A stretch of 64,000 nt of DNA. It comes from Microbacterium proteolyticum. Its GTDB lineage: Bacteria; Actinomycetota; Actinomycetes; Actinomycetales; Microbacteriaceae. Location of the stretch: positions 1,178,001 to 1,242,000 of the forward strand of contig NZ_CP121274.1 in the NCBI RefSeq assembly GCF_029639405.1, given 5' to 3'. The stretch's first letter is position 1. The number at the start of each line of letters is the position of its first letter. This document shows, in pieces, positions 1 through 64,000 of the stretch. The position numbers and the translations under genes are program-made. The notes beneath the pieces were generated by a model. It was not told the DNA's origin and searched no databases. It saw nothing but the letters and a program-made list of their open reading frames with translations.

Positions 1-33
1 CCGGTATATGCCGAGAAGGGAATGAGCCGATAT

Positions 34-1011
34 TCAGCCTGTGTAGCCGTCTTCTCCGAGTACGGCGAGAATCCGATTGAGGTCCTGAATCGTGGCGAAA
101 TCAATGCTGATCTGGCCTTTTCTTGCGGTGAGCGACACCTTGACCTTGGTGTCGAACCGATCACCCAAACGTTCGGCGATGTCGTCGAGACCGGAACGAC
201 GGCTCCCGGCCTTGGGCTTCTGACGAACGGGGGCGACTCCCGGCATCTTGGCCGCGGCCTCGGCCGCCCGGACGGAGAGGTCTTCGTTCACGATCTTGTC
301 GGCGAGCTTCTGCATCTCGCGCGGGTCGTCGAGCGAGAGGATCGCGCGCGCGTGGCCCGCGCTCAAGACGCCGGCCGCGACCCGCTGCTGCACGGGGACG
401 GGGAGCTTCAGCAAACGGATCGTGTTGCTGATCTGCGGACGCGAGCGACCGATGCGGGTGGCGAGCTCCTCCTGCGTGATGCCGAAGTCCTCGAGGAGCT
501 GCTGGTAGGCGGATGCCTCTTCCAGCGGGTTCAGCTGCGATCGGTGCAGGTTCTCGAGCAGCGCGTCGCGGAGGAGGAACTCGTCGTCGGTCTCGCGAAC
601 GACAGCGGGGATCGAGGACAGTCCGGCCTCGCGCGACGCGCGGGTACGGCGCTCGCCCATGATGAGTTCATACGTGCCGTCGCCCTTGTCGCGGACGACC
701 ACGGGCTGCAGGACGCCGAACTCGCGAACGGAGTGGACGAGCTCAGCGAGGTCTTCCGGGTCGAAGTGCGTCCGCGGCTGACGGGGGTTGGGCACGATCG
801 ACTGCGGGTCGATGTGCACCAGCCGAGCGCCCGGGACGGCGACGAGCTCCGACGCCGTGTCATCCACGGGCTCCGTCGCCGAGGTCGTCGCCTTCGACTC
901 CTCGGTCTTCGTGCCGCCGGGGAAGAAGACGTCGACCGGGCGGGCCTCCGACGACTCGGCGGTGGGGATGAGGGCGCCGATTCCGCGGCCCAGTCCGGTT
1001 CTCTTGGCCAT
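34..1011 (-). CDS. parB: Chromosome-partitioning protein ParB
   Basis: 325-aa ParB/Spo0J-family CTP-dependent DNA clamp that loads at parS and spreads to organise the origin for segregation with ParA and SMC. The N terminus (MAKRTGLGRGIGALIP) is typical. The CTP-binding GERR motif is at about residues 119-122, in IMGERRTRAS. A helix-turn-helix lies at about 178-200 (TQEELATRIGRSRPQISN), and a C-terminal dimerisation region follows. The ATG shares one base with the parA stop (TGATG), so the pair is translationally coupled. Seven parS sites lie just upstream of parA. Identification is secure. Confidence 0.98.
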   Translation of the reverse strand: MAKRTGLGRGIGALIPTAESSEARPVDVFFPGGTKTEESKATTSATEPVDDTASELVAVPGARLVHIDPQSIVPNPRQPRTHFDPEDLAELVHSVREFGVLQPVVVRDKGDGTYELIMGERRTRASREAGLSSIPAVVRETDDEFLLRDALLENLHRSQLNPLEEASAYQQLLEDFGITQEELATRIGRSRPQISNTIRLLKLPVPVQQRVAAGVLSAGHARAILSLDDPREMQKLADKIVNEDLSVRAAEAAAKMPGVAPVRQKPKAGSRRSGLDDIAERLGDRFDTKVKVSLTARKGQISIDFATIQDLNRILAVLGEDGYTG

Positions 1012-1928
1012 CAGTCTTCCTTCGTGGTGGTATCGCGTGCGACGATTTCGACCGCGGCTTCGCGGTAGGCGATCGCGCCCGCCGAGTGGCCATCGTAGGC
1101 GATGACCGTTTGTCCGAAGCTCGGCGCCTCCGACACGCGCACAGAGCGGGGGATCACCGTGTCGAGCACCTCATTCGAGAAGTGCTGACGCACCTCATCC
1201 GCGACCTGCTGTGCGAGGCGCGTTCGACCGTCGTACATGGTCAACAGGATCGTCGACACGTGAAGGGCGGGGTTCAGATGCTTCTGGATCATCTGGACGC
1301 TGCCGAGTAGCTGGCTCAGACCCTCGAGCGCGTAGTACTCGCACTGGATGGGGATGAGGACCTCATCCGCCGCCGTGAACGCGTTGATGGTCAGGAGCCC
1401 GAGAGACGGCGGGCAGTCGATGATCACGAAGTCGAGGTGGTTACCGGCATCCGCAAGGTAATCACGCAGCGCCCCGCGAAGCCGATGCTCACGCGCCACC
1501 TGGGAGACCAACTCGATCTCGGCCCCGGCGAGGTGGATCGTGCTCGGAGCGCAGAGGAGGTTCGGCGACTCCGGACTGGTCTGGATGATGTCGGCCAGCG
1601 GGAACTCGTCAATGAGCACGTCGTAGATGCTCGCCGTGTCCGCGTTGTGGGGCACACCGAGTGCGGTCGACGCGTTGCCTTGAGGGTCGAGGTCGATGAC
1701 GAGAACCTTGGCACCCAGCGAGGCGAGGGCAGCCGAGATGTTGACTGCTGTGGTCGTCTTACCGACGCCACCCTTCTGGTTCGACACCGTGAATACGCGG
1801 GTTCGCCCCGACAACTTCACCTCGACTGCCTCCAGCGCTCGGCGCCGAGCCGAGAGATCCGCGAGCTCACGTGCAATGGGGGAGTCCTCGAAGGAGGTCG
1901 AGCCGGACGACTCGCCGGATTGTTTCAC
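1011..1928 (-). CDS. parA: Chromosome-partitioning ATPase ParA
   Basis: 305-aa deviant Walker-A ATPase that moves ParB-parS complexes. The P-loop is KGGVGKTT at about residues 52-59, and DCPPSLGLLT follows in the middle of the protein. The N-terminal extension of about 45 residues is usual for actinobacterial ParA. The start is a GTG whose bases are the centre of a parS palindrome. An AGGAG about 10 bases upstream (1940-1944, read on the minus strand) supports this start. ParB bound there would sit on the translation start, so autorepression is a reasonable inference. It forms an operon with parB. Confidence 0.97.
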   Translation of the reverse strand: MKQSGESSGSTSFEDSPIARELADLSARRRALEAVEVKLSGRTRVFTVSNQKGGVGKTTTAVNISAALASLGAKVLVIDLDPQGNASTALGVPHNADTASIYDVLIDEFPLADIIQTSPESPNLLCAPSTIHLAGAEIELVSQVAREHRLRGALRDYLADAGNHLDFVIIDCPPSLGLLTINAFTAADEVLIPIQCEYYALEGLSQLLGSVQMIQKHLNPALHVSTILLTMYDGRTRLAQQVADEVRQHFSNEVLDTVIPRSVRVSEAPSFGQTVIAYDGHSAGAIAYREAAVEIVARDTTTKED

Positions 1929-1935
1929 GTGAAAC
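1922..1935. promoter_or_regulatory. parS: parS site 1, overlapping the parA start codon
   Basis: Exact 14-bp ParB-binding palindrome GTTTCACGTGAAAC. The GTG start codon of parA (minus strand, 1928-1926) is inside it. Confidence 0.95.
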
Positions 1936-2264
1936 GCGCTCCTTCATCTCCGGGGACAACATCCTCAGTCTACGTGGGCACGCCGACCGTGCGCAGGCGC
2001 GTGTCGGGTTTCGCGGGGCGAATCCGGGCGATCTCCAGGGCGAGTGCCGCGCAAGATCAACGATCGGCGCCGACGAGAAGATGAACACGCACCACTCCGG
2101 ACCAACTCGGACCCGTCGCTGCGGCAGCTGTCTACGAGCACGACGCGCTGGACTCGTCGATCGTGCCGCGCGCGGGGAGCGCGTCTACTCGGTCGTGCCG
2201 GCGTGGAGAGCTGCCGTCCGCACTGACAGGCGGGCACGCCTCGTCATCGCGCCGAAGTGTGGAT

Positions 2265-2278
2265 GTTTCACGTGAAAC
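2265..2278. promoter_or_regulatory. parS: parS site 2
   Basis: Exact GTTTCACGTGAAAC palindrome in the gene-free spacer, 343 bp from site 1. Confidence 0.95.
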
Positions 2279-2775
2279 GTTGTGACTGACGAGCGCATGA
2301 GCGTCGGAGCTCCTGCGACTGTGCGGCATCTGCACCCTGGTGCTGGACCTAAGTGGTCATGGCGTTCTCGCGAGTGTCGTTTGCTCTCGGCAAGCTCTGG
2401 TCATGAAGGGCAGCCCCCGTTCGCCACCGACACAGCCGTTCGTTAGAGTCTCGCGCGTCAGGGGAGTGTGCCGTCACGCCGTCCGGTATCCACTTCCCAC
2501 GCAAGGATCCGCGCAGAACCCGCGCGCTCCGCGGCCTCGCGGGCCGCGCCGGTTCACCGCGACGGCCCGCACTGCCAGAGTGTCGCCCGTGACGCAGCAA
2601 CCGTGTGCGCTGGCCTGAGTCCGCGCCTGACGTCCTCCTCGCCACACCGTGTGACGCGACTCCCCCGATGCGCCTCTTCACCGACGGACTCCGTCACGCT
2701 GGGATCCCGTGACAATCGAGCTGGCGTCTGCGCACCGGACGCGCATCCGGCCTGGCTGAGCAGCGCGGCCTCGAT

Positions 2776-2789
2776 GTTTCACGTGGAAC
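2776..2789. promoter_or_regulatory. parS: parS site 3 (one mismatch)
   Basis: GTTTCACGTGGAAC differs from the 14-bp consensus at one position (A to G in the right arm). It is flanked by TGT...ACA as at the other sites. Confidence 0.8.
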
Positions 2790-3367
2790 ATTTCGGGTCG
2801 GCGCGGGCAGTCGGCGGGTGTCCACGCCGTCAGACCGCGGCTGCTGGCGCCCTGTGTGCCGCCGCACCTCGCGTCGCGCCCCCTGCCACGGCACCACGAC
2901 CTTCCATGCGCCGCCTGCCCGCCGCGCAGCTGAGGTCTGTGAACCGCATCTCGTTGGGGCATGCGCCGATGCCAGCGGCCCGTGACGCTTGGGACAGCGA
3001 CTCCCGGGAAGTGCGGACACCCACGTAGCTGTGCGTGCGCTCCATTGAGAAGGCTCGTCGATCAGACCGCTGCCGGCGGCGTTGTCCGCCGCCACCACAC
3101 GGCGCCCGCGCACAGCATCGCGCGTCGAGAACCGAGATCAGTACTTGGCCGCGCGCACTGATAACCGTCGGCGACCATACCGGCACACTCGGTGGTCCGA
3201 GCGGCTCTCGTTTCCAACGTGTCGGCTACGGCGCGGAGACGACAGTTCCACCGATGGCGGCAATCCCGGTCAACACTTGTTCGTCCCTGCGGGACCCGAA
3301 GTGTCGAGCGGAAGTGCGCGGGGGCGGGGAGGGAAACGACGCGGGGCTCCCCGATGATGGCCTCCAT

Positions 3368-3399
3368 CGCGGTCATGTTTCACGTGAAACATGACCGCG
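3368..3399. promoter_or_regulatory. parS: parS site 4 inside a 32-bp perfect palindrome
   Basis: The exact 14-bp core is at 3377-3390. The dyad continues without mismatch nine bases outward on each side (CGCGGTCAT on the left, ATGACCGCG on the right). No other site here has such a long dyad. Confidence 0.95.
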
Positions 3400-4104
3400 C
3401 CCGGGAGAGTAGATCGGCTGCGTGGGCAGACAGAGAGCGTCGCTGCATCGGTTCCATGGGACGGTTCGATGGTCGACTGATCGCGTGCTCGGGCGTAGCC
3501 CGCACGGCGATGGACGTCACCGCGAAACCGCGCGCAGCTCCACACATCGCCTATCCATATCCCACGGGGCGCAGGGGAGGCTAGCGGCAGCCCACCACCG
3601 GCCGATCTTGTGCTCCGTCCGCATCCTGTCGGTGGCCGCATCTCGGATCGCGGCCCGGGAGGATGGCGAATGGCGCACCCCCGGCGGCCATCCGGAGGCG
3701 TGCCTCCGGACATCAGGCGGGAGCGTCCAGGGCCACCGCCCTCTCCGAAGCCGCCTACACAGACGACGCCGACCCACCGAATGTTGGGCCTCGCCGGGTA
3801 TGCCCACGGAGGAACGGCCCCGTCGTGGGATCAGGCCCCTCGAACACCCTCGGTTCTCTCCCTTGCAACGGTGTCCGCGCCGAGTGCGAACGTGGTCGGG
3901 CGGTCAAGTTCACCCACCGGCGCACCTGACGAGAAGACTTGAACACGGCACGCCACGCCCACTCGCCGCCACGGTGGGCGCGCGATCTCCTCAGGCGATC
4001 GCCCGCAGCTTCTTAGCCGCGAGGCTCCCGGGCCGGTCGAGGCACCAGCGGCCGAGCCGAGCACCGTCTGTGCGTCAATCGTGCCTTATTGGGTCGAACG
4101 CGAT

Positions 4105-4118
4105 GTTCCACGCGAAAC
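4105..4118. promoter_or_regulatory. parS: parS-like site 5 (two mismatches)
   Basis: GTTCCACGCGAAAC, two T-to-C changes from the consensus. The flanks (GAT on the left, AT on the right) resemble those of the good sites. It may be a weak or decayed site. Confidence 0.6.
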
Positions 4119-4358
4119 ATCCGCAGACGGATTTCGCCCGGAACGTTGTTCGCGGGTGGCGCGTGGCGGCTTACCTCCTCGCGCGACCAGCACGCGCAGG
4201 CACCTCAGAGCGACGATGGTGGCGACAAGGCGGGGGGCGGGTGGGGGAGTGGACGCCGGGAATGGCGGATCGACGGTGTCGAGTAGCGATCATCGCCGGA
4301 GCCGCCCAGCAACAGCGTCACCAGAATCTGACGGCGCACGCCGCGATGGTGGCTCGAT

Positions 4359-4372
4359 GTTTCACGTGAAAC
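4359..4372. promoter_or_regulatory. parS: parS site 6
   Basis: Exact GTTTCACGTGAAAC in the gene-free spacer, 254 bp from degenerate site 5. Confidence 0.95.
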
Positions 4373-5410
4373 ACCGCGCGGGTGCGCTTCTTCACCGCGT
4401 ATGTGTACGGCGCGACGCGTCACGCAACGCACCCCGGAACACCAGCGCTCAGGCCACGCAACCGGATGCTCCTCTCCAGGATCAGCGCGCGCCGCCGCCC
4501 GCGCCATACCGAGGGAAGACCGCGCACCCCATCCCGACCAGCGAGCACACGCGGAGGTGGAACAGACACACAAGCCGATGCCCTTTCGGACGTGGTCCGC
4601 GGCATCACGCGGTTCAGTCCGAATGGCTGCGCTCGCCTGCCATCGACCGAGTTCGCGGACTACGCGACATCGCGTGTGCCAGACAGCCTCCGTGCTACCT
4701 GCGTGCACTACGGGATGAGCATTCCCGCTCACGGCCGACGTCCTCCGCGCAACGACCGCCTATCCGGACGTCGACGCGTGGGAACCGCATCGGCATGCGG
4801 ACTCCACCCCGTCATGGTGCGAGAAGGCCAGCAGCCGCCGGCGCGATCGCGGAACTGCGTAGAGCGCGGTACCAACGACGTCCCCGCGACCCCCGCGGTG
4901 TGCGCGCCACCGCCCACGCCTGAAGCGATCAACGGTCGTTCGACGCGCCTCAGACACCCAACCTTCGACGTCAGCCCATCGCCGCGCTGGAGCATGGGGT
5001 GACAGTGGGGGAGTGTGTGCCGACCCATCGACGTGGGACGCGTCACCGATGACAGGGAGCCTTACATTCCGCACGGCCCCAGTCCTGCTGACCGATGCCT
5101 CCCACGAGACCGAACGTCGATCGCCGCGCGACGCCACACCACCACAGGAGGCCGGCGACAGAGTGACAGATTCCGACGACTGAGGCGTCGGCGACACTCA
5201 CAGCGCGGCGCGTCGAAGCCTCAACACGGCCGAAGCCCGCATGAGCCAGATCCCCAGCACCAGGCCGGTCACGCAGCGCATCTCACGCCGCCGCGAACCG
5301 GAGCACGCCCAACTCGCCGAGTCGCGAACTCCCATCTTCTCGGCGCAGCCCCCAAGACGCTCGACCCGCCCCCACTCATTGGTCAAGCAATGGCACCCAC
5401 CTTACGAACC

Positions 5411-5424
5411 GTTTCACGTGAAAC
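5411..5424. promoter_or_regulatory. parS: parS site 7
   Basis: Exact GTTTCACGTGAAAC about 50 bp upstream of the GH16-like gene. It is the last site before coding sequence resumes. Confidence 0.95.
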
Positions 5425-5473
5425 AGTCACGACCCCGCGCCCGGCAGAGGCGTGGCCCACTCCGACGGCATCC

Positions 5474-6295
5474 ATGTCAGACCTCCACGGCAGACTGGCT
5501 GTCATGCTCCGAACGCCGGGTGATCCACTCTCGCCACCCCCGACCTCCGCGCCCGCCATCGACGACGATTTCTCGGGCGGCGAGCTCGCGCCGGTGTGGG
5601 TTCCGCACTACCTGCCGCATTGGACGACGGCGGACAGATCGGCCGCACGGCTGGCCTTCACGCCCGAAGGCATCGATCTGCGCATCGAGGAAGACCAGCT
5701 CGAGTGGCGTCCCGAGGACGGCCAGATGCGAGTCTCGAATCTGCAGACCGCCACCTTCTCGGGCACGCTCGGATCGAACGTGGGAACACACCGCCACCGT
5801 TCGGACGGACTCCTCGTTCGTACGCACACCCCGACGAGCCTTCACTACGCCCCGACGGCCGGCCGTGTCGATGTCACGCTGCGGGCCAGCACCGATCCCG
5901 ACTGCATGACAGCCATCTGGCTGGTCGGCACCGAACACGACGACCCGCGAGACTCGGGAGAGATCTGCGTCGCGGAGATCGACGCGGATGCCATCGGCGC
6001 GAGCACGCGCGTGCGGTGCGGCATCAAGGCCCACCACGACGAACGGCTCCGCACCGACATGATCGCGACGAGCGTTCCGCACGACGCGTCGCGCTTCCTC
6101 ACCTGGAGCGTCGAGTGGGGCGGGGGAGTGACCACCATCGGGTGCGAGGGACGCCTCGTCGCCGCCTTCGATCAGGCTCCGGCGTATCCCCAGATGCTTC
6201 TCATCGACGTGTTCGAGATGTCACCCGATCGAGGCGCCTACCCGAAAGCGGCAACGGTGAGGCGCGTGAGGGCGTGGTCGACAGACTCCCATTGA
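5474..6295 (+). CDS. GH16-like concanavalin-fold protein, probably catalytically altered
   Basis: 273 aa from ATG 5474; ATG 5504 (263 aa) is an alternative, and no strong ribosome site decides. The frame is open further upstream but only through the parS spacer. The protein resembles family-16 beta-glucanase domains: DDFSGGELAPVWVPHYLPHW near residues 31-50, then alternating beta-strand-like segments. The canonical catalytic motif E-I-D-x-x-E appears as AEIDADA at 167-173, so the second acid is not where expected. No signal peptide is visible, so a cytoplasmic or binding role is possible. It stands alone between the parS array and rsmG (convergent). Family assignment is moderate and function unknown. 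Confidence 0.65.
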   Translation: MSDLHGRLAVMLRTPGDPLSPPPTSAPAIDDDFSGGELAPVWVPHYLPHWTTADRSAARLAFTPEGIDLRIEEDQLEWRPEDGQMRVSNLQTATFSGTLGSNVGTHRHRSDGLLVRTHTPTSLHYAPTAGRVDVTLRASTDPDCMTAIWLVGTEHDDPRDSGEICVAEIDADAIGASTRVRCGIKAHHDERLRTDMIATSVPHDASRFLTWSVEWGGGVTTIGCEGRLVAAFDQAPAYPQMLLIDVFEMSPDRGAYPKAATVRRVRAWSTDSH

Positions 6296-6305
6296 ACGGG
6301 AGTAG

Positions 6306-6935
6306 CTAACGCGTGACGGTCGCCGTCAGGACGCGCGTCGGTTCGTCGACCACGCCCTCGCCCACGACATGCACCTCGATGTCGGACACACCGAAGCGCC
6401 GGATCTGCTTCTCCGCCGCGTCGACCTCGGCCGCCACATTCGCGCCCTTGAGGTAGGCGAGTCGCCCTCCCACGCGCGCCAGCGGCGCGGTCCACGGAAT
6501 GAGCGTCCTGAGCGCACTGACGGCACGTGCGGTGACGACATCGAACACGCGACCCTTGGCCCATTCCTCGGCGCGGAGACGCTCCACGGTGACGTTCTCG
6601 AGGCCGAGGTCGGCGACCTGCTCGCTGAGCCAGATGGTCCGCCGCTCCATGGGCTCGATGAGAGTGAACTCCACGTCCGGTCGTGCGATCGCGAGCACGA
6701 CACCCGGAAGTCCCGCACCCGACCCCACGTCCGCGACTCGCCCCTCGAAGAACGGTGCGGCCACCGCACTGTTGAGGATGTGCCGGGTCCAGAGCCGCGG
6801 CACCTCGAGCGGTCCGATCAGACCACGTTCTTCGCCATGAGCGGCCAGCGCCCTCGTGAACCGGCGTGCCAGATCGATGCGGTCGCCGAACAGCGCCGCC
6901 GCGGCATCCGGTTCCGCTTCGAGTTGGTTGCCCAC
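6306..6935 (-). CDS. rsmG: 16S rRNA (guanine527-N7)-methyltransferase RsmG
   Basis: About 209 aa from GTG 6935. GTG 6980 is an alternative that would overlap the khpB end by 35 bases. The enzyme methylates G527 of 16S rRNA using S-adenosylmethionine. The binding motif DVGSGAGLPG is at about residues 69-78, and EPMERR follows. The N-terminal region ALFGDRIDLARRF and LWTRHILNS are typical of the family. It is last in the rpmH-rnpA-yidD-yidC-khpB-rsmG series. In many actinobacteria parA follows immediately; here it is about 4.4 kb away. Confidence 0.95.
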   Translation of the reverse strand: MGNQLEAEPDAAAALFGDRIDLARRFTRALAAHGEERGLIGPLEVPRLWTRHILNSAVAAPFFEGRVADVGSGAGLPGVVLAIARPDVEFTLIEPMERRTIWLSEQVADLGLENVTVERLRAEEWAKGRVFDVVTARAVSALRTLIPWTAPLARVGGRLAYLKGANVAAEVDAAEKQIRRFGVSDIEVHVVGEGVVDEPTRVLTATVTR

Positions 6936-6945
6936 GTCGAACGGA

Positions 6946-7449
6946 TCAGCCGCGACGCAGCACGGTGTGTCGGTCCGCACCCTCACCGAAGGACTCGGAG
7001 GAGTACCCGCGGTCAGCCGCGATGTCGTGCACGAGCTTGCGCTCGTAGCTCGACATCGCCGGCAGCGACGCCTGCGAAGCACCTTCCTCGAGACGCTGGA
7101 TGGCACGGTCGACGAGGTTCTCGAGCTGACGCTGGCGCGCATCGCGCGAGCCGCCGATGTCGAGGATCAGACGCGAGAAGCGTCCCGTCGAGTTCTGCAC
7201 GGCCAGGCGGGTGAGTTCCTGCAGAGCTTGGACTGTGTCGGGGTGCGAGATCGTCGACAGCGCGGAGGCGTCCTCGGCCTCGACGGACACGTACGCACGG
7301 CCGGCGCGTACGTCGAGCGCCAGGTCGCCGTCGATATCGGCGATGTCGAGGAGCCCTTCCAGGAAGTCGGCGGCGACGTCGCCCTCCTGCTCCAGCTGCT
7401 CCTCGGTGGCGGCGGTGTGCTCGGTCGCGATCTGCTCGGACGTCGTCAT
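6946..7449 (-). CDS. khpB: R3H/KH RNA-binding protein (Jag/KhpB family)
   Basis: 167-aa small RNA-binding protein encoded after yidC, as in most bacteria. The acidic N terminus is followed by a KH-like segment (about 45-95) and a C-terminal R3H domain with SSYERKLVHDIAADRG and DRHTVLRRG. It lacks the long Jag-N domain of Firmicutes, as is normal in actinobacteria. The gap to yidC is 18 bases, so co-transcription is likely. A role in RNA binding linked to membrane insertion or division is inferred from the family. Confidence 0.93.
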   Translation of the reverse strand: MTTSEQIATEHTAATEEQLEQEGDVAADFLEGLLDIADIDGDLALDVRAGRAYVSVEAEDASALSTISHPDTVQALQELTRLAVQNSTGRFSRLILDIGGSRDARQRQLENLVDRAIQRLEEGASQASLPAMSSYERKLVHDIAADRGYSSESFGEGADRHTVLRRG

Positions 7450-7467
7450 CTCATGGTCTCCAGGTGC

Positions 7468-8541
7468 TCAGGAGGGGGAGTCGGTTCCGGGCTTCGCGGT
7501 CGTCCGCGGAGCGGTTCCGGAGGCCTTGGGGGACTGCTGCTGCTTCTTGGCGCGCTGCTTGCCGACGGGCTGCTGACGCTTGGGCTGTGCGGCGCGTGCG
7601 CGCTCGGCCTCTTCGAACAGGCGCTGCTGCTCGGCCTCGTACTTCTCGATCGGAACAACCTTGCCGCTCGAGTCGATCGCCTTGCCCTTGCGAGCGAGCC
7701 GCTCTTCCCGCGCCTTCGCGGCATCCGATCCGGGAGTCGGCATTTCGCGGATGACGACGAACTGCTGCACCATCGTCCACAGGTTGCTGACGAACCAGTA
7801 GATGACGACGCCGAGGGGGAAGAAGACACCCGAGAAGATGAAGGCCAGCGGCAGGATGTAGAGCATGATCTTCTGCATCTGGTACGCCTGACCGGTCTTG
7901 GCCTCCGGCGACAGGTTCTTCGAGATGATCTGCAGCTGCGTGAAGAACTGCGACGCGATCATCAGCACGACGAGCGTCAGCAGGATCGCGACGGTGACCT
8001 GACCGTCGGACTGGCCCCACGCGGTGACGAGGTTGACGTGCATGGATGCCACGTCGAACAGGCGCGCGTCGTAGAACTCGCGGGTCAGCTCCGGGGTCAG
8101 CAGACCCACACCGCCGAGACCGCTCGTGGCGTGCTTGGCGACGTCGTTCAGCACGCTGAACAGGGCGAAGAAGATGGGCATCTGCACGAGCAGCGGCAGG
8201 CAGCTCGAAACCGGCGTGGTGCCGTGCTTCTTGTAGAGCGCCATGGTCTCGCGACTCATCGCCTCGCGCGAGAGCTGGTCCTTCTTGCCCCGGTACTTCT
8301 CCTGCACCTTGCGCAGCTCGGGGGCGATCTCCATCATCTTGCGCTGGCTCTTGATCTGCTTGACGAAGAGCGGGATGAGCGCCGCCCGCACGATCAGAAC
8401 GAGGCCGATGATCGACAGCACCCACGTGAGGCCCGCGGCCGGAGGCATGCCGACCGCGGTGAAGAGCGCATGCCAACCGACCAGCACGAGCTCGACGGCC
8501 CATTTCAAGGGCCAGAGGACGATTCCAATGAGATCCGGCAC
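7468..8541 (-). CDS. yidC: Membrane protein insertase YidC
   Basis: 357-aa YidC/Oxa1/Alb3 insertase that helps proteins enter the cytoplasmic membrane with or without SecYEG. About five membrane segments are visible (LTWVLSIIGLVLIVRAALIP; LPLLVQMPIFFALFSV; ILYILPLAFIFSGVFFPLGV region). The hydrophilic cytoplasmic loop and the KYRGKKDQ region are present. The C-terminal tail of about 90 residues is Lys/Arg/Gln-rich and could contact ribosomes, as proposed for other Gram-positive YidC proteins. It begins three bases after the yidD stop. Confidence 0.97.
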   Translation of the reverse strand: MPDLIGIVLWPLKWAVELVLVGWHALFTAVGMPPAAGLTWVLSIIGLVLIVRAALIPLFVKQIKSQRKMMEIAPELRKVQEKYRGKKDQLSREAMSRETMALYKKHGTTPVSSCLPLLVQMPIFFALFSVLNDVAKHATSGLGGVGLLTPELTREFYDARLFDVASMHVNLVTAWGQSDGQVTVAILLTLVVLMIASQFFTQLQIISKNLSPEAKTGQAYQMQKIMLYILPLAFIFSGVFFPLGVVIYWFVSNLWTMVQQFVVIREMPTPGSDAAKAREERLARKGKAIDSSGKVVPIEKYEAEQQRLFEEAERARAAQPKRQQPVGKQRAKKQQQSPKASGTAPRTTAKPGTDSPS

Positions 8542-8544
8542 GGA

Positions 8545-8901
8545 TCAGTCCTTTCGGGAGGGCACGACGAAGCCGTGCGGAGTGAGTTCGTGACGGAAGG
8601 CGCGGTGCGGACGGACGTCGTCGATGCCTCCCTGAGCCCAGGGGTGGCAGCGGGCGAGGCGGGCCGCGGTCAACGCGGCACCTTTGACGAGTCCGTGCTG
8701 CTGCACGGCGCCCACCGAATAGGCGGAGCAGGACGGGTAGTACTTGCACACGTCGCCGTAGACGTGCGAGATCGTCGCGCGGTAGGCGTGCAGAAGGGCG
8801 AGGCCGGCATTGCGGGGGAGAAGCGGAACGGATGCCGCGATGGTGTCCCACTCCAGATGTCCGACGCCGGTGGACGAGGCGGGCAGCGTTGACGAGCTCA
8901 T
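8545..8901 (-). CDS. yidD: Membrane protein insertion efficiency factor YidD
   Basis: 118 aa. The signature region contains CKYYPSCSAYSVGAV and CHPWAQGGIDDV, the conserved cysteine-rich YidD core. The ATG overlaps the rnpA stop (ATGA), so translation is coupled. The frame is open upstream inside rnpA, but only this start fits the family. An N-terminal extension of about 35 residues precedes the core. Confidence 0.95.
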   Translation of the reverse strand: MSSSTLPASSTGVGHLEWDTIAASVPLLPRNAGLALLHAYRATISHVYGDVCKYYPSCSAYSVGAVQQHGLVKGAALTAARLARCHPWAQGGIDDVRPHRAFRHELTPHGFVVPSRKD

Positions 8902-9236
8902 GCGGCGGCCTTGCGCTGCAGGCACCGGACGACGTCGGCGCGGAGATCGGCGTAGTCGACGGTGGCGGCCGACGGGAGCGCGCGGATGACGACCGAGGCG
9001 CCCCCGCGGACGAGCGGGAGCGCCTCGGCGCACACCGCCTTGAGACGGCGGCGGACGGTGTTGCGTGTGACGGCGGAGCCGACCTGGCGGCTCACGATGA
9101 AGCCGAACCGTGCGGGACCTTCGTCCGGCACGCTGCCGACGTAGGTGACGGTGTGCGTTCCGGCACACCGAGAACCCCGACGGACGGTGGCTTTGTAATC
9201 CGATCCGCGGGTGAGTCGGTTCGGCTTCGCGAGCAC
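8898..9236 (-). CDS. rnpA: Ribonuclease P protein component
   Basis: 112 aa from GTG 9236, reading (V)LAKPNRLTRGSDYKATVRRG, a standard RnpA start. It binds RNase P RNA to mature tRNA 5' ends. The RNR motif is RNTVRRRLKA in the second half, with FGFIVSRQVGSAV before it. The start lies nine bases after the rpmH stop, the classic rpmH-rnpA arrangement. The longer open frame upstream overlaps rpmH and is not used. Confidence 0.97.
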   Translation of the reverse strand: MLAKPNRLTRGSDYKATVRRGSRCAGTHTVTYVGSVPDEGPARFGFIVSRQVGSAVTRNTVRRRLKAVCAEALPLVRGGASVVIRALPSAATVDYADLRADVVRCLQRKAAA

Positions 9237-9244
9237 TAGGTGGG

Positions 9245-9382
9245 TCAGGCCGAGAGCTCGGTGCGGCCCTTGGCGCGACGCGCCGCGAGGATGCCGCGGC
9301 CGGCGCGCGTACGCATACGGGCGCGGAAGCCGTGCTTCTTGGCGCGACGGCGGTTGTTGGGCTGGAAGGTGCGCTTGCTCAT
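9245..9382 (-). CDS. rpmH: 50S ribosomal protein L34
   Basis: 45 aa, below usual gene-finder length. It reads [20 protein letters not shown] and ends GRTELSA. The whole protein is basic and matches bacterial L34 end to end. It is the first gene of the leftward origin-proximal series and is divergent from dnaA. Confidence 0.98.
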
Positions 9383-9677
9383 GGGTCACTCCGGAGGTGA
9401 TGTCACCCGATGCTCTTCTGCCGGGGGACGTGGTCGGGACTGCCGTGTAGGCATAAGTCAACCGACTAAGGCTACGTCGTGCGCGACGTTAACTCAAACC
9501 GGGAGGTCGACCGCTCATTATCCCCAGGCGTCGTCCACACCCGTGGCAAAGACACGCGAGCGCGTTCTACAGTTGATTTGGCTCCGTGCGGACCGCGAAC
9601 TAGCGTGTCCCCGGAAGTTATCCACAGGTTCGGCGCGCTGCACGTCGACAGTCGCGCGCCGAGATCCCGGAGGGGAT
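9383..9677. promoter_or_regulatory. rpmH-dnaA intergenic region with DnaA-box-like sites
   Basis: 295 bp holding the divergent promoters of rpmH and dnaA. One perfect DnaA box TTATCCACA is at 9618-9626. Near matches are TTATCCCCA (9518-9526) and TCGTCCACA (9531-9539). A GTTAAC palindrome is at 9488-9493. The boxes sit close upstream of dnaA, so DnaA autoregulation is likely. Whether this segment is also part of oriC cannot be told from sequence alone. Confidence 0.75.
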
Positions 9678-11102
9678 ATGTCATTGCACCAAGTACCGGA
9701 TGTTCCCGTCTGGTCCGCCGTGCTCGACCATCTCCTCACCGATGACCGCGTCACCCCGCAGCTCCACGGCTTCCTGAACCTCGCCGTTCCGCAGGGCGTC
9801 ATGGGGGGCACGCTCTACCTCGACGTCCCGAACGACCTGACCGCGGCGCAGATGAACAAGCGCATGCGCGCGCCCATCCTCGAGGCGCTCACGCAGGTGC
9901 AGGGCGTCGACCCCGAAGTCAGCAACTTCCGCGTGGTCGTGAACCCCGACCTCATCGAGTCGCACCGTTCCGCACCCGCCGCCGACGAACGACCGGTCGC
10001 GAACTCGACACCGAACACCCACTCGCCCCTGCCCGAGCAGGCGCCCGACCCGATCGTCCCGGCATCCCGGAACGACACGCGGTTGAACCCGAAGTACACC
10101 TTCGACAACTTCGTCATCGGGCAGTCCAACCGCTTCGCGCATGCCGCCGCGGTCGCCGTGGCCGAGGCCCCCGCGAAGGCGTACAACCCGCTCTTCATCT
10201 ACGGCGACTCCGGACTCGGCAAGACCCACCTCCTCCACGCGATCGGCGATTACGCCGCGAGCATGTACGCCGGCATCCGCGTGCGCTACGTCTCGAGCGA
10301 GGAGTTCACGAACGACTTCATCAACTCGATCGCGAACAACCGCGGCTCGGCCTTCCAGGCCCGCTATCGCGACGTCGACATCCTGCTCATCGACGACATC
10401 CAGTTCCTGCAGGGTCGCGCCGAGACGCAGGAAGCGTTCTTCCACACCTTCAACACGCTGCACGATCACGACAAGCAGGTCGTCATCACCAGCGACCTCC
10501 CTCCGAAGCAGCTCACCGGGTTCGAAGACCGCATGCGCAGCCGCTTCGAGTGGGGTCTCATCACCGACGTGCAGGCGCCCGACCTGGAGACGCGTATCGC
10601 GATCCTCCGCAAGAAGGCGCAGAGCGAACGACTCCTCATCCCCGACGACGTCCTCGAGTACATCGCGACCGTGGTCTCGTCGAACATCCGCGAGCTCGAG
10701 GGCGCGCTCATCCGCGTGTCCGCCTTCGCCAGCCTGAATCGCTCGACGCTCGACATGTCTCTGGCGCAGACCGTGCTCCGCGACATCATCGACCAGGACG
10801 ACGCGAACGTGGTCTCGCCGACCGACATCATCACCGCGACCGCGCAGTACTTCAAGCTGTCGGTCGACGATCTCTACGGGTCGAGTCGGTCGCAGGCCGT
10901 GGCCACGGCGCGACAGATCGCCATGTACCTCTGCCGTGAACGCACGAGCCTGTCCCTGCCGAAGATCGGGCAGCTGTTCGGCAACCGCGATCACACGACG
11001 GTGATGTACGCGTACAAGAAGATCAGCGACCTCATGAAGGAGCGGCGCTCGATCTACAACCAGGTGTCCGAGATCACGACGCAGCTGGGGCGCATGCGCT
11101 GA
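9678..11102 (+). CDS. dnaA: Chromosomal replication initiator DnaA
   Basis: 474 aa. The ATG follows GGAGGGG closely and gives MSLHQVPDVPVWSAVLDHLL; the frame is open further upstream but overlaps rpmH. Domain I is N-terminal, and a Pro-rich linker lies at about 95-135. The AAA+ domain has Walker A GDSGLGKTHLL and Walker B LLIDDIQFLQ. Domain IV ends with the box-recognition signature FGNRDHTTVMYAYKKI. It binds DnaA boxes on both sides of its own gene. Confidence 0.99.
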   Translation: MSLHQVPDVPVWSAVLDHLLTDDRVTPQLHGFLNLAVPQGVMGGTLYLDVPNDLTAAQMNKRMRAPILEALTQVQGVDPEVSNFRVVVNPDLIESHRSAPAADERPVANSTPNTHSPLPEQAPDPIVPASRNDTRLNPKYTFDNFVIGQSNRFAHAAAVAVAEAPAKAYNPLFIYGDSGLGKTHLLHAIGDYAASMYAGIRVRYVSSEEFTNDFINSIANNRGSAFQARYRDVDILLIDDIQFLQGRAETQEAFFHTFNTLHDHDKQVVITSDLPPKQLTGFEDRMRSRFEWGLITDVQAPDLETRIAILRKKAQSERLLIPDDVLEYIATVVSSNIRELEGALIRVSAFASLNRSTLDMSLAQTVLRDIIDQDDANVVSPTDIITATAQYFKLSVDDLYGSSRSQAVATARQIAMYLCRERTSLSLPKIGQLFGNRDHTTVMYAYKKISDLMKERRSIYNQVSEITTQLGRMR

Positions 11103-11115
11103 GCGCCCACCTGAA

Positions 11116-11160
11116 CTGAGGGGTTCCTCCGCATCCGCGGGCGAACCCCTCAGTCGTTTT
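11116..11160 (+). terminator. Intrinsic terminator of dnaA
   Basis: An 11-bp stem (CTGAGGGGTTC at 11116-11126 pairing with GAACCCCTCAG at 11143-11153) is followed by TCGTTTT. It separates dnaA transcription from the origin. Confidence 0.85.
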
Positions 11161-11189
11161 CGCGCGCCAGCGGGGCCGTCAGCGACGTT

Positions 11190-11480
11190 CGCGGCAGATC
11201 TTTTACTCGGTTCTACACAGTGTGGAAAACCTGTGGATAACTCGAATTCTCTGCGGAAGACATGTGAACGACACGCGTCCGCCTGTGGAGGAAGCGGAGA
11301 ACCCGCACTCGACCGAACGTGTTAACTGCCCAGGCTCTCCGCAAGGCGTCCACAGATCACACGCGTGTAGTTCCCTTGTGTTAACACGCCTCGCGCGAGT
11401 TATCCACACTCTCCACAGCTGTTAACAAGATGAAGAATCCATTGATGAGTTAACAGAGGTTCGATGACCTTGCAGTGCGA
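11190..11480. other. oriC: Replication origin oriC (dnaA-dnaN intergenic)
   Basis: An A+T-richer stretch with clustered DnaA boxes. Perfect boxes are TGTGGATAA at 11232-11240 (reverse) and TTATCCACA at 11400-11408. Near matches are TGTGGAAAA 11221-11229, TGTGGAGGA 11284-11292, GCGTCCACA 11346-11354 and CTCTCCACA 11409-11417. Four GTTAAC palindromes occur at 11321, 11380, 11421 and 11449, and an ACACGCGTGT dyad at 11359-11368. An AT-rich run at about 11421-11455 could be the unwinding element. Left genes read left and right genes read right from this region, as expected for the origin. Confidence 0.92.
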
Positions 11481-11552
11481 ACGTGTGCCGACGTGTGCCG
11501 ACTCGGTCGGGCACTAGCATGGGTAAGCCATACCGCCGTCAAGGGAGCGCCC

Positions 11553-12704
11553 GTGAAGTTTCACGTCAATCGCGATGTCTTCAGCGAAGCCGTTTCGTTC
11601 GTGGTCAAGCTCCTGCCACAGCGCAACCCCCAGCCGATCCTCGCCGGTGTGCTGATCGAAGCGGGCGAGCAGGGTCTCACCCTCGCCGCGTTCGACTACG
11701 AAGCATCCGCCCGCACCACGATCGAAGCGACCGTCGACGAGCCGGGAACGATCCTCGTCCACGGCCGTCTGCTCTCCGACATCGCGAGCCGGCTCCCCAA
11801 CGCGCCCATCCAGATCGCGGTCGACGACGACGGCGGTATCCTGCTCACGTGCGGCTCGGCCCGCTTCACGCTGGCATCCATGCCCGTGCAGGAGTACCCG
11901 GCCATCCCCGAGGTCACCGGCGAGTCCGGTCTGGTCCCCGCCGACGACTTCGCCACCGCGATCGCGCAGGTCGCCTTCGCCGCGTCGCGAGACGACGTCA
12001 CCCCCGTCCTCACGGGTGTGCAGCTCGAGGTCACCGGCACGCAGCTGAGCCTCGTCGCCACCGACCGCTACCGCGTCGCGCTCCGCGAGATCCCCTGGGA
12101 CGGCGGGGCTGCGGCATCCGACGAGCCCACGGCCGCCCTCGTGCCGGCACGCACGCTGCAGGAAGTCGGCAAGACCTTCGCGCACGGCGGCGACATCTCG
12201 ATCGCCTTCTCGGGCTCGGGCGACCGCGAGATCATCGCCTTCTCTTCGGGCAACAAGACCGTCACGTCGCTGCTCATCAAGGGCAACTTCCCGCCCGTGC
12301 GCCGTCTCTTCCCCGCGCAGACCGAGCACCACAGCGTCGTCAACACCGCAGAGCTCGCCGAAGCCGTGCGCCGTGTCGCCCTCGTGCTCGACCGGTCCGC
12401 CCCGCTGCGCTTCACCTTCGGTCCGGACGGGGTGTCGATGGACGCCTCGGGCACCGAGCAGGCCCGCGCGACGGAATCCGTCGACGCGACGCTCGTCGGC
12501 GACGAGGTCACCCTCGGCCTGAACCCGCAGTACCTGCTCGAGTCCCTCGGCGCCGTCCGCAGCGAGTTCGCGCGCATCACGTTCACCTCGAGCGACAACG
12601 CCAACAAGCTCAGCCCGGTGCTCATCACCCCGCAGACCTCGGTCGACAAGGGCGGCGAGGGCTCGTTCAAGTACCTGCTGCAGCCCAATCTCCTCCTGCG
12701 CTGA
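11553..12704 (+). CDS. dnaN: DNA polymerase III sliding clamp (beta subunit)
   Basis: 383 aa from GTG 11553 (KFHVNRDVFSEAVSFVVKLL), the usual DnaN start in actinobacteria. The frame is open a little further upstream into the origin. Three clamp domains are recognisable, with ATDRYRVALREIPW near the middle and the C-terminal KYLLQPNLLLR ending. It tethers DNA polymerase to the template. It stands immediately downstream of oriC and upstream of recF. Confidence 0.98.
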   Translation: MKFHVNRDVFSEAVSFVVKLLPQRNPQPILAGVLIEAGEQGLTLAAFDYEASARTTIEATVDEPGTILVHGRLLSDIASRLPNAPIQIAVDDDGGILLTCGSARFTLASMPVQEYPAIPEVTGESGLVPADDFATAIAQVAFAASRDDVTPVLTGVQLEVTGTQLSLVATDRYRVALREIPWDGGAAASDEPTAALVPARTLQEVGKTFAHGGDISIAFSGSGDREIIAFSSGNKTVTSLLIKGNFPPVRRLFPAQTEHHSVVNTAELAEAVRRVALVLDRSAPLRFTFGPDGVSMDASGTEQARATESVDATLVGDEVTLGLNPQYLLESLGAVRSEFARITFTSSDNANKLSPVLITPQTSVDKGGEGSFKYLLQPNLLLR

Positions 12705-12752
12705 GGGGGCTCCGGCCCGGCGCATGTCGGGGCCGGCGGGTAGTCTGACCCG

Positions 12753-13904
12753 GTGATCGTGGAGCAGCTCGAACTGACGGATTTCCGCAATTATGCGGCC
12801 GCCGACGTGGCGCTCTCGGCCGGGGCGAACCTCTTCGTCGGCCGCAACGGTCAGGGGAAGACGAATCTCGTCGAGGCCGTCGCGTATCTCGCGACGCTGG
12901 GCTCGCATCGCGTCTCCAGTGACGCTCCGATGGTGCGTGACGGGGCGGATGCCGCGATCGTCCGGGCGCGTCTGGCCCACGGGGAACGCAGCGTGCTGCT
13001 CGAGCTGCAGCTGAACCGGCAGGGATCGAACAAGGCGCGGGTCAACGGCGTGAACGTCCGCACCGCCGAACTGCCCCGCTACGCGCAGGTGGTGCTGTTC
13101 GCCCCCGAGGATCTGCAGATCGTGCGGGGCGACCCGTCGGCGCGTCGGCGGTTCGCCGATCAGCTCATCGTCCAGCGGTCCCCGCGTCTGGCCGGCGTCC
13201 TGGCCGACTACGACCGTGTGCTCCGCCAGCGCACCGCGCTGCTGAAGTCGGCACGTGCGCGCGGCATCCGCGGCGATGCCCTCGGAACGCTCGACGTGTG
13301 GGACGACAAGCTCGTCGCCCTCGGTACCGAGGTGATCGAGGCGCGTCTGGCGTTGGCATCCGATCTCTCCTCTCCCGTGGCCGAGGCGTACGCCGCGATC
13401 GCGGGTGCCGACCACGACCCGCGTCTGCGCTGGGCGCTGTCTGTGGGCGGGGGCGACCCCGAGGAGGGCGACGACGCCACCGAGGCGGGGGTGACGGGAT
13501 CGCTCGCCGACCAGTTCCGCGCCGCGCTCGCGGCCCGGCGCGCGACCGAGCTCGAGCGGGGCCTGACGCTCGTGGGCCCGCATCGCGACGATCTCGTCCT
13601 CGAAGTGCGGGGTCTGCCCGTGAAGGGATACGCCTCGCACGGCGAGTCGTGGTCGGTGGCGCTGGCTCTGCGCCTGGCATCCGCTCAACTGCTCCGCGCG
13701 GAGTCGCGTCTCGGTGACCCGGTGCTCATCCTCGACGACGTGTTCGCCGAGCTCGACGCCGGTCGCCGCACCCGCCTCGCCGACCTCGTCGCGGGATACG
13801 AGCAGGTCATCGTGACCTCCGCCGTCGAAGAGGACGTGCCCGACGGACTACGTGCGCACGTGGTCCGCGTCGAGGCCGGCCGGATCGAGGGCGCCGATGA
13901 GTGA
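12753..13904 (+). CDS. recF: DNA replication and repair protein RecF
   Basis: 383 aa from GTG 12753. SMC-like ATPase that acts at gaps with RecO and RecR to load RecA. It starts IVEQLELTDFRNYAAADV, with Walker A GRNGQGKTNLVEA at about residue 30. The ABC signature region and Walker B VLILDDVFAELDAGRR are near the C terminus. Its stop overlaps the next gene by eight bases. Confidence 0.98.
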   Translation: MIVEQLELTDFRNYAAADVALSAGANLFVGRNGQGKTNLVEAVAYLATLGSHRVSSDAPMVRDGADAAIVRARLAHGERSVLLELQLNRQGSNKARVNGVNVRTAELPRYAQVVLFAPEDLQIVRGDPSARRRFADQLIVQRSPRLAGVLADYDRVLRQRTALLKSARARGIRGDALGTLDVWDDKLVALGTEVIEARLALASDLSSPVAEAYAAIAGADHDPRLRWALSVGGGDPEEGDDATEAGVTGSLADQFRAALAARRATELERGLTLVGPHRDDLVLEVRGLPVKGYASHGESWSVALALRLASAQLLRAESRLGDPVLILDDVFAELDAGRRTRLADLVAGYEQVIVTSAVEEDVPDGLRAHVVRVEAGRIEGADE

Positions 13905-14385
13905 CGAGCCCGACCTCCCCGAGACCATCGCCACGTACCTGCGGCTGCGCGGTCTCGAGCCGTCGCCGTATCGCAAGAAGAAGCGTCGCCGGCGTGCCGA
14001 CGACGGCGAGAACGCCCCGTTCACCCCGGGCCGCGATCCGCGCGGGCTCGGCGATGTGCTCTCGACCCTGACGAAGTCGGCCGGCTGGGAGCCGCAGCTG
14101 GCGCGCGAAGACCTCGTCCGCACCTGGCACGACGTGGCCGGTGCCGACACCGCCGCGCACACCCGCCCGGTGGCCCTGGATGCCGGGATGCTGACCGTCC
14201 AGGCCGACTCGACGGCGTGGGCGAAGCAGCTCCAGTTGATGCGCGCGCACATCCTGTCGGAGATCATCCGGCGCTTCCCTGAGGCGGGGGTCGAGTCGAT
14301 CCGCTTCATCGGGCCGGACGTCCCCTCCTGGAAATGGGGGACGAGAGCCGTTCCAGGCCGCGGCCCGCGCGATACCTACGGCTAG
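13897..14385 (+). CDS. DUF721 (DciA-like) protein
   Basis: 162 aa. The DUF721 domain lies at about 45-145 (LGDVLSTLTKSAGWEPQL, VRTWHDVAG). DciA proteins of this family load the replicative helicase in bacteria that lack DnaC, so a role at initiation is a family-based inference. The N terminus has a basic patch (YRKKKRRRRADDG). ATG 13897 overlaps the recF end by eight bases. It is in the same place as M. tuberculosis Rv0004, between recF and gyrB. Confidence 0.9.
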   Translation: MSDEPDLPETIATYLRLRGLEPSPYRKKKRRRRADDGENAPFTPGRDPRGLGDVLSTLTKSAGWEPQLAREDLVRTWHDVAGADTAAHTRPVALDAGMLTVQADSTAWAKQLQLMRAHILSEIIRRFPEAGVESIRFIGPDVPSWKWGTRAVPGRGPRDTYG

Positions 14386-14504
14386 GCCATGGTCGGGGTT
14401 GGCTCGATCCGATTTATCCCCTCCTAGGGGCGTACACACCGCTTTGAGCGGCCTCGCGCGGTAGGATGGAGGTTCCGACGAATCGATCTGGAGCTCGCGA
14501 AGTC

Positions 14505-16541
14505 ATGACGTCCGAAAACCCCGACAACGTTTCCGCGGAACCCGAAGCGACGACCAGTGCGAAGGTTCCCAACGAGTACGGGGCAGACGCCATCCAGGTG
14601 CTCGAGGGTCTCGAGGCCGTCCGCAAGCGTCCCGGCATGTACATCGGCTCGACGGGCGAGCGTGGCCTCCACCACCTCGTGCAGGAGATCGTCGACAACT
14701 CCGTCGACGAGGCTCTCGCCGGCTATTGCGACCTGATCGACGTCACGATCCTCTCCGACGGTGCCGTCCGTGTGATCGACAACGGCCGTGGCATCCCGGT
14801 CGACATGCACCGCACCGAGGGCAAGTCGACGGTCGAGGTCGTCCTGACCGTTCTGCACGCCGGTGGAAAGTTCGGCGGTGGCGGGTATGCCGTCTCCGGC
14901 GGTCTGCACGGCGTCGGTTCGTCCGTCGTGAACGCGCTCTCCACCCGCCTCGAGGTCGAGGTCAAGCGCCAGGGACACGTGTGGCGGCAGTCCTTCCGCG
15001 ACGGTGGTGTGCCGTTGGCGCCGCTCGCCCAGGGCGAGGAGAGCGAGGAGACCGGCACGACGATCACGTTCTGGCCGGATGCCACGATCTTCGACACCGT
15101 CGACTTCGACTACGACACCCTCCGCACGCGCTTCCAGCAGATGGCGTTCCTGAACAAGGGACTCCGCATCAGCCTGCGCGATGAGCGCCCGGACGCCGTG
15201 GTCACCGAGGGCGAGCCCGGCGAAGAGGTGACCGCAGCCCGACACGATTCGTTCCTCTACGAGCGCGGCCTCGTCGACTACGTCGAGCACCTCAACCGCG
15301 TGCGCAAGGCCGACGTCGTCAACGACGAGGTCATCGAGGTCGAGTCCGAGGACACCGATCGCAAGATCGCCCTCGAACTGGCCATGCAGTGGACGACGGC
15401 CTACACCGAGAACGTCTTCACCTACGCCAACACGATCAACACCCACGAGGGCGGCACGCACGAGGAAGGGTTCCGCGCGGCGCTGACGACGCTCGTCAAC
15501 CGCTACGCGCGCGCGAACAATCTCCTCAAGGAGAAGGACGACAACCTCACGGGTGAGGACATCCGCGAGGGGCTCACGGCCGTCATCTCGGTGAAGCTCT
15601 CGGAGCCGCAGTTCGAGGGTCAGACCAAGACCAAGCTCGGCAACACCGAGGCGCGCGCCTTCGTGCAGAAGGTCGTCGGCGACAAGCTCGGCGACTGGTT
15701 CGACCGCAACCCCGCGCAGGCCAAGAACATCATCCGGAAGGCCATCGACGCGGCCACCGCGCGCCTCGCCGCCCGCAAGGCCCGTGAGACCGCTCGGCGC
15801 AAGAGCGTCTTCGAGTCCGCGGCCATGCCCGACAAGCTCAAGGACTGCACGTCGAAAGACCCCTCGATCAGCGAGATCTTCCTCGTCGAGGGTGACTCCG
15901 CCGGCGGCTCGGCCGTGCAGGGGCGCGACCCGCACACGCAGGCGATCCTGGCGCTCCGCGGCAAGATCCTGAACGTGGAGCGCGCGCGCCTCGACCGGGC
16001 GCTCGGCAACAAGGAAGTCCAGGCGATGATCCAGGCCTTCGGCACGGGCATCGGCGAAGACTTCGACATGGCCAAGGCCCGGTACCACAAGATCGTCCTC
16101 ATGGCGGATGCCGACGTCGACGGGCAGCACATCACGACGCTGCTGCTCACGCTGCTCTTCCGCTACATGCGCGGTCTCATCGAAGCCGGCTTCGTCTACC
16201 TCGCGCAGCCGCCGCTCTACCGCCTCAAGTGGTCGAACCACCCGCACGAGTACGCGTACAGCGACCGTGAGCGCGACGCGTTGCTCGTCGAGGGTCAGGC
16301 TGCCGGTCGCCGTATCCCGAAGGACAACGGCATCCAGCGCTACAAGGGTCTCGGCGAGATGAACGACCACGAGCTGTGGGAGACCACGATGGACCCCGAG
16401 ACCCGCACCCTCAAGCAGGTCACGATCGACGACGCCGCCGCGGCGGACGAGATCTTCTCCGTGCTCATGGGCGAGGACGTCGAATCGCGACGCAGCTTCA
16501 TCCAGCGCAACGCCAAAGACGTCCGCTTCCTCGACATCTGA
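14505..16541 (+). CDS. gyrB: DNA gyrase subunit B
   Basis: 678-aa ATPase subunit of gyrase. The start at ATG 14505 ([14 protein letters not shown]) has GGAG about 10 bases upstream; an in-frame ATG 39 bases earlier is less well placed. GHKL ATPase motifs include DNGRGIPVD and [21 protein letters not shown] motifs are EGDSAGGSA and DADVDGQHI, and the end is KDVRFLDI. It is followed 32 bases later by gyrA. Confidence 0.98.
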
Positions 16542-16573
16542 TCCCGGTCGACTCGATACGAAACTGAGAATCC

Positions 16574-19201
16574 ATGGCTGACGACATCACTCCCGAGCCC
16601 GCCGGCGCGCCCGAAGTGCCCGCTCACAACCACGGGAAGATCGACCAGGTCGACCTCCAGCTCGAGATGCAGCGGAGCTACCTCGACTACGCGATGAGCG
16701 TCATCGTCGGGCGCGCACTGCCCGACGTGCGCGACGGCCTGAAGCCCGTGCACCGCCGCGTCATCTACGGCATGTACGACGGCGGCTTCCGTCCCGACAA
16801 GTCGTTCTCGAAGTGCGCCCGCGTCGTCGGCGAGGTCATGGGGCACTACCACCCCCACGGCGACGCCCCGATCTACGACGCCCTGGTGCGTCTCGTTCAG
16901 CCGTGGTCGCTGCGCTATCCGCTGGCCCTCGGGCAGGGCAACTTCGGGTCCCCGGGAAATCAGGGCGCGGCCGCGCCCCGGTACACCGAGACGAAGATGG
17001 CTCCCCTCGCGCTCGAGATGGTGCGCGACATCGAGGAAGACACCGTCGACTTCGAGGACAACTACGACGGACAGACCCAGGAGCCGACGGTCCTGCCCGC
17101 GCGCTTCCCGAACCTCCTGGTCAACGGCTCGGTCGGTATCGCCGTCGGTATGGCAACGAACATCCCGCCGCACAACCTGCGCGAGGTCTCCGCCGGCGCC
17201 CTGTGGGCTCTGGAGAACCCGGATGCCAGCCGCGAAGAGCTGCTCGAGGCGCTCATGGAGCGCATCCCCGGGCCCGACTTCCCCACCCACGCGCAGATCC
17301 TCGGCACGCGCGGCATCAAGGACGCGTACCGCACGGGACGCGGCTCGATCACGATGCGCGCCGTGGTCAACATCGAAGAGATCCAGGGACGCACGTGCCT
17401 GGTCATCACCGAGCTGCCGTACCAGGTCAACCCCGACAACGTCGCGGTCAAGATCGGCGACCTCGCCCGCGAAGGCAAGATCACCGGCATCGCCGACATC
17501 CGCGACGAGACGTCGGGTCGTACCGGTCAGCGTCTCGTGGTCGTGCTGAAGCGCGACGCGGTCGCGAAGGTCGTGCTGAACAATCTGTACAAGCACACCC
17601 AGCTGCAGGAGAACTTCGGCGCCAACATGCTCGCCATCGTCGACGGCGTGCCGCGCACCCTGTCGCTCGACGGCTTCATCAGCCTGTGGATCGACCACCA
17701 GATCGAGGTCATCGTCCGGCGCACGCGCTACCGCCTGCGCAAGGCCGAGGAGCGCATGCACATCCTGCGCGGCTACCTCAAGGCGCTCGACGCGCTCGAC
17801 GAGGTCATCGCGCTCATCCGCCGGTCGCCGACGGCTCAGGATGCCAACGAGGGACTGCAGAAGCTCCTCGACATCGACGACATCCAGGCGCAGGCGATCC
17901 TCGACATGCAGCTGCGCCGTCTCGCGGCCCTCGAACGACAGAAGATCGTCGACGAGGCCACCGAGCTCGAGGCGCGCATCGCCGACTACAACGACATCCT
18001 CGCCACCCCCGGTCGCCAGCGCACGATCATCCGAGACGAGCTCACCGCGATCGTCGACCGTTTCGGTGACGACCGCCGCACCGAGATCCTCCACGGCTTC
18101 GACGGAGACGTGTCGATCGAAGACCTCATCGCCGAGGAGGAGATGGTCGTCACCGTCACCCGCGACGGCTACATCAAGCGGACGCGCAGCGACAACTACC
18201 GCCAGCAGCACCGCGGCGGCAAGGGCGTGAAGGGCGCGCAGCTGCGCGCCGACGACGTGGTCGAGCACTTCTTCGTCACCACGACCCACCACTGGCTGCT
18301 GTTCTTCACCAACAAGGGCCGCGTGTACCGCTCGAAGGCGTACGAGGTGCCCGAGGCCGGCCGGGATGCCAAGGGCCAGCACGTCGCGAATCTCCTCGCG
18401 CTCCAGCCCGACGAGGAGATCGCGCAGATCCTCGACATCCGCGACTACAACGTCGCGACCTACCTCGTGCTCGCAACGCGCAACGGTCTGGTCAAGAAGA
18501 CCCGCCTCGACGAGTACGACACCAACCGGCAGGGCGGCGTGATCGCCATCAAGCTCCGCGGCCAGGCCTCGGACGACGGTGAGGATGCCGAGCCGGGTGC
18601 GGCCGACGAACTCGTCAGCGCACTGCTGGTCGACGAGGGCGACGACATCCTCCTCATCAGCCGCCTGGGCATGTCGTTGCGGTTCTCCGCTACCGACAGC
18701 GCGCTGCGTCCGATGGGCCGCTCGACGTCGGGCGTGAAGGGCATGGACTTCCGCGCGGGCGACAGCCTGCTCTCGGCATCCGTCGCCAAGGACGACGAGT
18801 TCGTCTTCATCGTCACCGAGGGCGGCTACGCCAAGCGCACCGCCGTCACCGAGTACCGCATGCAGAACCGCGGCGGACTGGGCATCAAGGTGGCCCGTCT
18901 GACCGAGGATCGCGGGGTTCTCGCGGGCGGTCTGATGGTGTCCGAGGGCGACGAGGTCCTTGTGGTTCTTGCCAGTGGCAAGGTGGTACGCTCCTCCGTG
19001 GCCGAGGTGCCTGCCAAGGGTCGCGACACGATGGGTGTCGTGTTCGCCCGTGCCGGAGGCGATGATCGCATCATCGCGATCGCCCGGAACAGCGAGCGGA
19101 ACCTGACCGAGACGACGGAGACGACCACCGATCCGACCGCGCCCGATGCGGTCGAGACCGCCTCCTCTTCCGAGACCCCCGAGGAAAGTACTGACGCATG
19201 A
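16574..19201 (+). CDS. gyrA: DNA gyrase subunit A
   Basis: 875-aa breakage-reunion subunit. The catalytic tyrosine is in [10 protein letters not shown]. The quinolone region reads [14 protein letters not shown]: Ala replaces the E. coli Ser83, as in mycobacteria, while the Asp87 equivalent is kept. The C-terminal beta-pinwheel has repeated GxxxK/R-type blades and the GyrA-box-like [11 protein letters not shown]. An acidic, Thr/Glu-rich tail of about 30 residues ends the protein. Its TGA overlaps the ATG of the next gene. Confidence 0.98.
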
Positions 19202-19602
19202 GCACGGTAGCCGACAAACTCGCCAAGAAGTCGACTCAGAAGACGTCCGCCAAGCAGGTGCGTCTGCGCCTGGTGTACATCGACTTCTGGTCGGCCCTGA
19301 AGCTCTCCTTCCTGGCCGCGGTCGCGATCGCGATCGTCACGGTCGTGTCGTACTTCCTGGTGTACCTCGTCGTCAGCGCCACCGGCCTCATCACCCGGGC
19401 CGACGAGTTCTTCGCCAGCTTCACCGACGGGAGCGCCACCCTGTCGCAGTACGTGGGCCTGCCCCAGGTGATGGCGTTCGCCGCGATCGTCGCGATCCTC
19501 AACCTGGTCGTCGTGACGGTCATGGGTGCGGTCCTGGCCGGCATCTACAACCTCGCCGTCAAGGTCACGGGCGGCCTGCTCGTGGGCTTCACCTCCAACT
19601 GA
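19198..19602 (+). CDS. DUF3566 membrane protein
   Basis: 134 aa. Two long hydrophobic segments lie at about 35-62 and 90-120, with a short basic cytoplasmic N terminus. It matches the DUF3566 family encoded after gyrA in actinobacteria (Rv0007 position), though it lacks the very long N-terminal extension seen in mycobacteria. The ATG overlaps the gyrA stop (ATGA), so translation is coupled. Function is unknown. Confidence 0.88.
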
Positions 19603-19670
19603 CGCCGATTCGGAAAAACCTCGGGATTCAGGTAAAGTCTTCGAGGTTGACGACGTTGCGTCAGCGAGAC

Positions 19671-19744
19671 GGGGCTATAGCTCAGGCGGTTAGAGCGCTT
19701 CACTGATAATGAAGAGGTCCCAGGTTCAAGTCCTGGTAGCCCCA
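19671..19744 (+). tRNA. tRNA-Ile (GAU)
   Basis: 74 nt. The acceptor stem GGGGCTA pairs with TAGCCCC. The anticodon loop CTGATAA reads GAU, and the T-loop is GTTCAAGTC. CCA is not encoded (ACCC follows). It has the conserved position after gyrA and DUF3566, 14 nt before tRNA-Ala. Confidence 0.97.
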
Positions 19745-19758
19745 CCCGTTCCCTTCCC

Positions 19759-19831
19759 GGGGCCTTAGCTCAGCTGGTAGAGCGCCTGCTTTGCAAGCAG
19801 GATGTCAGGAGTTCGAATCTCCTAGGCTCCA
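19759..19831 (+). tRNA. tRNA-Ala (UGC)
   Basis: 73 nt. The acceptor stem GGGGCCT pairs with AGGCTCC. The anticodon loop TTTGCAA reads UGC, and the T-loop is GTTCGAATC. The CCA end is not encoded. The accessory threonate-type gene block begins about 110 bp downstream. Confidence 0.97.
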
Positions 19832-19942
19832 CATCGAATCCCTCCTCCGCGGTGCGTGTCATCCACGTGGACGCACGCTCTACGCTGGAGGGATGACGCC
19901 GGTAGGACCCCTCCCTCCGTGGCGTGAGAGCGAGACGACGTC

Positions 19943-20644
19943 ATGAGCAGACGCAAATCCCTCGTCAACACCGTCGCCGATGAGCTGCTCGAACGCATCA
20001 TCGCCGGTGATTTCCTGCCCGGAGATCCCCTCCCCACCGAAGCCGAGATCGGCGACGAGTTCGACGTGAGTCGCGTCACGGTCCGGGAGGCGCTGCGCAC
20101 CCTGTCGGCGCGGGGGATCGTGCGTGTGCTGTCCGGCGTCGGCTCGCGCGTCGCGCCCGTCGAGGCGTGGCGATCGGTGCCCGACGCGCTCCGGTACCGC
20201 GCGGCCCGAGGCGACGACGCCACGGTCTCGGAGCAGCTCATCTCGACGCGCAGGCTGATCGAGTGCGAGGCGGCCGCGCTGGCGGCCCCCCTCATCTCCG
20301 AGGTCGCCCTCGGCGAATGCGAGGAGTGCGTGGACTCGATGGTCGCGGCCTCGGCGAAGGCGGACGTGGACGCGTTCGTGGCTGCGGACCTGCGCTTCCA
20401 CGCGGTGATCATGGAGGCGTCGGCGAATCTCTTCCTCGCCGTCCTTCTCGCGCCCCTCACCGAAGTGATGGCCGAGCGGCGGAAGCAGACGTCCCGGGTG
20501 CCACAGATCCAGGAGCACGCGATCGCGGAGCACCGGGCCATCGTCGCCGCCCTGCGGACGGGCTCGAGCGCGGCCGCGCGGGAGGCGATGGACCACCACC
20601 TGCAGCAGACGCTCGACGATCTGCACGCCTACGTCCTGAGCTGA
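19943..20644 (+). CDS. GntR-family regulator, FadR (FCD) subgroup
   Basis: 233 aa. The winged helix is at about 8-72, with PLPTEAEIGDEFDVSRVTVR. The helical FCD ligand domain is at about 90-225, with the metal/ligand residues D-x-x-x-H (DLRFHAVI) and H (EHRAIVAAL). Regulators of this type sense sugar acids and other carboxylates. It is first in a co-directional block with a sugar-acid kinase, dehydrogenase and permease, and probably controls it through the intergenic region after this gene. Confidence 0.88.
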   Translation: MSRRKSLVNTVADELLERIIAGDFLPGDPLPTEAEIGDEFDVSRVTVREALRTLSARGIVRVLSGVGSRVAPVEAWRSVPDALRYRAARGDDATVSEQLISTRRLIECEAAALAAPLISEVALGECEECVDSMVAASAKADVDAFVAADLRFHAVIMEASANLFLAVLLAPLTEVMAERRKQTSRVPQIQEHAIAEHRAIVAALRTGSSAAAREAMDHHLQQTLDDLHAYVLS

Positions 20645-20682
20645 GTCGGTTCCGCCCTGCGCGCGGAGACGCGACGGCCCGC

Positions 20683-20728
20683 TTGACGCTTTCTCCTGCA
20701 TGCTGCATGCTGTCATACATCTGATAGC
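20683..20728 (+). promoter_or_regulatory. Possible promoter/operator of the acid-sugar operon
   Basis: The 126-bp gap after the regulator holds TTGACG (20683-20688), two GCATGC palindromes (20698-20703, 20705-20710) and TGTCATACATCTGATAGC (20711-20728), which has a TCA(N6)TGA dyad and resembles FCD-type operators. No convincing -10 box was placed, so this remains tentative. Confidence 0.4.
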
Positions 20729-20770
20729 TGCTCCCGGAGACGCGAGCACTCTCAATGACGAGGAGAGAAC

Positions 20771-22183
20771 GTGGCATCCATCGATCCGGCGGCGCTGCCC
20801 GCCGTCGCCGAGCCCGACGTCGACGCCCTGGCCGCCCGGGTCGCCGATGCGGACCGTGTCTTCGTCGTGCTGGACGACGACCCGACGGGCACGCAGTCCG
20901 TGGCGGACCTCCCCGTGCTCGGCGCGTGGGACGTCGAAGACTTCGCCTGGGCGTTCGCCTCGGGCGCCCCCGCCGTCTACGTGCTGACGAACTCCCGCAG
21001 CCTCGCGCCCGAGTCGGCCGAACGGATCAACCGTGAGGTCGTGCGCGCCGCCCTTCGCGCCGCGGAGCGGTCGGGGATCCGCGTCGATTTCGTCAGCCGC
21101 AGTGACTCGACGCTGCGCGGACACTTCCCCCTCGAGCCGGACACGATCATTGACGAGGTGCGCCGCGCCGGTGGCACGCACATCGGCAACACCGTGGTGG
21201 TCCCGGCGTTCCCGGACGCCGGGCGCATCACGATCGACGGGACCCACGGCGTCCTGGCGGATGGAGCGTTCACCCCCATCGGCGAGACCGAGTTCGCCCG
21301 CGACTCGACGTTCGGATTCACGGCTTCGCGCCTCGCCGACTGGGTCGAGGAGAAATCGGGCGGCGAGATCGCGGCATCCGATGTCGTCCAGATCACCCTC
21401 GCCACACTGCGCCGGAGTGCGGCGGCGGTCGCCGACGCGCTGCGGTCCGCCGCCGACGGCGTGCCGATCGTCGTCGACGCGGTGGTCGAGGAGGATCTCA
21501 TCCAGCTGGCGCTCGGTCTCGAGATCGTCGAAGCCGAGGGACGCTCGTTCGTCTACCGCGTCGGCCCGCCGTTCGTCCGCGCCCGCATCGGACAACGCCT
21601 TCGGGAGCCTGTGGACGTCGACGGTCTCACCGCGGACCGGTCGGTGCGCGGTGGACTGATCGTCGTCGGATCGCACGTCGGTCTGACCAGTCGCCAGCTC
21701 GCCCACCTGGTCGACCACCGCGATCTCGCCGTGGTGGAGCTGGAGGTGCCGCGGCTGCTCGAGGCGCACACCGCCGCCGACGAGGTGACGCGCGTGATCG
21801 ACGCCGTCTCGACCGCACTCCTGGGCGGTGACGTCGTCATCCACACGAGCCGGACGCTCGTGCGCACCGACGACCCGGCCGAGAGTCTCGACATCTCGCG
21901 ACGCGTCTCGCAGGCCGTCGTCGACATCGTCCACGCGGTGGCCGAACGCCGCACCCCTCGGTTCGTGATCGCCAAGGGGGGCATCACCTCCAGCGACGTG
22001 GCGACACGCGGCCTCGACATCCGCCGCGCGCGGGTCCGCGGATCCCTCTTCCCGGGCATCGTCTCGGTCTGGGAAGCCGCGGACGGTCTGGCCGCCGGCA
22101 TCCCCTACATCGTCTTCGCGGGGAACGTCGGCGACGACACCTCGCTCACCGCGGCGGTCGCGCGCCTGTCCGCGACCGCCTGA
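20771..22183 (+). CDS. Four-carbon acid sugar kinase (DUF1537 family)
   Basis: 470 aa from GTG 20771, with GAGGAGA just upstream. The N-terminal domain has VVLDDDPTGTQSVADLPVL and SRSDSTLRGHFPLE. The C-terminal nucleotide-binding domain has FVIAKGGITSSDVATRGL and GNVGDDTSL. Family members phosphorylate 3-oxo-tetronate or threonate derivatives. The neighbouring dehydrogenase would make the oxo-acid substrate. The exact stereochemistry (L-threonate or D-erythronate) cannot be read from sequence. Confidence 0.9.
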   Translation: MASIDPAALPAVAEPDVDALAARVADADRVFVVLDDDPTGTQSVADLPVLGAWDVEDFAWAFASGAPAVYVLTNSRSLAPESAERINREVVRAALRAAERSGIRVDFVSRSDSTLRGHFPLEPDTIIDEVRRAGGTHIGNTVVVPAFPDAGRITIDGTHGVLADGAFTPIGETEFARDSTFGFTASRLADWVEEKSGGEIAASDVVQITLATLRRSAAAVADALRSAADGVPIVVDAVVEEDLIQLALGLEIVEAEGRSFVYRVGPPFVRARIGQRLREPVDVDGLTADRSVRGGLIVVGSHVGLTSRQLAHLVDHRDLAVVELEVPRLLEAHTAADEVTRVIDAVSTALLGGDVVIHTSRTLVRTDDPAESLDISRRVSQAVVDIVHAVAERRTPRFVIAKGGITSSDVATRGLDIRRARVRGSLFPGIVSVWEAADGLAAGIPYIVFAGNVGDDTSLTAAVARLSATA

Positions 22184-22216
22184 CCGCGCCCGCCCCTCTT
22201 GAAAAGGATCGACCCC

Positions 22217-23113
22217 ATGACCTCGACCCCCACCGTCGCCGTCCTCGGACTCGGAGCCATGGGCCTGCCCATGGCCGCACGTCTGGCCGAGACCCTCCCC
22301 GTCCGCGGCTTCGACATCGCTCCCGCCCGCCTCGCCCTCGCGCAGGAGTCCGGCGTCGTGCCCGCCGATTCCGCCATGGATGCCGTGAGCGTCGCGCAGG
22401 TGGTGCTCGTGGCCGTCCGGGATGCCGCCCAGCTGAACGACGTCCTCTTCGGTTCGGCCGGTATCGCCGGATCGCTGCCCGCGGGTGCCGTCGTGGTGCT
22501 CACCAGCACGGTCGGGACGGACGGTGTCGCCGAGGTCGCCGCCGCCCTCGCCGAGAAGGGCATCGGCCTGGTCGACGCCCCGTTGAGCGGCGGACCCGTC
22601 CGCGCGCGCCAGGGCGATCTGCTGATCGTCGTCGGAGCCGACCCGTCCGCGCTCGCCATCGCTCGCCCCGTCCTCGAGGCGCTGGCCTCGACGTTGACGA
22701 TCGTCGGGGAACGTGCGGGCGACGGCCAGGCGCTCAAGACCGTCAATCAGCTGCTCTGCGGCGTCCACATCGCCGCGGCCGCCGAGGCGCTCGCCCTCGC
22801 CGACCGGCTCGGGCTCGACCTCGACCGGACCCTGGATGCCTTGCAGGCCGGCGCCGCCGCGTCGTTCATGCTCGGCAATCGCGGTCCGCGGATGCTGCAG
22901 GCCTGGGATGAGGACGGCGCGGAGGTGCTGAGCCGACTCGACATCTTCGTCAAGGACATGGGTATCGTCGGCGCCGCCGCCCGTCGCGTCGGACTCCCGG
23001 CGCCCCTCGCGGCGGCCGCGGAGCAGAGCTACCTCGTCGCCCAGACCCAGGGACTCGGCGCCGCCGACGACTCCGCCGTCATCCGCATCGCCGCCCCCAC
23101 GCGTCGATCCTGA
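22217..23113 (+). CDS. ltnD: 3-hydroxyisobutyrate/threonate-type dehydrogenase
   Basis: 298 aa from ATG 22217, preceded by AAAAGGA; a TTG start six codons earlier is less likely. It is a beta-hydroxyacid dehydrogenase. The NAD(P)-binding GLGAMGLPMAARL is at the N terminus, the substrate motif is DAPLSGGPVRARQG, and the catalytic Lys is in KTVNQLLCG. Context with a DUF1537 kinase matches L-threonate 2-dehydrogenase (LtnD). Substrate assignment is by context, so the symbol is provisional. Confidence 0.82.
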   Translation: MTSTPTVAVLGLGAMGLPMAARLAETLPVRGFDIAPARLALAQESGVVPADSAMDAVSVAQVVLVAVRDAAQLNDVLFGSAGIAGSLPAGAVVVLTSTVGTDGVAEVAAALAEKGIGLVDAPLSGGPVRARQGDLLIVVGADPSALAIARPVLEALASTLTIVGERAGDGQALKTVNQLLCGVHIAAAAEALALADRLGLDLDRTLDALQAGAAASFMLGNRGPRMLQAWDEDGAEVLSRLDIFVKDMGIVGAAARRVGLPAPLAAAAEQSYLVAQTQGLGAADDSAVIRIAAPTRRS

Positions 23114-23193
23114 ACCCCCTCGGGGCGGCCCGACGGTCGCCCCTCCCGCGCACCCCGCGCACCCCGCCCGCATCGTCAAGGAAGACCCGCGAA

Positions 23194-24621
23194 ATGACCA
23201 CACCCGTCCTGCTGGCCATCGGAGTCGGAGGCATCCTCCTCCTGCTCTTCCTCATCATCAAGCTCAAGCTCAACGCCTTCCTGGCGCTCCTGATCGTCAG
23301 CATCCTGGTCGGGCTGGCGGCGGGTCTGCCGCTCGCGACGATCCCGGCGACCGACACCGATCCGGAGCGGCTGGGCATCGTGCCCGCGATCGTCGCCGGA
23401 CTCGGAAGCACCCTGGGTTCCATCGCCATCCTGATCACGCTCGGCGCGATGCTCGGCCGCATCATCGAGCTCTCGGGCGGAGCGGCGAGCCTCGCCGGCC
23501 GGTTCACCGAGATCCTCGGACCCCGCCGTGTCGGCGCTGCCCTCACGGGTGCCGCCCTCGTTCTGGCCATCCCGGTGTTCTTCGACGTCGGATTCATCAT
23601 CCTGGTGCCGATCGTCTACGGCTTCGCCCAGGCGGCCGGTCTCAAGCCGGTCCGCTTCGGCCTGCCCGTCGCGGGCATCATGCTCGCCGTGCACGTGTCG
23701 GTGCCGCCCCACCCCGGCGTCGTGGGCGGCGCGGCACTCCTGGGCGCCGACATCGGCTGGCTCACCATCGTCGGCATCGTCATGGCGATCCCGCTGGCCT
23801 TCGTCAGTCACCTGCTGGCCGGCCGGCTCACCCGGCGCGACATCGACATGCTCCCGTCGACGCGCGAGATGTTCGAGCAGTCCGGCCGCGGGGGCGTGCA
23901 GAGCACCGTCACCGGAACGATCACCTCCACCGTCGCGCCGCCCTCCGCCGGAATGATCCTGACCCTCATCGTCACGCCGCTCGTTCTGATCGGCATCGGT
24001 ACGACCGCTGCGACCCTCCTCCCCGCCGGCGACCCCGTCCGCAACGTCGCGCAGTTCATCGGCGCCCCGCTGTTCGCGCTGCTGATCACGGTGCTCCTGG
24101 CGATCTACTTCCTGGGCGTGCGTCGCAAGTGGGGACGCGACAAGATCAGCGACGTCCTCGAGTCGGCTCTGCCCCCCACGGCGGCGATCATCCTCGTCAG
24201 CGGGGCGGGCGGCGCCTTCGCCCGGGTCCTGACCGAGAGCGGGATCGGTTCGGCGCTGTCCTCGACGCTCCTCGCCACCGGACTTCCGATCCTCGTGCTC
24301 GCGTTCGTGGTGTCCCTGGCGCTGCGAGCGGCTCAGGGATCGGCCACCGTCGCGATCCTCACCACGGCCGGGCTGCTGGCCAGCACGGTCGCCGACGGAG
24401 GCTACGCGCCGCTGCAGATCGTCGCGATCACGCTGGCGATCGCCTTCGGCGCCCTGGGCCTGTCGCACGTCAACGACTCGGGCTTCTGGGTCGTGACGCG
24501 CTACCTCGGGCTGAGCGTCAGCGACGGACTGAAGACGTGGACCGTGCTGACCACCGTCCTCGGTCTCTGCGGATTCGCCCTGGTCGCCGCCTTCTGGGGC
24601 GTTCTGGCAGCGATCGGCTGA
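23194..24621 (+). CDS. GntP-family gluconate/sugar-acid permease
   Basis: 475 aa with about 12-14 hydrophobic segments. GntP features include GAMLGRIIELSGGA, PVFFDVGFIILVP and the C-terminal LSHVNDSGFWVV. It would import the sugar acid as an H+ symporter in the cytoplasmic membrane. It closes the operon and is followed by a strong terminator. RBS AAGGAAG precedes the ATG. Confidence 0.9.
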   Translation: MTTPVLLAIGVGGILLLLFLIIKLKLNAFLALLIVSILVGLAAGLPLATIPATDTDPERLGIVPAIVAGLGSTLGSIAILITLGAMLGRIIELSGGAASLAGRFTEILGPRRVGAALTGAALVLAIPVFFDVGFIILVPIVYGFAQAAGLKPVRFGLPVAGIMLAVHVSVPPHPGVVGGAALLGADIGWLTIVGIVMAIPLAFVSHLLAGRLTRRDIDMLPSTREMFEQSGRGGVQSTVTGTITSTVAPPSAGMILTLIVTPLVLIGIGTTAATLLPAGDPVRNVAQFIGAPLFALLITVLLAIYFLGVRRKWGRDKISDVLESALPPTAAIILVSGAGGAFARVLTESGIGSALSSTLLATGLPILVLAFVVSLALRAAQGSATVAILTTAGLLASTVADGGYAPLQIVAITLAIAFGALGLSHVNDSGFWVVTRYLGLSVSDGLKTWTVLTTVLGLCGFALVAAFWGVLAAIG

Positions 24622-24636
24622 GGGACACGGCTCGCC

Positions 24637-24668
24637 GGGCCCGTCCACCTTCGGGTGGGCGGGCCCTT
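24637..24668 (+). terminator. Terminator of the acid-sugar operon
   Basis: A 13-bp stem (24637-24649 with 24654-24666, one G-T wobble) with a TTCG tetraloop, followed by TT. It lies just after the GntP gene. Confidence 0.8.
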
Positions 24669-24731
24669 CCGTCGGCGTCGGGAGTGCTGCGAGAGGACGG
24701 GCGATGTCGGAGGCTTCGCTAGAGTCTGGTC

Positions 24732-25154
24732 ATGGACATGCGGGTCGCCGCGTACGCCGTCATCACGGATGTCGACGACCGCGTCCTGCTCGCGCACTGG
24801 GTCGACGGACGTCGAGCCGCGTGGACCCTCCCTGGCGGCGGCCTCGAGGACGGTGAGGATCCCGAACGCGCCGTACGTCGCGAGGTGCGGGAAGAGACGG
24901 GGTTCCGGGTCGTGGTCGACGAGCTGCTCGGCATCCATTCCCGTGTGATCCCGGCCGAGCGGCGCCTGTCGGAAGGTGCCGACGGGCCGCTCCACGCCCT
25001 TCGGATCGTCTACCGGGCGCACATCGTCGGCGGGCGGCTGAGCTTCGAGGTCGATGGCTCGACCGATCGGGCGCAGTGGTTCTCGCTCCCGGCCGCGCGC
25101 AAGGTCCGGCGGGTACAGCTGGTCGACATCGCGTTCCGGATGGCGCGCCTGTGA
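24732..25154 (+). CDS. Nudix hydrolase
   Basis: 140 aa. A complete Nudix box lies at about 36-58: GG at the start, GEDPERAVRREVREETGF at the end, with REVREE carrying the metal ligands. It hydrolyses a nucleoside diphosphate linked to another moiety; the substrate is not predictable. It is a single gene, with its stop eight bases from the convergent ybaK stop. Confidence 0.9.
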   Translation: MDMRVAAYAVITDVDDRVLLAHWVDGRRAAWTLPGGGLEDGEDPERAVRREVREETGFRVVVDELLGIHSRVIPAERRLSEGADGPLHALRIVYRAHIVGGRLSFEVDGSTDRAQWFSLPAARKVRRVQLVDIAFRMARL

Positions 25155-25161
25155 CCGCCGT

Positions 25162-25635
25162 TCAGTCGCGCGGTGCGGTGATGTCGGCGACCGTCGCGCC
25201 GTAGGCGCGGATGAGATCGTCCGCCTCGACGAAGAGGCTGTAGCCGTGCGCTCCGGCGCCCATGGCGATGCGGCGGCCGACGATGCTCTCGTCGGCATAG
25301 ACCGGCCAGTCCGTCGTACTGCCGATGGGGACGATGGTGCCCCGCTCGTAGCCCGTGGCCGCGAGGGCGAGTTCGGGCTCGGGGAGCCGCAGCTTATTGA
25401 CGCCGACGACCGCCCGCAGCTTCGGCCAGGAGATGACCCGGTCGCCGGGAACGAGGGCGAACAGGAACGTGTCGTCCGACCGCTTGACCACGAGGGTCTT
25501 CACGATGTCGTCCGGATGGATGCCGAGGAGTTCCGCCGCCTCGTCGAGGGAACGAGCCGCCGGCCGTTCCCGCACATCGACAGAGAGGCCGCGCTGGTGC
25601 GCGGCCTCTCGGACTCTGATGGTGGGATCGCTCAC
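25162..25635 (-). CDS. ybaK: YbaK/EbsC-family aminoacyl-tRNA deacylase
   Basis: 157 aa from GTG 25635. It matches YbaK/ProX editing proteins, which remove Cys or other amino acids from mischarged tRNA. Features are DDIVKTLVVKRSDD with the conserved Lys, FALVPGDRVISWPKL, and a C-terminal glycine-rich loop MGAGAHGYSLFVEADDL. The start overlaps the upstream gene's stop by four bases (GTGA), so the two are coupled. The longer open frame upstream overlaps that neighbour. Confidence 0.85.
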   Translation of the reverse strand: MSDPTIRVREAAHQRGLSVDVRERPAARSLDEAAELLGIHPDDIVKTLVVKRSDDTFLFALVPGDRVISWPKLRAVVGVNKLRLPEPELALAATGYERGTIVPIGSTTDWPVYADESIVGRRIAMGAGAHGYSLFVEADDLIRAYGATVADITAPRD

Positions 25636-26204
25636 GCGTCGGGAGCGCGCAGGGGGTCGTCGGCCACCCACAGCTCGTCGTCGGCGCGGAGGGTCTGCCA
25701 GGCGGCGTACGCGACGCCGGCAGCGGCCACGACACCGAGGATGATGGCGATCACGCCACCGGCACCGATGCCGTCGTGCTGCTTCGGGAGCTTGGCGGCC
25801 AGCTGCTTGCTGGCCTTCTTGCCGTACTTCTCGGCGCGCTTGGCGTACTTGTGGGCGTCGAGCTCGAAACCGCGGCCCTTGGCCAGACGGTCACGGGTGT
25901 CGCCCGCGGCATCCCACACCGACATCGCTCCACCCACGACGGCGCCGGCCGTCGGGATGACCTTGTCGCTGAGGAAGCGGTTGGTGTACTTCACGCTCTT
26001 GTCGACGTACGGCGCGGCGTACTTGTCGTACCCGTCCTGCACGGTCGGAACGAGGTCTTCACGGCTGAAGCGACCGAGCTGGCGACCGGCTTCGCGGGCC
26101 ACCTTTCCGCTCTCGCCCAGCAGAACCTGCTGGGACTCCCACACCTTCGCGGCGTGCTTCTGGAGCTTGCGCAGTTCCTTCTTGCTCTTGCGGCTGAGGC
26201 CCAC
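25632..26204 (-). CDS. Single-pass membrane protein at the CwsA position
   Basis: 190 aa from GTG 26204, with AGGGAGG eight bases upstream. The first 140 residues are charged and helical (KSKKELRKLQKHAAKVWESQ), and one membrane segment lies near residues 152-175 (GGVIAIILGVVAAAGVAYAA) with a short acidic tail. In M. tuberculosis the divergent neighbour of ppiA is cwsA, which also has a helical N-terminal part and one C-terminal membrane segment. Homology is not visible by eye, so equivalence is inferred from position and architecture only. Confidence 0.75.
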   Translation of the reverse strand: MGLSRKSKKELRKLQKHAAKVWESQQVLLGESGKVAREAGRQLGRFSREDLVPTVQDGYDKYAAPYVDKSVKYTNRFLSDKVIPTAGAVVGGAMSVWDAAGDTRDRLAKGRGFELDAHKYAKRAEKYGKKASKQLAAKLPKQHDGIGAGGVIAIILGVVAAAGVAYAAWQTLRADDELWVADDPLRAPDA

Positions 26205-26304
26205 GGCTTCATCCTCCCTGTCGATGGGATGTACGCGATTCATCTTGCCAGAACGGGGGTCCCGGTCCGCGAACCCTTGCAGATAACTCTGAGAGAATGT
26301 ACCC

Positions 26305-26862
26305 ATGGCTTCCCACACCGCCGTTGCGACCCTTCACACCAACCACGGCGACATCGTCGTCAACCTGTTCGGAGACCACGCTCCCCGGACCGTCCGGAAC
26401 TTCGTCGGTCTCGCCGACGGCACCCAGGAATGGACCAACCCGGCCACGGGCGCCAAGGGCGAGGGGCCCCTGTACTCGAACGTCGTGTTTCACCGCATCA
26501 TCCCCGGCTTCATGATCCAGGGCGGCGACCCGCTCGGTCAGGGCGTCGGCGGCCCCGGCTACACGTTCAACGACGAGATCCACCCCGAGCTCGACTTCGC
26601 CGCGCCCTACAAGCTGGCCATGGCCAACGCCGGTCTCCGCCGCAACGCCATCACCGGTCAGCCCGAGGGCACGAACGGCTCGCAGTTCTTCATCACCACC
26701 GACCCGACCCCGTGGCTCCAGGGCAAGCACACCATCTTCGGCGAGGTCGCCGACGACGCGTCGAAGAAGGTCGTCGACGCGATCAGCAAGGTGGCCACGG
26801 CCGCCGGCGACCGCCCCGTCGAGCCGGTCGTGCTCGAGTCGGTCGACGTCGTCGCCGTCTGA
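26305..26862 (+). CDS. ppiA: Peptidyl-prolyl cis-trans isomerase (cyclophilin)
   Basis: 185-aa cytoplasmic cyclophilin with no signal peptide. Catalytic and cyclosporin-site residues are in FHRIIPGFMIQGGDP, GSQFFITT and WLQGKHTIFGEV. An Actinobacteria-type insert (TQEWTNPATGAKGEGP) lies after LADG. It is divergent from the CwsA-position gene and 16 bases before the rhomboid gene. This is the M. tuberculosis Rv0009 position. Confidence 0.95.
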   Translation: MASHTAVATLHTNHGDIVVNLFGDHAPRTVRNFVGLADGTQEWTNPATGAKGEGPLYSNVVFHRIIPGFMIQGGDPLGQGVGGPGYTFNDEIHPELDFAAPYKLAMANAGLRRNAITGQPEGTNGSQFFITTDPTPWLQGKHTIFGEVADDASKKVVDAISKVATAAGDRPVEPVVLESVDVVAV

Positions 26863-26878
26863 CCTTCGGCGGCGGCGG

Positions 26879-27808
26879 GTGTCTACGACCGAGGAGTTCC
26901 GTCGCAACAGCGACAACTTCTGCTACCGGCATCCCGACCGGCAGAGCTTCGTGCTCTGTCAGCGGTGTCTGCGCACGGTATGCCCCGAGTGTCGGACCCC
27001 CGCCGCCGTCGGCGTCATCTGCCCGGAGTGCATGGCCCAGCAGCAGGCCACCGAGACTCCGGCGCAGAAGAAGGCGCAGCGCCGCTGGTCGCGTTCGGCC
27101 CCGATGGCCGCGGTCGCGAGCGGCAGGCCCGTCGCGACGCTGACGATCATCGCGATCACCGGGCTGGCCTACGTGATCGGCCTCGTCCCCGGCGTCGGCG
27201 GCATCATCAGCAACGCGCTGGCGTTCTACCCACCGTTCCTCGTCCCGCAGTTCGGACCGATCGAGCCCTGGCGCCTGTTCACCGCGGCTCTCGTCCACTC
27301 CGGGTTCTTCCACATCGGCCTCAACATGCTGGCGCTGTGGTTCATCGGCCGCAACCTCGAGCCGTTGCTCGGCCGCTGGCGGTTCGTCGTGCTGTACCTG
27401 CTCGGTGCACTCGGCGGCTCGGTCGCCGTGGCGCTTCTCGCCCCCTCCACGATCGTCGTGGGTGCCTCCGGGGCGATCTTCGCGCTCTTCGGCGCGCTCC
27501 TGGTCATCGGCCGGCACATCGGCGCCGACATCCGCGTCATCGCGGTGCTCATCGGCATCAACTTCGCGTGGCCGTTCGTGGTGGCCTTCATCTCGTCGCT
27601 GACCACCGGCGACTTCGGTGCGGCGCTCGCTAACGTCGGCGTCTCGTGGCAGGCGCACCTCGGCGGGCTCGTCGTCGGTGCCCTCGTCGGATTGATCTAC
27701 GCGCGCACGCGGCTGCTCCGCCAGCGTCCCGTTCAGATCGGGCTGCTGATCGCCCTCACGATCGTGCTGTTCGGGCTGCTCGTGATCCCCGTCGTGGTCT
27801 ACTACTGA
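26879..27808 (+). CDS. Rhomboid intramembrane serine protease with N-terminal zinc ribbon
   Basis: 309 aa from GTG. The N terminus has paired Cys/His motifs (CYRHPDR, CQRCLRTVCPEC, CPEC) forming a B-box-like zinc ribbon at about 15-51. Six or seven membrane helices follow. The catalytic Ser197 is in GASGAIFALFG and His260 in AHLGGLVVG. It is the Rv0110-type actinobacterial rhomboid next to ppiA. It ends 62 bp from the convergent crgA stop, in a gap that holds DnaA boxes. Confidence 0.94.
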   Translation: MSTTEEFRRNSDNFCYRHPDRQSFVLCQRCLRTVCPECRTPAAVGVICPECMAQQQATETPAQKKAQRRWSRSAPMAAVASGRPVATLTIIAITGLAYVIGLVPGVGGIISNALAFYPPFLVPQFGPIEPWRLFTAALVHSGFFHIGLNMLALWFIGRNLEPLLGRWRFVVLYLLGALGGSVAVALLAPSTIVVGASGAIFALFGALLVIGRHIGADIRVIAVLIGINFAWPFVVAFISSLTTGDFGAALANVGVSWQAHLGGLVVGALVGLIYARTRLLRQRPVQIGLLIALTIVLFGLLVIPVVVYY

Positions 27809-27811
27809 GAG

Positions 27812-27858
27812 TTATCCACAGGCTCATCCACAGGTGGGGATGAATTACACGCGTGTAA
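27812..27858. promoter_or_regulatory. DnaA-box pair plus palindrome between convergent genes
   Basis: A perfect DnaA box TTATCCACA (27812-27820) is followed 4 bp later by TCATCCACA (27824-27832), and then a 14-bp perfect palindrome TTACACGCGTGTAA (27845-27858). Both flanking genes end here, so a promoter is unlikely. The palindrome core ACACGCGTGT also occurs in oriC. Confidence 0.65.
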
Positions 27859-27870
27859 GTCGCGCGGGAG

Positions 27871-28110
27871 TCAGCGCCAGCGCGTCGTCATCAGGAAGCC
27901 GACGAAGGCGATCCCGAATCCGATGACGAGGTTCCACGCGCCGATGCCCGGCACGGGGAACTGCGAGTTGCTCAAGTAGAAGACGAGCACCCATACCAAG
28001 CCGACGAGCATGAGACCGATCATGATCGGGAGGAACCACACCGGGTTGGGCGTGGAACCGTTCTCGTTGCGCTCAGCGATCGGGTCTTCGCCGTTGCCAG
28101 TACGTGCCAT
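27871..28110 (-). CDS. crgA: Cell division protein CrgA
   Basis: 79 aa from ATG 28110. The short polar N terminus (MARTGNGEDPIAERNENGS) and the NPVWFLPIMIGLMLVGLVW signature are followed by two membrane helices. CrgA is an actinobacteria-specific divisome scaffold that contacts FtsZ, FtsI and FtsQ. The frame is open far upstream, but only this start matches the family. It is divergent from the sortase gene. Confidence 0.95.
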   Translation of the reverse strand: MARTGNGEDPIAERNENGSTPNPVWFLPIMIGLMLVGLVWVLVFYLSNSQFPVPGIGAWNLVIGFGIAFVGFLMTTRWR

Positions 28111-28164
28111 GCGGGCCAGTCTAACGGCCAGGTCACTCTCCACCCACGGAACTAGACTCGCCTG

Positions 28165-28938
28165 GTGTCCACGGTCGAGCAGCCCCTCACGCGCCGCGCG
28201 TCCCGACGTCGTCCGCAACGACGACGCCGGGTCACCGTGCTGGGCGTGCTCGGGGATCTGCTGCTGACGGCCGGCGTGGTCGTGCTCCTCTTCGTCGGCT
28301 GGCAACTGTGGATCGGCGATGCGATCATCGGCGCCCAGTTCAAGAGCGAAGCCGGCGCCCTGACCGAGGAGTGGGCGGCCGCTCCGGCGACCCCGAGCCC
28401 TTCGGCCTCGCCCGACGGCTCCGGTCCCGTGGAGGCTCCCGCCCTGGCGCAGCCCGGGAACGGCGAGGTCTTCGGAGTGCTCCGGGTCCCCCGTCTCGGA
28501 CCCGACTACCAGTTCAAGCTCGCCGGGGGCGTGAGCGCCTCGGTGACCCTGGACCCCATCGGGATCGGCCACTACCCCGACACCGCGATGCCGGGTCAGC
28601 AGGGCAACTTCGCCATCGCCGGGCACCGCGGCAGCCACGGCGCCCCCTTCGCCGACCTGCCGTCGCTGCGCATCGGTGACGCGGTCGTCGTCGAGACGCC
28701 CGACGGCTGGTACACCTATCGCTTCCGCAACCTCGAGTACGTCCGCCCCGACGGCGTCGAGGTGCTGCTTCCGACCCCGCAGCAGCCCGAGGTCCAGGCC
28801 ACCGACAAGCTGATCACGATGACCACGTGCAGCCCGCGGTACGGCTCCACGGAACGCGCCATCGCGTACGGCGTCTTCGAGTCCTTCACCCCCCGCGCGG
28901 ACGGACCGCCCGCGTCGCTGACCACCGGAGCCGCCTGA
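28165..28938 (+). CDS. Class E sortase
   Basis: 257 aa from GTG. An N-terminal membrane anchor lies at about 24-48 after an Arg-rich start, and a Pro/Ser linker at 75-95. The sortase domain has His154 (AGHRGSHG), Cys222 (TMTTCSPRYG) and the catalytic Arg in STERAIAYG. Class E enzymes anchor or polymerise surface proteins, often using LAXTG motifs. No substrate gene is evident nearby. Its stop overlaps the next ATG by one base. Confidence 0.92.
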   Translation: MSTVEQPLTRRASRRRPQRRRRVTVLGVLGDLLLTAGVVVLLFVGWQLWIGDAIIGAQFKSEAGALTEEWAAAPATPSPSASPDGSGPVEAPALAQPGNGEVFGVLRVPRLGPDYQFKLAGGVSASVTLDPIGIGHYPDTAMPGQQGNFAIAGHRGSHGAPFADLPSLRIGDAVVVETPDGWYTYRFRNLEYVRPDGVEVLLPTPQQPEVQATDKLITMTTCSPRYGSTERAIAYGVFESFTPRADGPPASLTTGAA

Positions 28939-29093
28939 TGTACGGAGCCCTCTGGCGCGTGCTGCCCGGACCCTGGTGGGTCCGCCTGCTCATCGTCCTC
29001 GTGCTGGTCGCCGCCGTCCTCTACGGGCTGTTCTTCTATGCCTTCCCGTGGGTGAGCGACATCCTCTATCCACAGGAGGTCACGGTCGAGTGA
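28938..29093 (+). CDS. Small membrane protein, 51 aa
   Basis: 51 aa: MYGALWRVLPGPWWVRLL, one membrane helix at about 15-38, then a short acidic tail. It overlaps the sortase stop (TGATG) and the next gene's start, so it is translated in the same operon. Similar mini-proteins occur beside class E sortases in actinobacteria. Function unknown; a helper of the sortase is only a guess. Confidence 0.8.
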   Translation: MYGALWRVLPGPWWVRLLIVLVLVAAVLYGLFFYAFPWVSDILYPQEVTVE

Positions 29094-29731
29094 GCTTCCA
29101 CGTCGTCGTCGTGGACAATCGCGACAGCTTCGTGCACACACTCGCCGGCTACGTCGCGGGTCTCGGCGCCCGCGTGACGATGCACCCGGCCACCGCCCCC
29201 GGTGTCGTCGCCGCGGTCGCGGCCGCGGACGCCGTGCTGGTCTCCCCCGGGCCGGGGCATCCCGTCGACGCCGGCGCGTCGATAGACGTCGTGCGTGCGG
29301 CCCACGCCGACGGCATCCCCCTCCTCGGGGTGTGTCTGGGGCATCAGGCCCTCGCGGTGGCCTTCGGAGCGGAAGTGACCAGAGCGCCCGAACTGCTCCA
29401 CGGGATCACCAGTTCCGTGCACCACGACGGTCTCGGCGTGTTCGCGGACCTGCCCGATGGGTTCCGGGCCACGCGCTACCACTCGCTCGCCGTGGACCCC
29501 GCCACCGTGCCGGACGATCTCGTCGTCACCGCCCGCAGCGAGAGCGGCGTCATCATGGGTCTCGCCCACCGCAACGCGCCACTGACCGGCGTGCAGTTCC
29601 ACCCCGAGAGCATCCTCACCGAGGGCGGCCACGCTCTGCTCGGCCGCTGGCTCGAGGATGCCGGACTCCGAGGCGCGGCTGAGCGCGGGCGGAGCCTGCA
29701 CCCCCGACGGGGTCAGGGACCGGTGCAGTAG
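29090..29731 (+). CDS. Class I glutamine amidotransferase (TrpG/PabA type)
   Basis: 213 aa from GTG 29090, with AGGAGGT nine bases upstream. The catalytic triad is Cys82 (GVCLGHQA), His171 and Glu173 (VQFHPESI). It supplies ammonia to an anthranilate or aminodeoxychorismate synthase; no partner gene is in the window. It takes the position called trpG in M. tuberculosis, beside pknB. Its 3' end overlaps the convergent pknB end by 19 bases. Confidence 0.9.
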   Translation: MSFHVVVVDNRDSFVHTLAGYVAGLGARVTMHPATAPGVVAAVAAADAVLVSPGPGHPVDAGASIDVVRAAHADGIPLLGVCLGHQALAVAFGAEVTRAPELLHGITSSVHHDGLGVFADLPDGFRATRYHSLAVDPATVPDDLVVTARSESGVIMGLAHRNAPLTGVQFHPESILTEGGHALLGRWLEDAGLRGAAERGRSLHPRRGQGPVQ

Positions 29732-31413
29732 GTCAGAGTGATCTCGCTGTGCACCGGCACCTCGCCGGGCGCGAGCGACTGCGTCTTGACCAGCGACGGG
29801 GTCGTGGCCGGGCAGCCGGCATCCTCTTGCGTGCTCACGGTCAGCTGCTTGTCGTCCGACTCCAGCTCGCGCTTGGCGACGTCGACGGGATAGCCCTCGT
29901 AGTTGACGATGACGACGGTTCCGCTGGCGACGACGAGGTTGACGGTGGTGCCCTTGGCGACCTCGGTTCCGGATGCCACGCTCGCCGTCATCACGACGCC
30001 CGCGGCGAGGGCCGGATCGGGTTTGCGCTGCACCAGGCCGAGGGACAGGCCGGCGGACTCGAGCGCAGCGCGGGCCTCGGTCTCGGTGATCCCCTCGAGC
30101 GTCGGGACCTTCGCGGTATCGGCACCCGAGGAGACATAGACGGACACCTCCTGACCCGCGGCGACCGACGTGTCGGCGCCGGGGGTCGTGCGCACCACGT
30201 TGCCGGCCGCGATGGTGGCATCGGCGACGTCGATGCGCTTGGCGGAGAGGTCTTCCTTCTCGAGCGCCTGGACCGCGTCGTCGTAGGTCATGTCGACGAC
30301 GTTCGGGACCGTGCGTCCGGCCGAGGGCACGTCCGTCGACGGCTGGATCTGGATGACCCAGAGCAGAACCGAGATGAGGAGGACGGCCAGGATGGCGACT
30401 CCGGCCCAGATCCACGCGACCGGCGGACCGGGCTGCGTGCGGCGCATCGTGGTGTCGGTGCTGAGCTGACGGAGCGACCGCGCGGTCTCCGCCGCCTGAC
30501 GCGGGTTCGGGCCGTACAGCTCGTTCGACAGCGCCGACATCTGACGCTTCGTGGGTTCCTTGCCCTCGACCGTGGCATCCAGGTCTTCGCGGAAACCGGC
30601 GGCGTCCTGCGGGCGCTGGAACGGGTCTTTCGCGAGGGCGCGGAGGACGACCGCGTCGAGCGCGCGCGGGACCGTGTCGTTGATCTCGCTGGGAGGGAGG
30701 GGCGCCTCGCTCACGTGCTGGTACGCCACGGCGACCGGGGTGTCGCCCCGGAACGGGGGACGGCCGGTGAGGAGCTCGTAGAGCACGACACCGGTGGAGT
30801 ACAGGTCGGCGCGCGCGTCGACCGACTCGCCCTTCGCCTGCTCCGGCGAGAAGTACGCCGCCGTGCCCACGATCGCCGTGGTCTCGGCGACCGTGGAGGA
30901 GGAGTCGGACACCGCGCGGGCGATCCCGAAGTCCATGACCTTGATGCGACCGGAGTCGGTGATCATCACGTTGCCGGGCTTGATGTCGCGGTGCACGACA
31001 CCGGCACGGTGCGAGTACTCGAGGGCCTCCAGGATGCCGTCGACGTAGCGCAACGCGTCGTCGATGGGCACCGGGCCCGCCGCGACGACGTCTTTCAGGA
31101 GGCGCCCGTGGACCAGCTCCATGACGATGTACGGAACGGGACGTTCGTGCCCGTCGGCTCCCACCTCGACGTCCTCGCCCGCATCGAACACCCGCACGAT
31201 CGTCGGGTGCGCCATGCGCGACGCCGCCTGGGCCTCGAGACGGAACCGCGTGCGGAACGCGGCGTCGCCGGCGAGGTCGGCCTTGAGGATCTTGATCGCC
31301 ACCGTGCGCCCGAGCGTCTGGTCGTAGCCGCGGTAGACGCTGGCCATACCGCCACGACCGATGAGGTCGTCGACGCGGTAGCGTCCGGAGAGGACGCGCG
31401 TCTCAGTGGTCAC
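29713..31413 (-). CDS. pknB: Ser/Thr protein kinase PknB with PASTA domains
   Basis: 566 aa. The kinase domain spans about 11-275: Gly-rich loop GRGGMASVY, Lys41 in VAIKILK, HRDIKPGN at 141-148 and DFGIA at 161. A membrane helix lies at about 330-355. The extracellular part has three recognisable PASTA repeats (VPNVVDMTYDDAVQALEKE and following) and a further weak repeat at the end with two cysteines. It senses muropeptides/lipid II and controls growth and division. It is last in the fhaA-fhaB-pstP-rodA-pbpA-pknA-pknB operon. Confidence 0.97.
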   Translation of the reverse strand: MTTETRVLSGRYRVDDLIGRGGMASVYRGYDQTLGRTVAIKILKADLAGDAAFRTRFRLEAQAASRMAHPTIVRVFDAGEDVEVGADGHERPVPYIVMELVHGRLLKDVVAAGPVPIDDALRYVDGILEALEYSHRAGVVHRDIKPGNVMITDSGRIKVMDFGIARAVSDSSSTVAETTAIVGTAAYFSPEQAKGESVDARADLYSTGVVLYELLTGRPPFRGDTPVAVAYQHVSEAPLPPSEINDTVPRALDAVVLRALAKDPFQRPQDAAGFREDLDATVEGKEPTKRQMSALSNELYGPNPRQAAETARSLRQLSTDTTMRRTQPGPPVAWIWAGVAILAVLLISVLLWVIQIQPSTDVPSAGRTVPNVVDMTYDDAVQALEKEDLSAKRIDVADATIAAGNVVRTTPGADTSVAAGQEVSVYVSSGADTAKVPTLEGITETEARAALESAGLSLGLVQRKPDPALAAGVVMTASVASGTEVAKGTTVNLVVASGTVVIVNYEGYPVDVAKRELESDDKQLTVSTQEDAGCPATTPSLVKTQSLAPGEVPVHSEITLTYCTGP

Positions 31414-31452
31414 GGGGGAACTCCTGGCGTGGTGGGGGATCGGTTTCGCGGG

Positions 31453-33198
31453 TCAGCGGCTGGCGCTGGGGTTCGGCGTGGGCGTGCTGGCGCCCGTGAT
31501 CGCCGCGGTCGCCTCGCCGGACGAGACGGTCCGGTCGGTGCCGGAGCAGCTCACCGTGTACGTCACCTTCAGCGTCTGCCCGGGCGAGTTGCTGACCTGG
31601 AGCTGCGCGCTGCGTGCATCGGGCGCGAACGACGACGTCGACTGACCGTTCTGGAACGTGCCCTGGGTCGCGGTGAAGTTGTACGACGCGACGTTTCCGG
31701 TGCCGGACGGGCAGGTGTACGCCTGCCAGGTGACCTCGACGGTGCCGCCGGCCGTGGCCTGGCTCGGCTCGATGGTCGGCGTGGCCGGCGTGGGAAGCTG
31801 CGTCTGCTCGCCGAACACGCGCAGAGTGATGACCGTTCCCGCGGGGACGCGACCGGTGGGGGTCACGGTGTCGACGGTGCCGACCTGCTCGGGCGAGGTC
31901 GCGGCATTGCCGGTCTCGCAGTTGGCGCCGAGGTCGGCGTCGCCGAGGATCGCGCTGGCCTCGTCGCACGTCTTGCCCGGCAGGCCGAGCGCGTTGACGT
32001 CGATGAGCTGCGAGGACTGCGTCGGGGTCGACGACGGGGTCGAGGCACTGCGCGAGGGAGTCGCGGAGCCGGACGTCGACGGGGACGGGTCGGGATCGGC
32101 CGAGTTCTGGTTGCTGAGCACCGCGAACAGCGTGCCGCCCAGAACGAGCAGCAGCAGCGCGATGAGAGCGACCAACGGCCACGTCCACGGGCTGCGCTTC
32201 TTCTTCTGCGGGCGGGCGTCCTCTTCCGTGTGCTCCTCGGAGAGGAGCGACGTCGCGGCGGGTGCAGGCAGCAGGCGCGTCGCGGCGGAGGTCTGCCCCG
32301 CGGTGAGCAGCTGCGTGGCCTCGTCGGCGACCGCGACACCCGCGGCGATCGCGGGGACGGCACCGGCGGCCGCGGCCAGGTCTCCGCGACGAAGCGCCGT
32401 CGCCGCGCGCGACACGGCAGCAGCTGAGGCCGGGCGGTCGTCGGGCTTCTTCGCGATCATCGCCATCACGAGGTTCTGCACCGGGACGGCGACGGTGGGC
32501 GGCAGCGGCGCGGGCTGCTCGTTGATCTGCGCCATCGCGATCGCGACCTGCGACTCGCCCGTGAACGGACGCTTGCCCGCGAGGGACTCGTACGCGACGA
32601 TGCCGAGCGAGTAGATGTCGGTCGCGGGGGATGCCGGGTGGCCGGACGCCTGCTCGGGCGACAGGTACTGCACCGTTCCCATGACCTGACCGGTCGCGGT
32701 GAGCGGCACCTGGTCGGCGATGCGGGCGATGCCGAAGTCGGTGATCTTCACCCGACCGTCGGGCGTGATCAGCAGGTTGCCGGGCTTGATGTCGCGGTGG
32801 ACGAGGCCGGCGGCGTGCGCGGCCTGCAGGGCCGCCGCCGTCTGCGCCACGATGTCGAGGGTCTTGTCGGTCGACAGCGACCCCTCGCGTTCGAGGATCG
32901 TGGAGAGCGCCTCGCCGGGCACGAGCTCCATCACGAGGAAGGCGCTGCCGTCCTCCTCGCCGTAGTCGAACACGCTCGCGATGCCCTCGTGGTTGACGAG
33001 TGCGGCGTGGCGCGCCTCGGCGCGGAAGCGCTCGAGGAAGCCGGGGTCGCCCATGTACTCGTCTTTGAGGATCTTGATCGCGACGGTACGTCCGATGACG
33101 TGGTCCGTCGCTTCCCACACCTCGCCCATCCCGCCGATCGCGATCCGCGAATCCAGCTCGTAGCGTCCTCCGAAGGTCACTCCTTGCGTCGGTCTCAT
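31453..33198 (-). CDS. pknA: Ser/Thr protein kinase PknA with unusual ectodomain
   Basis: 581 aa. The kinase domain spans about 13-270 with Lys42 (VAIKILKDEY), HRDIKPGN (Asp136) and DFGIARI. A Lys/Arg stretch and membrane helix follow at about 335-360 (WPLVALIALLLLVLGGTLFA). The outside part has a Ser/Thr/Pro linker, one PASTA-like repeat (LPGKTCDEASAILGDADLG) and an Ig-like segment with two cysteines, whereas mycobacterial PknA lacks PASTA repeats. The ATG overlaps the pbpA stop by four bases. Confidence 0.95.
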   Translation of the reverse strand: MRPTQGVTFGGRYELDSRIAIGGMGEVWEATDHVIGRTVAIKILKDEYMGDPGFLERFRAEARHAALVNHEGIASVFDYGEEDGSAFLVMELVPGEALSTILEREGSLSTDKTLDIVAQTAAALQAAHAAGLVHRDIKPGNLLITPDGRVKITDFGIARIADQVPLTATGQVMGTVQYLSPEQASGHPASPATDIYSLGIVAYESLAGKRPFTGESQVAIAMAQINEQPAPLPPTVAVPVQNLVMAMIAKKPDDRPASAAAVSRAATALRRGDLAAAAGAVPAIAAGVAVADEATQLLTAGQTSAATRLLPAPAATSLLSEEHTEEDARPQKKKRSPWTWPLVALIALLLLVLGGTLFAVLSNQNSADPDPSPSTSGSATPSRSASTPSSTPTQSSQLIDVNALGLPGKTCDEASAILGDADLGANCETGNAATSPEQVGTVDTVTPTGRVPAGTVITLRVFGEQTQLPTPATPTIEPSQATAGGTVEVTWQAYTCPSGTGNVASYNFTATQGTFQNGQSTSSFAPDARSAQLQVSNSPGQTLKVTYTVSCSGTDRTVSSGEATAAITGASTPTPNPSASR

Positions 33199-34658
33199 TT
33201 GCCCAGCACCGCCTCCATGACCTTCTTCGCTATCGGGGCGGCGATCTCGTTGCCGCTCCCGCTCTGACCCTGGCCCCCGCCGTTCTCCACCACGACAGCG
33301 ACAGCGACCTTCGGGTCGTCCGCCGGGGCGAATCCGGTGAACCAGAGAGTGTAGGGACGAGTGTCGTTCTCTGCGGTGCCGGTCTTACCCGCCACCTCGA
33401 CCCCGTCTATTCTTGCATTCGACGCCGCGCCGTCCTGGACGTTCGCCTTCATCATCGTGACCATCTGGGCCGCGAGGTTGGAGTCCAGCGCGCGGCCGTA
33501 CTCGCTGCTGGATCCCTCGGTGCTCGAGAGGTCCGTTCGGATCACCCGGTCGATCATGCGCGGGTTCATGACGACGCCGTCGTTCGCGATGCCGGCCGAC
33601 ACCATCGCCATCTGCAGCGGAGTCGCGCGCACCTGCCCCTGGCCGAAGCCGCTGAGCGCCGTCTGGGGCGCGTCGAGGTTCGAGGGGTACGTCGAGGGCG
33701 TGGAGGCGAAGGTCGAGTCCGGGACCATCGCGAACGAGGAGTTGAAGCCGTACTTCTCGGCCTCGGCGCGGATCGCGTCGTCGCCGAGCTCGACGGCGAG
33801 CTCCGCCATCGGGATGTTGCAGCTCAGGCGCAGAGCCGTCGCGATCGTGACGGTGTCGCCGTCGCCGCACGCTCCGCCACCGGCGTTGCTCACGACGCTC
33901 GAGGACTGGGGCAGCGTGTACGAGGAGACGTTCGGGAACGTCGAGTCGGGCGTGTAGCGGCCGGATGCGAGGGCTGCCGAGGCCACGACGAGCTTGAAGG
34001 TCGAGCCGGGCGGGTTGAGATCGCCCTCGATCGCCCGATTGTCGAGCGGCTTCGACGGGTCGGCGGTGAGCTGGTCGTACGCGGCGTTCACCGCGTCCGC
34101 ATCGTGCACGGCGAGCAGGTTGGTGTCGTAACTCGGCTTGGACACCATGGCCAGGATCCGGCCCGTGGACGGCTCGATCGCGACGACGGCGCCCTGCTGG
34201 TCGCCGAGGGCGTCCCAGGCGGCCCGCTGGACGTCGGCATCCAGGGAGAGTTCGACGTTCGACCCGCGCTGCACCTCGCCCGTCACGGTGCGTTCGATGC
34301 GGCTGAAGAAGTCGTTCTCGTCGGAACCGCTGAGCACGGCGTTCTCGGCGGACTCGATCCGGGTCCGCGCGTCGAGGACGGGGTTCATGTAGCCGGTGAC
34401 GGGCGCCCACATGTCGGCATCCACGTACTGACGTTGCCAGCTGTAGACGTCCTCGGAGGGGACGGACGAGGCGATCGCCGTTCCGCTGACGATGATCGAG
34501 CCGCGCTGGATCTCGTAGGAGTCGTACAGCGCACGCCGGTTGCCGGCGGTGTTCGCGAGGTTGGCCGCCTGGCCGACCTGGATGACGCTGGTCGACACGA
34601 ACAGCGCGAGGAACATCGCCAGCATGACGATGCTGAGGCGTCGGAGTTCTTTGGTCAC
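33195..34658 (-). CDS. pbpA: Penicillin-binding protein (transpeptidase) PbpA
   Basis: 487 aa from GTG 34658, with GGAGG upstream. It has an N-terminal membrane anchor (about 9-27) and a class B transpeptidase domain. Motifs are SxxK as STFK at 219-222, SxN as SCN at 279-281, and KTGTAE near residue 430. It cross-links peptidoglycan with the glycosyltransferase RodA encoded just upstream. The length is usual for actinobacterial PbpA. Confidence 0.96.
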   Translation of the reverse strand: MTKELRRLSIVMLAMFLALFVSTSVIQVGQAANLANTAGNRRALYDSYEIQRGSIIVSGTAIASSVPSEDVYSWQRQYVDADMWAPVTGYMNPVLDARTRIESAENAVLSGSDENDFFSRIERTVTGEVQRGSNVELSLDADVQRAAWDALGDQQGAVVAIEPSTGRILAMVSKPSYDTNLLAVHDADAVNAAYDQLTADPSKPLDNRAIEGDLNPPGSTFKLVVASAALASGRYTPDSTFPNVSSYTLPQSSSVVSNAGGGACGDGDTVTIATALRLSCNIPMAELAVELGDDAIRAEAEKYGFNSSFAMVPDSTFASTPSTYPSNLDAPQTALSGFGQGQVRATPLQMAMVSAGIANDGVVMNPRMIDRVIRTDLSSTEGSSSEYGRALDSNLAAQMVTMMKANVQDGAASNARIDGVEVAGKTGTAENDTRPYTLWFTGFAPADDPKVAVAVVVENGGGQGQSGSGNEIAAPIAKKVMEAVLGK

Positions 34659-34704
34659 GGTGCCTCCTCCAGGGTGCGGGTGCGGACGGACGGGACGGTG
34701 CTCA

Positions 34705-36101
34705 TCAGCCGATCACCACCCGGGGACGGCTGCGGACGGCATCCGAGATGCGCAGGAGGAACGCCACGATGATCCAGTTCGCGACCAGCGACGATCCGCC
34801 GGCGGCGAGGAACGGAGTGGTGAGGCCGGTGAGGGGGATGACCCGGGTCACACCGCCGACCATGATGAACACCTGCAGCGCGATCGTGAAGGAGAAGCCC
34901 GTCGCGAGGAGCTTGCCGAAGTCGTCCTGGCCGGCGAGACCGACCCGGATGCCGCGGCTCGCGAAGACCATGTAGAGCGCGAGGATCGCGAACAGGCCGA
35001 CGAGACCCAGCTCCTCGCCGAGGCTCGGCACGATGTAGTCGCTCTGCGACAGCGGCGTGATGTACGGGCGGCCCTGACCGAGTCCCGTGCCGAAGAGACC
35101 GCCGTGGGCGAGGCCGAAGATGCCCTGGGTCAGCTGGTAGCTGCCGCCGTCGGCATCGATGACCTCGGGGTTGAAGGCGTCGAGCCAGTTCGTGAAGCGG
35201 CCGTTGACGTACGGCAGGACGCGGGATGCCAGGAACGCCCCGGTCGCGGCCAGGACGACACCGATCAGGACCCAGCTGGTCTTGCCGGTGGCGACGTAGA
35301 GCATCGCGACGAACATCCCGAAGATCAGCAGGCCCGTGCCGAGGTCGCGCTGGAGCACGATGATGCCGAGCGAGACGAGCCAGATGATCAGCAGCGGACC
35401 CAGCTCGCGGGCGCGCGGCCACGTCATGAACAGGAAGCGCGTCCCCGTGGAGGTGAGGCTCTCGCGGGTGCGCACGAGGTAGCCGGCGAAGAAGATCGCC
35501 AACGCGATCTTGGCGAGCTCGCCCGGCTGGAAGGACACGAACCCGAGCGAGACCCACACGTCCGCGTTCTGCTCGGTGCCCAGGCCCGGGACGAAGGGGA
35601 GCAGGAGCAGCAGGATGCCGATGAGGCCCGAGAGGTACGTGTACCGGAACAGGACGCGGTAGTTGCGCACGAAGACGACCACGAGCAGGGCCGCGACCAG
35701 GGCGATCGCCGCCCAGGCGATCTGGCGGATGGCCGTGGCATCCCACCCCTTCAGACCCACCGCGAGGTCGATCCGGTAGATCATCGCGATCCCGAGGCCC
35801 GTGAGGACGGTCGCGATGGGGAGCACGAACGGGTCGGCGTCCCGGGCGCGCAGGCGCAGCACGACGTGGAGGACGAGCGCGAGCAGGGCGGGGATGCCGG
35901 CGAGCATCAGGTAGCCCGACTCGATCGCGCCGTTCACCCCGAGCTGCACCAGCACGATCGCCGCGCCGTAGACGGCGATCGCGAACAGCAGCAGGCCGAG
36001 CTCGCGGTTGCGCTGCTTGGCGGGCGTCCGGATCTTCTTCAGCGCGCGCATCACGGCGGTGTCGGTGGACACCTCTGGCGATCGCGTCAGCTTCTGGTCG
36101 G

Positions 36102-36105
<4 letters not shown>
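34705..36105 (-). CDS. rodA: SEDS peptidoglycan glycosyltransferase RodA/FtsW
   Basis: 466 aa from ATG 36105, which overlaps the pstP stop by four bases. About 12 membrane helices. SEDS motifs include FQPGELAKIALAIFFAGYL, VLQRDLGTGLLIFGMF and the large extracytoplasmic loop ending in SDYIVPSLGEELG. It polymerises glycan strands from lipid II with PbpA. The position matches rodA in the M. tuberculosis operon. Confidence 0.96.
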
Positions 36106-37340
<1,235 letters not shown>

Positions 37341-37349
37341 GGAGGCGGG

Positions 37350-37892
37350 TTACTTCCGCAACTCGAAGGTCGTCGCGCCGACCTTGATCGGAGCGCCCAC
37401 CTTCACCTGGACCGGGGATGCCACCCGCACCCCGTCATGCGTGGTCCCGTTCGTGGAGTCGAGGTCCTGCAGCATCCACTGGTCGCCCCATAGCACGAGT
37501 CGTGCGTGGTGGCTGGAGGTGTAGTCGTCGCGGATGACCAGGCCCGACTCGCTCGAGCGGCCGATGGTGAGGGGTTCGGTTCCGAGGGGGAGTTCGAGCC
37601 CCGCCTTGGGACCGCTCGTGATGACGATGCGCGAGACGGACGCGGTCGTCGCGAGGCCGCCGGCGGGGGCGGGGACCGGTGCGGCGGGACGCTTCACCTG
37701 CGTCGTCTCGGCGTTCGGCGACGACGTGGGGGCGGGGGCTGAGGGAGCCGGGGCGGATGCCGAGGGCTCGGGGAGCTTGCGGACCTTCACGCCGAACAGA
37801 TCGGCCCGCAGCGAATAGACGACGCCGAACACGAAGAACCAGAGCAGCACGAGGAAGCCGCCCTGCAGAAGAAGAAGAGTCAGTGGACTCAT
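37350..37892 (-). CDS. fhaB: FHA-domain protein FhaB/FipA type
   Basis: 180 aa from ATG 37892. An N-terminal membrane helix lies at about 5-28, a Pro/Ala/Ser linker at about 42-85, and a C-terminal FHA domain at about 95-178 with IGRSSESGLVIRDD, SSHHARL and DLDSTNGT. It binds phospho-Thr on kinase substrates. It corresponds to M. tuberculosis Rv0019c. The ATG overlaps the fhaA stop by four bases. Confidence 0.95.
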   Translation of the reverse strand: MSPLTLLLLQGGFLVLLWFFVFGVVYSLRADLFGVKVRKLPEPSASAPAPSAPAPTSSPNAETTQVKRPAAPVPAPAGGLATTASVSRIVITSGPKAGLELPLGTEPLTIGRSSESGLVIRDDYTSSHHARLVLWGDQWMLQDLDSTNGTTHDGVRVASPVQVKVGAPIKVGATTFELRK

Positions 37893-38626
37893 GACAGGGG
37901 CCCCCGGTCCCGGACGTCGAAGAGCTGCGTCGCATCGGACGGCGCCGCTCGCCGTGCGGTCTGTGCCTGCGCGACCACACGGAAGACGATAGCGGTGCGG
38001 CCGATCGAGATGGTCGAGTCCGGCGGAAGTGCGGCCTCGGATACCTTCCGACCGTTGAGGGTCGTTCCATTGGTCGAGCCGAGGTCGCGGACCATCGCGC
38101 GCTCGCCGTCCCACAGGATCTCGACGTGCTTGCGGCTCGTGCCGGCGTCGGGGATCGTGATGTCGGCGTCACTGCCGCGGCCGATGACCGTGCGGGCCTT
38201 CACGAGCGGGTGGCGGGTGCCGTTGATGTCGACGACTCCGCGCCACGACACCTGACCCTCGCTCGTGCGCGAATCCACACGAAGGGTGCCGGTCGACAGT
38301 GAGGTGTCGCGCTCGACCGAGATCGTCACCGGTCCGGCGAACGAATACCCCTGCGTGCGGGCGTGCTGCTTGACGAGGGTGTCGAGTTCGGTCACGAGGG
38401 TCGAGCCGAGGGCGCTCATCTTCTCGTCGTCCGCGGGCGACAGGCGCACCGTGAAGGCGTTCGGCGCGAGGATGCGCTCACGGCTCACGACGACGGCGTT
38501 CTTGTCGAGCTCGCTCCGCAGCGCGGAGGCGATCTCCACGGGCTGGATGCCACTGCGGAAGGTCTTCGCGAACGCACCGTTGACGGCGCGTTCGAGACCC
38601 TTCTCGAAACTGTCGAGTAGCCCCAC
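37889..38626 (-). CDS. fhaA: FHA-domain protein FhaA (DUF3662 plus FHA)
   Basis: 245 aa. The N-terminal DUF3662 domain (about 1-125, starting MGLLDSFEKGLERAVNGAFA) is joined by a short linker to an FHA domain (about 145-220) with IGRGSDADITIPD, TSRKHVE and DLGSTNGT. FhaA binds phosphorylated MviN and regulates peptidoglycan precursor supply in mycobacteria. The linker is far shorter than in M. tuberculosis Rv0020c. It is the first gene of the seven-gene operon. Confidence 0.96.
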   Translation of the reverse strand: MGLLDSFEKGLERAVNGAFAKTFRSGIQPVEIASALRSELDKNAVVVSRERILAPNAFTVRLSPADDEKMSALGSTLVTELDTLVKQHARTQGYSFAGPVTISVERDTSLSTGTLRVDSRTSEGQVSWRGVVDINGTRHPLVKARTVIGRGSDADITIPDAGTSRKHVEILWDGERAMVRDLGSTNGTTLNGRKVSEAALPPDSTISIGRTAIVFRVVAQAQTARRAAPSDATQLFDVRDRGPLS

Positions 38627-38779
38627 GAGACTCCTTCAGGCAGGCAGACCAGTAGGCACATCGTAGTCAGCACGCCTGGACAGGTCATGGATGCCGGTCC
38701 CGGACACGTTTCATCGGGGGTCCGTGGCCGTGATATTCTCGGGAAGTTGAGTCTGCGGCATCCGTGGACGCAGCGAATC

Positions 38780-38863
38780 GCGCGAGTGGCGGAATAGGTA
38801 GACGCGCTGGCTTCAGGTGCCAGTGCCCGCAAGGGCGTGGGGGTTCAAGTCCCCCCTCGCGCA
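38780..38863 (+). tRNA. tRNA-Leu (CAG)
   Basis: 84 nt with the long variable arm of class II tRNAs (TGCCCGCAAGGGCG). The acceptor stem GCGCGAG pairs with CTCGCGC. The anticodon loop CTTCAGG reads CAG, and the T-loop is GTTCAAGTC. It is divergent from fhaA. CCA is not encoded. Confidence 0.97.
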
Positions 38864-38873
38864 CAGAACGAAG

Positions 38874-38900
38874 AAGGCCCCGGATTCATCCGGGGCCTTT
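38874..38900 (+). terminator. Terminator after tRNA-Leu
   Basis: A perfect 12-bp inverted repeat (AAGGCCCCGGAT / ATCCGGGGCCTT) with only two bases between the arms, followed by T. Both orientations are flanked by A or T bases, so it may act on both strands. Confidence 0.85.
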
Positions 38901-39073
38901 CGTCGTTCTCGGTGGGTGCGGGAGGTCCTCGCGGCGGTCCGGGAAGCGTGGAGTTGCGCGAAATTCGCGCCTTCGCGGCTCGCCCCGGCGCGGACTCACC
39001 CGGGGGCCGGGAGAATGCCGCCTATGACGTACCGGCTTCACCTCACCCTCATCGCGGCTCGACCGGACTCCTC

Positions 39074-40378
39074 ATGACGACCCGTCTGTCGGAGCCCGGG
39101 CCGCTGCTCGATGAGACCGCCTCCGACGCGGTCGTCACACCTCCGATCAGCGCCGTGGCGCGGACGCTGCGGTCCCCCGTCTTCGTCGCGGTCGTCTTCG
39201 TGGCGACGGTGGTGCAGGTCTGCAGCGATCCCGTGCTCGCGATCTTCAGTGGCACGGGCCAGTGGGACCACACTCTGCCGCCCCAGGCGGTCATCGCGTT
39301 GACGGCGTTCATCTGCCTCGCGCAAGCGGTGTGCGTGTCCCGGTCGGGGACGGGACCCGAGCTCGGGATGCTCGGCGCGGTGGCGTGTTATCTCGTGGTG
39401 GCCGTGGCGCTCGGTGTGCCCACCTGGGCGACACCGATGCAGTTGGTCATCGCGATCTCGATGGCAGCGCTGGGCAGCGCGCGTCGGATCCCCGTCGCGG
39501 CGACGTGGGCGGCCGGAACCGTCGCCCTGTCCGCCTTGGCGCTCGGCGGGTGGGCGGCGAGCGTGGGGGCGCCCCCGGAGGCGGTGGCCGCGTTCCTGCT
39601 CACGGAGGGGGTGTCGTTGGCATCCCTGTCCTTCGCCGGGGTGGCGCTCGGCGCCCTTTACGCCGTACTCGAGCGGCGGGCCGAGCGCGAGCGTCGCCGG
39701 GCCGCGGACATCCAACTGCAGCAGGCGGAGGCGATCGAGGCGTCGAGGGCCGCGGAGCGGGGACGCATCGCCCAGGAACTGCACGACGTCGCCGGTCAGC
39801 ACCTCGCCGGGCTGGTGTCGCTGTGCGACGCCTCGGCCGACCTGGCGCCCGCGCATCCGCAGCAGGCGCTCCAACTGATCGACGAGGTGCGCGCGGAGGG
39901 CCGCTATGCCGCGGCGAGCCTCTACGGTGCGCTCGGGGATCTGCGTGCCGTCGAGGCGACGGCGCACACACCCACACCCGATCTGCGCCACCTCGAGGGG
40001 CTCGTGGAGTTCTGGCGAGAGCGCGGCAAAGAAGTCTCGGCCGAGATCGAAGGCGACCCCGAGGTCCTGCCGGCGGTGGTGTCGACGACCGCCTACCGCG
40101 CCATCCAGGAGGCTCTGTCGAATGCCGCCAAGCACGCGGCCGGTGCGCCGATCGGCATCCAGGTGCGGATCCGGCCGGACCGTCTTGTCGCGGTCGTGCG
40201 GAACGGTCCTCCGCGCCGGCCGCGGACGGACGAACCTGGTCTCGGGCTGGGCTGGGGGTTGGATAACCTGCGCCAGAAGCTCACTCTCGTCGACGGGACG
40301 CTCGCGGCGGGGGCCGACGGCACGGGGGGCTGGCGCGTGGAGGTGGAGATTCCGCTTCCCCGGACGATGGAGGCATGA
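39074..40378 (+). CDS. NarL/DesK-type sensor histidine kinase
   Basis: 434 aa from ATG 39074. About five or six membrane segments lie at about 33-200 with short loops, so sensing is probably in the membrane. The HisKA_3 domain has the phospho-acceptor His237 in RIAQELHDVAGQHLAG. An HATPase_c domain follows (IQEALSNAAKHA, GLGLGWGLDNLRQKL). The frame is open further upstream through the tRNA, which is not coding. The stop is one base before the response-regulator start. Confidence 0.9.
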   Translation: MTTRLSEPGPLLDETASDAVVTPPISAVARTLRSPVFVAVVFVATVVQVCSDPVLAIFSGTGQWDHTLPPQAVIALTAFICLAQAVCVSRSGTGPELGMLGAVACYLVVAVALGVPTWATPMQLVIAISMAALGSARRIPVAATWAAGTVALSALALGGWAASVGAPPEAVAAFLLTEGVSLASLSFAGVALGALYAVLERRAERERRRAADIQLQQAEAIEASRAAERGRIAQELHDVAGQHLAGLVSLCDASADLAPAHPQQALQLIDEVRAEGRYAAASLYGALGDLRAVEATAHTPTPDLRHLEGLVEFWRERGKEVSAEIEGDPEVLPAVVSTTAYRAIQEALSNAAKHAAGAPIGIQVRIRPDRLVAVVRNGPPRRPRTDEPGLGLGWGLDNLRQKLTLVDGTLAAGADGTGGWRVEVEIPLPRTMEA

Positions 40379-40379
40379 C

Positions 40380-41063
40380 GTGACGGAAAGCGCATCGATC
40401 AGGGTGCTCATTGCCGACGACAACCGTCCGTTCCGTCGCGGCGTGCGACTCCGACTGGAGAACGCGGACGGGATCACCGTCGTGGGCGAGGCGGGCACCG
40501 GCCGCGACGCCGTGAAAGGTGCGCTCGCCGAGCACGCGGACGTCGTGCTGATGGACCTGGAGATGCCCGAGATGAACGGCATCGACGCCACGCGCACGGT
40601 CGTCGAGGAGTCGGGGGGCAGCACCCGTGTCATCGCGCTGACCAGCCACGGCGAGGACCATCTGGTGATGAGCGCTCTGAGCAGTGGGGCATCGGGGTAT
40701 CTGCTCAAGACCCACGACAGCTCGCAGCTCGTCGATGCCATCCGCGCCGCGCACCGAGGTGAGGCGCTGATGTCCTCGCGCGTGACGCGCTCGGTCCTCA
40801 CCGACATCGCCCGGCGCCGCATCACCGACCAGGATCGGGCCAAGGCGGCATCCCTCAGCCCGTCGGAGGCGCGGGTCGTCAGCCTCCTCAGCGACGGGAT
40901 CACCTCGAACGAACAGCTCGCGGCGGAACTCGTCGTGTCGATCAACACCGTCCGGAGCCATGTGCAGTCCTCGATGCGGAAGACCGGCGCCGCCGACCGC
41001 ACCCAACTTGCGCTGTGGGGCGTCCGGGTGCGTTCCGTGCTGGCGGCTCATCCGAACGGATGA
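40380..41063 (+). CDS. NarL/FixJ-type response regulator
   Basis: 227 aa from GTG 40380. The receiver domain has acidic Asp13-Asp14 (IADDNRPF), phospho-acceptor Asp59 (VLMDLEMPEMNG), Thr and Lys (GYLLKTHDSS). The C-terminal LuxR-type HTH lies at about 155-215 (LSPSEARVVSLLSDGITSNE, SINTVRSHVQSSMRKTGAAD). It forms a pair with the kinase just upstream. Targets are unknown. Confidence 0.93.
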   Translation: MTESASIRVLIADDNRPFRRGVRLRLENADGITVVGEAGTGRDAVKGALAEHADVVLMDLEMPEMNGIDATRTVVEESGGSTRVIALTSHGEDHLVMSALSSGASGYLLKTHDSSQLVDAIRAAHRGEALMSSRVTRSVLTDIARRRITDQDRAKAASLSPSEARVVSLLSDGITSNEQLAAELVVSINTVRSHVQSSMRKTGAADRTQLALWGVRVRSVLAAHPNG

Positions 41064-41121
41064 ATCTCGTCCCGCTTCGCCGCGGTCGGCGCGGTGAGGT
41101 GATCTCGGCGGGAAGAGGGAG

Positions 41122-41154
41122 GGGCGGGGGCTGCCCCCAATACAGCCCCCGCCC
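41122..41154 (+). terminator. Terminator-like hairpin after the response regulator
   Basis: A 12-bp perfect stem, GGGCGGGGGCTG (41122-41133) with CAGCCCCCGCCC (41143-41154), and a 9-base loop. No T run follows, so it may be a factor-assisted or bidirectional terminator. Confidence 0.6.
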
Positions 41155-41425
41155 GCCTCGGCATCCGACCCGAGCGGATGCCGCCTGCATCGAGACCGTC
41201 GACGCGTGAGCGGATGTCCCTGCGTGCGACGGTAACCCCGGCTCTCGCCCGCCACTCCGCGGCTTTTTCATCCCGCCGAGTCAAGTCCCGCGGAATATCG
41301 CGGGGTTCGGCCGCGAATCCGATGCGCGGCCGGGTGGAGAGCGGGAAGAAAGTCATCCGAATGGACGACCGGGGCGCGCGTCGAACGCCGCGTGGATGCC
41401 TCTGGTGCGCGCGCAGTATCCGCGA

Positions 41426-41464
41426 TATGCTCGCCAAACGAACAGGCGTTCGCTGAACGAACAG
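41426..41464 (+). promoter_or_regulatory. pca operon promoter and likely PcaR operator
   Basis: TATGCT (41426-41431) is a possible -10. Just downstream is a perfect dyad CGAAC-AGGC-GTTCG (41439-41452) and a further GAACGAACAG (41455-41464), which repeats half of it. The arrangement fits an IclR-family operator overlapping the transcription start. The regulator gene lies at the end of the same gene cluster. Confidence 0.6.
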
Positions 41465-41471
41465 AGGAACC

Positions 41472-42218
41472 ATGATCGACAAGACCGTGCCCGACCTCGC
41501 GGCGGCCGTGGCGGGCATCGCCGACGGCTCGACCGTGATGATCGGTGGATTCGGCCGTGCCGGACAGCCCGTCGAACTCATCGACGCGCTCATCGCGCAC
41601 GGCGCCCGCGACCTCACCGTCGTCAACAACAACGCCGGCAACGGCGACACCGGACTCGCGGCTCTGCTCGCGGCAGGCCAGGTGCGCAAGATGATCTGTT
41701 CGTTCCCGCGGCAGAGCGACTCGTGGGTCTTCGACGGCCTGTACCGCGACGGCAGGATCGAGCTCGAACTCGTGCCGCAGGGGAACCTCGCCGAGCGGAT
41801 CCGCGCGGCCGGCGCCGGAATCGGCGGCTTCTTCACGCCGACCGGGTTCGGCACCCAGCTCGCCGAGGGCAAGGAGACGCGGCGCATCGACGACCGCGAC
41901 TACGTCCTCGAGTACCCGATCCACGCCGACGTCGCGCTCGTCAGCGCATACCGCGCCGACCGGTGGGGCAACCTCGTCTACCGCGAGACCGCCCGCAACT
42001 TCGGGCCGATCATGGCCGCCGCGGCGAAGACCAGCGTGGTCCAGGTCGACGAGATCGTGCCTCTCGGCGACCTCGACCCCGAGTCCGTCGTCACGCCCGG
42101 GTTGTACGTCGACCGGGTCGTGGCCGTGGGCGAGCGCCGGTGGCTGCAGGACGGCGTCTTCGTCGGCGGCGTCGACATCGAGGGGCGCCCGCTCGCCCGG
42201 AACGGAGCGGACTCATGA
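41472..42218 (+). CDS. pcaI: 3-oxoacid (3-oxoadipate) CoA-transferase subunit A
   Basis: 248 aa. Alpha subunit of a family I CoA-transferase. The N-terminal GSTVMIGGFGRAGQPVELID glycine-rich motif and GGFFTPTGFGTQLAEGKE are characteristic. It transfers CoA from succinyl-CoA to 3-oxoadipate with subunit B. The four-gene order I-J-F-R supports the beta-ketoadipate pathway over ketone-body use. The stop overlaps the ATG of pcaJ by four bases. Confidence 0.92.
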   Translation: MIDKTVPDLAAAVAGIADGSTVMIGGFGRAGQPVELIDALIAHGARDLTVVNNNAGNGDTGLAALLAAGQVRKMICSFPRQSDSWVFDGLYRDGRIELELVPQGNLAERIRAAGAGIGGFFTPTGFGTQLAEGKETRRIDDRDYVLEYPIHADVALVSAYRADRWGNLVYRETARNFGPIMAAAAKTSVVQVDEIVPLGDLDPESVVTPGLYVDRVVAVGERRWLQDGVFVGGVDIEGRPLARNGADS

Positions 42219-42862
42219 CCACACGCGTCTCCCGCACCGCGCTCGCCGCGCGCGTGGCATCCGACATCCCCGAGGGAGCCGTGGTGAACCTCGGCATCGG
42301 CGCGCCGACCCTCGTGGCGGACTACCTGCCCGAGGGGCTCGAGATCGTGCTGCATACCGAGAACGGAATGTTGGGCATGGGCCCCGCGCCGGTCGAGGGG
42401 TCGGTCGATCCCGACCTCATCAACGCCGGAAAGCAGCCGGTCACGGCGCTCGCCGGAGCCGCCTACTTCCACCACGCCGACTCCTTCGCCATGATGCGCG
42501 GCGGGCACCTCGACGTGTGCGTGCTGGGTGCCTTCCAGGTCTCGGCATCCGGTGATCTGGCGAACTGGTCGACCGGCGAGCCCGGGGCGATTCCGGCCGT
42601 CGGTGGGGCGATGGACCTCGCCATCGGAGCGAAGGACGTCTATGTCATGACCGACCTGCTCACCAAGCAGGGCGCCCCCAAGCTGGTCGAGGCGTGCACC
42701 TACCCGCTCACCGGCGTCGGCTGCGTCTCCCGCGTGTACACCGACCACGGCGTCTTCGACGTCACCCCCGACGGCCTCCGCGTGCGGGAACTGTTCGGCG
42801 ACAACACGCACGCCGAGATCGAGGAACTGCTCGGTCTCACGCTGATCGAGCAAGGAGCCTGA
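42215..42862 (+). CDS. pcaJ: 3-oxoacid (3-oxoadipate) CoA-transferase subunit B
   Basis: 215 aa from ATG 42215. It carries the catalytic Glu49 in HTENGMLGMG, the family I beta-subunit motif. NLGIGAPTLVADYLP precedes it and GGAMDLAIGAKDVYV follows. Its start overlaps pcaI (ATGA) and it ends one base before pcaF, so the three enzymes are made together. Confidence 0.93.
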   Translation: MTTRVSRTALAARVASDIPEGAVVNLGIGAPTLVADYLPEGLEIVLHTENGMLGMGPAPVEGSVDPDLINAGKQPVTALAGAAYFHHADSFAMMRGGHLDVCVLGAFQVSASGDLANWSTGEPGAIPAVGGAMDLAIGAKDVYVMTDLLTKQGAPKLVEACTYPLTGVGCVSRVYTDHGVFDVTPDGLRVRELFGDNTHAEIEELLGLTLIEQGA

Positions 42863-42863
42863 C

Positions 42864-44039
42864 ATGACCGCCAGCTACGTCTACGACGCCGTTCGCACAC
42901 CGTTCGGTCGCGCCGGGGGAGCCCTGGCATCCGTTCGCCCCGACGATCTGGCCGCGCTGGTCATGAAGGCGGCGGTCGAGCGCACCGGACTCGACCCCGC
43001 CCGCATCGACGACGTCGTCTTCGGGGATGCCAACCAGGCCGGGGAGGACAACCGCAACGTCGCCCGTTTCGGCGCGCTGCTCGCCGGCTTCCCGACGTCG
43101 GTCACCGGCGCCACCGTCAACCGGCTCTGCGCGTCGTCGCTCGAGGCCGTGATCCAGGGGTCGCGCGCAATCGAGTCCGGCGACGCCGACATCGTGCTGG
43201 CCGGCGGCGTCGAGTCGATGAGCCGTGCGCCGTACGTCGTGGAGAAGGCCGCGAAGCCGTTCCCGGCGGTCGGCAACGCGACCATGTGGAACACCGCGAT
43301 CGGGTGGCGCATGACCAACCCCGCCCTGCCGAAGAACTGGACGATCTCGAACGGCGAATCCGCCGAGAAGATCGCACGCGAGTGGGGCATCACGCGGGAG
43401 GCGCAGGATGCCTTCGCCGTGCGGTCGCACCAGCGTGCGGCATCCGCGTGGGCGGCGGGCGTCTTCGACGGGGAGATCGTGGCCGTGCCCGGGGTCGCGC
43501 TGACCCGCGACGAGGGCATCCGCGACGACACCTCCGTCGAGAAGCTCGCGGGCCTGAAGGCGCTGTTCGCCGCCGACGGGCAGGGGAGCGTCACGGCCGG
43601 CAACTCCTCGCCGATCAACGACGGAGCCTCGGCCGTGCTCATCGGCGGCGAGGGAGCCCTGGATGCCGAGCCGCTCGCGCGCATCGCGGGTCGCGCGGCC
43701 CACGGCGTCGACCCCGACGTGTTCCCGATCGCCCCGATCGAGGCCGCGAACAAGGCGCTCGCGCGCGCCGGGAAGACGTGGGCCGACGTCGATTTCGTCG
43801 AGCTCAACGAAGCCTTCGCGTCGCAGTCGCTCGCGTGCTTGGCCGGGTGGCCCGACCTCGACCCCGAGAAGCTCAACGTCCACGGCGGTGCGCTCGCGAT
43901 CGGGCACCCGCTCGGCGCGTCCGGCGGCCGCATCATCGGCCGTGCGGCGCACGAGCTCGCGCGCCGCGGCTCGGGAATCGCGGTCGTCGCGATCTGCATC
44001 GGCGTGGGCCAGGGGCTCGCCGTCGTGCTCGAGCGGTGA
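42864..44039 (+). CDS. pcaF: Thiolase, probable 3-oxoadipyl-CoA thiolase
   Basis: 391 aa. The nucleophilic Cys89 is in NRLCASSLEAV. The second catalytic His is in NVHGGALAIGHPLGASG and the second Cys in CIGVGQG. Length and motifs are those of biosynthetic-type thiolases. Context with pcaIJ points to cleavage of 3-oxoadipyl-CoA to succinyl-CoA and acetyl-CoA. Acetyl-CoA acetyltransferase activity cannot be excluded by sequence. Confidence 0.9.
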   Translation: MTASYVYDAVRTPFGRAGGALASVRPDDLAALVMKAAVERTGLDPARIDDVVFGDANQAGEDNRNVARFGALLAGFPTSVTGATVNRLCASSLEAVIQGSRAIESGDADIVLAGGVESMSRAPYVVEKAAKPFPAVGNATMWNTAIGWRMTNPALPKNWTISNGESAEKIAREWGITREAQDAFAVRSHQRAASAWAAGVFDGEIVAVPGVALTRDEGIRDDTSVEKLAGLKALFAADGQGSVTAGNSSPINDGASAVLIGGEGALDAEPLARIAGRAAHGVDPDVFPIAPIEAANKALARAGKTWADVDFVELNEAFASQSLACLAGWPDLDPEKLNVHGGALAIGHPLGASGGRIIGRAAHELARRGSGIAVVAICIGVGQGLAVVLER

Positions 44040-44072
44040 GGTCGCTCACCGACGGATCGATAGGGTGAGCCG

Positions 44073-44879
44073 GTGACCGACGCCGAACCTTTCGCCCCCG
44101 CGCCTGAGGACGACAGCGACGGCCCCGGCGAGGTCGTGCAGGCCTTCGTGCGCGGGCTCGCGGTGATCCGCGCGTTCGACGCCGACAACCCCGAGCTGAC
44201 GCTGAGCGACGTCGCGCGCCGCGCCGGTGTGACGCGGGCCGCCGCAGGACGGTTCCTCCGCACGCTGCAGAGCCTCGGGTACGTGCGGAACGACGGGCGC
44301 TCGTTCGCCCTCACCCCGCGCGTGCTGGAGCTGGGCTACAGCTACCTCTCTGCCCTGTCGCTCCCCGAGGTCGCGCAGCCGCACCTCGAGGCGCTGTCGC
44401 GCGCGGTCGGCGAGAGCGCGTCGGCTGCCGTCCTCGACGGCGCCGAGATCGTCTACGTCGCGCGCGTACCCGTGCGCCGGATCATGTCGGTCGGCATCAC
44501 CGTCGGCACGCGGTTCCCGGCCGCGATCACGAGCATGGGTCGCGTCCTGTTGGCCGCGGCATCCACCGACGAACGAGATCGGATCCTGGATGCCGAGCCC
44601 CTGGCGCCCCGAACCCCCCGGACGCTGACCGACCCCGCCGCCGTGCGGCAGGAACTCGAGCGGGTGCGCGCGCAGGGCTGGGCCCGCGTCGACGGCGAGC
44701 TCGAACCGGGGCTGCAGTCGCTCGCAGCTCCCGTCCACGGCCGGGACGGCGCGGTGGTCGCAGCCATCAACCTGTCGATGTCGAGCGGCCGTTACCCCGA
44801 GGCCGAGGTCACTGACCGGCTGATCCCGGCGCTGCTCGCCGCGGCCCGCGCGATCGAGGCCGACCTGCGGGTGGCGTGA
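44073..44879 (+). CDS. pcaR: IclR-family regulator, PcaR type
   Basis: 268 aa from GTG. The N-terminal winged helix lies at about 25-85 (LTLSDVARRAGVTRAAAGRF), then the IclR effector domain (about 100-260) with the typical LEALSRAVGESASAAVLDG and RVLLAAAST. PcaR/PobR-group proteins respond to beta-ketoadipate-pathway intermediates. It follows pcaF by 33 bases and likely acts at the dyad upstream of pcaI. Confidence 0.88.
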   Translation: MTDAEPFAPAPEDDSDGPGEVVQAFVRGLAVIRAFDADNPELTLSDVARRAGVTRAAAGRFLRTLQSLGYVRNDGRSFALTPRVLELGYSYLSALSLPEVAQPHLEALSRAVGESASAAVLDGAEIVYVARVPVRRIMSVGITVGTRFPAAITSMGRVLLAAASTDERDRILDAEPLAPRTPRTLTDPAAVRQELERVRAQGWARVDGELEPGLQSLAAPVHGRDGAVVAAINLSMSSGRYPEAEVTDRLIPALLAAARAIEADLRVA

Positions 44880-44937
44880 CCGGTGGACGTCGTGGGCTCC
44901 ATCTCGGCGCCCGCGACCTAGGAAGAGAGAACCTCAC

Positions 44938-45897
44938 ATGGCGAGAAAGATCATCCTCGACTGCGACCCCGGCCACGACGACGCCATCGCTCTTCTGCTC
45001 GCTCACGGACACCCCGACATCGAGCTGCTCGCGGTCACGACCGTGGCGGGCAACCAGACGCTCGAGAAGGTCACCCGCAACGCGCTGGCCGTCGCGGAGG
45101 TCGCCGGAATAACGGGAGTCCGATTCGCGGCGGGTTCCCCTCGCCCTCTCGTCCGCGAGCTCGAGATCGCCGACGTTCTGCACGGCGACACGGGGATGGA
45201 CGGGCCGACGCTGCCCGACCCCACGATGAGAGTGGAAGACCAGCATGCGGTGAATCTCATCATCGAACTGGTCATGTCGCATCCCGCCGACACGATCACT
45301 CTCGTCCCGACCGGCGCGCTCACCAACATCGCCCTGGCCGCGCGTCTGGAGCCACGCATCGTCGACCGTGTCCACGAGGTCGTGCTCATGGGCGGCGGAC
45401 ACAGCGAGGGCAACTGGGGGCCGAAGAGCGAGTTCAACATCGTGGTCGACCCCGAAGCCGCGCACATCGTGTTCGATGCGCCCTGGCAGGTGACGATGTG
45501 CGGTCTCGACGTCACCCACCAGGCGCTGGCCACCGATGACGTGATCGACCGCATCGCCGCCGTAGGCACCCGCCCGGCGGCCTTCGTCACCGAACTCCTG
45601 CACTTCTTCACGACGACGTACGCCCACACGCAGGGCTTCGCCGCCCCTCCCGTCCACGACCCCGTGGCCGTCGCACGAGTCATCGATCCATCCGTCGTCC
45701 AGACCGTTCCGGTCCCCATCGAGGTCGAGCTCACCGGGACGCTGACACGAGGGATGACGGTCGCCGACTTCCGTCACCCGCGCGACCCGGAGAGCCACAC
45801 GCACGCTGCCATGGAGCTGGACCACGCGAAGTTCTGGGACCTCGTCGTGACGGCGCTCGAACTGATCGGCGACCCCGCCCGGAGGTCGACGGAATGA
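44938..45897 (+). CDS. Inosine-uridine-preferring nucleoside hydrolase
   Basis: 319 aa. The N-terminal Ca2+-binding motif DCDPGHDDAIALLLA (Asp8, Asp10, Asp14, Asp15) is intact, with HGDTGMDGP, EFNIVVDPEAA and the catalytic-region HDPVAVAR. It cleaves ribonucleosides to base and ribose in the cytoplasm. RBS GGAAGAG precedes the ATG. It is alone, convergent with copA seven bases away. Confidence 0.94.
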   Translation: MARKIILDCDPGHDDAIALLLAHGHPDIELLAVTTVAGNQTLEKVTRNALAVAEVAGITGVRFAAGSPRPLVRELEIADVLHGDTGMDGPTLPDPTMRVEDQHAVNLIIELVMSHPADTITLVPTGALTNIALAARLEPRIVDRVHEVVLMGGGHSEGNWGPKSEFNIVVDPEAAHIVFDAPWQVTMCGLDVTHQALATDDVIDRIAAVGTRPAAFVTELLHFFTTTYAHTQGFAAPPVHDPVAVARVIDPSVVQTVPVPIEVELTGTLTRGMTVADFRHPRDPESHTHAAMELDHAKFWDLVVTALELIGDPARRSTE

Positions 45898-45904
45898 CGC
45901 GACG

Positions 45905-48112
45905 TCAGTGCGCCGCCGTCGGCTCGGCGCGGAAACCCCGCAGCCGCAGGCTGTTGGTCACGACGAACACCGACGACAGCGCCATCGCGGCGGCCGCGAC
46001 GACGGGGTTCAGCAGCCCCGCCATCGCCACGGGGATCGCGGCGACGTTGTAGGTGAAGGCCCAGAACAGGTTGCCCTTGATGGTGCCGAGCGTGCGTCGC
46101 GCAAGACGGACGGCGTCGGCGACGACGAGCAGATCGCCCGACACCACCGTGACGTCGCTCGCCGCGATCGCCGCATCCGTCCCTCCGCCCATCGCGATGC
46201 CGAGGTCGGCGGCGGTGAGGGCCGCCGCGTCGTTGACGCCGTCGCCCACCATGGCCACGACCCGTCCCTCGGCCTGCAGCGCGCGGACGACGTCGAGCTT
46301 CTCGGCCGGCGTCACCTCAGCGCGGACGTCGTCGATCCCGACGTCGGCGCCGACGCGGGTGGCGGTCGCGGCGTTGTCTCCGGTGAGCAGCACGGGGCGC
46401 AGGCCCAGGCGGCGGAACCGCGCGACCGCCTCGGCGCTCGTCGGTTTGATCGTGTCGGCGACGGCGATCGCGCCGAGGTACCGCCCGTCGCGCGCGACGG
46501 CGACGACGGTTCCACGCGACTCCGAATCGGAGACTCCGGATGCCGGCACCTTCACGCTCCACTGATCCCGCAGCCACGACACCCGACCGGCGACCACGGC
46601 GGAGCCGTCCACGACACCCTGGACGCCGTATCCCGCGTGCGCGGCGAACGACTCGACGGGTGCCGCCGTGCCCGCGGCCGCGGCGATCGCGCGACCCACC
46701 GGGTGCTCCGACCCGCCCTCGACGGCCGCGGCGACCGCGAGCAGTTCGGCGCGGTCCACGCCCTCGGCGGGCAGCACATCGGTCACGGCCATGCGGCCGG
46801 TGGTCACAGTGCCGGTCTTGTCGAGCACGATCGTGTCGACGCGGCGCGTCTGCTCGAGCACCTGCGGACCGCGGATCAGGATGCCGAGCTGCGACCCGCG
46901 CCCGGTGCCGACCAGCAGCGCGGTGGGCGTCGCGAGGCCCAGCGCGCACGGGCAGGCGATGATGAGCGTCGCCACGGCGGCGGTGAACGCGAGTTCGAGC
47001 GGCGCGCCCGCGCCGAGCCAGCCGGCGAACGCCGCGATCGCGAGCAGGATGACGACCGGCACGAAGACCGCCGAGACGCGGTCGGCGAGCCGCTGCACCT
47101 CGGCCTTGCCGGTCTGCGCCTCCTCGACCAGGCGTCCCATACGGGCGAGCTCGGTGTCGGCGCCCACGCGCGTGATCTCGACGACCAGACGACCACCGAC
47201 GTTGATCGTCGCCCCGACGACGCCGGCACCGGGGGCCACCTCGACCGGGACGGATTCGCCGGTGAGCATGCCGGCATCCACCGCCGAGGTTCCGTCGATG
47301 ACGAGACCGTCCGACGGGATCTTCTCGCCCGGACGCACCACGACCACGTCGCCGACGACGAGGCTCGCGACCGGGACGGTGCGCTCGCGGCCGTCCTCGA
47401 GCTTGGTGGCGGAGGTCGCGCCGAGGTTCAGCAGGGCCTTCAGTGCGCTCGCCGATGCCGTGCGCGCCCGCGCCTCGGCGTAGCGGCCGGCGAGGAGGAA
47501 CACCGTCACGAGGGCGGCGACCTCGAGGTAGATCTCGTGCGCGCCGGCGGTCGGTGCGCCGAACAGCGTGAAGCTCATTCTCATGCCGGGCATGCCCGCG
47601 CCGCCGAAGAACAGGGCGTAGAGCGACCAGCCGAACGAGGCGATGACGCCGAGGCTGATGAGCGTGTCCATGGTGACGGCGCCATGGCGGGCGTTGACCG
47701 CCGCCGCGCGGTGGAACGGCCACGCGCCCCACACCGCGACCGGGGCCGTCAGGGTGAGCGCGAGCCACTGCCAGTTCGAGAACTGCAGCGCCGGGATCAT
47801 CGACAGCACGGCGACGGGCACGGCCAGCGCGAGGCTGATGAGCAGACGTCGGCGGAGGGCGTCGGTCTCGGGGTCGGTCGCGACCTCCTCCGGGACGGGC
47901 GGCGCGGGTACCGCGGCCGCGTAGCCCGCGGCCTCGACGACCGCGATGAGATTCGCCGGGTCGAGGTCGTCGCCGCGCACGCGCGCCTTCTCGGTGGCGT
48001 AGTTGACGGATGCCTCGACGCCGGGCAGCTTGTTGAGCTTGCGCTCGATCCGGGTGGCGCGCGAGGCGCACGTCATCCCGGTGATGTCGAGCTCGACGTC
48101 GGTGGTGCTCAT
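45905..48112 (-). CDS. copA: Cu(I)-translocating P1B-type ATPase CopA
   Basis: 735 aa from ATG 48112. A single N-terminal heavy-metal domain (about 5-70) reads [12 protein letters not shown], so the second Cys of the CxxC site is Arg18. Eight membrane helices include the ion-path ACPCALG. The phosphorylation motif is DKTGT, the ATP-binding region has SEHPVGRAI, and [10 protein letters not shown] is present. It exports Cu(I). The ATG overlaps the copZ stop by four bases. The transmembrane metal site looks intact, so transport should be retained. Confidence 0.95.
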
Positions 48113-48396
48113 GACGGGTCGGCCGCCAGGGCGTAGCCGGCCTCCTCGACGGCGTCGCGCACGAGGGCGGCGTCGAGCGGGGAGTCGCTGGCGATCGTGA
48201 CGCGCGAGACCTCCCCGACGCGCAGGTCGACGGACACGCCGTGCACCCCCGCGATCTCGGAGATCTCCTCGGTGACGCTCCGGACGCAGTGCGCGCACGT
48301 CATCCCGGTCACGCCGATCTCCTGAATGACCGCGCCCTCGGGAAGAGGAGTGGATGCCGCAGCCTCGCGGAGACCGAGATCGATGCGTTCGTTCAT
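48109..48396 (-). CDS. copZ: Copper chaperone CopZ-like heavy-metal-associated protein
   Basis: 95 aa. One HMA fold with an intact metal-binding [11 protein letters not shown] at about 31-41, preceded by a 25-residue N-terminal extension. It would deliver Cu(I) to CopA, its immediate neighbour. It starts 17 bases after the csoR stop, giving the operon csoR-copZ-copA. Confidence 0.92.
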
Positions 48397-48413
48397 GGTG
48401 TTCTCCTCGGTGA

Positions 48414-48695
48414 TCAGGACCGGACGAGCCGGGCGATGGCGTCGTTGGCTTCGCGGATCTTCTCGGCGGCGACCTGGCCGCCCTCCGCGCTGGCCTCGGC
48501 GACGCAGTGGCTGAGGTGATCCGACAGGAGTGACAGCGCGACGGTCTCGAGCGCCTTCGTCGCGGCGGACACCTGCGTGAGGATGTCGATGCAGTACTTG
48601 TCTTCGTCGACCATCCGCGCGATGCCGCGCACCTGCCCCTCGACGCGGCGCAGCCGTTTCTGCAGGTCGTCCTTGTGTCCGTCGTATCCGTGCAT
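48414..48695 (-). CDS. csoR: Copper-sensing repressor CsoR
   Basis: 93 aa from ATG 48695. All-helical repressor with the Cu(I) ligands Cys35 (KYCIDILTQ), His60 and Cys64 ([11 protein letters not shown]), the W-X-Y-Z fingerprint of copper Cso[16 protein letters not shown] is the first conserved helix. It releases the operator when Cu(I) binds. It begins the csoR-copZ-copA operon and has its operator just upstream. Confidence 0.96.
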
Positions 48696-48704
48696 GTGGA
48701 TACC

Positions 48705-48722
48705 GTACCCCCCTAGGGTATG
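48705..48722. promoter_or_regulatory. CsoR operator
   Basis: A TACCC (48706-48710), CCCTA, GGGTA (48716-48720) dyad around TAGGG, the G-tract palindrome bound by CsoR. It lies 10 bp upstream of the csoR start codon and 45 bp from the divergent endonuclease-family gene, which it could also affect. Confidence 0.85.
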
Positions 48723-48765
48723 TGGAGGGCCGGTTCGGCGAACATTCACCGAGGTCCGCTTCACT

Positions 48766-49776
48766 GTGAGGATGCCGACCGCTGCGCGCCGCCGACTTCC
48801 CCTCCTCGTGACGCTCGCGATCGGTGCGGTCTTCGCCGTCCTGGCCGTCTGGCCGCAGGTGATCGGGGCGCAGCGGTGGCAGTTCGTCGCGCTCGCCATC
48901 TCGTTCCGGGCGCCCCTCGCTCTCGGACTCGGGCTGCTCGCCGTCGTGGCGGGGATCGTCGCGCTCGTCCGCCGGCGGGCCGCCGTCGCCCTCGGGCTCG
49001 CCATCGCCCTCGGTGCGGCCGCGCTCGGCAACGGTGCGGTCCTCCTCGCCCGCGGTGTCGGTGGGTCTGTGGGCGAGGGCGACCTCACCGTCGCGGTATG
49101 GAACACCTACGGCGGCGGCGCGCCCCCGGAGGCCATCGCGCGGCTCGTCCGCGAGAGCGGGGCGGACGTCGTCAGCCTGCCCGAGACCGACGCGGACGCG
49201 GCGGCCGAGGTCGTCGGCATCCTGCGTCGCGACGGTATCGAGATGACCGCCGCGACCGTGCAGGCGGCTCCGGGCGATCGCCCGGTTCCGACGTCGCTCC
49301 TGGTCGCCGACGCGCTGGGCCCGTACGTCCTCGACGCGGGGGCCGGCTCGACCCCCGGCGCGCCGAGCGGGGTCTGGCGACCGATCGACGGCACCGGACC
49401 CACGATCATCGCCGCGCATCCGCTTCCCCCGCTGCCGCTCATCGTCGACGAGTGGTCCACCGGCATCGACTGGGTCGCCGCGCAGTGCACCGGGCCCGAT
49501 GTCATCCTCGCCGGCGACCTCAACTCGACGCTCGACCACCTGTGGGGTCTCGGACGCGACGGCGGAGTGGTCGGCGATTGCCAGGATGCCGCCCAGCAGG
49601 CGGGCGCAGCTGCCCGGGGCACCTGGCCCACGTCACTGCCGGCGGCGCTCGCCGCCCCGATCGACCACGTGCTCGTCGGATCGGCGTGGACCGTCCGCGG
49701 CTTCGAGGTGCGTACTGATTTCGACGACGCCGGGAGCGATCACCGCCCGGTCGTCGCCATCCTCGCGCGGCGCTGA
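48766..49776 (+). CDS. Endonuclease/exonuclease/phosphatase-fold membrane protein
   Basis: 336 aa from GTG 48766 (GAGGT 10 bases upstream); ATG 48772 is the alternative. Three N-terminal hydrophobic segments (about 10-100) precede an EEP domain with VAVWNTYGG, LPETDADAA, ILAGDLNST and the C-terminal GSDHRPVVA. The catalytic Asn-Glu-Asp-His set appears present. The domain is probably extracellular. Substrate (phospholipid, nucleic acid) is unknown. Confidence 0.85.
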   Translation: MRMPTAARRRLPLLVTLAIGAVFAVLAVWPQVIGAQRWQFVALAISFRAPLALGLGLLAVVAGIVALVRRRAAVALGLAIALGAAALGNGAVLLARGVGGSVGEGDLTVAVWNTYGGGAPPEAIARLVRESGADVVSLPETDADAAAEVVGILRRDGIEMTAATVQAAPGDRPVPTSLLVADALGPYVLDAGAGSTPGAPSGVWRPIDGTGPTIIAAHPLPPLPLIVDEWSTGIDWVAAQCTGPDVILAGDLNSTLDHLWGLGRDGGVVGDCQDAAQQAGAAARGTWPTSLPAALAAPIDHVLVGSAWTVRGFEVRTDFDDAGSDHRPVVAILARR

Positions 49777-49786
49777 GCCCGGCGCG

Positions 49787-50215
49787 TCACTCCAGGGTCG
49801 GCGGCAGCACGTAGACGATGTCGGCGCCGTCGCGCCCGTGCTCCACGAAGCCCAACCGGGCGAGCGTGTCGTGCGAGGGGTCGTCGTCTGCCGCGACGCA
49901 CGCGTACAGCGGGCGCTCCGGCTCGGCGAGCGTGAGGAGCCGCAGCGCCTCCGTCGCCGACTCGCGGGACGTGTCGGGCGACACCGCGAGCAGGGCCTCC
50001 CGATCCCCGTCGACGTCGAGCGTGGCGGCGAGCCCCACCACCTCGTCGCCGTCCACGATCGCGCGGGCCGTGACCCGGTCGGCATCCACCCACGCGTCGA
50101 AAGCCGCGCGATCGTCCACCTGCCCGCGTGGCCACGTCGACGCGCTCGCGCGCACCGCCGCGTAGGCGGCATCGCGGTCGTCGTCACGGAGGTCGCGGAG
50201 CTCGATGCGGGTCAT
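49787..50215 (-). CDS. GNAT-family N-acetyltransferase
   Basis: 142 aa. It starts MTRIELRDLRDDDRDAAYAA and has a weak acetyl-CoA-binding region around SRESATEALRLL, then the C-terminal TLARLGFVEHGRDGADIVYV. The motif A R/Q-x-x-G-x-G/A is not clear, so cofactor binding may be altered. Convergent with the EEP gene, 10 bases apart. Substrate unknown. Confidence 0.75.
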   Translation of the reverse strand: MTRIELRDLRDDDRDAAYAAVRASASTWPRGQVDDRAAFDAWVDADRVTARAIVDGDEVVGLAATLDVDGDREALLAVSPDTSRESATEALRLLTLAEPERPLYACVAADDDPSHDTLARLGFVEHGRDGADIVYVLPPTLE

Positions 50216-50275
50216 GACGTCACGGTAGCGGGAGTGCCCCGGACGAACGGATGCCTTGCGCTCGCCGCCGCGGGC

Positions 50276-50893
50276 TCAGTAGAGGCCGTGCAGCCGCAGC
50301 CACAGGTGCGCGGCCTGTGCCGTGTCGCGCTCCCTGATCCGGTCGGCGAGTTGGAGGAAGAGTTCTTCGCATCCCTCCACGTGCGCGCACATCCAGCCGC
50401 GCAGGTTCCGCCGCAGGAGGAAGGCGGTCTGCTTCAACGTCTCGATCAGCACGATGTTCTGCGAGGCGCGGGTGAAGTGGGCGAGGAACGCGTACCCCGC
50501 GTCGACGTACGCGGGGGAGGAGTCGGCGCGGGCGGCATCCATGAGACCGCCGAGCAGGCGGGCGCCCTCCGCGATCTCGTCGTCCGAGCAGCGGGGGAGG
50601 GCGAGGTGCATGGTCATCGCGATCATGTGGACCGCGTAGTCCTGCATGTCCGCGATCTCCTTGTCGCTCGGCGACGTCACGCGCGTGAACCGATGGGGCG
50701 CGATCTCGACCAGACGGATCGCCGCGAGTCGCTGCAACGCCTCACGCACGGGGGTCCGGGAGATGCCCATGTGGGCGGCGAGTTCGACGTCGCGGAGCCG
50801 GTCGCCGGGCCGCAGGCGTCCGTCGACGATCGCCTCGCCGAGGGCGGCGTACGCCTCGTCGACGAGGGCGGAAGGCTGGCGCCGCTCGTCCAC
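50276..50893 (-). CDS. GntR-family regulator, FCD subgroup
   Basis: 205 aa from GTG 50893. The winged helix is at about 10-70 (GDRLRDVELAAHMGISRTPV, REALQRL). The FCD-type helical domain is at about 80-200; its metal ligands are less clear than in the regulator at 19.9 kb. There is no adjacent metabolic gene on the same strand, so its targets are unknown. It is divergent from cspA. Confidence 0.85.
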   Translation of the reverse strand: MDERRQPSALVDEAYAALGEAIVDGRLRPGDRLRDVELAAHMGISRTPVREALQRLAAIRLVEIAPHRFTRVTSPSDKEIADMQDYAVHMIAMTMHLALPRCSDDEIAEGARLLGGLMDAARADSSPAYVDAGYAFLAHFTRASQNIVLIETLKQTAFLLRRNLRGWMCAHVEGCEELFLQLADRIRERDTAQAAHLWLRLHGLY

Positions 50894-51211
50894 ACGCGGA
50901 TTCTATGACGCCCGACTATCACAGATCATCGTCATACGTGAAGAATTCCCAGCTTTCGTGTCGCGCGAAGGGCTCGCGCGGCGGTACAGTTATCGCCGTC
51001 ACGCCTCGCGTGACATATCCGGGGGGATCCGTCGACGCCCGGGCTTCGAGCTTCTGCTCAGCCCGGGCGTCGTATGGGCTTAAGGGCCGATCGCCTCCAT
51101 GACGTCGTGCAACGTTTGTGTCACGGGTCGATGCGCCCGCCCGGTCCGTGCCGTTACCGTGGGCACAGATCGGCGCGCTCGGCGCCGGCAGGAGCGGGAA
51201 ACGGCACGTCG
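50894..51211. other. 318-bp region between the GntR gene and cspA
   Basis: No coding sequence seen. A perfect 12-bp inverted repeat (51034-51045 with 51060-51071) lies about 140 bp upstream of the cspA ATG. The remaining sequence before cspA probably forms a long cold-shock leader. Confidence 0.6.
51034..51071 (+). promoter_or_regulatory. Strong hairpin in the cspA upstream region
   Basis: GACGCCCGGGCT and AGCCCGGGCGTC pair perfectly (12 bp) around a 14-base loop. No T run follows. It may be a leader structure or a terminator shielding cspA. Confidence 0.55.
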
Positions 51212-51418
51212 ATGAGCACGCAGGGCACGGTCAAGTGGTTCAACTCGGAGAAGGGCTTCGGCTTCATCGCGCCCGATGAGGGTGGTCAGGACGTCTTCGC
51301 CCACTACAGCGCCATCCAGTCGGGCGGATACCGCTCGCTCGAGGAGAACCAGCGCGTCGAGTTCGACGTCGCGCAGGGCCCGAAGGGTCTGCAGGCGGAG
51401 AACATCCGCCCCCTCTGA
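51212..51418 (+). CDS. cspA: Cold-shock protein CspA family
   Basis: 68 aa. One OB-fold cold-shock domain: [18 protein letters not shown] contains RNP1, DVFAHYSAI contains RNP2. The protein binds single-stranded RNA/DNA as a chaperone. It has AGGAG about 18 bases upstream and ends in ENIRPL, as in related proteins. The frame is open further upstream, but that is leader sequence. Confidence 0.96.
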
Positions 51419-51426
51419 TCCGGGCG

Positions 51427-53490
51427 CTACCGCTCGGTCCGCACAAGGTCGACGCCCGCGGCCGCGAACTGCCGCAGCGTCGCGTGCGGAAGGAAGGCGC
51501 GGGTGAGGGCGGCGCCGATGCGGGTGAGGTCGGCCTCGTCCCGGTAGAGCAGATGCATCGTCTCGTACCGGGGATGGAACTTCTGCTTGAACCTGTGCAG
51601 CGAGGCGAAGCCGTAGACGGGCTCGAGCATCGTGGCCATGCGCTCCTGCAGGTCGGCGATCGCTCCGGCATCCGGGGGATATTCGTGCGCCAGGGGCGCT
51701 CCCGACAGCGACAGCACCTCCGCGCCCTCGGCCGAGAACTGCTGAGCCGACGATCCGATCAGGTACTCCATCACCGGGCCGAAGCCGCCGTCGCGGCGGC
51801 GCATCAGATCGAGCGTCCACCCGCGCACCCGCCCCTCACCGTAGACGGGCAGCCACGACAGGAAGCCGTCGACGTCGCCCGCCGGTGAGACCGCCAGCGC
51901 GACGCGAACCTCCGGATCGGCGGCCTCGTGGAGCGTGCCGAGAGTGAATCCCATCTCCGGCAGCCCCTTGTCGCCGACCCAGCTCTCGGAGATGGCCCGC
52001 AGCTGCTGCCGCACACCCCACGTCTCATCGGCCAGACGTGACAGGCGGAACGTCATGCCCTCGCGTTCGGCGCGATTCAACGAGGTCCGCACCGCCCCCC
52101 ACGCCTTGCCCGTGAACTTCAGGCCCGGCAGGTCGACGATGGTGTCATCGGCGACGACGATGCTCCGCCACCCGTCGGGGACGGCGGCCCGGGTGGCCTC
52201 TCCGGCGCTGAAGAAGCACGGTGCCAGACCCGCGTTCTCGGCGCGCTCGACGAACGCGCGGACGGTCGCCGCGCGCGCCTCCTCCGGGCCGAGCGGGTCG
52301 CCGAGCACGAGCGCGACCCCCGACCGGCGCTGGAAGGCGACGATCCCGCGTCCGAATCGGGCGTAGGCCATGCCGTCCCACGTCGTCATCCACGACAGGG
52401 TGCCGCCGCCGGTGGCGCGCAGCTCGGCCTTCACGTCGTCGAGCGACGGAGCCGGCGCGTCGCCGAGGGTCGCCTTCGGCCGAGCACGGAACGCGGCACG
52501 CACGAGGATGAGGTACACCAGGGCGATGGTCCAGGTGGCCGAGGAGGCCAGGGTCACGGTGAGGTCGACATCCACCGTCTGCTGGATGACTCCCGTGCCG
52601 ATCGCGACGACGAGCAGAGCCACGAACAGGAGGATGAGGGCGTTCAGGATGCCGTACGCCACCAGCAGGACCCACGCCCACCGGCGCCCCCTCCGGATGC
52701 CGTTCGCGACGAGGAGCACCACCACGGTGTTCACGGCCACATCGACCCACGATCCCGACACGGGGGCGGAATCTCCGAACGGGCCCGTGGTCGGACTGAG
52801 ATAGGTGAGTATGTCGATCGCGCCGAGGCCGCACACCACGACGAACGCGATGAGACGCTGCTCGCGGACCGAGACCCGCTGAGGGCGGAGCGACCGGTCG
52901 ACGACCAGCACGAGACCCACGGCGATGAGGTGCTCGAGGTCGTTCAGCGACCCCCAGTACAGGAACGTCACCGACAGGACCGCGATCAGCACCGTCCACG
53001 CGCGCAGGCGCCACGGCGACGGGAAGAGCGTCACGGCTGCCGCCAGACACGCGACGACCCCGGGAGAGGGACCGACGTCGAGCGCCCCGGCCTGCTCCTG
53101 CGCCCACGGCCAGGGGAGCAGCGCCGCGAGCCACAGCACCAGCGACGCACCGAGGACGGCACCGAGCTGTCCGCCGATGAAGTAGGACGCGGCGACCCGC
53201 GACCCGCGGCGGAACTCCAGGAAGCCCATCCCGATGAGCCCGACGATCACCGGCGCATACAGCCACGGCACCGACAGGAAGAACGTGCCCGTGACCGGAG
53301 TCCACCAGCGGCCGGCTTCGAGCGCCGGGAGCCCGTAGGCCACCGTCTCATGCAGGGACGACGCCGCGAACGGTGTCCACAGAGCCGCGGATGCCGCACC
53401 CACGACGAGCAGGACCAGCGCCAGCGCCGCCGTGGCCGGAACGCGACGGACGGTGGCGGTGAGGCGATGGACGGTGACAGGCTCCCCCAT
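51427..53490 (-). CDS. Rhomboid-like membrane domain fused to DUF2156 transferase domain
   Basis: 687 aa from ATG 53490. Residues about 20-210 form a six-helix rhomboid-like unit with GRWWTPVTGTFF, GLIGMGFLEFRRGSRVA, GPSPGVVACL (Ser142) and NDLEHLIAVG (His187). A second membrane block spans about 210-340. The C-terminal soluble domain (about 365-680) is DUF2156, the double-GNAT fold of lysyl-phosphatidylglycerol synthases (MprF/LysX). Aminoacylation of membrane lipid or a related transfer is a family inference. Confidence 0.82.
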   Translation of the reverse strand: MGEPVTVHRLTATVRRVPATAALALVLLVVGAASAALWTPFAASSLHETVAYGLPALEAGRWWTPVTGTFFLSVPWLYAPVIVGLIGMGFLEFRRGSRVAASYFIGGQLGAVLGASLVLWLAALLPWPWAQEQAGALDVGPSPGVVACLAAAVTLFPSPWRLRAWTVLIAVLSVTFLYWGSLNDLEHLIAVGLVLVVDRSLRPQRVSVREQRLIAFVVVCGLGAIDILTYLSPTTGPFGDSAPVSGSWVDVAVNTVVVLLVANGIRRGRRWAWVLLVAYGILNALILLFVALLVVAIGTGVIQQTVDVDLTVTLASSATWTIALVYLILVRAAFRARPKATLGDAPAPSLDDVKAELRATGGGTLSWMTTWDGMAYARFGRGIVAFQRRSGVALVLGDPLGPEEARAATVRAFVERAENAGLAPCFFSAGEATRAAVPDGWRSIVVADDTIVDLPGLKFTGKAWGAVRTSLNRAEREGMTFRLSRLADETWGVRQQLRAISESWVGDKGLPEMGFTLGTLHEAADPEVRVALAVSPAGDVDGFLSWLPVYGEGRVRGWTLDLMRRRDGGFGPVMEYLIGSSAQQFSAEGAEVLSLSGAPLAHEYPPDAGAIADLQERMATMLEPVYGFASLHRFKQKFHPRYETMHLLYRDEADLTRIGAALTRAFLPHATLRQFAAAGVDLVRTER

Positions 53491-53518
53491 GCCGCCCACG
53501 ATATCGGGCGACAGGCCG

Positions 53519-54721
53519 TCAGCGGCCGTCGACCGCGCGCCAGGCCGCCCGGGCGGAGGAGAGCGCCTGAACCGCCTCGTGCGCCGCACGGGCGGCGGCC
53601 AGCTCGCGCCGGGCGGCGTCCAGGCGCAGCCGCTCCTCGATCGGAGGCGCGCCCGCGAAGGCCTCGGCTGCGGCGACGGCGGCCCGGGCGCACGCGAGCG
53701 TGCCCGGCAGCGCCGCGCGCGCCGCCTCGAGACGTCGACGTGCGGTCAGGGCATCGCCGATCGCGTCGTCGCGGACTTCGCGCGCACGCGCCACCGTCTC
53801 GATCGCCGCGCGCGGGCGGAGCGGGAGTCCCTCGGCCGCCGCGTGCAGTTCCTCCTCCGCGGTGCGCAGGCGATCGGTGGCGTCGGGGGCGACACCGGTG
53901 GGCCGGGCGCCGGCGAGCTCGAGGGCGGCGACGATCTCGGACCGGGCGGCGGAGACCTCGGCCTCGGCGTTCTCGGACGCCTGCAGCACGGCACGGTGGG
54001 CATCCTCGACCGCTCGCAGCAGCCGCGCGGCCCGGCGGAGCTCGAGGGACGCCTCGAGCACCCGCGCGTCGGTGGCTTCCGGATCGTCGATCACGGCATC
54101 CGCGGCATCCAGCGCCGTGTCCGCGCGCGCGAGCGCCGCCCGTGCCTCGCGGTCGGCGCGGTCGGCATCCGCCCACTCGGTGTCGTCGAACCGCGCGCGG
54201 GACTCGGCGACGAGCCGTGCGGGATCTCCCGACGTGCGGGCGATCTCCGCACGACGGGCGCGGGCCGCGGCGACGCGCTCGGTGACGCTGCCGTGCGCGC
54301 GAGTCCACGCGGTCAGGCGGTCGCGGGTGTCGCCGGCCGCGGCGACCCGCCGTTCGAGGTCGTCGCGCAGACGCAGCCCGTCGGTGCGGCGCTGGGCCGG
54401 GAGGCGGGAGGACACCGCGAGCGCCGCCACTTCGGTGAACCCGCGGTCGCGTCCGCGCAGCACCGCGGCCCGCGAGCGGCGCAGGTCGGTCGGCCCGTCA
54501 TCGCCGAGGGCGTCGGCCGCTTCGAAGGCCGCGTCGAGTTCGGTGGCCGCGTCGTCGAGGCGCAGGAGCGCCGCCTCCGCGGCCGATCGCGCGTCCACCG
54601 CCGCCGCGGCCGCACGCGGCGACCTCCGCCGGGCGCGCACGACGATCGCGACCACGCCCGCGACGAGCAGCGCCGCGAGCAGGGCGATCGTCACGGGCAG
54701 CGCCCAGGGGATGTCAGACAC
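53519..54721 (-). CDS. Ala-rich coiled-coil membrane protein
   Basis: 400 aa from GTG 54721, overlapping the upstream HAD stop; a longer start at 54775 would lie inside that gene. One membrane helix near residues 6-28 (WALPVTIALLAALLVAGVVA), an Arg-rich stop, then about 360 residues of Ala/Arg/Asp/Glu-rich helix without recognised motifs. The layout resembles the helical C-terminal part of actinobacterial TPM-domain proteins, but no TPM domain precedes it. Function unknown. Confidence 0.75.
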   Translation of the reverse strand: MSDIPWALPVTIALLAALLVAGVVAIVVRARRRSPRAAAAAVDARSAAEAALLRLDDAATELDAAFEAADALGDDGPTDLRRSRAAVLRGRDRGFTEVAALAVSSRLPAQRRTDGLRLRDDLERRVAAAGDTRDRLTAWTRAHGSVTERVAAARARRAEIARTSGDPARLVAESRARFDDTEWADADRADREARAALARADTALDAADAVIDDPEATDARVLEASLELRRAARLLRAVEDAHRAVLQASENAEAEVSAARSEIVAALELAGARPTGVAPDATDRLRTAEEELHAAAEGLPLRPRAAIETVARAREVRDDAIGDALTARRRLEAARAALPGTLACARAAVAAAEAFAGAPPIEERLRLDAARRELAAARAAHEAVQALSSARAAWRAVDGR

Positions 54722-55424
54722 CGTCGGAGGCGGCGAGGTCGTCGTCCGGTACGAGCAGGAGCGCGCGCAGTTCATCGGCGGTGTCGACGGCCGCCTGGGC
54801 GCCGTCGGCCTCGTGCGGCCAGCTGAAGCCCCACCGGACGAAGATCACCGGCACACCGGCATCCGCCCCGCCCTCGACGTCGTGATGGCGATCGCCGATC
54901 AGCACGGGGCGGGAGGTGTCGTACCCGCGCACCTCGAGGCGCCGCAGTGCCTCGCGCACGATGTCGGACTTCGCACTGAGCGTCCGCTCGTCGGGGCTCG
55001 CGCCCACCATGGCTTCGAGGTCGGGGGCGAGGCCGAAGTGGTCCATGAGCGCCACGACCTGCACCTCGGGCTTCGAGCTGGCCGTCGACTGGGGGACGCC
55101 GGCAGCGTGGAGATCGTGCACGATGTCGGCGACGCCGGGGTAGAGCTGCGCGCTCCCGGTGTAGCCCTCGCTCTTGTTCAGGGTGCGGTAGAAGGTGACG
55201 GCCTCGGTCGCCTCGTCGGGCGTCATTCCGACGTTGGCCTGGAACGACTCGAACATCGGCGGACCGATCCAGTGCGACAGCTCGCCGCGGACGGGAGGCC
55301 TGCGCCCGAAGTGCTCGAGGGTGATGGTGAGACGGCGGAGGATCCCCTCGGACGCGTCGACGAGGGTTCCGTCGACGTCCCAGAGGACGCACGACCAGGG
55401 GGAGCGCACGGGCATGGGCTCCAC
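54714..55424 (-). CDS. HAD-family hydrolase, phosphoglycolate phosphatase-like
   Basis: 236 aa. HAD motif I is LWDVDGTLVDAS (Asp16, Asp18), motif II STASSKPE, motif III Lys near AKSDIV, and motif IV LIGDRHHDVEG. The GPPMFESF cap segment is like Gph/PpaX. ATG 55415 is an alternative start. The stop overlaps the following coiled-coil gene by eight bases. Confidence 0.9.
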   Translation of the reverse strand: MEPMPVRSPWSCVLWDVDGTLVDASEGILRRLTITLEHFGRRPPVRGELSHWIGPPMFESFQANVGMTPDEATEAVTFYRTLNKSEGYTGSAQLYPGVADIVHDLHAAGVPQSTASSKPEVQVVALMDHFGLAPDLEAMVGASPDERTLSAKSDIVREALRRLEVRGYDTSRPVLIGDRHHDVEGGADAGVPVIFVRWGFSWPHEADGAQAAVDTADELRALLLVPDDDLAASDGV

Positions 55425-55562
55425 GCTACCGGCCGCACGTCGCTGTGACGGTGGGGAGGGGACGGGAGGACATTCGGCGAAGGGAGGACCCGGAAGCGGG
55501 AGCGCGTCCTCCGTTCCCCGTTTCTCCTCCGCTCCCCACGCCGAGCGACGCGAGCGCCCGGC

Positions 55563-56258
55563 TCAGAACAACCGCGGAGCCCCCGACTCGATGCCCTTCA
55601 TCTCGTCGTAGTCGAGGGTCAGGCACCGGATGCCGCGGTCGGTGGCGAGCACGCGGGCTTGCGGCTTGATCTCCTGCGCGGCGAACACGCCGCTCACCGG
55701 GGCGAGCAGCGGGTCGCGGTTGAGCAGGTCGAGGTAGCGGGTCAGCTGCTCGACGCCGTCGATGTCGCCGCGGCGCTTGACCTCGATCGCCACGGTCCCG
55801 CCGTTGTCGTCGCGCAGCAGCAGGTCCACGGGACCGATGGCCGTCGGATACTCGCGCCGCACGAGCGTGAGACCCTCGCCGACGACCGAGACCTGCTCGG
55901 CGAGCAGCCGCTGGAGGTCGGCCTCGACGCCGTCCTTGATGAGACCCGGGTCGATGCCGAGGTCGTGCGACGTGTCGTGCAGCACCTCGTAGATCTTCAC
56001 CACGAGCGCATCGCCGGTCTTCTTGTGCGTGACGCGCCACTGCTCGGTGACCCCGACGCTCGCCGCCTCTTCCTCGGGTGCTTCCACTGTGAGGGTGCAG
56101 GGCGGGCTCATCCAGTTCAGCGGCTTGTACGACCCGCCGTCGGAGTGCACGAGCAGCGACCCATCGCCCTTGTGCACGAGCAGGCGCGTGGCGAGGGGGA
56201 GGTGGGCATTGAGTCGACCGGTGTAGTCGACGGAGCAACGGGCGATGACGAGACGCAC
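55563..56258 (-). CDS. nucS: Mismatch-specific endonuclease NucS
   Basis: 231 aa. Actinobacterial/archaeal NucS: N-terminal DNA-binding domain ([36 protein letters not shown]) and a C-terminal RecB-like nuclease domain with GPVDLLLRD and [15 protein letters not shown]. It replaces MutS/MutL mismatch repair and is often clamp-stimulated. It ends SGAPRLF, consistent with a C-terminal clamp-binding tail. Confident family call. Confidence 0.96.
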
Positions 56259-56267
56259 CCGACGAGC

Positions 56268-57509
56268 CTAATCGCGGCGGACGGCCTTCTCGGCCTCGGG
56301 CTCGGTGACGACGAGGGGCTTGGCCGCCCCGGAGAAGAGTCCGGATGCCACGATCAGGCCGACGACGATGAAGAGCGTGTTGAGCAGCCCGATGTGGTCG
56401 CCGATCCAGCCGAGGATCGGCGGACCGCAGAGGAACGCGACGTAGCCGATGGTGGCGGCCGCGGCGACGCGCGAGGCGGCCTTGGCCGGGTCGTCGGCGG
56501 CGGCGGACATGCCGATCGGGAACCCGAGCGAGGCCCCGAGGCCCCAGAGCGCGGCACCGATGTACACGAGCGGTCCGAACGGCGCGACGATGAACAGCAG
56601 CAGGCCGGCGGCGGCGGTGACGGCGAGGATCCGCAGCACCCAGACGCGTCCGAACCGGTCGACGACCGGGCCGCCGAGCAGGCGCCCCGCGGTCATCGCG
56701 ATCGAGAAGACCGCCAGCACCGCGGGACCGGCCTCCTCCGGAGCGCCGTGTCCGAAGACGACGGCGGACGGCAGCCAGTCGTTCGCGCTGCCCTCGGCGA
56801 ACGCCATGCCGAGCATGATCACGCCCAGCGTGTAGGTGCGGGGCTCGCGCCACGCCGACAGTGAGGCGGCGAGGCGTTCGCGCCAGTGCGCGCGCTCCTC
56901 GGCGGAGGGCGCGTCCATCGCGATCTCGCGAGACGGGACGTTCGCGATCGCGGCGAAGGCGACCACCGCGATGACGATGCCCATCGCCACGCAGTGCGCG
57001 ACCACCGGGATGCCGCCGCGGACGGCCAGGAACCCGATGCCCGCGCCGATGACGGTGCCGAAGCTGAAGAACGCGTGGAGGAGCGGCATGACGGTGCGCC
57101 CGGTGGCCTTCTCGAGCGCCGCGCCCTCCACGTTCATCATCACGTCGACCGAGCCGTTGCCGAAGCCGAACAGGGCGAGGCCGACCAGGGCGACGCCGAA
57201 CAGTTGCAGGGTGTCGGACCCGAACCCGATGATGACGACGCCCACCGCGACGAGGAGCAGCGCGATGAGCATGCCCCGTCGGGCCCCGACCCGCGCCATG
57301 ATCGCGGGCGCGACGGTGAGTCCGATGATGGATGCCACGCCCATCCCCAGCAGCAGCAGGCCGACGCCGGAGTTCTCGATGCCGAGCGCCTCGCGGATGG
57401 CCGGCACGCGCGAGGCCCAGGTCGAGATGCTCAGTCCGCTCGCCAGGAAGATCGCGCAGATGGCGATGTACCAGCGCACGAGGCGCGAACGGGTGAGCGT
57501 GGAGTCCAT
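56268..57509 (-). CDS. Major facilitator superfamily transporter
   Basis: 413 aa, about 12 membrane helices. MFS loop motifs: APAIMARVGARRGMLIALLL between helices 2-3 and GGPVVDRFGRVWVLR between helices 8-9. It has no assigned substrate; the YbjJ-like type is possible. It is divergent from the LacI-family gene, with shared operator-like palindromes between them, and is nine bases upstream of nucS. Confidence 0.9.
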   Translation of the reverse strand: MDSTLTRSRLVRWYIAICAIFLASGLSISTWASRVPAIREALGIENSGVGLLLLGMGVASIIGLTVAPAIMARVGARRGMLIALLLVAVGVVIIGFGSDTLQLFGVALVGLALFGFGNGSVDVMMNVEGAALEKATGRTVMPLLHAFFSFGTVIGAGIGFLAVRGGIPVVAHCVAMGIVIAVVAFAAIANVPSREIAMDAPSAEERAHWRERLAASLSAWREPRTYTLGVIMLGMAFAEGSANDWLPSAVVFGHGAPEEAGPAVLAVFSIAMTAGRLLGGPVVDRFGRVWVLRILAVTAAAGLLLFIVAPFGPLVYIGAALWGLGASLGFPIGMSAAADDPAKAASRVAAAATIGYVAFLCGPPILGWIGDHIGLLNTLFIVVGLIVASGLFSGAAKPLVVTEPEAEKAVRRD

Positions 57510-57540
57510 GCGGCAACAGTAGCCAGGATCCCGGTCGGTA

Positions 57541-57567
57541 TCGAATCGATTCGAGGGATCGATTCCA
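57541..57567. promoter_or_regulatory. Operator-like palindromes between MFS and LacI genes
   Basis: TCGAATCGATTCGA (57541-57554) is a perfect 14-bp dyad with the central CG usual for LacI-family operators. GGATCGATTCC (57557-57567) repeats its ATCGATTC core 13 bp later. Both lie in the 77-bp gap and could control both genes. Confidence 0.7.
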
Positions 57568-57586
57568 CGCGAGGTACGATCGGGCG

Positions 57587-58636
57587 GTGAGCACGCGCCG
57601 CGCGACCATCAGCGACGTCGCCCGAGAGGCGGGCGTCTCCGCCTCGACGGCATCGGTCGTCTTCAGCGGAAAGACGCCGACGTCCGAGGCGACCCGGGCG
57701 CGCGTGATCGCCGCCGCCGAGAAGCTCGGCTACACCGGTCCCGACCCCCGCGCCGCGTCGCTCCGCCGCGGGCGTTCGGGCATCGTCGGGGTGGTCTTCG
57801 ACCAGCATCTCGGCACCGCGTTCCTCGATCCCGTGACGACGCACATGATGGACGGTCTCGCCGACGGCGTCTCGCGGCTCGGTGCGGCCCTGCTCCTCCT
57901 GCGCGACGACGGCCACACGGTCAGCGAACCGTCGCTGCACACCGCGCCGATCGACGCCGCCGTGCTGATCGGCTGCAGCCCCCGCATGCGCGATTCGCTC
58001 GAGATCGTCCGGGCCCGCGGCATCCCGGTCGTCGTCATCGAGGGGGATGCGGGCGAAGGGATCCCGCGCGTCCTGCTGGACAACACCGAAGCCCAGCGCC
58101 AGGCCGCGCAGCATCTCGCCGACCTCGGACACGCCGACGTCGTCATCGTCACCCTGCCGATCGACATCGACCGGCGTCGCGGCTGGATCCCCGACGACGC
58201 GGAAGCGCGGGTCGACGTGACCGCCGATCGCCTCGCCGGTGCGCGCCAGGTGTTCTCGCACGCCCCCGCGCTCGCCGCGGCCACCAGTTCGATCGACGAG
58301 GGCGCCATCGCCGGCCGCACGATCTTCGCCGACCCCGCGCGCCGACCCACCGCCGTCATCGCGCAGAGCGATCTGCTGGCGGCCGGTGTCGTCCGTGCCG
58401 CCGAGGAGGCGGGACTCCAGGTACCGCGCGACGTGAGCGTGACGGGCTTCGACGGCGTCGTCGTCGACGGGCTCGCGCCCCACGTCCTGACGACCCTCGT
58501 GCAGCCGGCCACGGCGAAAGGACGCGCGGCGGGCGAGGCCGTGGCGGCGATGCTCGAGGACGCGACGCCCGCGGGCCTCGACCTCACCTGCACCTTCCGC
58601 GCGGGGACGACGACGGCCCCGCCCCGTAGCACGTGA
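57587..58636 (+). CDS. LacI-family transcriptional regulator
   Basis: 349 aa from GTG. The HTH lies at about 7-28 (ATISDVAREAGVSASTAS), with VFSGKTPTSEATRARVIAAA as the hinge region. The periplasmic-binding-type effector domain follows from about 62, with GFDGVVVDGLAP near the end. It probably represses the divergent MFS gene by binding the palindromes in between. Confidence 0.92.
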   Translation: MSTRRATISDVAREAGVSASTASVVFSGKTPTSEATRARVIAAAEKLGYTGPDPRAASLRRGRSGIVGVVFDQHLGTAFLDPVTTHMMDGLADGVSRLGAALLLLRDDGHTVSEPSLHTAPIDAAVLIGCSPRMRDSLEIVRARGIPVVVIEGDAGEGIPRVLLDNTEAQRQAAQHLADLGHADVVIVTLPIDIDRRRGWIPDDAEARVDVTADRLAGARQVFSHAPALAAATSSIDEGAIAGRTIFADPARRPTAVIAQSDLLAAGVVRAAEEAGLQVPRDVSVTGFDGVVVDGLAPHVLTTLVQPATAKGRAAGEAVAAMLEDATPAGLDLTCTFRAGTTTAPPRST

Positions 58637-58731
58637 GGTCCGCCGCGCGGGACGACGAATGCTCCGGGTAGAATAGATCCGACACCCCGAGAGCCCGGGC
58701 ATCCGCCCGTCGACCCCGAGGAGGCCTTCCC

Positions 58732-61665
58732 GTGCTGGCATTCCTCGGCGCCTTCGCCCTCGTCCCGATCCTTCTGCCGTTCCTCGTGGCGAAGATCGGC
58801 GCCCGCGCCTTCTACGTCGCGGCGGTCCTCCCCGCCCTGGCGTTCGCGCACGCGATCGTGCTCGCGCCCACGGTGCTGTCCGGCGGCATTCCCTTCGAGG
58901 AATACAACTGGATCCCCGGTCTCGGCGTCTCGCTGTCGATGCGGATGGACGTGCTCGGCTGGCTCCTGACCCTCGTGGTCACCGGGGTCGGCGCGCTCGT
59001 CATGCTCTACTGCCGCTGGTACTTCCGCGGGAAGACGCAGGGCGTGGGTCAGTTCTCCGCGGTGCTGCTCGCCTTCGCGGGGGCGATGTACGGACTCGTG
59101 CTCACCGACGACATCGTCGTGCTGATCATGCTGTGGGAGATCACGAGCGTGCTGTCGTACCTGCTCATCGGCTACTACCACGGCCGTGCCGCGAGCCGCC
59201 GTGCGGCCCTGCAGGCACTACTGGTCACCACGCTCGGCGGCCTCGTGATGCTGATCGGCGTCGTCCTCATCGTCGTGCAGTCCGGCACGACGAGCCTGTC
59301 GACGATCCTCGCCGCACCGCCGGTCGGCCCGGTCGTCGATGTCGCGGTGCTCCTCCTGCTCGTCGGCGCGCTCAGCAAGTCCGCGATCTTCCCGTTCCAC
59401 TTCTGGCTGCCCGGCGCCATGGCGGCGCCGACGCCGGTCAGCGCCTACCTGCACGCCGCCGCGATGGTGAAGGCGGGCATCTACCTGATCGCGCGCCTGG
59501 CGCCCGGGTTCGCCGACACCCCGCTCTGGCGTCCGACGCTCATCGCGCTCGGTGTCTTCACGATGCTGCTCGGCGGCTTCCAAGCGCTGCGCGAACGCGA
59601 CCTCAAGCGCATCCTGGCGTTCGGCACGGTGAGCCAGCTCGGCTTCCTGACGATCATGCTCGGGTACGGAACCCGGGATGCCGCCCTCGCCGGCGTCGCT
59701 CTGCTGCTCAGCCACGCGCTGTTCAAGTCGTGCCTCTTCCTCATCGTCGGCGTCATCGACCGTCAGCTCTCCACCCGTGACATCGGGGAGCTCTCCGGTC
59801 TCGGGCGCCAGGCGCCCGTCATGGCCACCGCGGCCTTCCTCTCCATCGCGTCGATGGCGGGCGTCATCCCGACACTCGGCTTCGTCGCGAAGGAGACCGC
59901 GCTGACAGCTCTCCTGCACGAAGCGACGGAGGGGGCCGGCTGGGGGGTCGTCGCACTCGTGGGCGTCGTCGCCGGCTCCGCGCTGACGGCGGCGTACGGC
60001 ATCCGGTTCCTGTGGGGGGCGTTCTGGACCAAGCGCGCGGTCGAGCGCACCGAATGGCCCGACCCGCCGATCGGGTTCCTCGCCTCGCCCGTGCTGCTGG
60101 CGACGGCGTCGCTCGCGCTCGGCTTCCTCGCACCGCTGGTCGACGGGTGGCTCGCGCCCTACGCCGACACCGTGCCCGAGGCGACGCCCGGCGTCCCCGC
60201 GCCCGATCACGTCTACCACCTCGCTCTCTGGCACGGTCTCGAGCCCGCGCTGTTCGTCTCGCTCGGCACCCTCGCGCTCGGCGCGGGCATCTTCTGGCTC
60301 GTCCGCCGCACGCAACTGCACAAGCGCAAGCGCCTGCTGCCGTTCACCGCGAACGACGTCTACAACCTGGCCCTGCGCGGCATCGACCGCTCGTCCGAGT
60401 GGACGACCGCGCGATTCCAGCGCGGATCGCTGCCGTTCTACGTCGGCACGATCTTCGTCGTGCTCGTCGTGGCCGAGGGCACCGCGCTCGTGGCATCCGA
60501 TGAGTGGCGCGCACAGCTCGACGCCTGGCAGTCGCCCGCGCAGCTCCTGGCCGCGCCCGTCATGATCGCGGCCGGGATCCTCGCGGTCCGCGCCCCGAAG
60601 CGGTTCACGGGTGTCGCGCTGGTGTCTGTCACCGGTCTCGGCATGGTGGTGCTCTTCGCCACGAGCGGCGCCCCCGACCTCGCCCTGACGCAGGTGCTGA
60701 TCGAGACCATCACGCTCGTGGTGTTCGCGCTGGTCCTGCGGCGCCTGCCCGCCCGGATGGGGGAGCACAACGCCTCGGTCGCGCCCCTCGCGCGCGCGGC
60801 GCTCGGCGTCGGCGTCGGACTCACGATGGCGCTCGTCGCCGTCGTCGCCACCGGCGCGCGGCAGGACGCCCCGATCTCCCTCGAGTGGCCCGCGCTCGCA
60901 TACGAGATCGGCCACGGGCGCAACGTCGTCAACGTCGCCCTGGTCGACCTGCGCGGGTGGGACACGATGGGCGAGCTGTCGGTGCTCATCCTCGCGGCCA
61001 CAGGCGTGGCATCCCTCGTCTTCATCACCGACCGCAGCGACAACCTGTCGCGCCGACGCTCGGGAACCGCGCGCAGCCGCGTAGGCCTCGGGCGTCGCCG
61101 GCCGCTGGTCGAGACCGACAACGGCGTGCGCGCGCAACGCGCGGGCGAAACCGACGCCCCCCGCGCCTGGCTGGTGTCGGGCGCGAAGGTGCAGCCCGAG
61201 AACCGCTCCATCCTGATGGAGATCATCATCCGCGTGCTCTTCCACGCGATCATGCTCATCTCGATCTATCTGCTCTTCGCCGGTCACAACCTCCCCGGCG
61301 GCGGCTTCGCCGGCGGGCTCGTCGCGGGCATGGGGCTCGTGATGCGCTACATCGCCGGCGGCCGCTGGGAGCTCGGCGCAGCCGCTCCCACCGACGCCGG
61401 ACGCCTGCTCGGAGCCGGTATGGCCCTGGCGGTCCTGTGCGCGATCGTGCCGCTGTTCTTCGGCTTCGCGCCGCTGCAGAGCTTCACGTTCGAGGGCGAG
61501 CTGCCCCTCATCGGGCACTGGGAGTTCGTCACCAGCACGATCTTCGACATCGGCGTCTACCTGGTCGTGATCGGCCTCGTGCTCGACGTGCTCCGCAGCC
61601 TCGGCGCCGAGGTCGACCGGCAGTCCAAGGACGCCGCCGACACCGAGGCGGTGACGGTGCCGTGA
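58732..61665 (+). CDS. mnhA: Mrp-type Na+/H+ antiporter subunit A (MnhA with MnhB-like C terminus)
   Basis: 977 aa from GTG 58732, with AGGAGG eight bases upstream. The NuoL-like part (about 1-640) has the TM5 Glu-bearing LIMLWEITSVLSYLLIGYY and proton-path AIFPFHFWLPGAMAAPTPVS. The C-terminal part has the MnhB signature SIYLLFAGHNLPGGGFAGGL, so subunits A and B are fused, as in other actinobacteria. It is the first gene of the operon; a TAGAAT at 58669-58674 could be its -10. The stop overlaps mnhC. Confidence 0.95.
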   Translation: MLAFLGAFALVPILLPFLVAKIGARAFYVAAVLPALAFAHAIVLAPTVLSGGIPFEEYNWIPGLGVSLSMRMDVLGWLLTLVVTGVGALVMLYCRWYFRGKTQGVGQFSAVLLAFAGAMYGLVLTDDIVVLIMLWEITSVLSYLLIGYYHGRAASRRAALQALLVTTLGGLVMLIGVVLIVVQSGTTSLSTILAAPPVGPVVDVAVLLLLVGALSKSAIFPFHFWLPGAMAAPTPVSAYLHAAAMVKAGIYLIARLAPGFADTPLWRPTLIALGVFTMLLGGFQALRERDLKRILAFGTVSQLGFLTIMLGYGTRDAALAGVALLLSHALFKSCLFLIVGVIDRQLSTRDIGELSGLGRQAPVMATAAFLSIASMAGVIPTLGFVAKETALTALLHEATEGAGWGVVALVGVVAGSALTAAYGIRFLWGAFWTKRAVERTEWPDPPIGFLASPVLLATASLALGFLAPLVDGWLAPYADTVPEATPGVPAPDHVYHLALWHGLEPALFVSLGTLALGAGIFWLVRRTQLHKRKRLLPFTANDVYNLALRGIDRSSEWTTARFQRGSLPFYVGTIFVVLVVAEGTALVASDEWRAQLDAWQSPAQLLAAPVMIAAGILAVRAPKRFTGVALVSVTGLGMVVLFATSGAPDLALTQVLIETITLVVFALVLRRLPARMGEHNASVAPLARAALGVGVGLTMALVAVVATGARQDAPISLEWPALAYEIGHGRNVVNVALVDLRGWDTMGELSVLILAATGVASLVFITDRSDNLSRRRSGTARSRVGLGRRRPLVETDNGVRAQRAGETDAPRAWLVSGAKVQPENRSILMEIIIRVLFHAIMLISIYLLFAGHNLPGGGFAGGLVAGMGLVMRYIAGGRWELGAAAPTDAGRLLGAGMALAVLCAIVPLFFGFAPLQSFTFEGELPLIGHWEFVTSTIFDIGVYLVVIGLVLDVLRSLGAEVDRQSKDAADTEAVTVP

Positions 61666-62276
61666 GCGTCTCGTTCGTCCTGATCGTCGTCATGGCGGTG
61701 CTCTTCGCGTGCGGCGTGTACGCGATGCTCGAGCGCAGCCTCACGCGCGTGCTCATCGGCTTCCTGCTGCTGGGCAACGCCGCGAACCTCCTGCTGCTGA
61801 TCGTCATGGGCCAGCCCAAGATCGCGCCCTTCTACGACGGCGGCACCACGGATTCCGCCGACATGTCCGACGCGCTCCCGCAGGCCCTCGCGCTCACGGC
61901 GATCGTCATCACCTTCGGCATCTCGGCCTTCCTCCTGGCTCTGATCTACCGTTCCTGGCAGCTGGGTCAGGCCGACACCGTCGTCGACGACGCCGAGGAC
62001 ATCGCCATCCGCGCGCGGACGGCATCCGAGCCCGAGGATGCCATGGACGAGGAGTCCCGCTCGGACGACGAGGACGTCACCACCGACTTCGTCGGCGACG
62101 CGGTGTCGCCGATCCGGGTGCTGCACCAGGGCGACCTCTCGCAGCTGATCGACGACGCCCCGGTGGACCGTGTGGCGGTGGGCCGCGACCGGCCGCAGGG
62201 CGACACCCGTCGCCCGGAGGGCTCCGCTTCCTCCGACGACGACACCCGCGACCCGGAAGACGGTGATCGCCCGTGA
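61662..62276 (+). CDS. mnhC: Mrp antiporter subunit C with long acidic tail
   Basis: 204 aa from GTG 61662, overlapping mnhA by four bases. The first 110 residues are the three-helix NuoK-like MnhC core (LIGFLLLGNAANLLLLIVMG, DALPQALALTAIVITFGISA). Residues about 113-204 form an Asp/Glu/Arg-rich tail absent from the usual 110-140-aa MnhC. The stop overlaps mnhD by four bases. Confidence 0.93.
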   Translation: MSVSFVLIVVMAVLFACGVYAMLERSLTRVLIGFLLLGNAANLLLLIVMGQPKIAPFYDGGTTDSADMSDALPQALALTAIVITFGISAFLLALIYRSWQLGQADTVVDDAEDIAIRARTASEPEDAMDEESRSDDEDVTTDFVGDAVSPIRVLHQGDLSQLIDDAPVDRVAVGRDRPQGDTRRPEGSASSDDDTRDPEDGDRP

Positions 62277-63829
62277 GCGCCCTGGTCCCCCTGCTCGTCG
62301 GCATCCCCCTCTTCGGTGCCGCGATCAACCTCGTCTTCGGGCGGCGCAAGAAGACGCAGATCGTCGTGTCGGTCCTGTCGCTCGCGACCGTGCTCGTCCT
62401 CGGCGCGATCCTGCTGGTCGCCGTCGACACGAACGGCCCGATCGCGGTGGCCATCGCGGGGTGGCAGATCCCGCTCGGCATCGTCCTGTACGTCGACGTG
62501 CTCGCGGCACTCCTCGTGGTGGTCACGTCGATCGTGCTGCTCGCGGTCCTGCTCTTCTCGATCGGGCAGGGGGCCGCCGACAACGACGAGGACACCCCCG
62601 TCTCGATCTTCTACCCGGCCTACCTGATCCTGGGCGCGGGCATCTTCAACGCCTTCATCGCCGGCGACCTGTTCAACCTCTACGTCGGCTTCGAGATCCT
62701 GCTCGTCGCGTCGTACGTGCTGATCACGCTCGGCAGCACCGAGTCGCGCATCCGCACCGGCGTCGTCTACATCGTCGTGTCGCTGGTGTCGTCGATCCTG
62801 TTCCTCGCCGCGATCGCGATGGTCTACGGCGCGCTCGGCACGGTCAACATGGTGCAGATCAGCGAGCGGATGGCCCAGCTCCCGCAGGACGTGCAGACGA
62901 TCCTCCACCTCATGCTGCTGCTCGCGTTCGCGATCAAGGCGGCCGTCTTCCCGCTGTCGTTCTGGCTGCCCGACTCCTACCCGACCGCCCCCGCCCCCGT
63001 CACGGCGGTGTTCGCGGGCCTGCTGACCAAGGTCGGCGTCTACGCGATCATCCGCACCGAGACGCAGCTGTTCGTCGACAACGACCTGAACTTCCTGCTG
63101 ATGATGGTCGCGCTCGCAACGATGATCGTCGGCATCCTGGGAGCCGTCGCGCAGGCCGAGCTCAAGCGCATCCTGTCGTTCACGCTGGTCAGTCACATCG
63201 GCTACATGATCTTCGGGCTGGCGATCAACACCCCGCTCGCGGTGGGCGCGACGATCTACTACATCGTCCACCACATCATCGTGCAGACGACGCTGTTCCT
63301 CGCCGTGGGCCTCATCGAACGCCGCGCGGGCAGCACGTCGATCCTCAAGGTCAAGGGCCTCATGCGAGCGGCGCCGGTGCTGGCGGTGCTGTACTTCATC
63401 CCGGCGGTCAACCTGGGCGGACTCCCGCCGTTCTCGGGATTCATCGGCAAGTACGCGCTGTTCGACGCCGCCGCCCAGGTGGGCACGCCCGTGATGATGG
63501 TGCTGATCGTCGGCGGTATCGCGACCTCGATCCTCACGCTCTACGCCCTGATGCGCGCGTGGAACCTGTCGTTCTGGCGCGAGGAGAACGACTCCACCGA
63601 GACGCTCGAACGGATCGCCTACCTCGGCAACGCCCCGGCCGCGGCCATCTCGACCGAGCGCCGCACGATCCCCCGCATCATGACCGCCGCGACCGCCGGC
63701 ATGGTGGCCGTGACCGTCGCGCTGACCGTCTTCGCCGGCCCCCTTCTCGACGTCTGCCTGCGCGCGGGCGAGCGCATCACCGACGGCATCACGCTCGTGC
63801 AGCTGCAGGACCAGGAGGCGGAGCAGTGA
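62273..63829 (+). CDS. mnhD: Mrp antiporter subunit D
   Basis: 518 aa from GTG 62273. NuoM/N-like, about 14 membrane helices. The TM5 Glu is in DLFNLYVGFEILLVASYVLI, and the proton-channel Lys in AFAIKAAVFPLSFWLPDSYP. It works with subunit A to exchange Na+ for H+ across the membrane. The stop overlaps mnhE by four bases. Confidence 0.95.
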   Translation: MSALVPLLVGIPLFGAAINLVFGRRKKTQIVVSVLSLATVLVLGAILLVAVDTNGPIAVAIAGWQIPLGIVLYVDVLAALLVVVTSIVLLAVLLFSIGQGAADNDEDTPVSIFYPAYLILGAGIFNAFIAGDLFNLYVGFEILLVASYVLITLGSTESRIRTGVVYIVVSLVSSILFLAAIAMVYGALGTVNMVQISERMAQLPQDVQTILHLMLLLAFAIKAAVFPLSFWLPDSYPTAPAPVTAVFAGLLTKVGVYAIIRTETQLFVDNDLNFLLMMVALATMIVGILGAVAQAELKRILSFTLVSHIGYMIFGLAINTPLAVGATIYYIVHHIIVQTTLFLAVGLIERRAGSTSILKVKGLMRAAPVLAVLYFIPAVNLGGLPPFSGFIGKYALFDAAAQVGTPVMMVLIVGGIATSILTLYALMRAWNLSFWREENDSTETLERIAYLGNAPAAAISTERRTIPRIMTAATAGMVAVTVALTVFAGPLLDVCLRAGERITDGITLVQLQDQEAEQ

Positions 63830-64000
63830 GCCCCTCGCGTCGTTCCCAGGTCGGCTTCTTCCTGCACCAGCTGCCCTTCTTCCTCGTCCTCGTCGCCCTG
63901 TGGATGCTGCTGTGGGGCCAGTTCACCTGGCTCGCCTTCCTGACCGGAGTCGGTGCGGCGATCTTCGTGACCCGCGTGTTCCGGCTGCCCCCGGTCGACC
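63826..64000 (+). CDS. mnhE: Mrp antiporter subunit E, 5' part
   Basis: 58 residues are visible from GTG 63826: (V)SPSRRSQVGFFLHQLPF, a hydrophobic segment LPFFLVLVALWMLLWGQFT, and GVGAAIFVTRVFRLPP, the MnhE start pattern. The gene runs off the window edge. Operon order A(B)-C-D-E is standard. Confidence 0.9.
   Translation, partial: MSPSRRSQVGFFLHQLPFFLVLVALWMLLWGQFTWLAFLTGVGAAIFVTRVFRLPPVD

What the first reader, a model, noticed from the sequence alone, without database searches (positions are those of the whole stretch)
1922..5424. Gene-free 3.5-kb parS array splits rsmG from parAB
Five exact and two degenerate parS palindromes lie in 3.5 kb with no credible gene, between parA and the GH16-like gene. 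Centres are about 250-1050 bp apart. In many bacteria parS sites sit inside or between ordinary genes, and actinobacterial rsmG and parA are usually adjacent. Here the sequence seems to be kept as a centromere block. Seen: sites and absence of plausible genes. Inference: the spacer itself is under selection for distance or for ParB spreading.
Basis: partly seen in the sequence, partly recalled or inferred. Interest (0 to 1): 0.75.

Follow-up and report, generated by a model that had tools for sequence, protein, structure and literature searches.

The report
Gene-free, fast-drifting bacterial centromere array
In this Microbacterium-like genome every perfect copy of the DNA tag that marks the chromosome for segregation sits in one 3.5-kb stretch without genes, where the tags are kept and the DNA between them drifts fast; relatives carry shorter or longer versions, which makes it possible to ask why bacterial centromeres grow.

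Summary
Observation confirmed. Five exact and two near parS sites lie at 1922-5424; the five are the only exact parS in the genome. The block shows no codon periodicity and no Pfam hit at cut-off in nine ORFs tested.

Following it outward gave more. In 112 genus genomes the rsmG-parA interval runs from 91 bp to 11.4 kb with 1-18 parS; length and site number co-vary (Spearman 0.85; independent contrasts r=0.77), and the 90 intervals of at least 1 kb are mostly non-coding. Against a same-species genome the spacer is 77.8% identical, flanking genes 95-98%, fourfold sites 93.5%; parS cores hardly change (1 of 84 bases, P=6e-9). Sites are more evenly spaced than chance; in 30 of 100 arrays over a fifth of the spacer is repeated, though not in the window's own.

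Best reading: an expandable, gene-free ParB-loading centromere, grown partly by tandem duplication, with disposable filler sequence. Clustered parS are known (Myxococcus, Corynebacterium), so this is a new variant.

The parts
34..1011 (-). parB
   Evidence: Pfam ParB_N, HTH_ParB, ParB_C all above cut-off
1011..1928 (-). parA; its GTG start codon lies inside the first parS
   Evidence: Pfam AAA_31, CbiA; ORF list; sequence
1922..1935 (.). parS 1, exact
   Evidence: unchanged in G379
1936..2008 (-). conserved leader of parAB, probable ribosome-binding site and promoter (function inferred)
   Evidence: 1 substitution in 73 bases against G379, then 25 in the next 92; its first 38-44 bp are recognisable in seven other relatives, 86-100%
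1936..5410 (.). gene-free spacer with the parS array
   Evidence: no 3-base periodicity; 77.8% identity to the same-species genome
2265..2278 (.). parS 2, exact
2776..2789 (.). parS 3, one mismatch (GTTTCACGTGGAAC, complement of the commonest one-mismatch variant in the genus)
3377..3390 (.). parS 4, exact, centre of a 32-bp perfect palindrome 3368-3399
4105..4118 (.). parS 5, two mismatches; one mismatch in the same-species genome
4359..4372 (.). parS 6, exact
5411..5424 (.). parS 7, exact
5504..6295 (+). GH16-family-like gene that bounds the array on the rsmG side (neighbour, not part of the centromere; start codon not determined)
   Evidence: 822 homologues at E<=0.001, some named GH16 or with PF00722; no Pfam hit of its own
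6306..6932 (-). rsmG (neighbour; start codon not determined)
   Evidence: Pfam GidB

Best explanation
This is the chromosome's centromere, built as a gene-free platform. ParB loads at each parS as a CTP-dependent clamp and slides into the DNA between sites; ParA and SMC then act on the coated block. The filler sequence is disposable, but the parS boxes, their separation by hundreds of base pairs, and the absence of genes between them are maintained, because spaced sites load more clamps than packed ones and gene-free DNA spares the clamps encounters with transcription. The block grows and shrinks by tandem duplication and deletion of parS-carrying units at the rsmG-parA junction; the units then drift beyond recognition. 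Shown: sites, absence of recognisable genes, sequence turnover with parS retention, co-variation of length and site number, even spacing, tandem units in some relatives. Inferred: ParB loading and sliding here, benefit of distance, role of transcription, and the duplication origin of the window's own array, which has no repeat left.
For: All exact parS of the genome are here. parS cores other than the one at parA: 1 substitution in 84 bases against 752 in 3309 for the spacer from 2040 to 5410, P=6e-9; the one-mismatch site is kept unchanged and the two-mismatch site is one mismatch from consensus in the relative. 112 genomes: interval 91 bp to 11.4 kb, 1-18 parS, Spearman 0.85; 111 independent contrasts r=0.77 (0.75, where one site was added to every genome). 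90 intervals of at least 1 kb: median coding-like fraction 0.04 against 0.82 of windows outside; 20 of 701 sites in coding-like windows. Coding-like windows are 5.2% inside the parS-bounded blocks but 29% in the rest of the intervals. Even spacing: 98 arrays, mean z -1.05, t=-12.7; smallest spacing median 134 bp against 44 simulated; still z -0.98 in 58 arrays with under 5% internal repeat. Over 20% of the spacer repeated in 30 of 100 arrays, with parS 96-100% and the rest 68-85% identical between units in four chosen examples. Exact steady state of a simple exclusion-sliding model with unlimited ParB: 334 bound clamps for the window's spacing, 247 for seven sites 40 bp apart, 119 for one site.
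Against: A single parS suffices in Corynebacterium glutamicum (PMC7083940, passages), and 14 of 112 genus genomes manage with intervals below 300 bp, so the long form is not essential. Net length constancy in the same-species pair is weak evidence. 13 of 90 parS-bounded blocks have over 15% coding-like windows, and three inter-parS gaps of at least 900 bp (in L026, L088 and, less clearly, L080), of 44 such gaps, are largely coding-like. A published model of Caulobacter ParB found sliding largely unaffected by transcription (PMC10387095, passages). The genomes are related, so the 98 arrays are not fully independent. 56 of 100 arrays, and the window's own, show no repeat.
Confidence: 0.58

Rival explanations
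1. By-product: selection acts on the number of parS alone. Units duplicate in tandem, parS are kept, and the DNA between them is carried along; spacing and length have no function.
For: Tandem units are seen directly in 30 of 100 arrays; the spacer shows no sequence constraint beyond parS and the parA leader; indels in the same-species pair are balanced and mostly small.
Against: Small spacings are under-represented (median minimum 134 bp against 44 expected), also where no repeat is left; site number rises only as length to the power 0.41 (0.38), not in proportion; no non-coding run above 930 bp was seen in 480 kb sampled elsewhere in the genome.
Confidence: 0.3
2. The block is also a mutation hotspot: DNA bound by ParB or loading SMC mutates faster, and hence the excess divergence.
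For: Spacer JC distance 0.271 against 0.071 at fourfold sites, 3.8 times; 39 indels in 3.3 kb of spacer against a few in about 7 kb of other putative intergenic DNA. Other pairs: L098/L099 fourfold identity 0.80, spacers alignable over 3.5 of 8.6 kb, mostly at 60-75%; L038/L072 0.76 and about 68%; L093/L105 0.77 and about 72%.
Against: Much of the excess may be codon and GC selection at fourfold sites (GC 0.89): G-C exchanges differ only 2.0 times and A/T sites 1.7 times. L042/L070 show no excess (68% spacer, 64.5% fourfold).
Confidence: 0.1
3. Deep alleles kept apart by recombination: the spacer coalesces earlier than its flanks because divergent spacers cannot recombine.
For: Sharp change of identity just past the conserved parA leader and before the GH16-like gene.
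Against: Needs breakpoints close to the block on both sides while parA, parB and rsmG stay 96-98% identical; divergence within the spacer is fairly even, identity 0.67-0.87 in 34 windows.
Confidence: 0.08
4. Cryptic genes or a long non-coding RNA occupy the block.
For: Long open frames exist because of the high GC content.
Against: No codon periodicity, no Pfam family at cut-off in nine ORFs, no Rfam match, 39 indels of many lengths, and no promoter-like or terminator-like site in the consensus scan of 1936-6400, which has little power here (0.2 and 1.0 expected).
Confidence: 0.03

Closest known systems
Myxococcus xanthus parS cluster (PMC3899335, passages; PMC3778016, passages)
   Same: 22 putative parS repeats in a 3-kb cluster about 4 kb upstream of parA, near the origin
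   Different: Much denser (about 140 bp per site). I did not examine its DNA, and the passages read do not describe a gene-free spacer, drift between sites or a graded series across a genus.
Corynebacterium glutamicum parS region (PMC7083940, passages)
   Same: Actinobacterium; ten parS clustered, nine of ten in intergenic regions; ParB is recruited there and the chromosome fold starts there
   Different: Spread over 35 kb, 73 kb from oriC, in several intergenic regions; not one gene-free block next to parA
Streptomyces parS (number: PMC7333895, section 13)
   Same: 20 or more parS near the origin; the rsmG-parA gap carries mostly 2 sites in the loci fetched
   Different: Gap only about 0.4-0.6 kb in the loci seen here
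Eukaryotic satellite centromeres with a conserved protein-binding box (recalled)
   Same: Analogy only: conserved boxes in fast-changing, tandemly grown filler
   Different: No nucleosomes, tens of units at most, sequence-specific loading by ParB; no relation by descent

Membership tests
Chromosomal ParABS system | Walker-type ParA and ParB with N-terminal, HTH and dimerisation domains | tested here: met
Chromosomal ParABS system | Consensus parS sites next to parAB | tested here: met
Chromosomal ParABS system | Close to oriC | tested here: inconclusive
   DnaA-box-like matches cluster at 9518-9626 and 11221-11408; genes and function of that region not tested
Chromosomal ParABS system | ParB binds and spreads from these sites | not testable with these tools
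   needs ChIP-seq
Clustered parS array (as in M. xanthus) | Many parS within a few kb beside parA | tested here: met
   7 sites in 3.5 kb; up to 18 in relatives
Clustered parS array (as in M. xanthus) | Density of one site per about 140 bp | tested here: not met
   one site per about 500 bp here
Tandem-repeat (satellite-like) array | Recognisable repeated units in the spacer | tested here: not met
   no internal repeat in the window's spacer; across the genus 30 of 100 arrays have more than 20% of the spacer repeated, 56 of 100 none

The most novel reading that the evidence does not exclude
Bacterial chromosomes can carry an expandable, satellite-like centromere: units of about 100-300 bp, each with one parS, multiply in tandem, hold their spacing because distance between ParB loading sites matters, keep genes out, and otherwise evolve faster than the DNA around them, with size set separately in each lineage.
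Probability: 0.35. Interest if true: 0.85.

Novelty: new variant of a known kind. Interest (0 to 1): 0.7.

Why it matters
A 2020 review asks why parS number varies when one site is often enough, how that variation affects segregation, and what drives parS clustering over evolution (PMC7333895, section 13). This genus offers a natural series at one syntenic junction, from 1 site in 91 bp to 18 sites in 7.4 kb. It lets site number, spacing and gene content be separated, so the question can be put to experiment, and it gives a simple test of whether ParB platforms need transcription-free DNA.

Tried and rejected
Reading the block as decayed genes: no periodicity and no family. Rfam: nothing. Genome size as driver: Spearman 0.38 over 112 genomes, but contrasts weak (r=0.23, P=0.015; sign agreement 61 of 106), so not claimed. 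Comparing the window with L005/L007 for rate: fourfold sites already saturated (identity 0.44-0.47 among the three). parS relics in intervals of at least 1 kb: 22 and 19 sites with 2 and 3 mismatches against 0.4 and 5.8 in shuffles, so relics exist but are few beside 589 exact and 110 one-mismatch sites. Extended palindromes beyond 14 bp: weak excess at the first 4-5 positions only; the 32-bp palindrome is an outlier. Comparing other low-periodicity stretches with G379: the longest, in L253, falls almost wholly in a part without a close match in G379, so no further neutral yardstick was gained. Promoter and terminator scan: uninformative. Literature searches. The one that asked for Microbacterium, chromosome segregation and parS together found a single paper, a Streptomyces review seen only in the listing; I found no description of this array, but the library lacks most subscription journals, and the parS survey of Livny et al. 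2007 is not held.

Counts to note: 119 genus genomes were searched and 118 had rsmG; 6 of the 118 had no parA on the fetched stretch and were dropped, leaving 112. The 29 genomes with genome-wide parS counts are those of the 34 other same-genus genomes that are also among the 112; one of the 34 (G016, 86% complete) had no exact parS. For the family I fetched 40 loci, one per genus, out of 74 other genera with an rsmG match, picked by me; one lacked parA (39 used). Of 80 named loci four lacked rsmG (76 used). Later sets add named loci and stretches of relatives found by spacer similarity, and leave out two duplicate assemblies and G379, and in the clade counts, one site at parA was added to the count of every genome although 85 of 112 have one. 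One search repeats slope and contrasts with true counts. The 21-genome clade was chosen by hand.
Full report
WHAT IS THERE. The window lies in a 3.97-Mb genome; the nearest named relatives by ParA in the scan are Microbacterium testaceum strains (89 and 88%). Reading the + strand: parB 34-1011 (-), parA 1011-1928 (-), a block without recognisable genes to about 5500, a GH16-family-like gene about 5504-6295 (+), rsmG 6306-6932 (-). Seven parS lie at 1922, 2265, 2776, 3377, 4105, 4359 and 5411; five are exact and they are the only exact copies in the genome. The first contains the parA start codon; a parS lies within -60 to +30 of the projected parA start in 98 of 128 loci examined, 85 of the 112 genus loci. 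The block has no 3-base periodicity over about 3.8 kb; the next longest such run in the window is 630 bp, and the longest in 480 kb sampled elsewhere in the genome is 930 bp. Interval GC is 0.68 here, against 0.67 around it; in the genus as a whole it is lower than its surroundings in 87 of 90 long intervals.

SAME-SPECIES COMPARISON. Of 366 genus genomes searched with the spacer, one other (G379, marked same species) matches it over 1-3473 of 3475 bases; a further 18 share only short pieces, seven of them the first 38-44 bp beside parA. By global alignment parB, parA, rsmG and the GH16-like ORF are 98.1, 96.8, 96.3 and 94.9% identical, the spacer 77.8%, with 759 substitutions and 39 indel events, 64 bases in and 62 out. 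Over the 59 kb aligned, 10,159 fourfold sites are 93.5% identical and 6,980 bp of other putative intergenic DNA 97.0% (the simple gene caller used there missed some genes, so the intergenic set includes some coding DNA). The six parS other than the one at parA carry 1 change in 84 bases, against 752 in 3309 for the spacer from 2040 to 5410 (P=6e-9). The 2776 site, though degenerate, is unchanged, and the 4105 site is closer to consensus in G379; both therefore look functional. The first 73 bp next to the parA-side parS carry 1 substitution, the next 92 carry 25. The distance ratio to fourfold sites is 3.8, but only 2.0 for G-C exchanges and 1.7 at A/T sites, so part of it reflects codon and GC selection at fourfold sites; a raised mutation rate is possible, not shown. 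In other close pairs the spacer is also less alike than fourfold sites (L098/L099, L038/L072, L093/L105), but not in L042/L070.

GENUS SERIES. In 112 genus genomes with both genes on one stretch the interval is 91 bp to 11.4 kb (median 2.07 kb; 90 of 112 at least 1 kb, 14 of 112 below 300 bp) with 1-18 parS of up to one mismatch (median 7); Spearman 0.85. Independent contrasts on a tree of parA, parB and rsmG give r=0.77 for log length and log site number, and length follows the tree strongly. Site density falls from about 17 per kb in intervals under 300 bp to 1.7 per kb above 4 kb; the log-log slope is 0.41. In the 90 intervals of at least 1 kb the median coding-like fraction is 0.04, against 0.82 of windows outside the intervals, and 20 of 701 sites sit in coding-like windows. 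Coding-like windows are relatively commoner outside the parS-bounded part (29% against 5.2%), as the GH16-like gene is here; 13 of 90 blocks exceed 15% and L026, L088 and partly L080 have a long coding-like stretch between sites. In the 29 genomes with genome-wide counts, 190 of 190 exact parS are in the fetched par locus and 174 in the interval.

OUTSIDE THE GENUS. Of 39 other Microbacteriaceae genera examined 24 have under 300 bp and 11 at least 1 kb (up to 4.5 kb, up to 7 parS). Among named loci outside Microbacterium 5 of 66 reach 1 kb. So the compact junction is the common state, and expansion is a tendency of the family that is strongest in Microbacterium.

HOW IT GREW. 752 sites give a sharp consensus, gatGTTTCACGTGAAACatc, that fades within 3 bases of the core; half of the one-mismatch sites (56 of 114) are one variant, GTTCCACGTGAAAC or its complement. 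Half-site GTTCCAC is also bound by ParB elsewhere (PMC7022226, passages). In 30 of 100 arrays over 20% of the spacer is internally repeated. In four chosen examples (L070, L051, L078, L106; units about 170-300 bp, each with one parS) parS is 96-100% and the rest 68-85% identical between units. 56 of 100 arrays show no repeat, the window's among them, and even spacing persists in the 58 arrays with under 5% repeated. The likely history is tandem duplication followed by drift of everything but parS; for the window itself this is inference.

MECHANISM. ParB loading at parS and sliding are established for other species (PMC7053999 and PMC8299390, starts of abstracts in the listing; PMC10387095, passages). 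I solved the steady state of a single-occupancy sliding model (20-bp sites, turnover 64 s, loading 200 times the off-rate, diffusion about 0.01 square micrometre per second, values from the passages of PMC10387095; ParB unlimited, which is my simplification). Seven sites at the window's spacing hold 334 clamps, seven at 40 bp 247, one site 119; if clamps are stripped ten times faster outside the array the first two become 157 and 64. Lower diffusion makes the advantage of spacing larger. This shows that the layout could matter, not that it does; the same paper reports that Caulobacter data fit without any effect of transcription.

VERDICT. The safe statement is: the sole exact-parS cluster of this chromosome is a gene-free array with strongly conserved boxes in freely drifting DNA, one point in a genus-wide series of array sizes. 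The claim of selection for distance is favoured (spacing, under-representation of short distances, persistence of long gene-free DNA) but rivalled by a duplication by-product. It is a ParABS centromere by its parts, and the array form is a new variant of the known clustered parS arrays.

Noticed in passing
window 1922-1935 and 1936-2008: The parA start codon lies inside a parS, with a likely ribosome-binding site just upstream; 98 of 128 loci have a parS within -60 to +30 of the projected parA start. ParB binding could control parAB expression.
   Followed up: partly
window 3368-3399: A 32-bp perfect palindrome centred on a parS; shorter in the same-species genome. Genome G491 holds a 28-bp palindromic match to it.
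   Followed up: partly
about 640 bp beyond the rsmG stop in relatives: 72 exact parS at 500-900 bp beyond the rsmG stop in 112 genus loci, median 642, near the rsmG start; none there in the window genome.
   Followed up: partly
L051, L078: Nearly periodic parS about 275-300 bp apart in unusually long intervals.
   Followed up: partly
L073: A second group of parS-like sites (exact and one mismatch) on the far side of parA and parB, about 2-4 kb from the parA start.
   Followed up: no
window 5504-6295: GH16-family-like gene between rsmG and the array; strong tblastn matches in relatives G379, L005, L270, L271 and L274, weaker in L273.
   Followed up: partly
window 9518-9626 and 11221-11408: DnaA-box-like matches in two clusters, possible oriC region about 4-6 kb from the array.
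   Followed up: no
window 55425-55562: Another short, poorly conserved stretch against G379 (67% identity, 37 bp absent).
   Followed up: no
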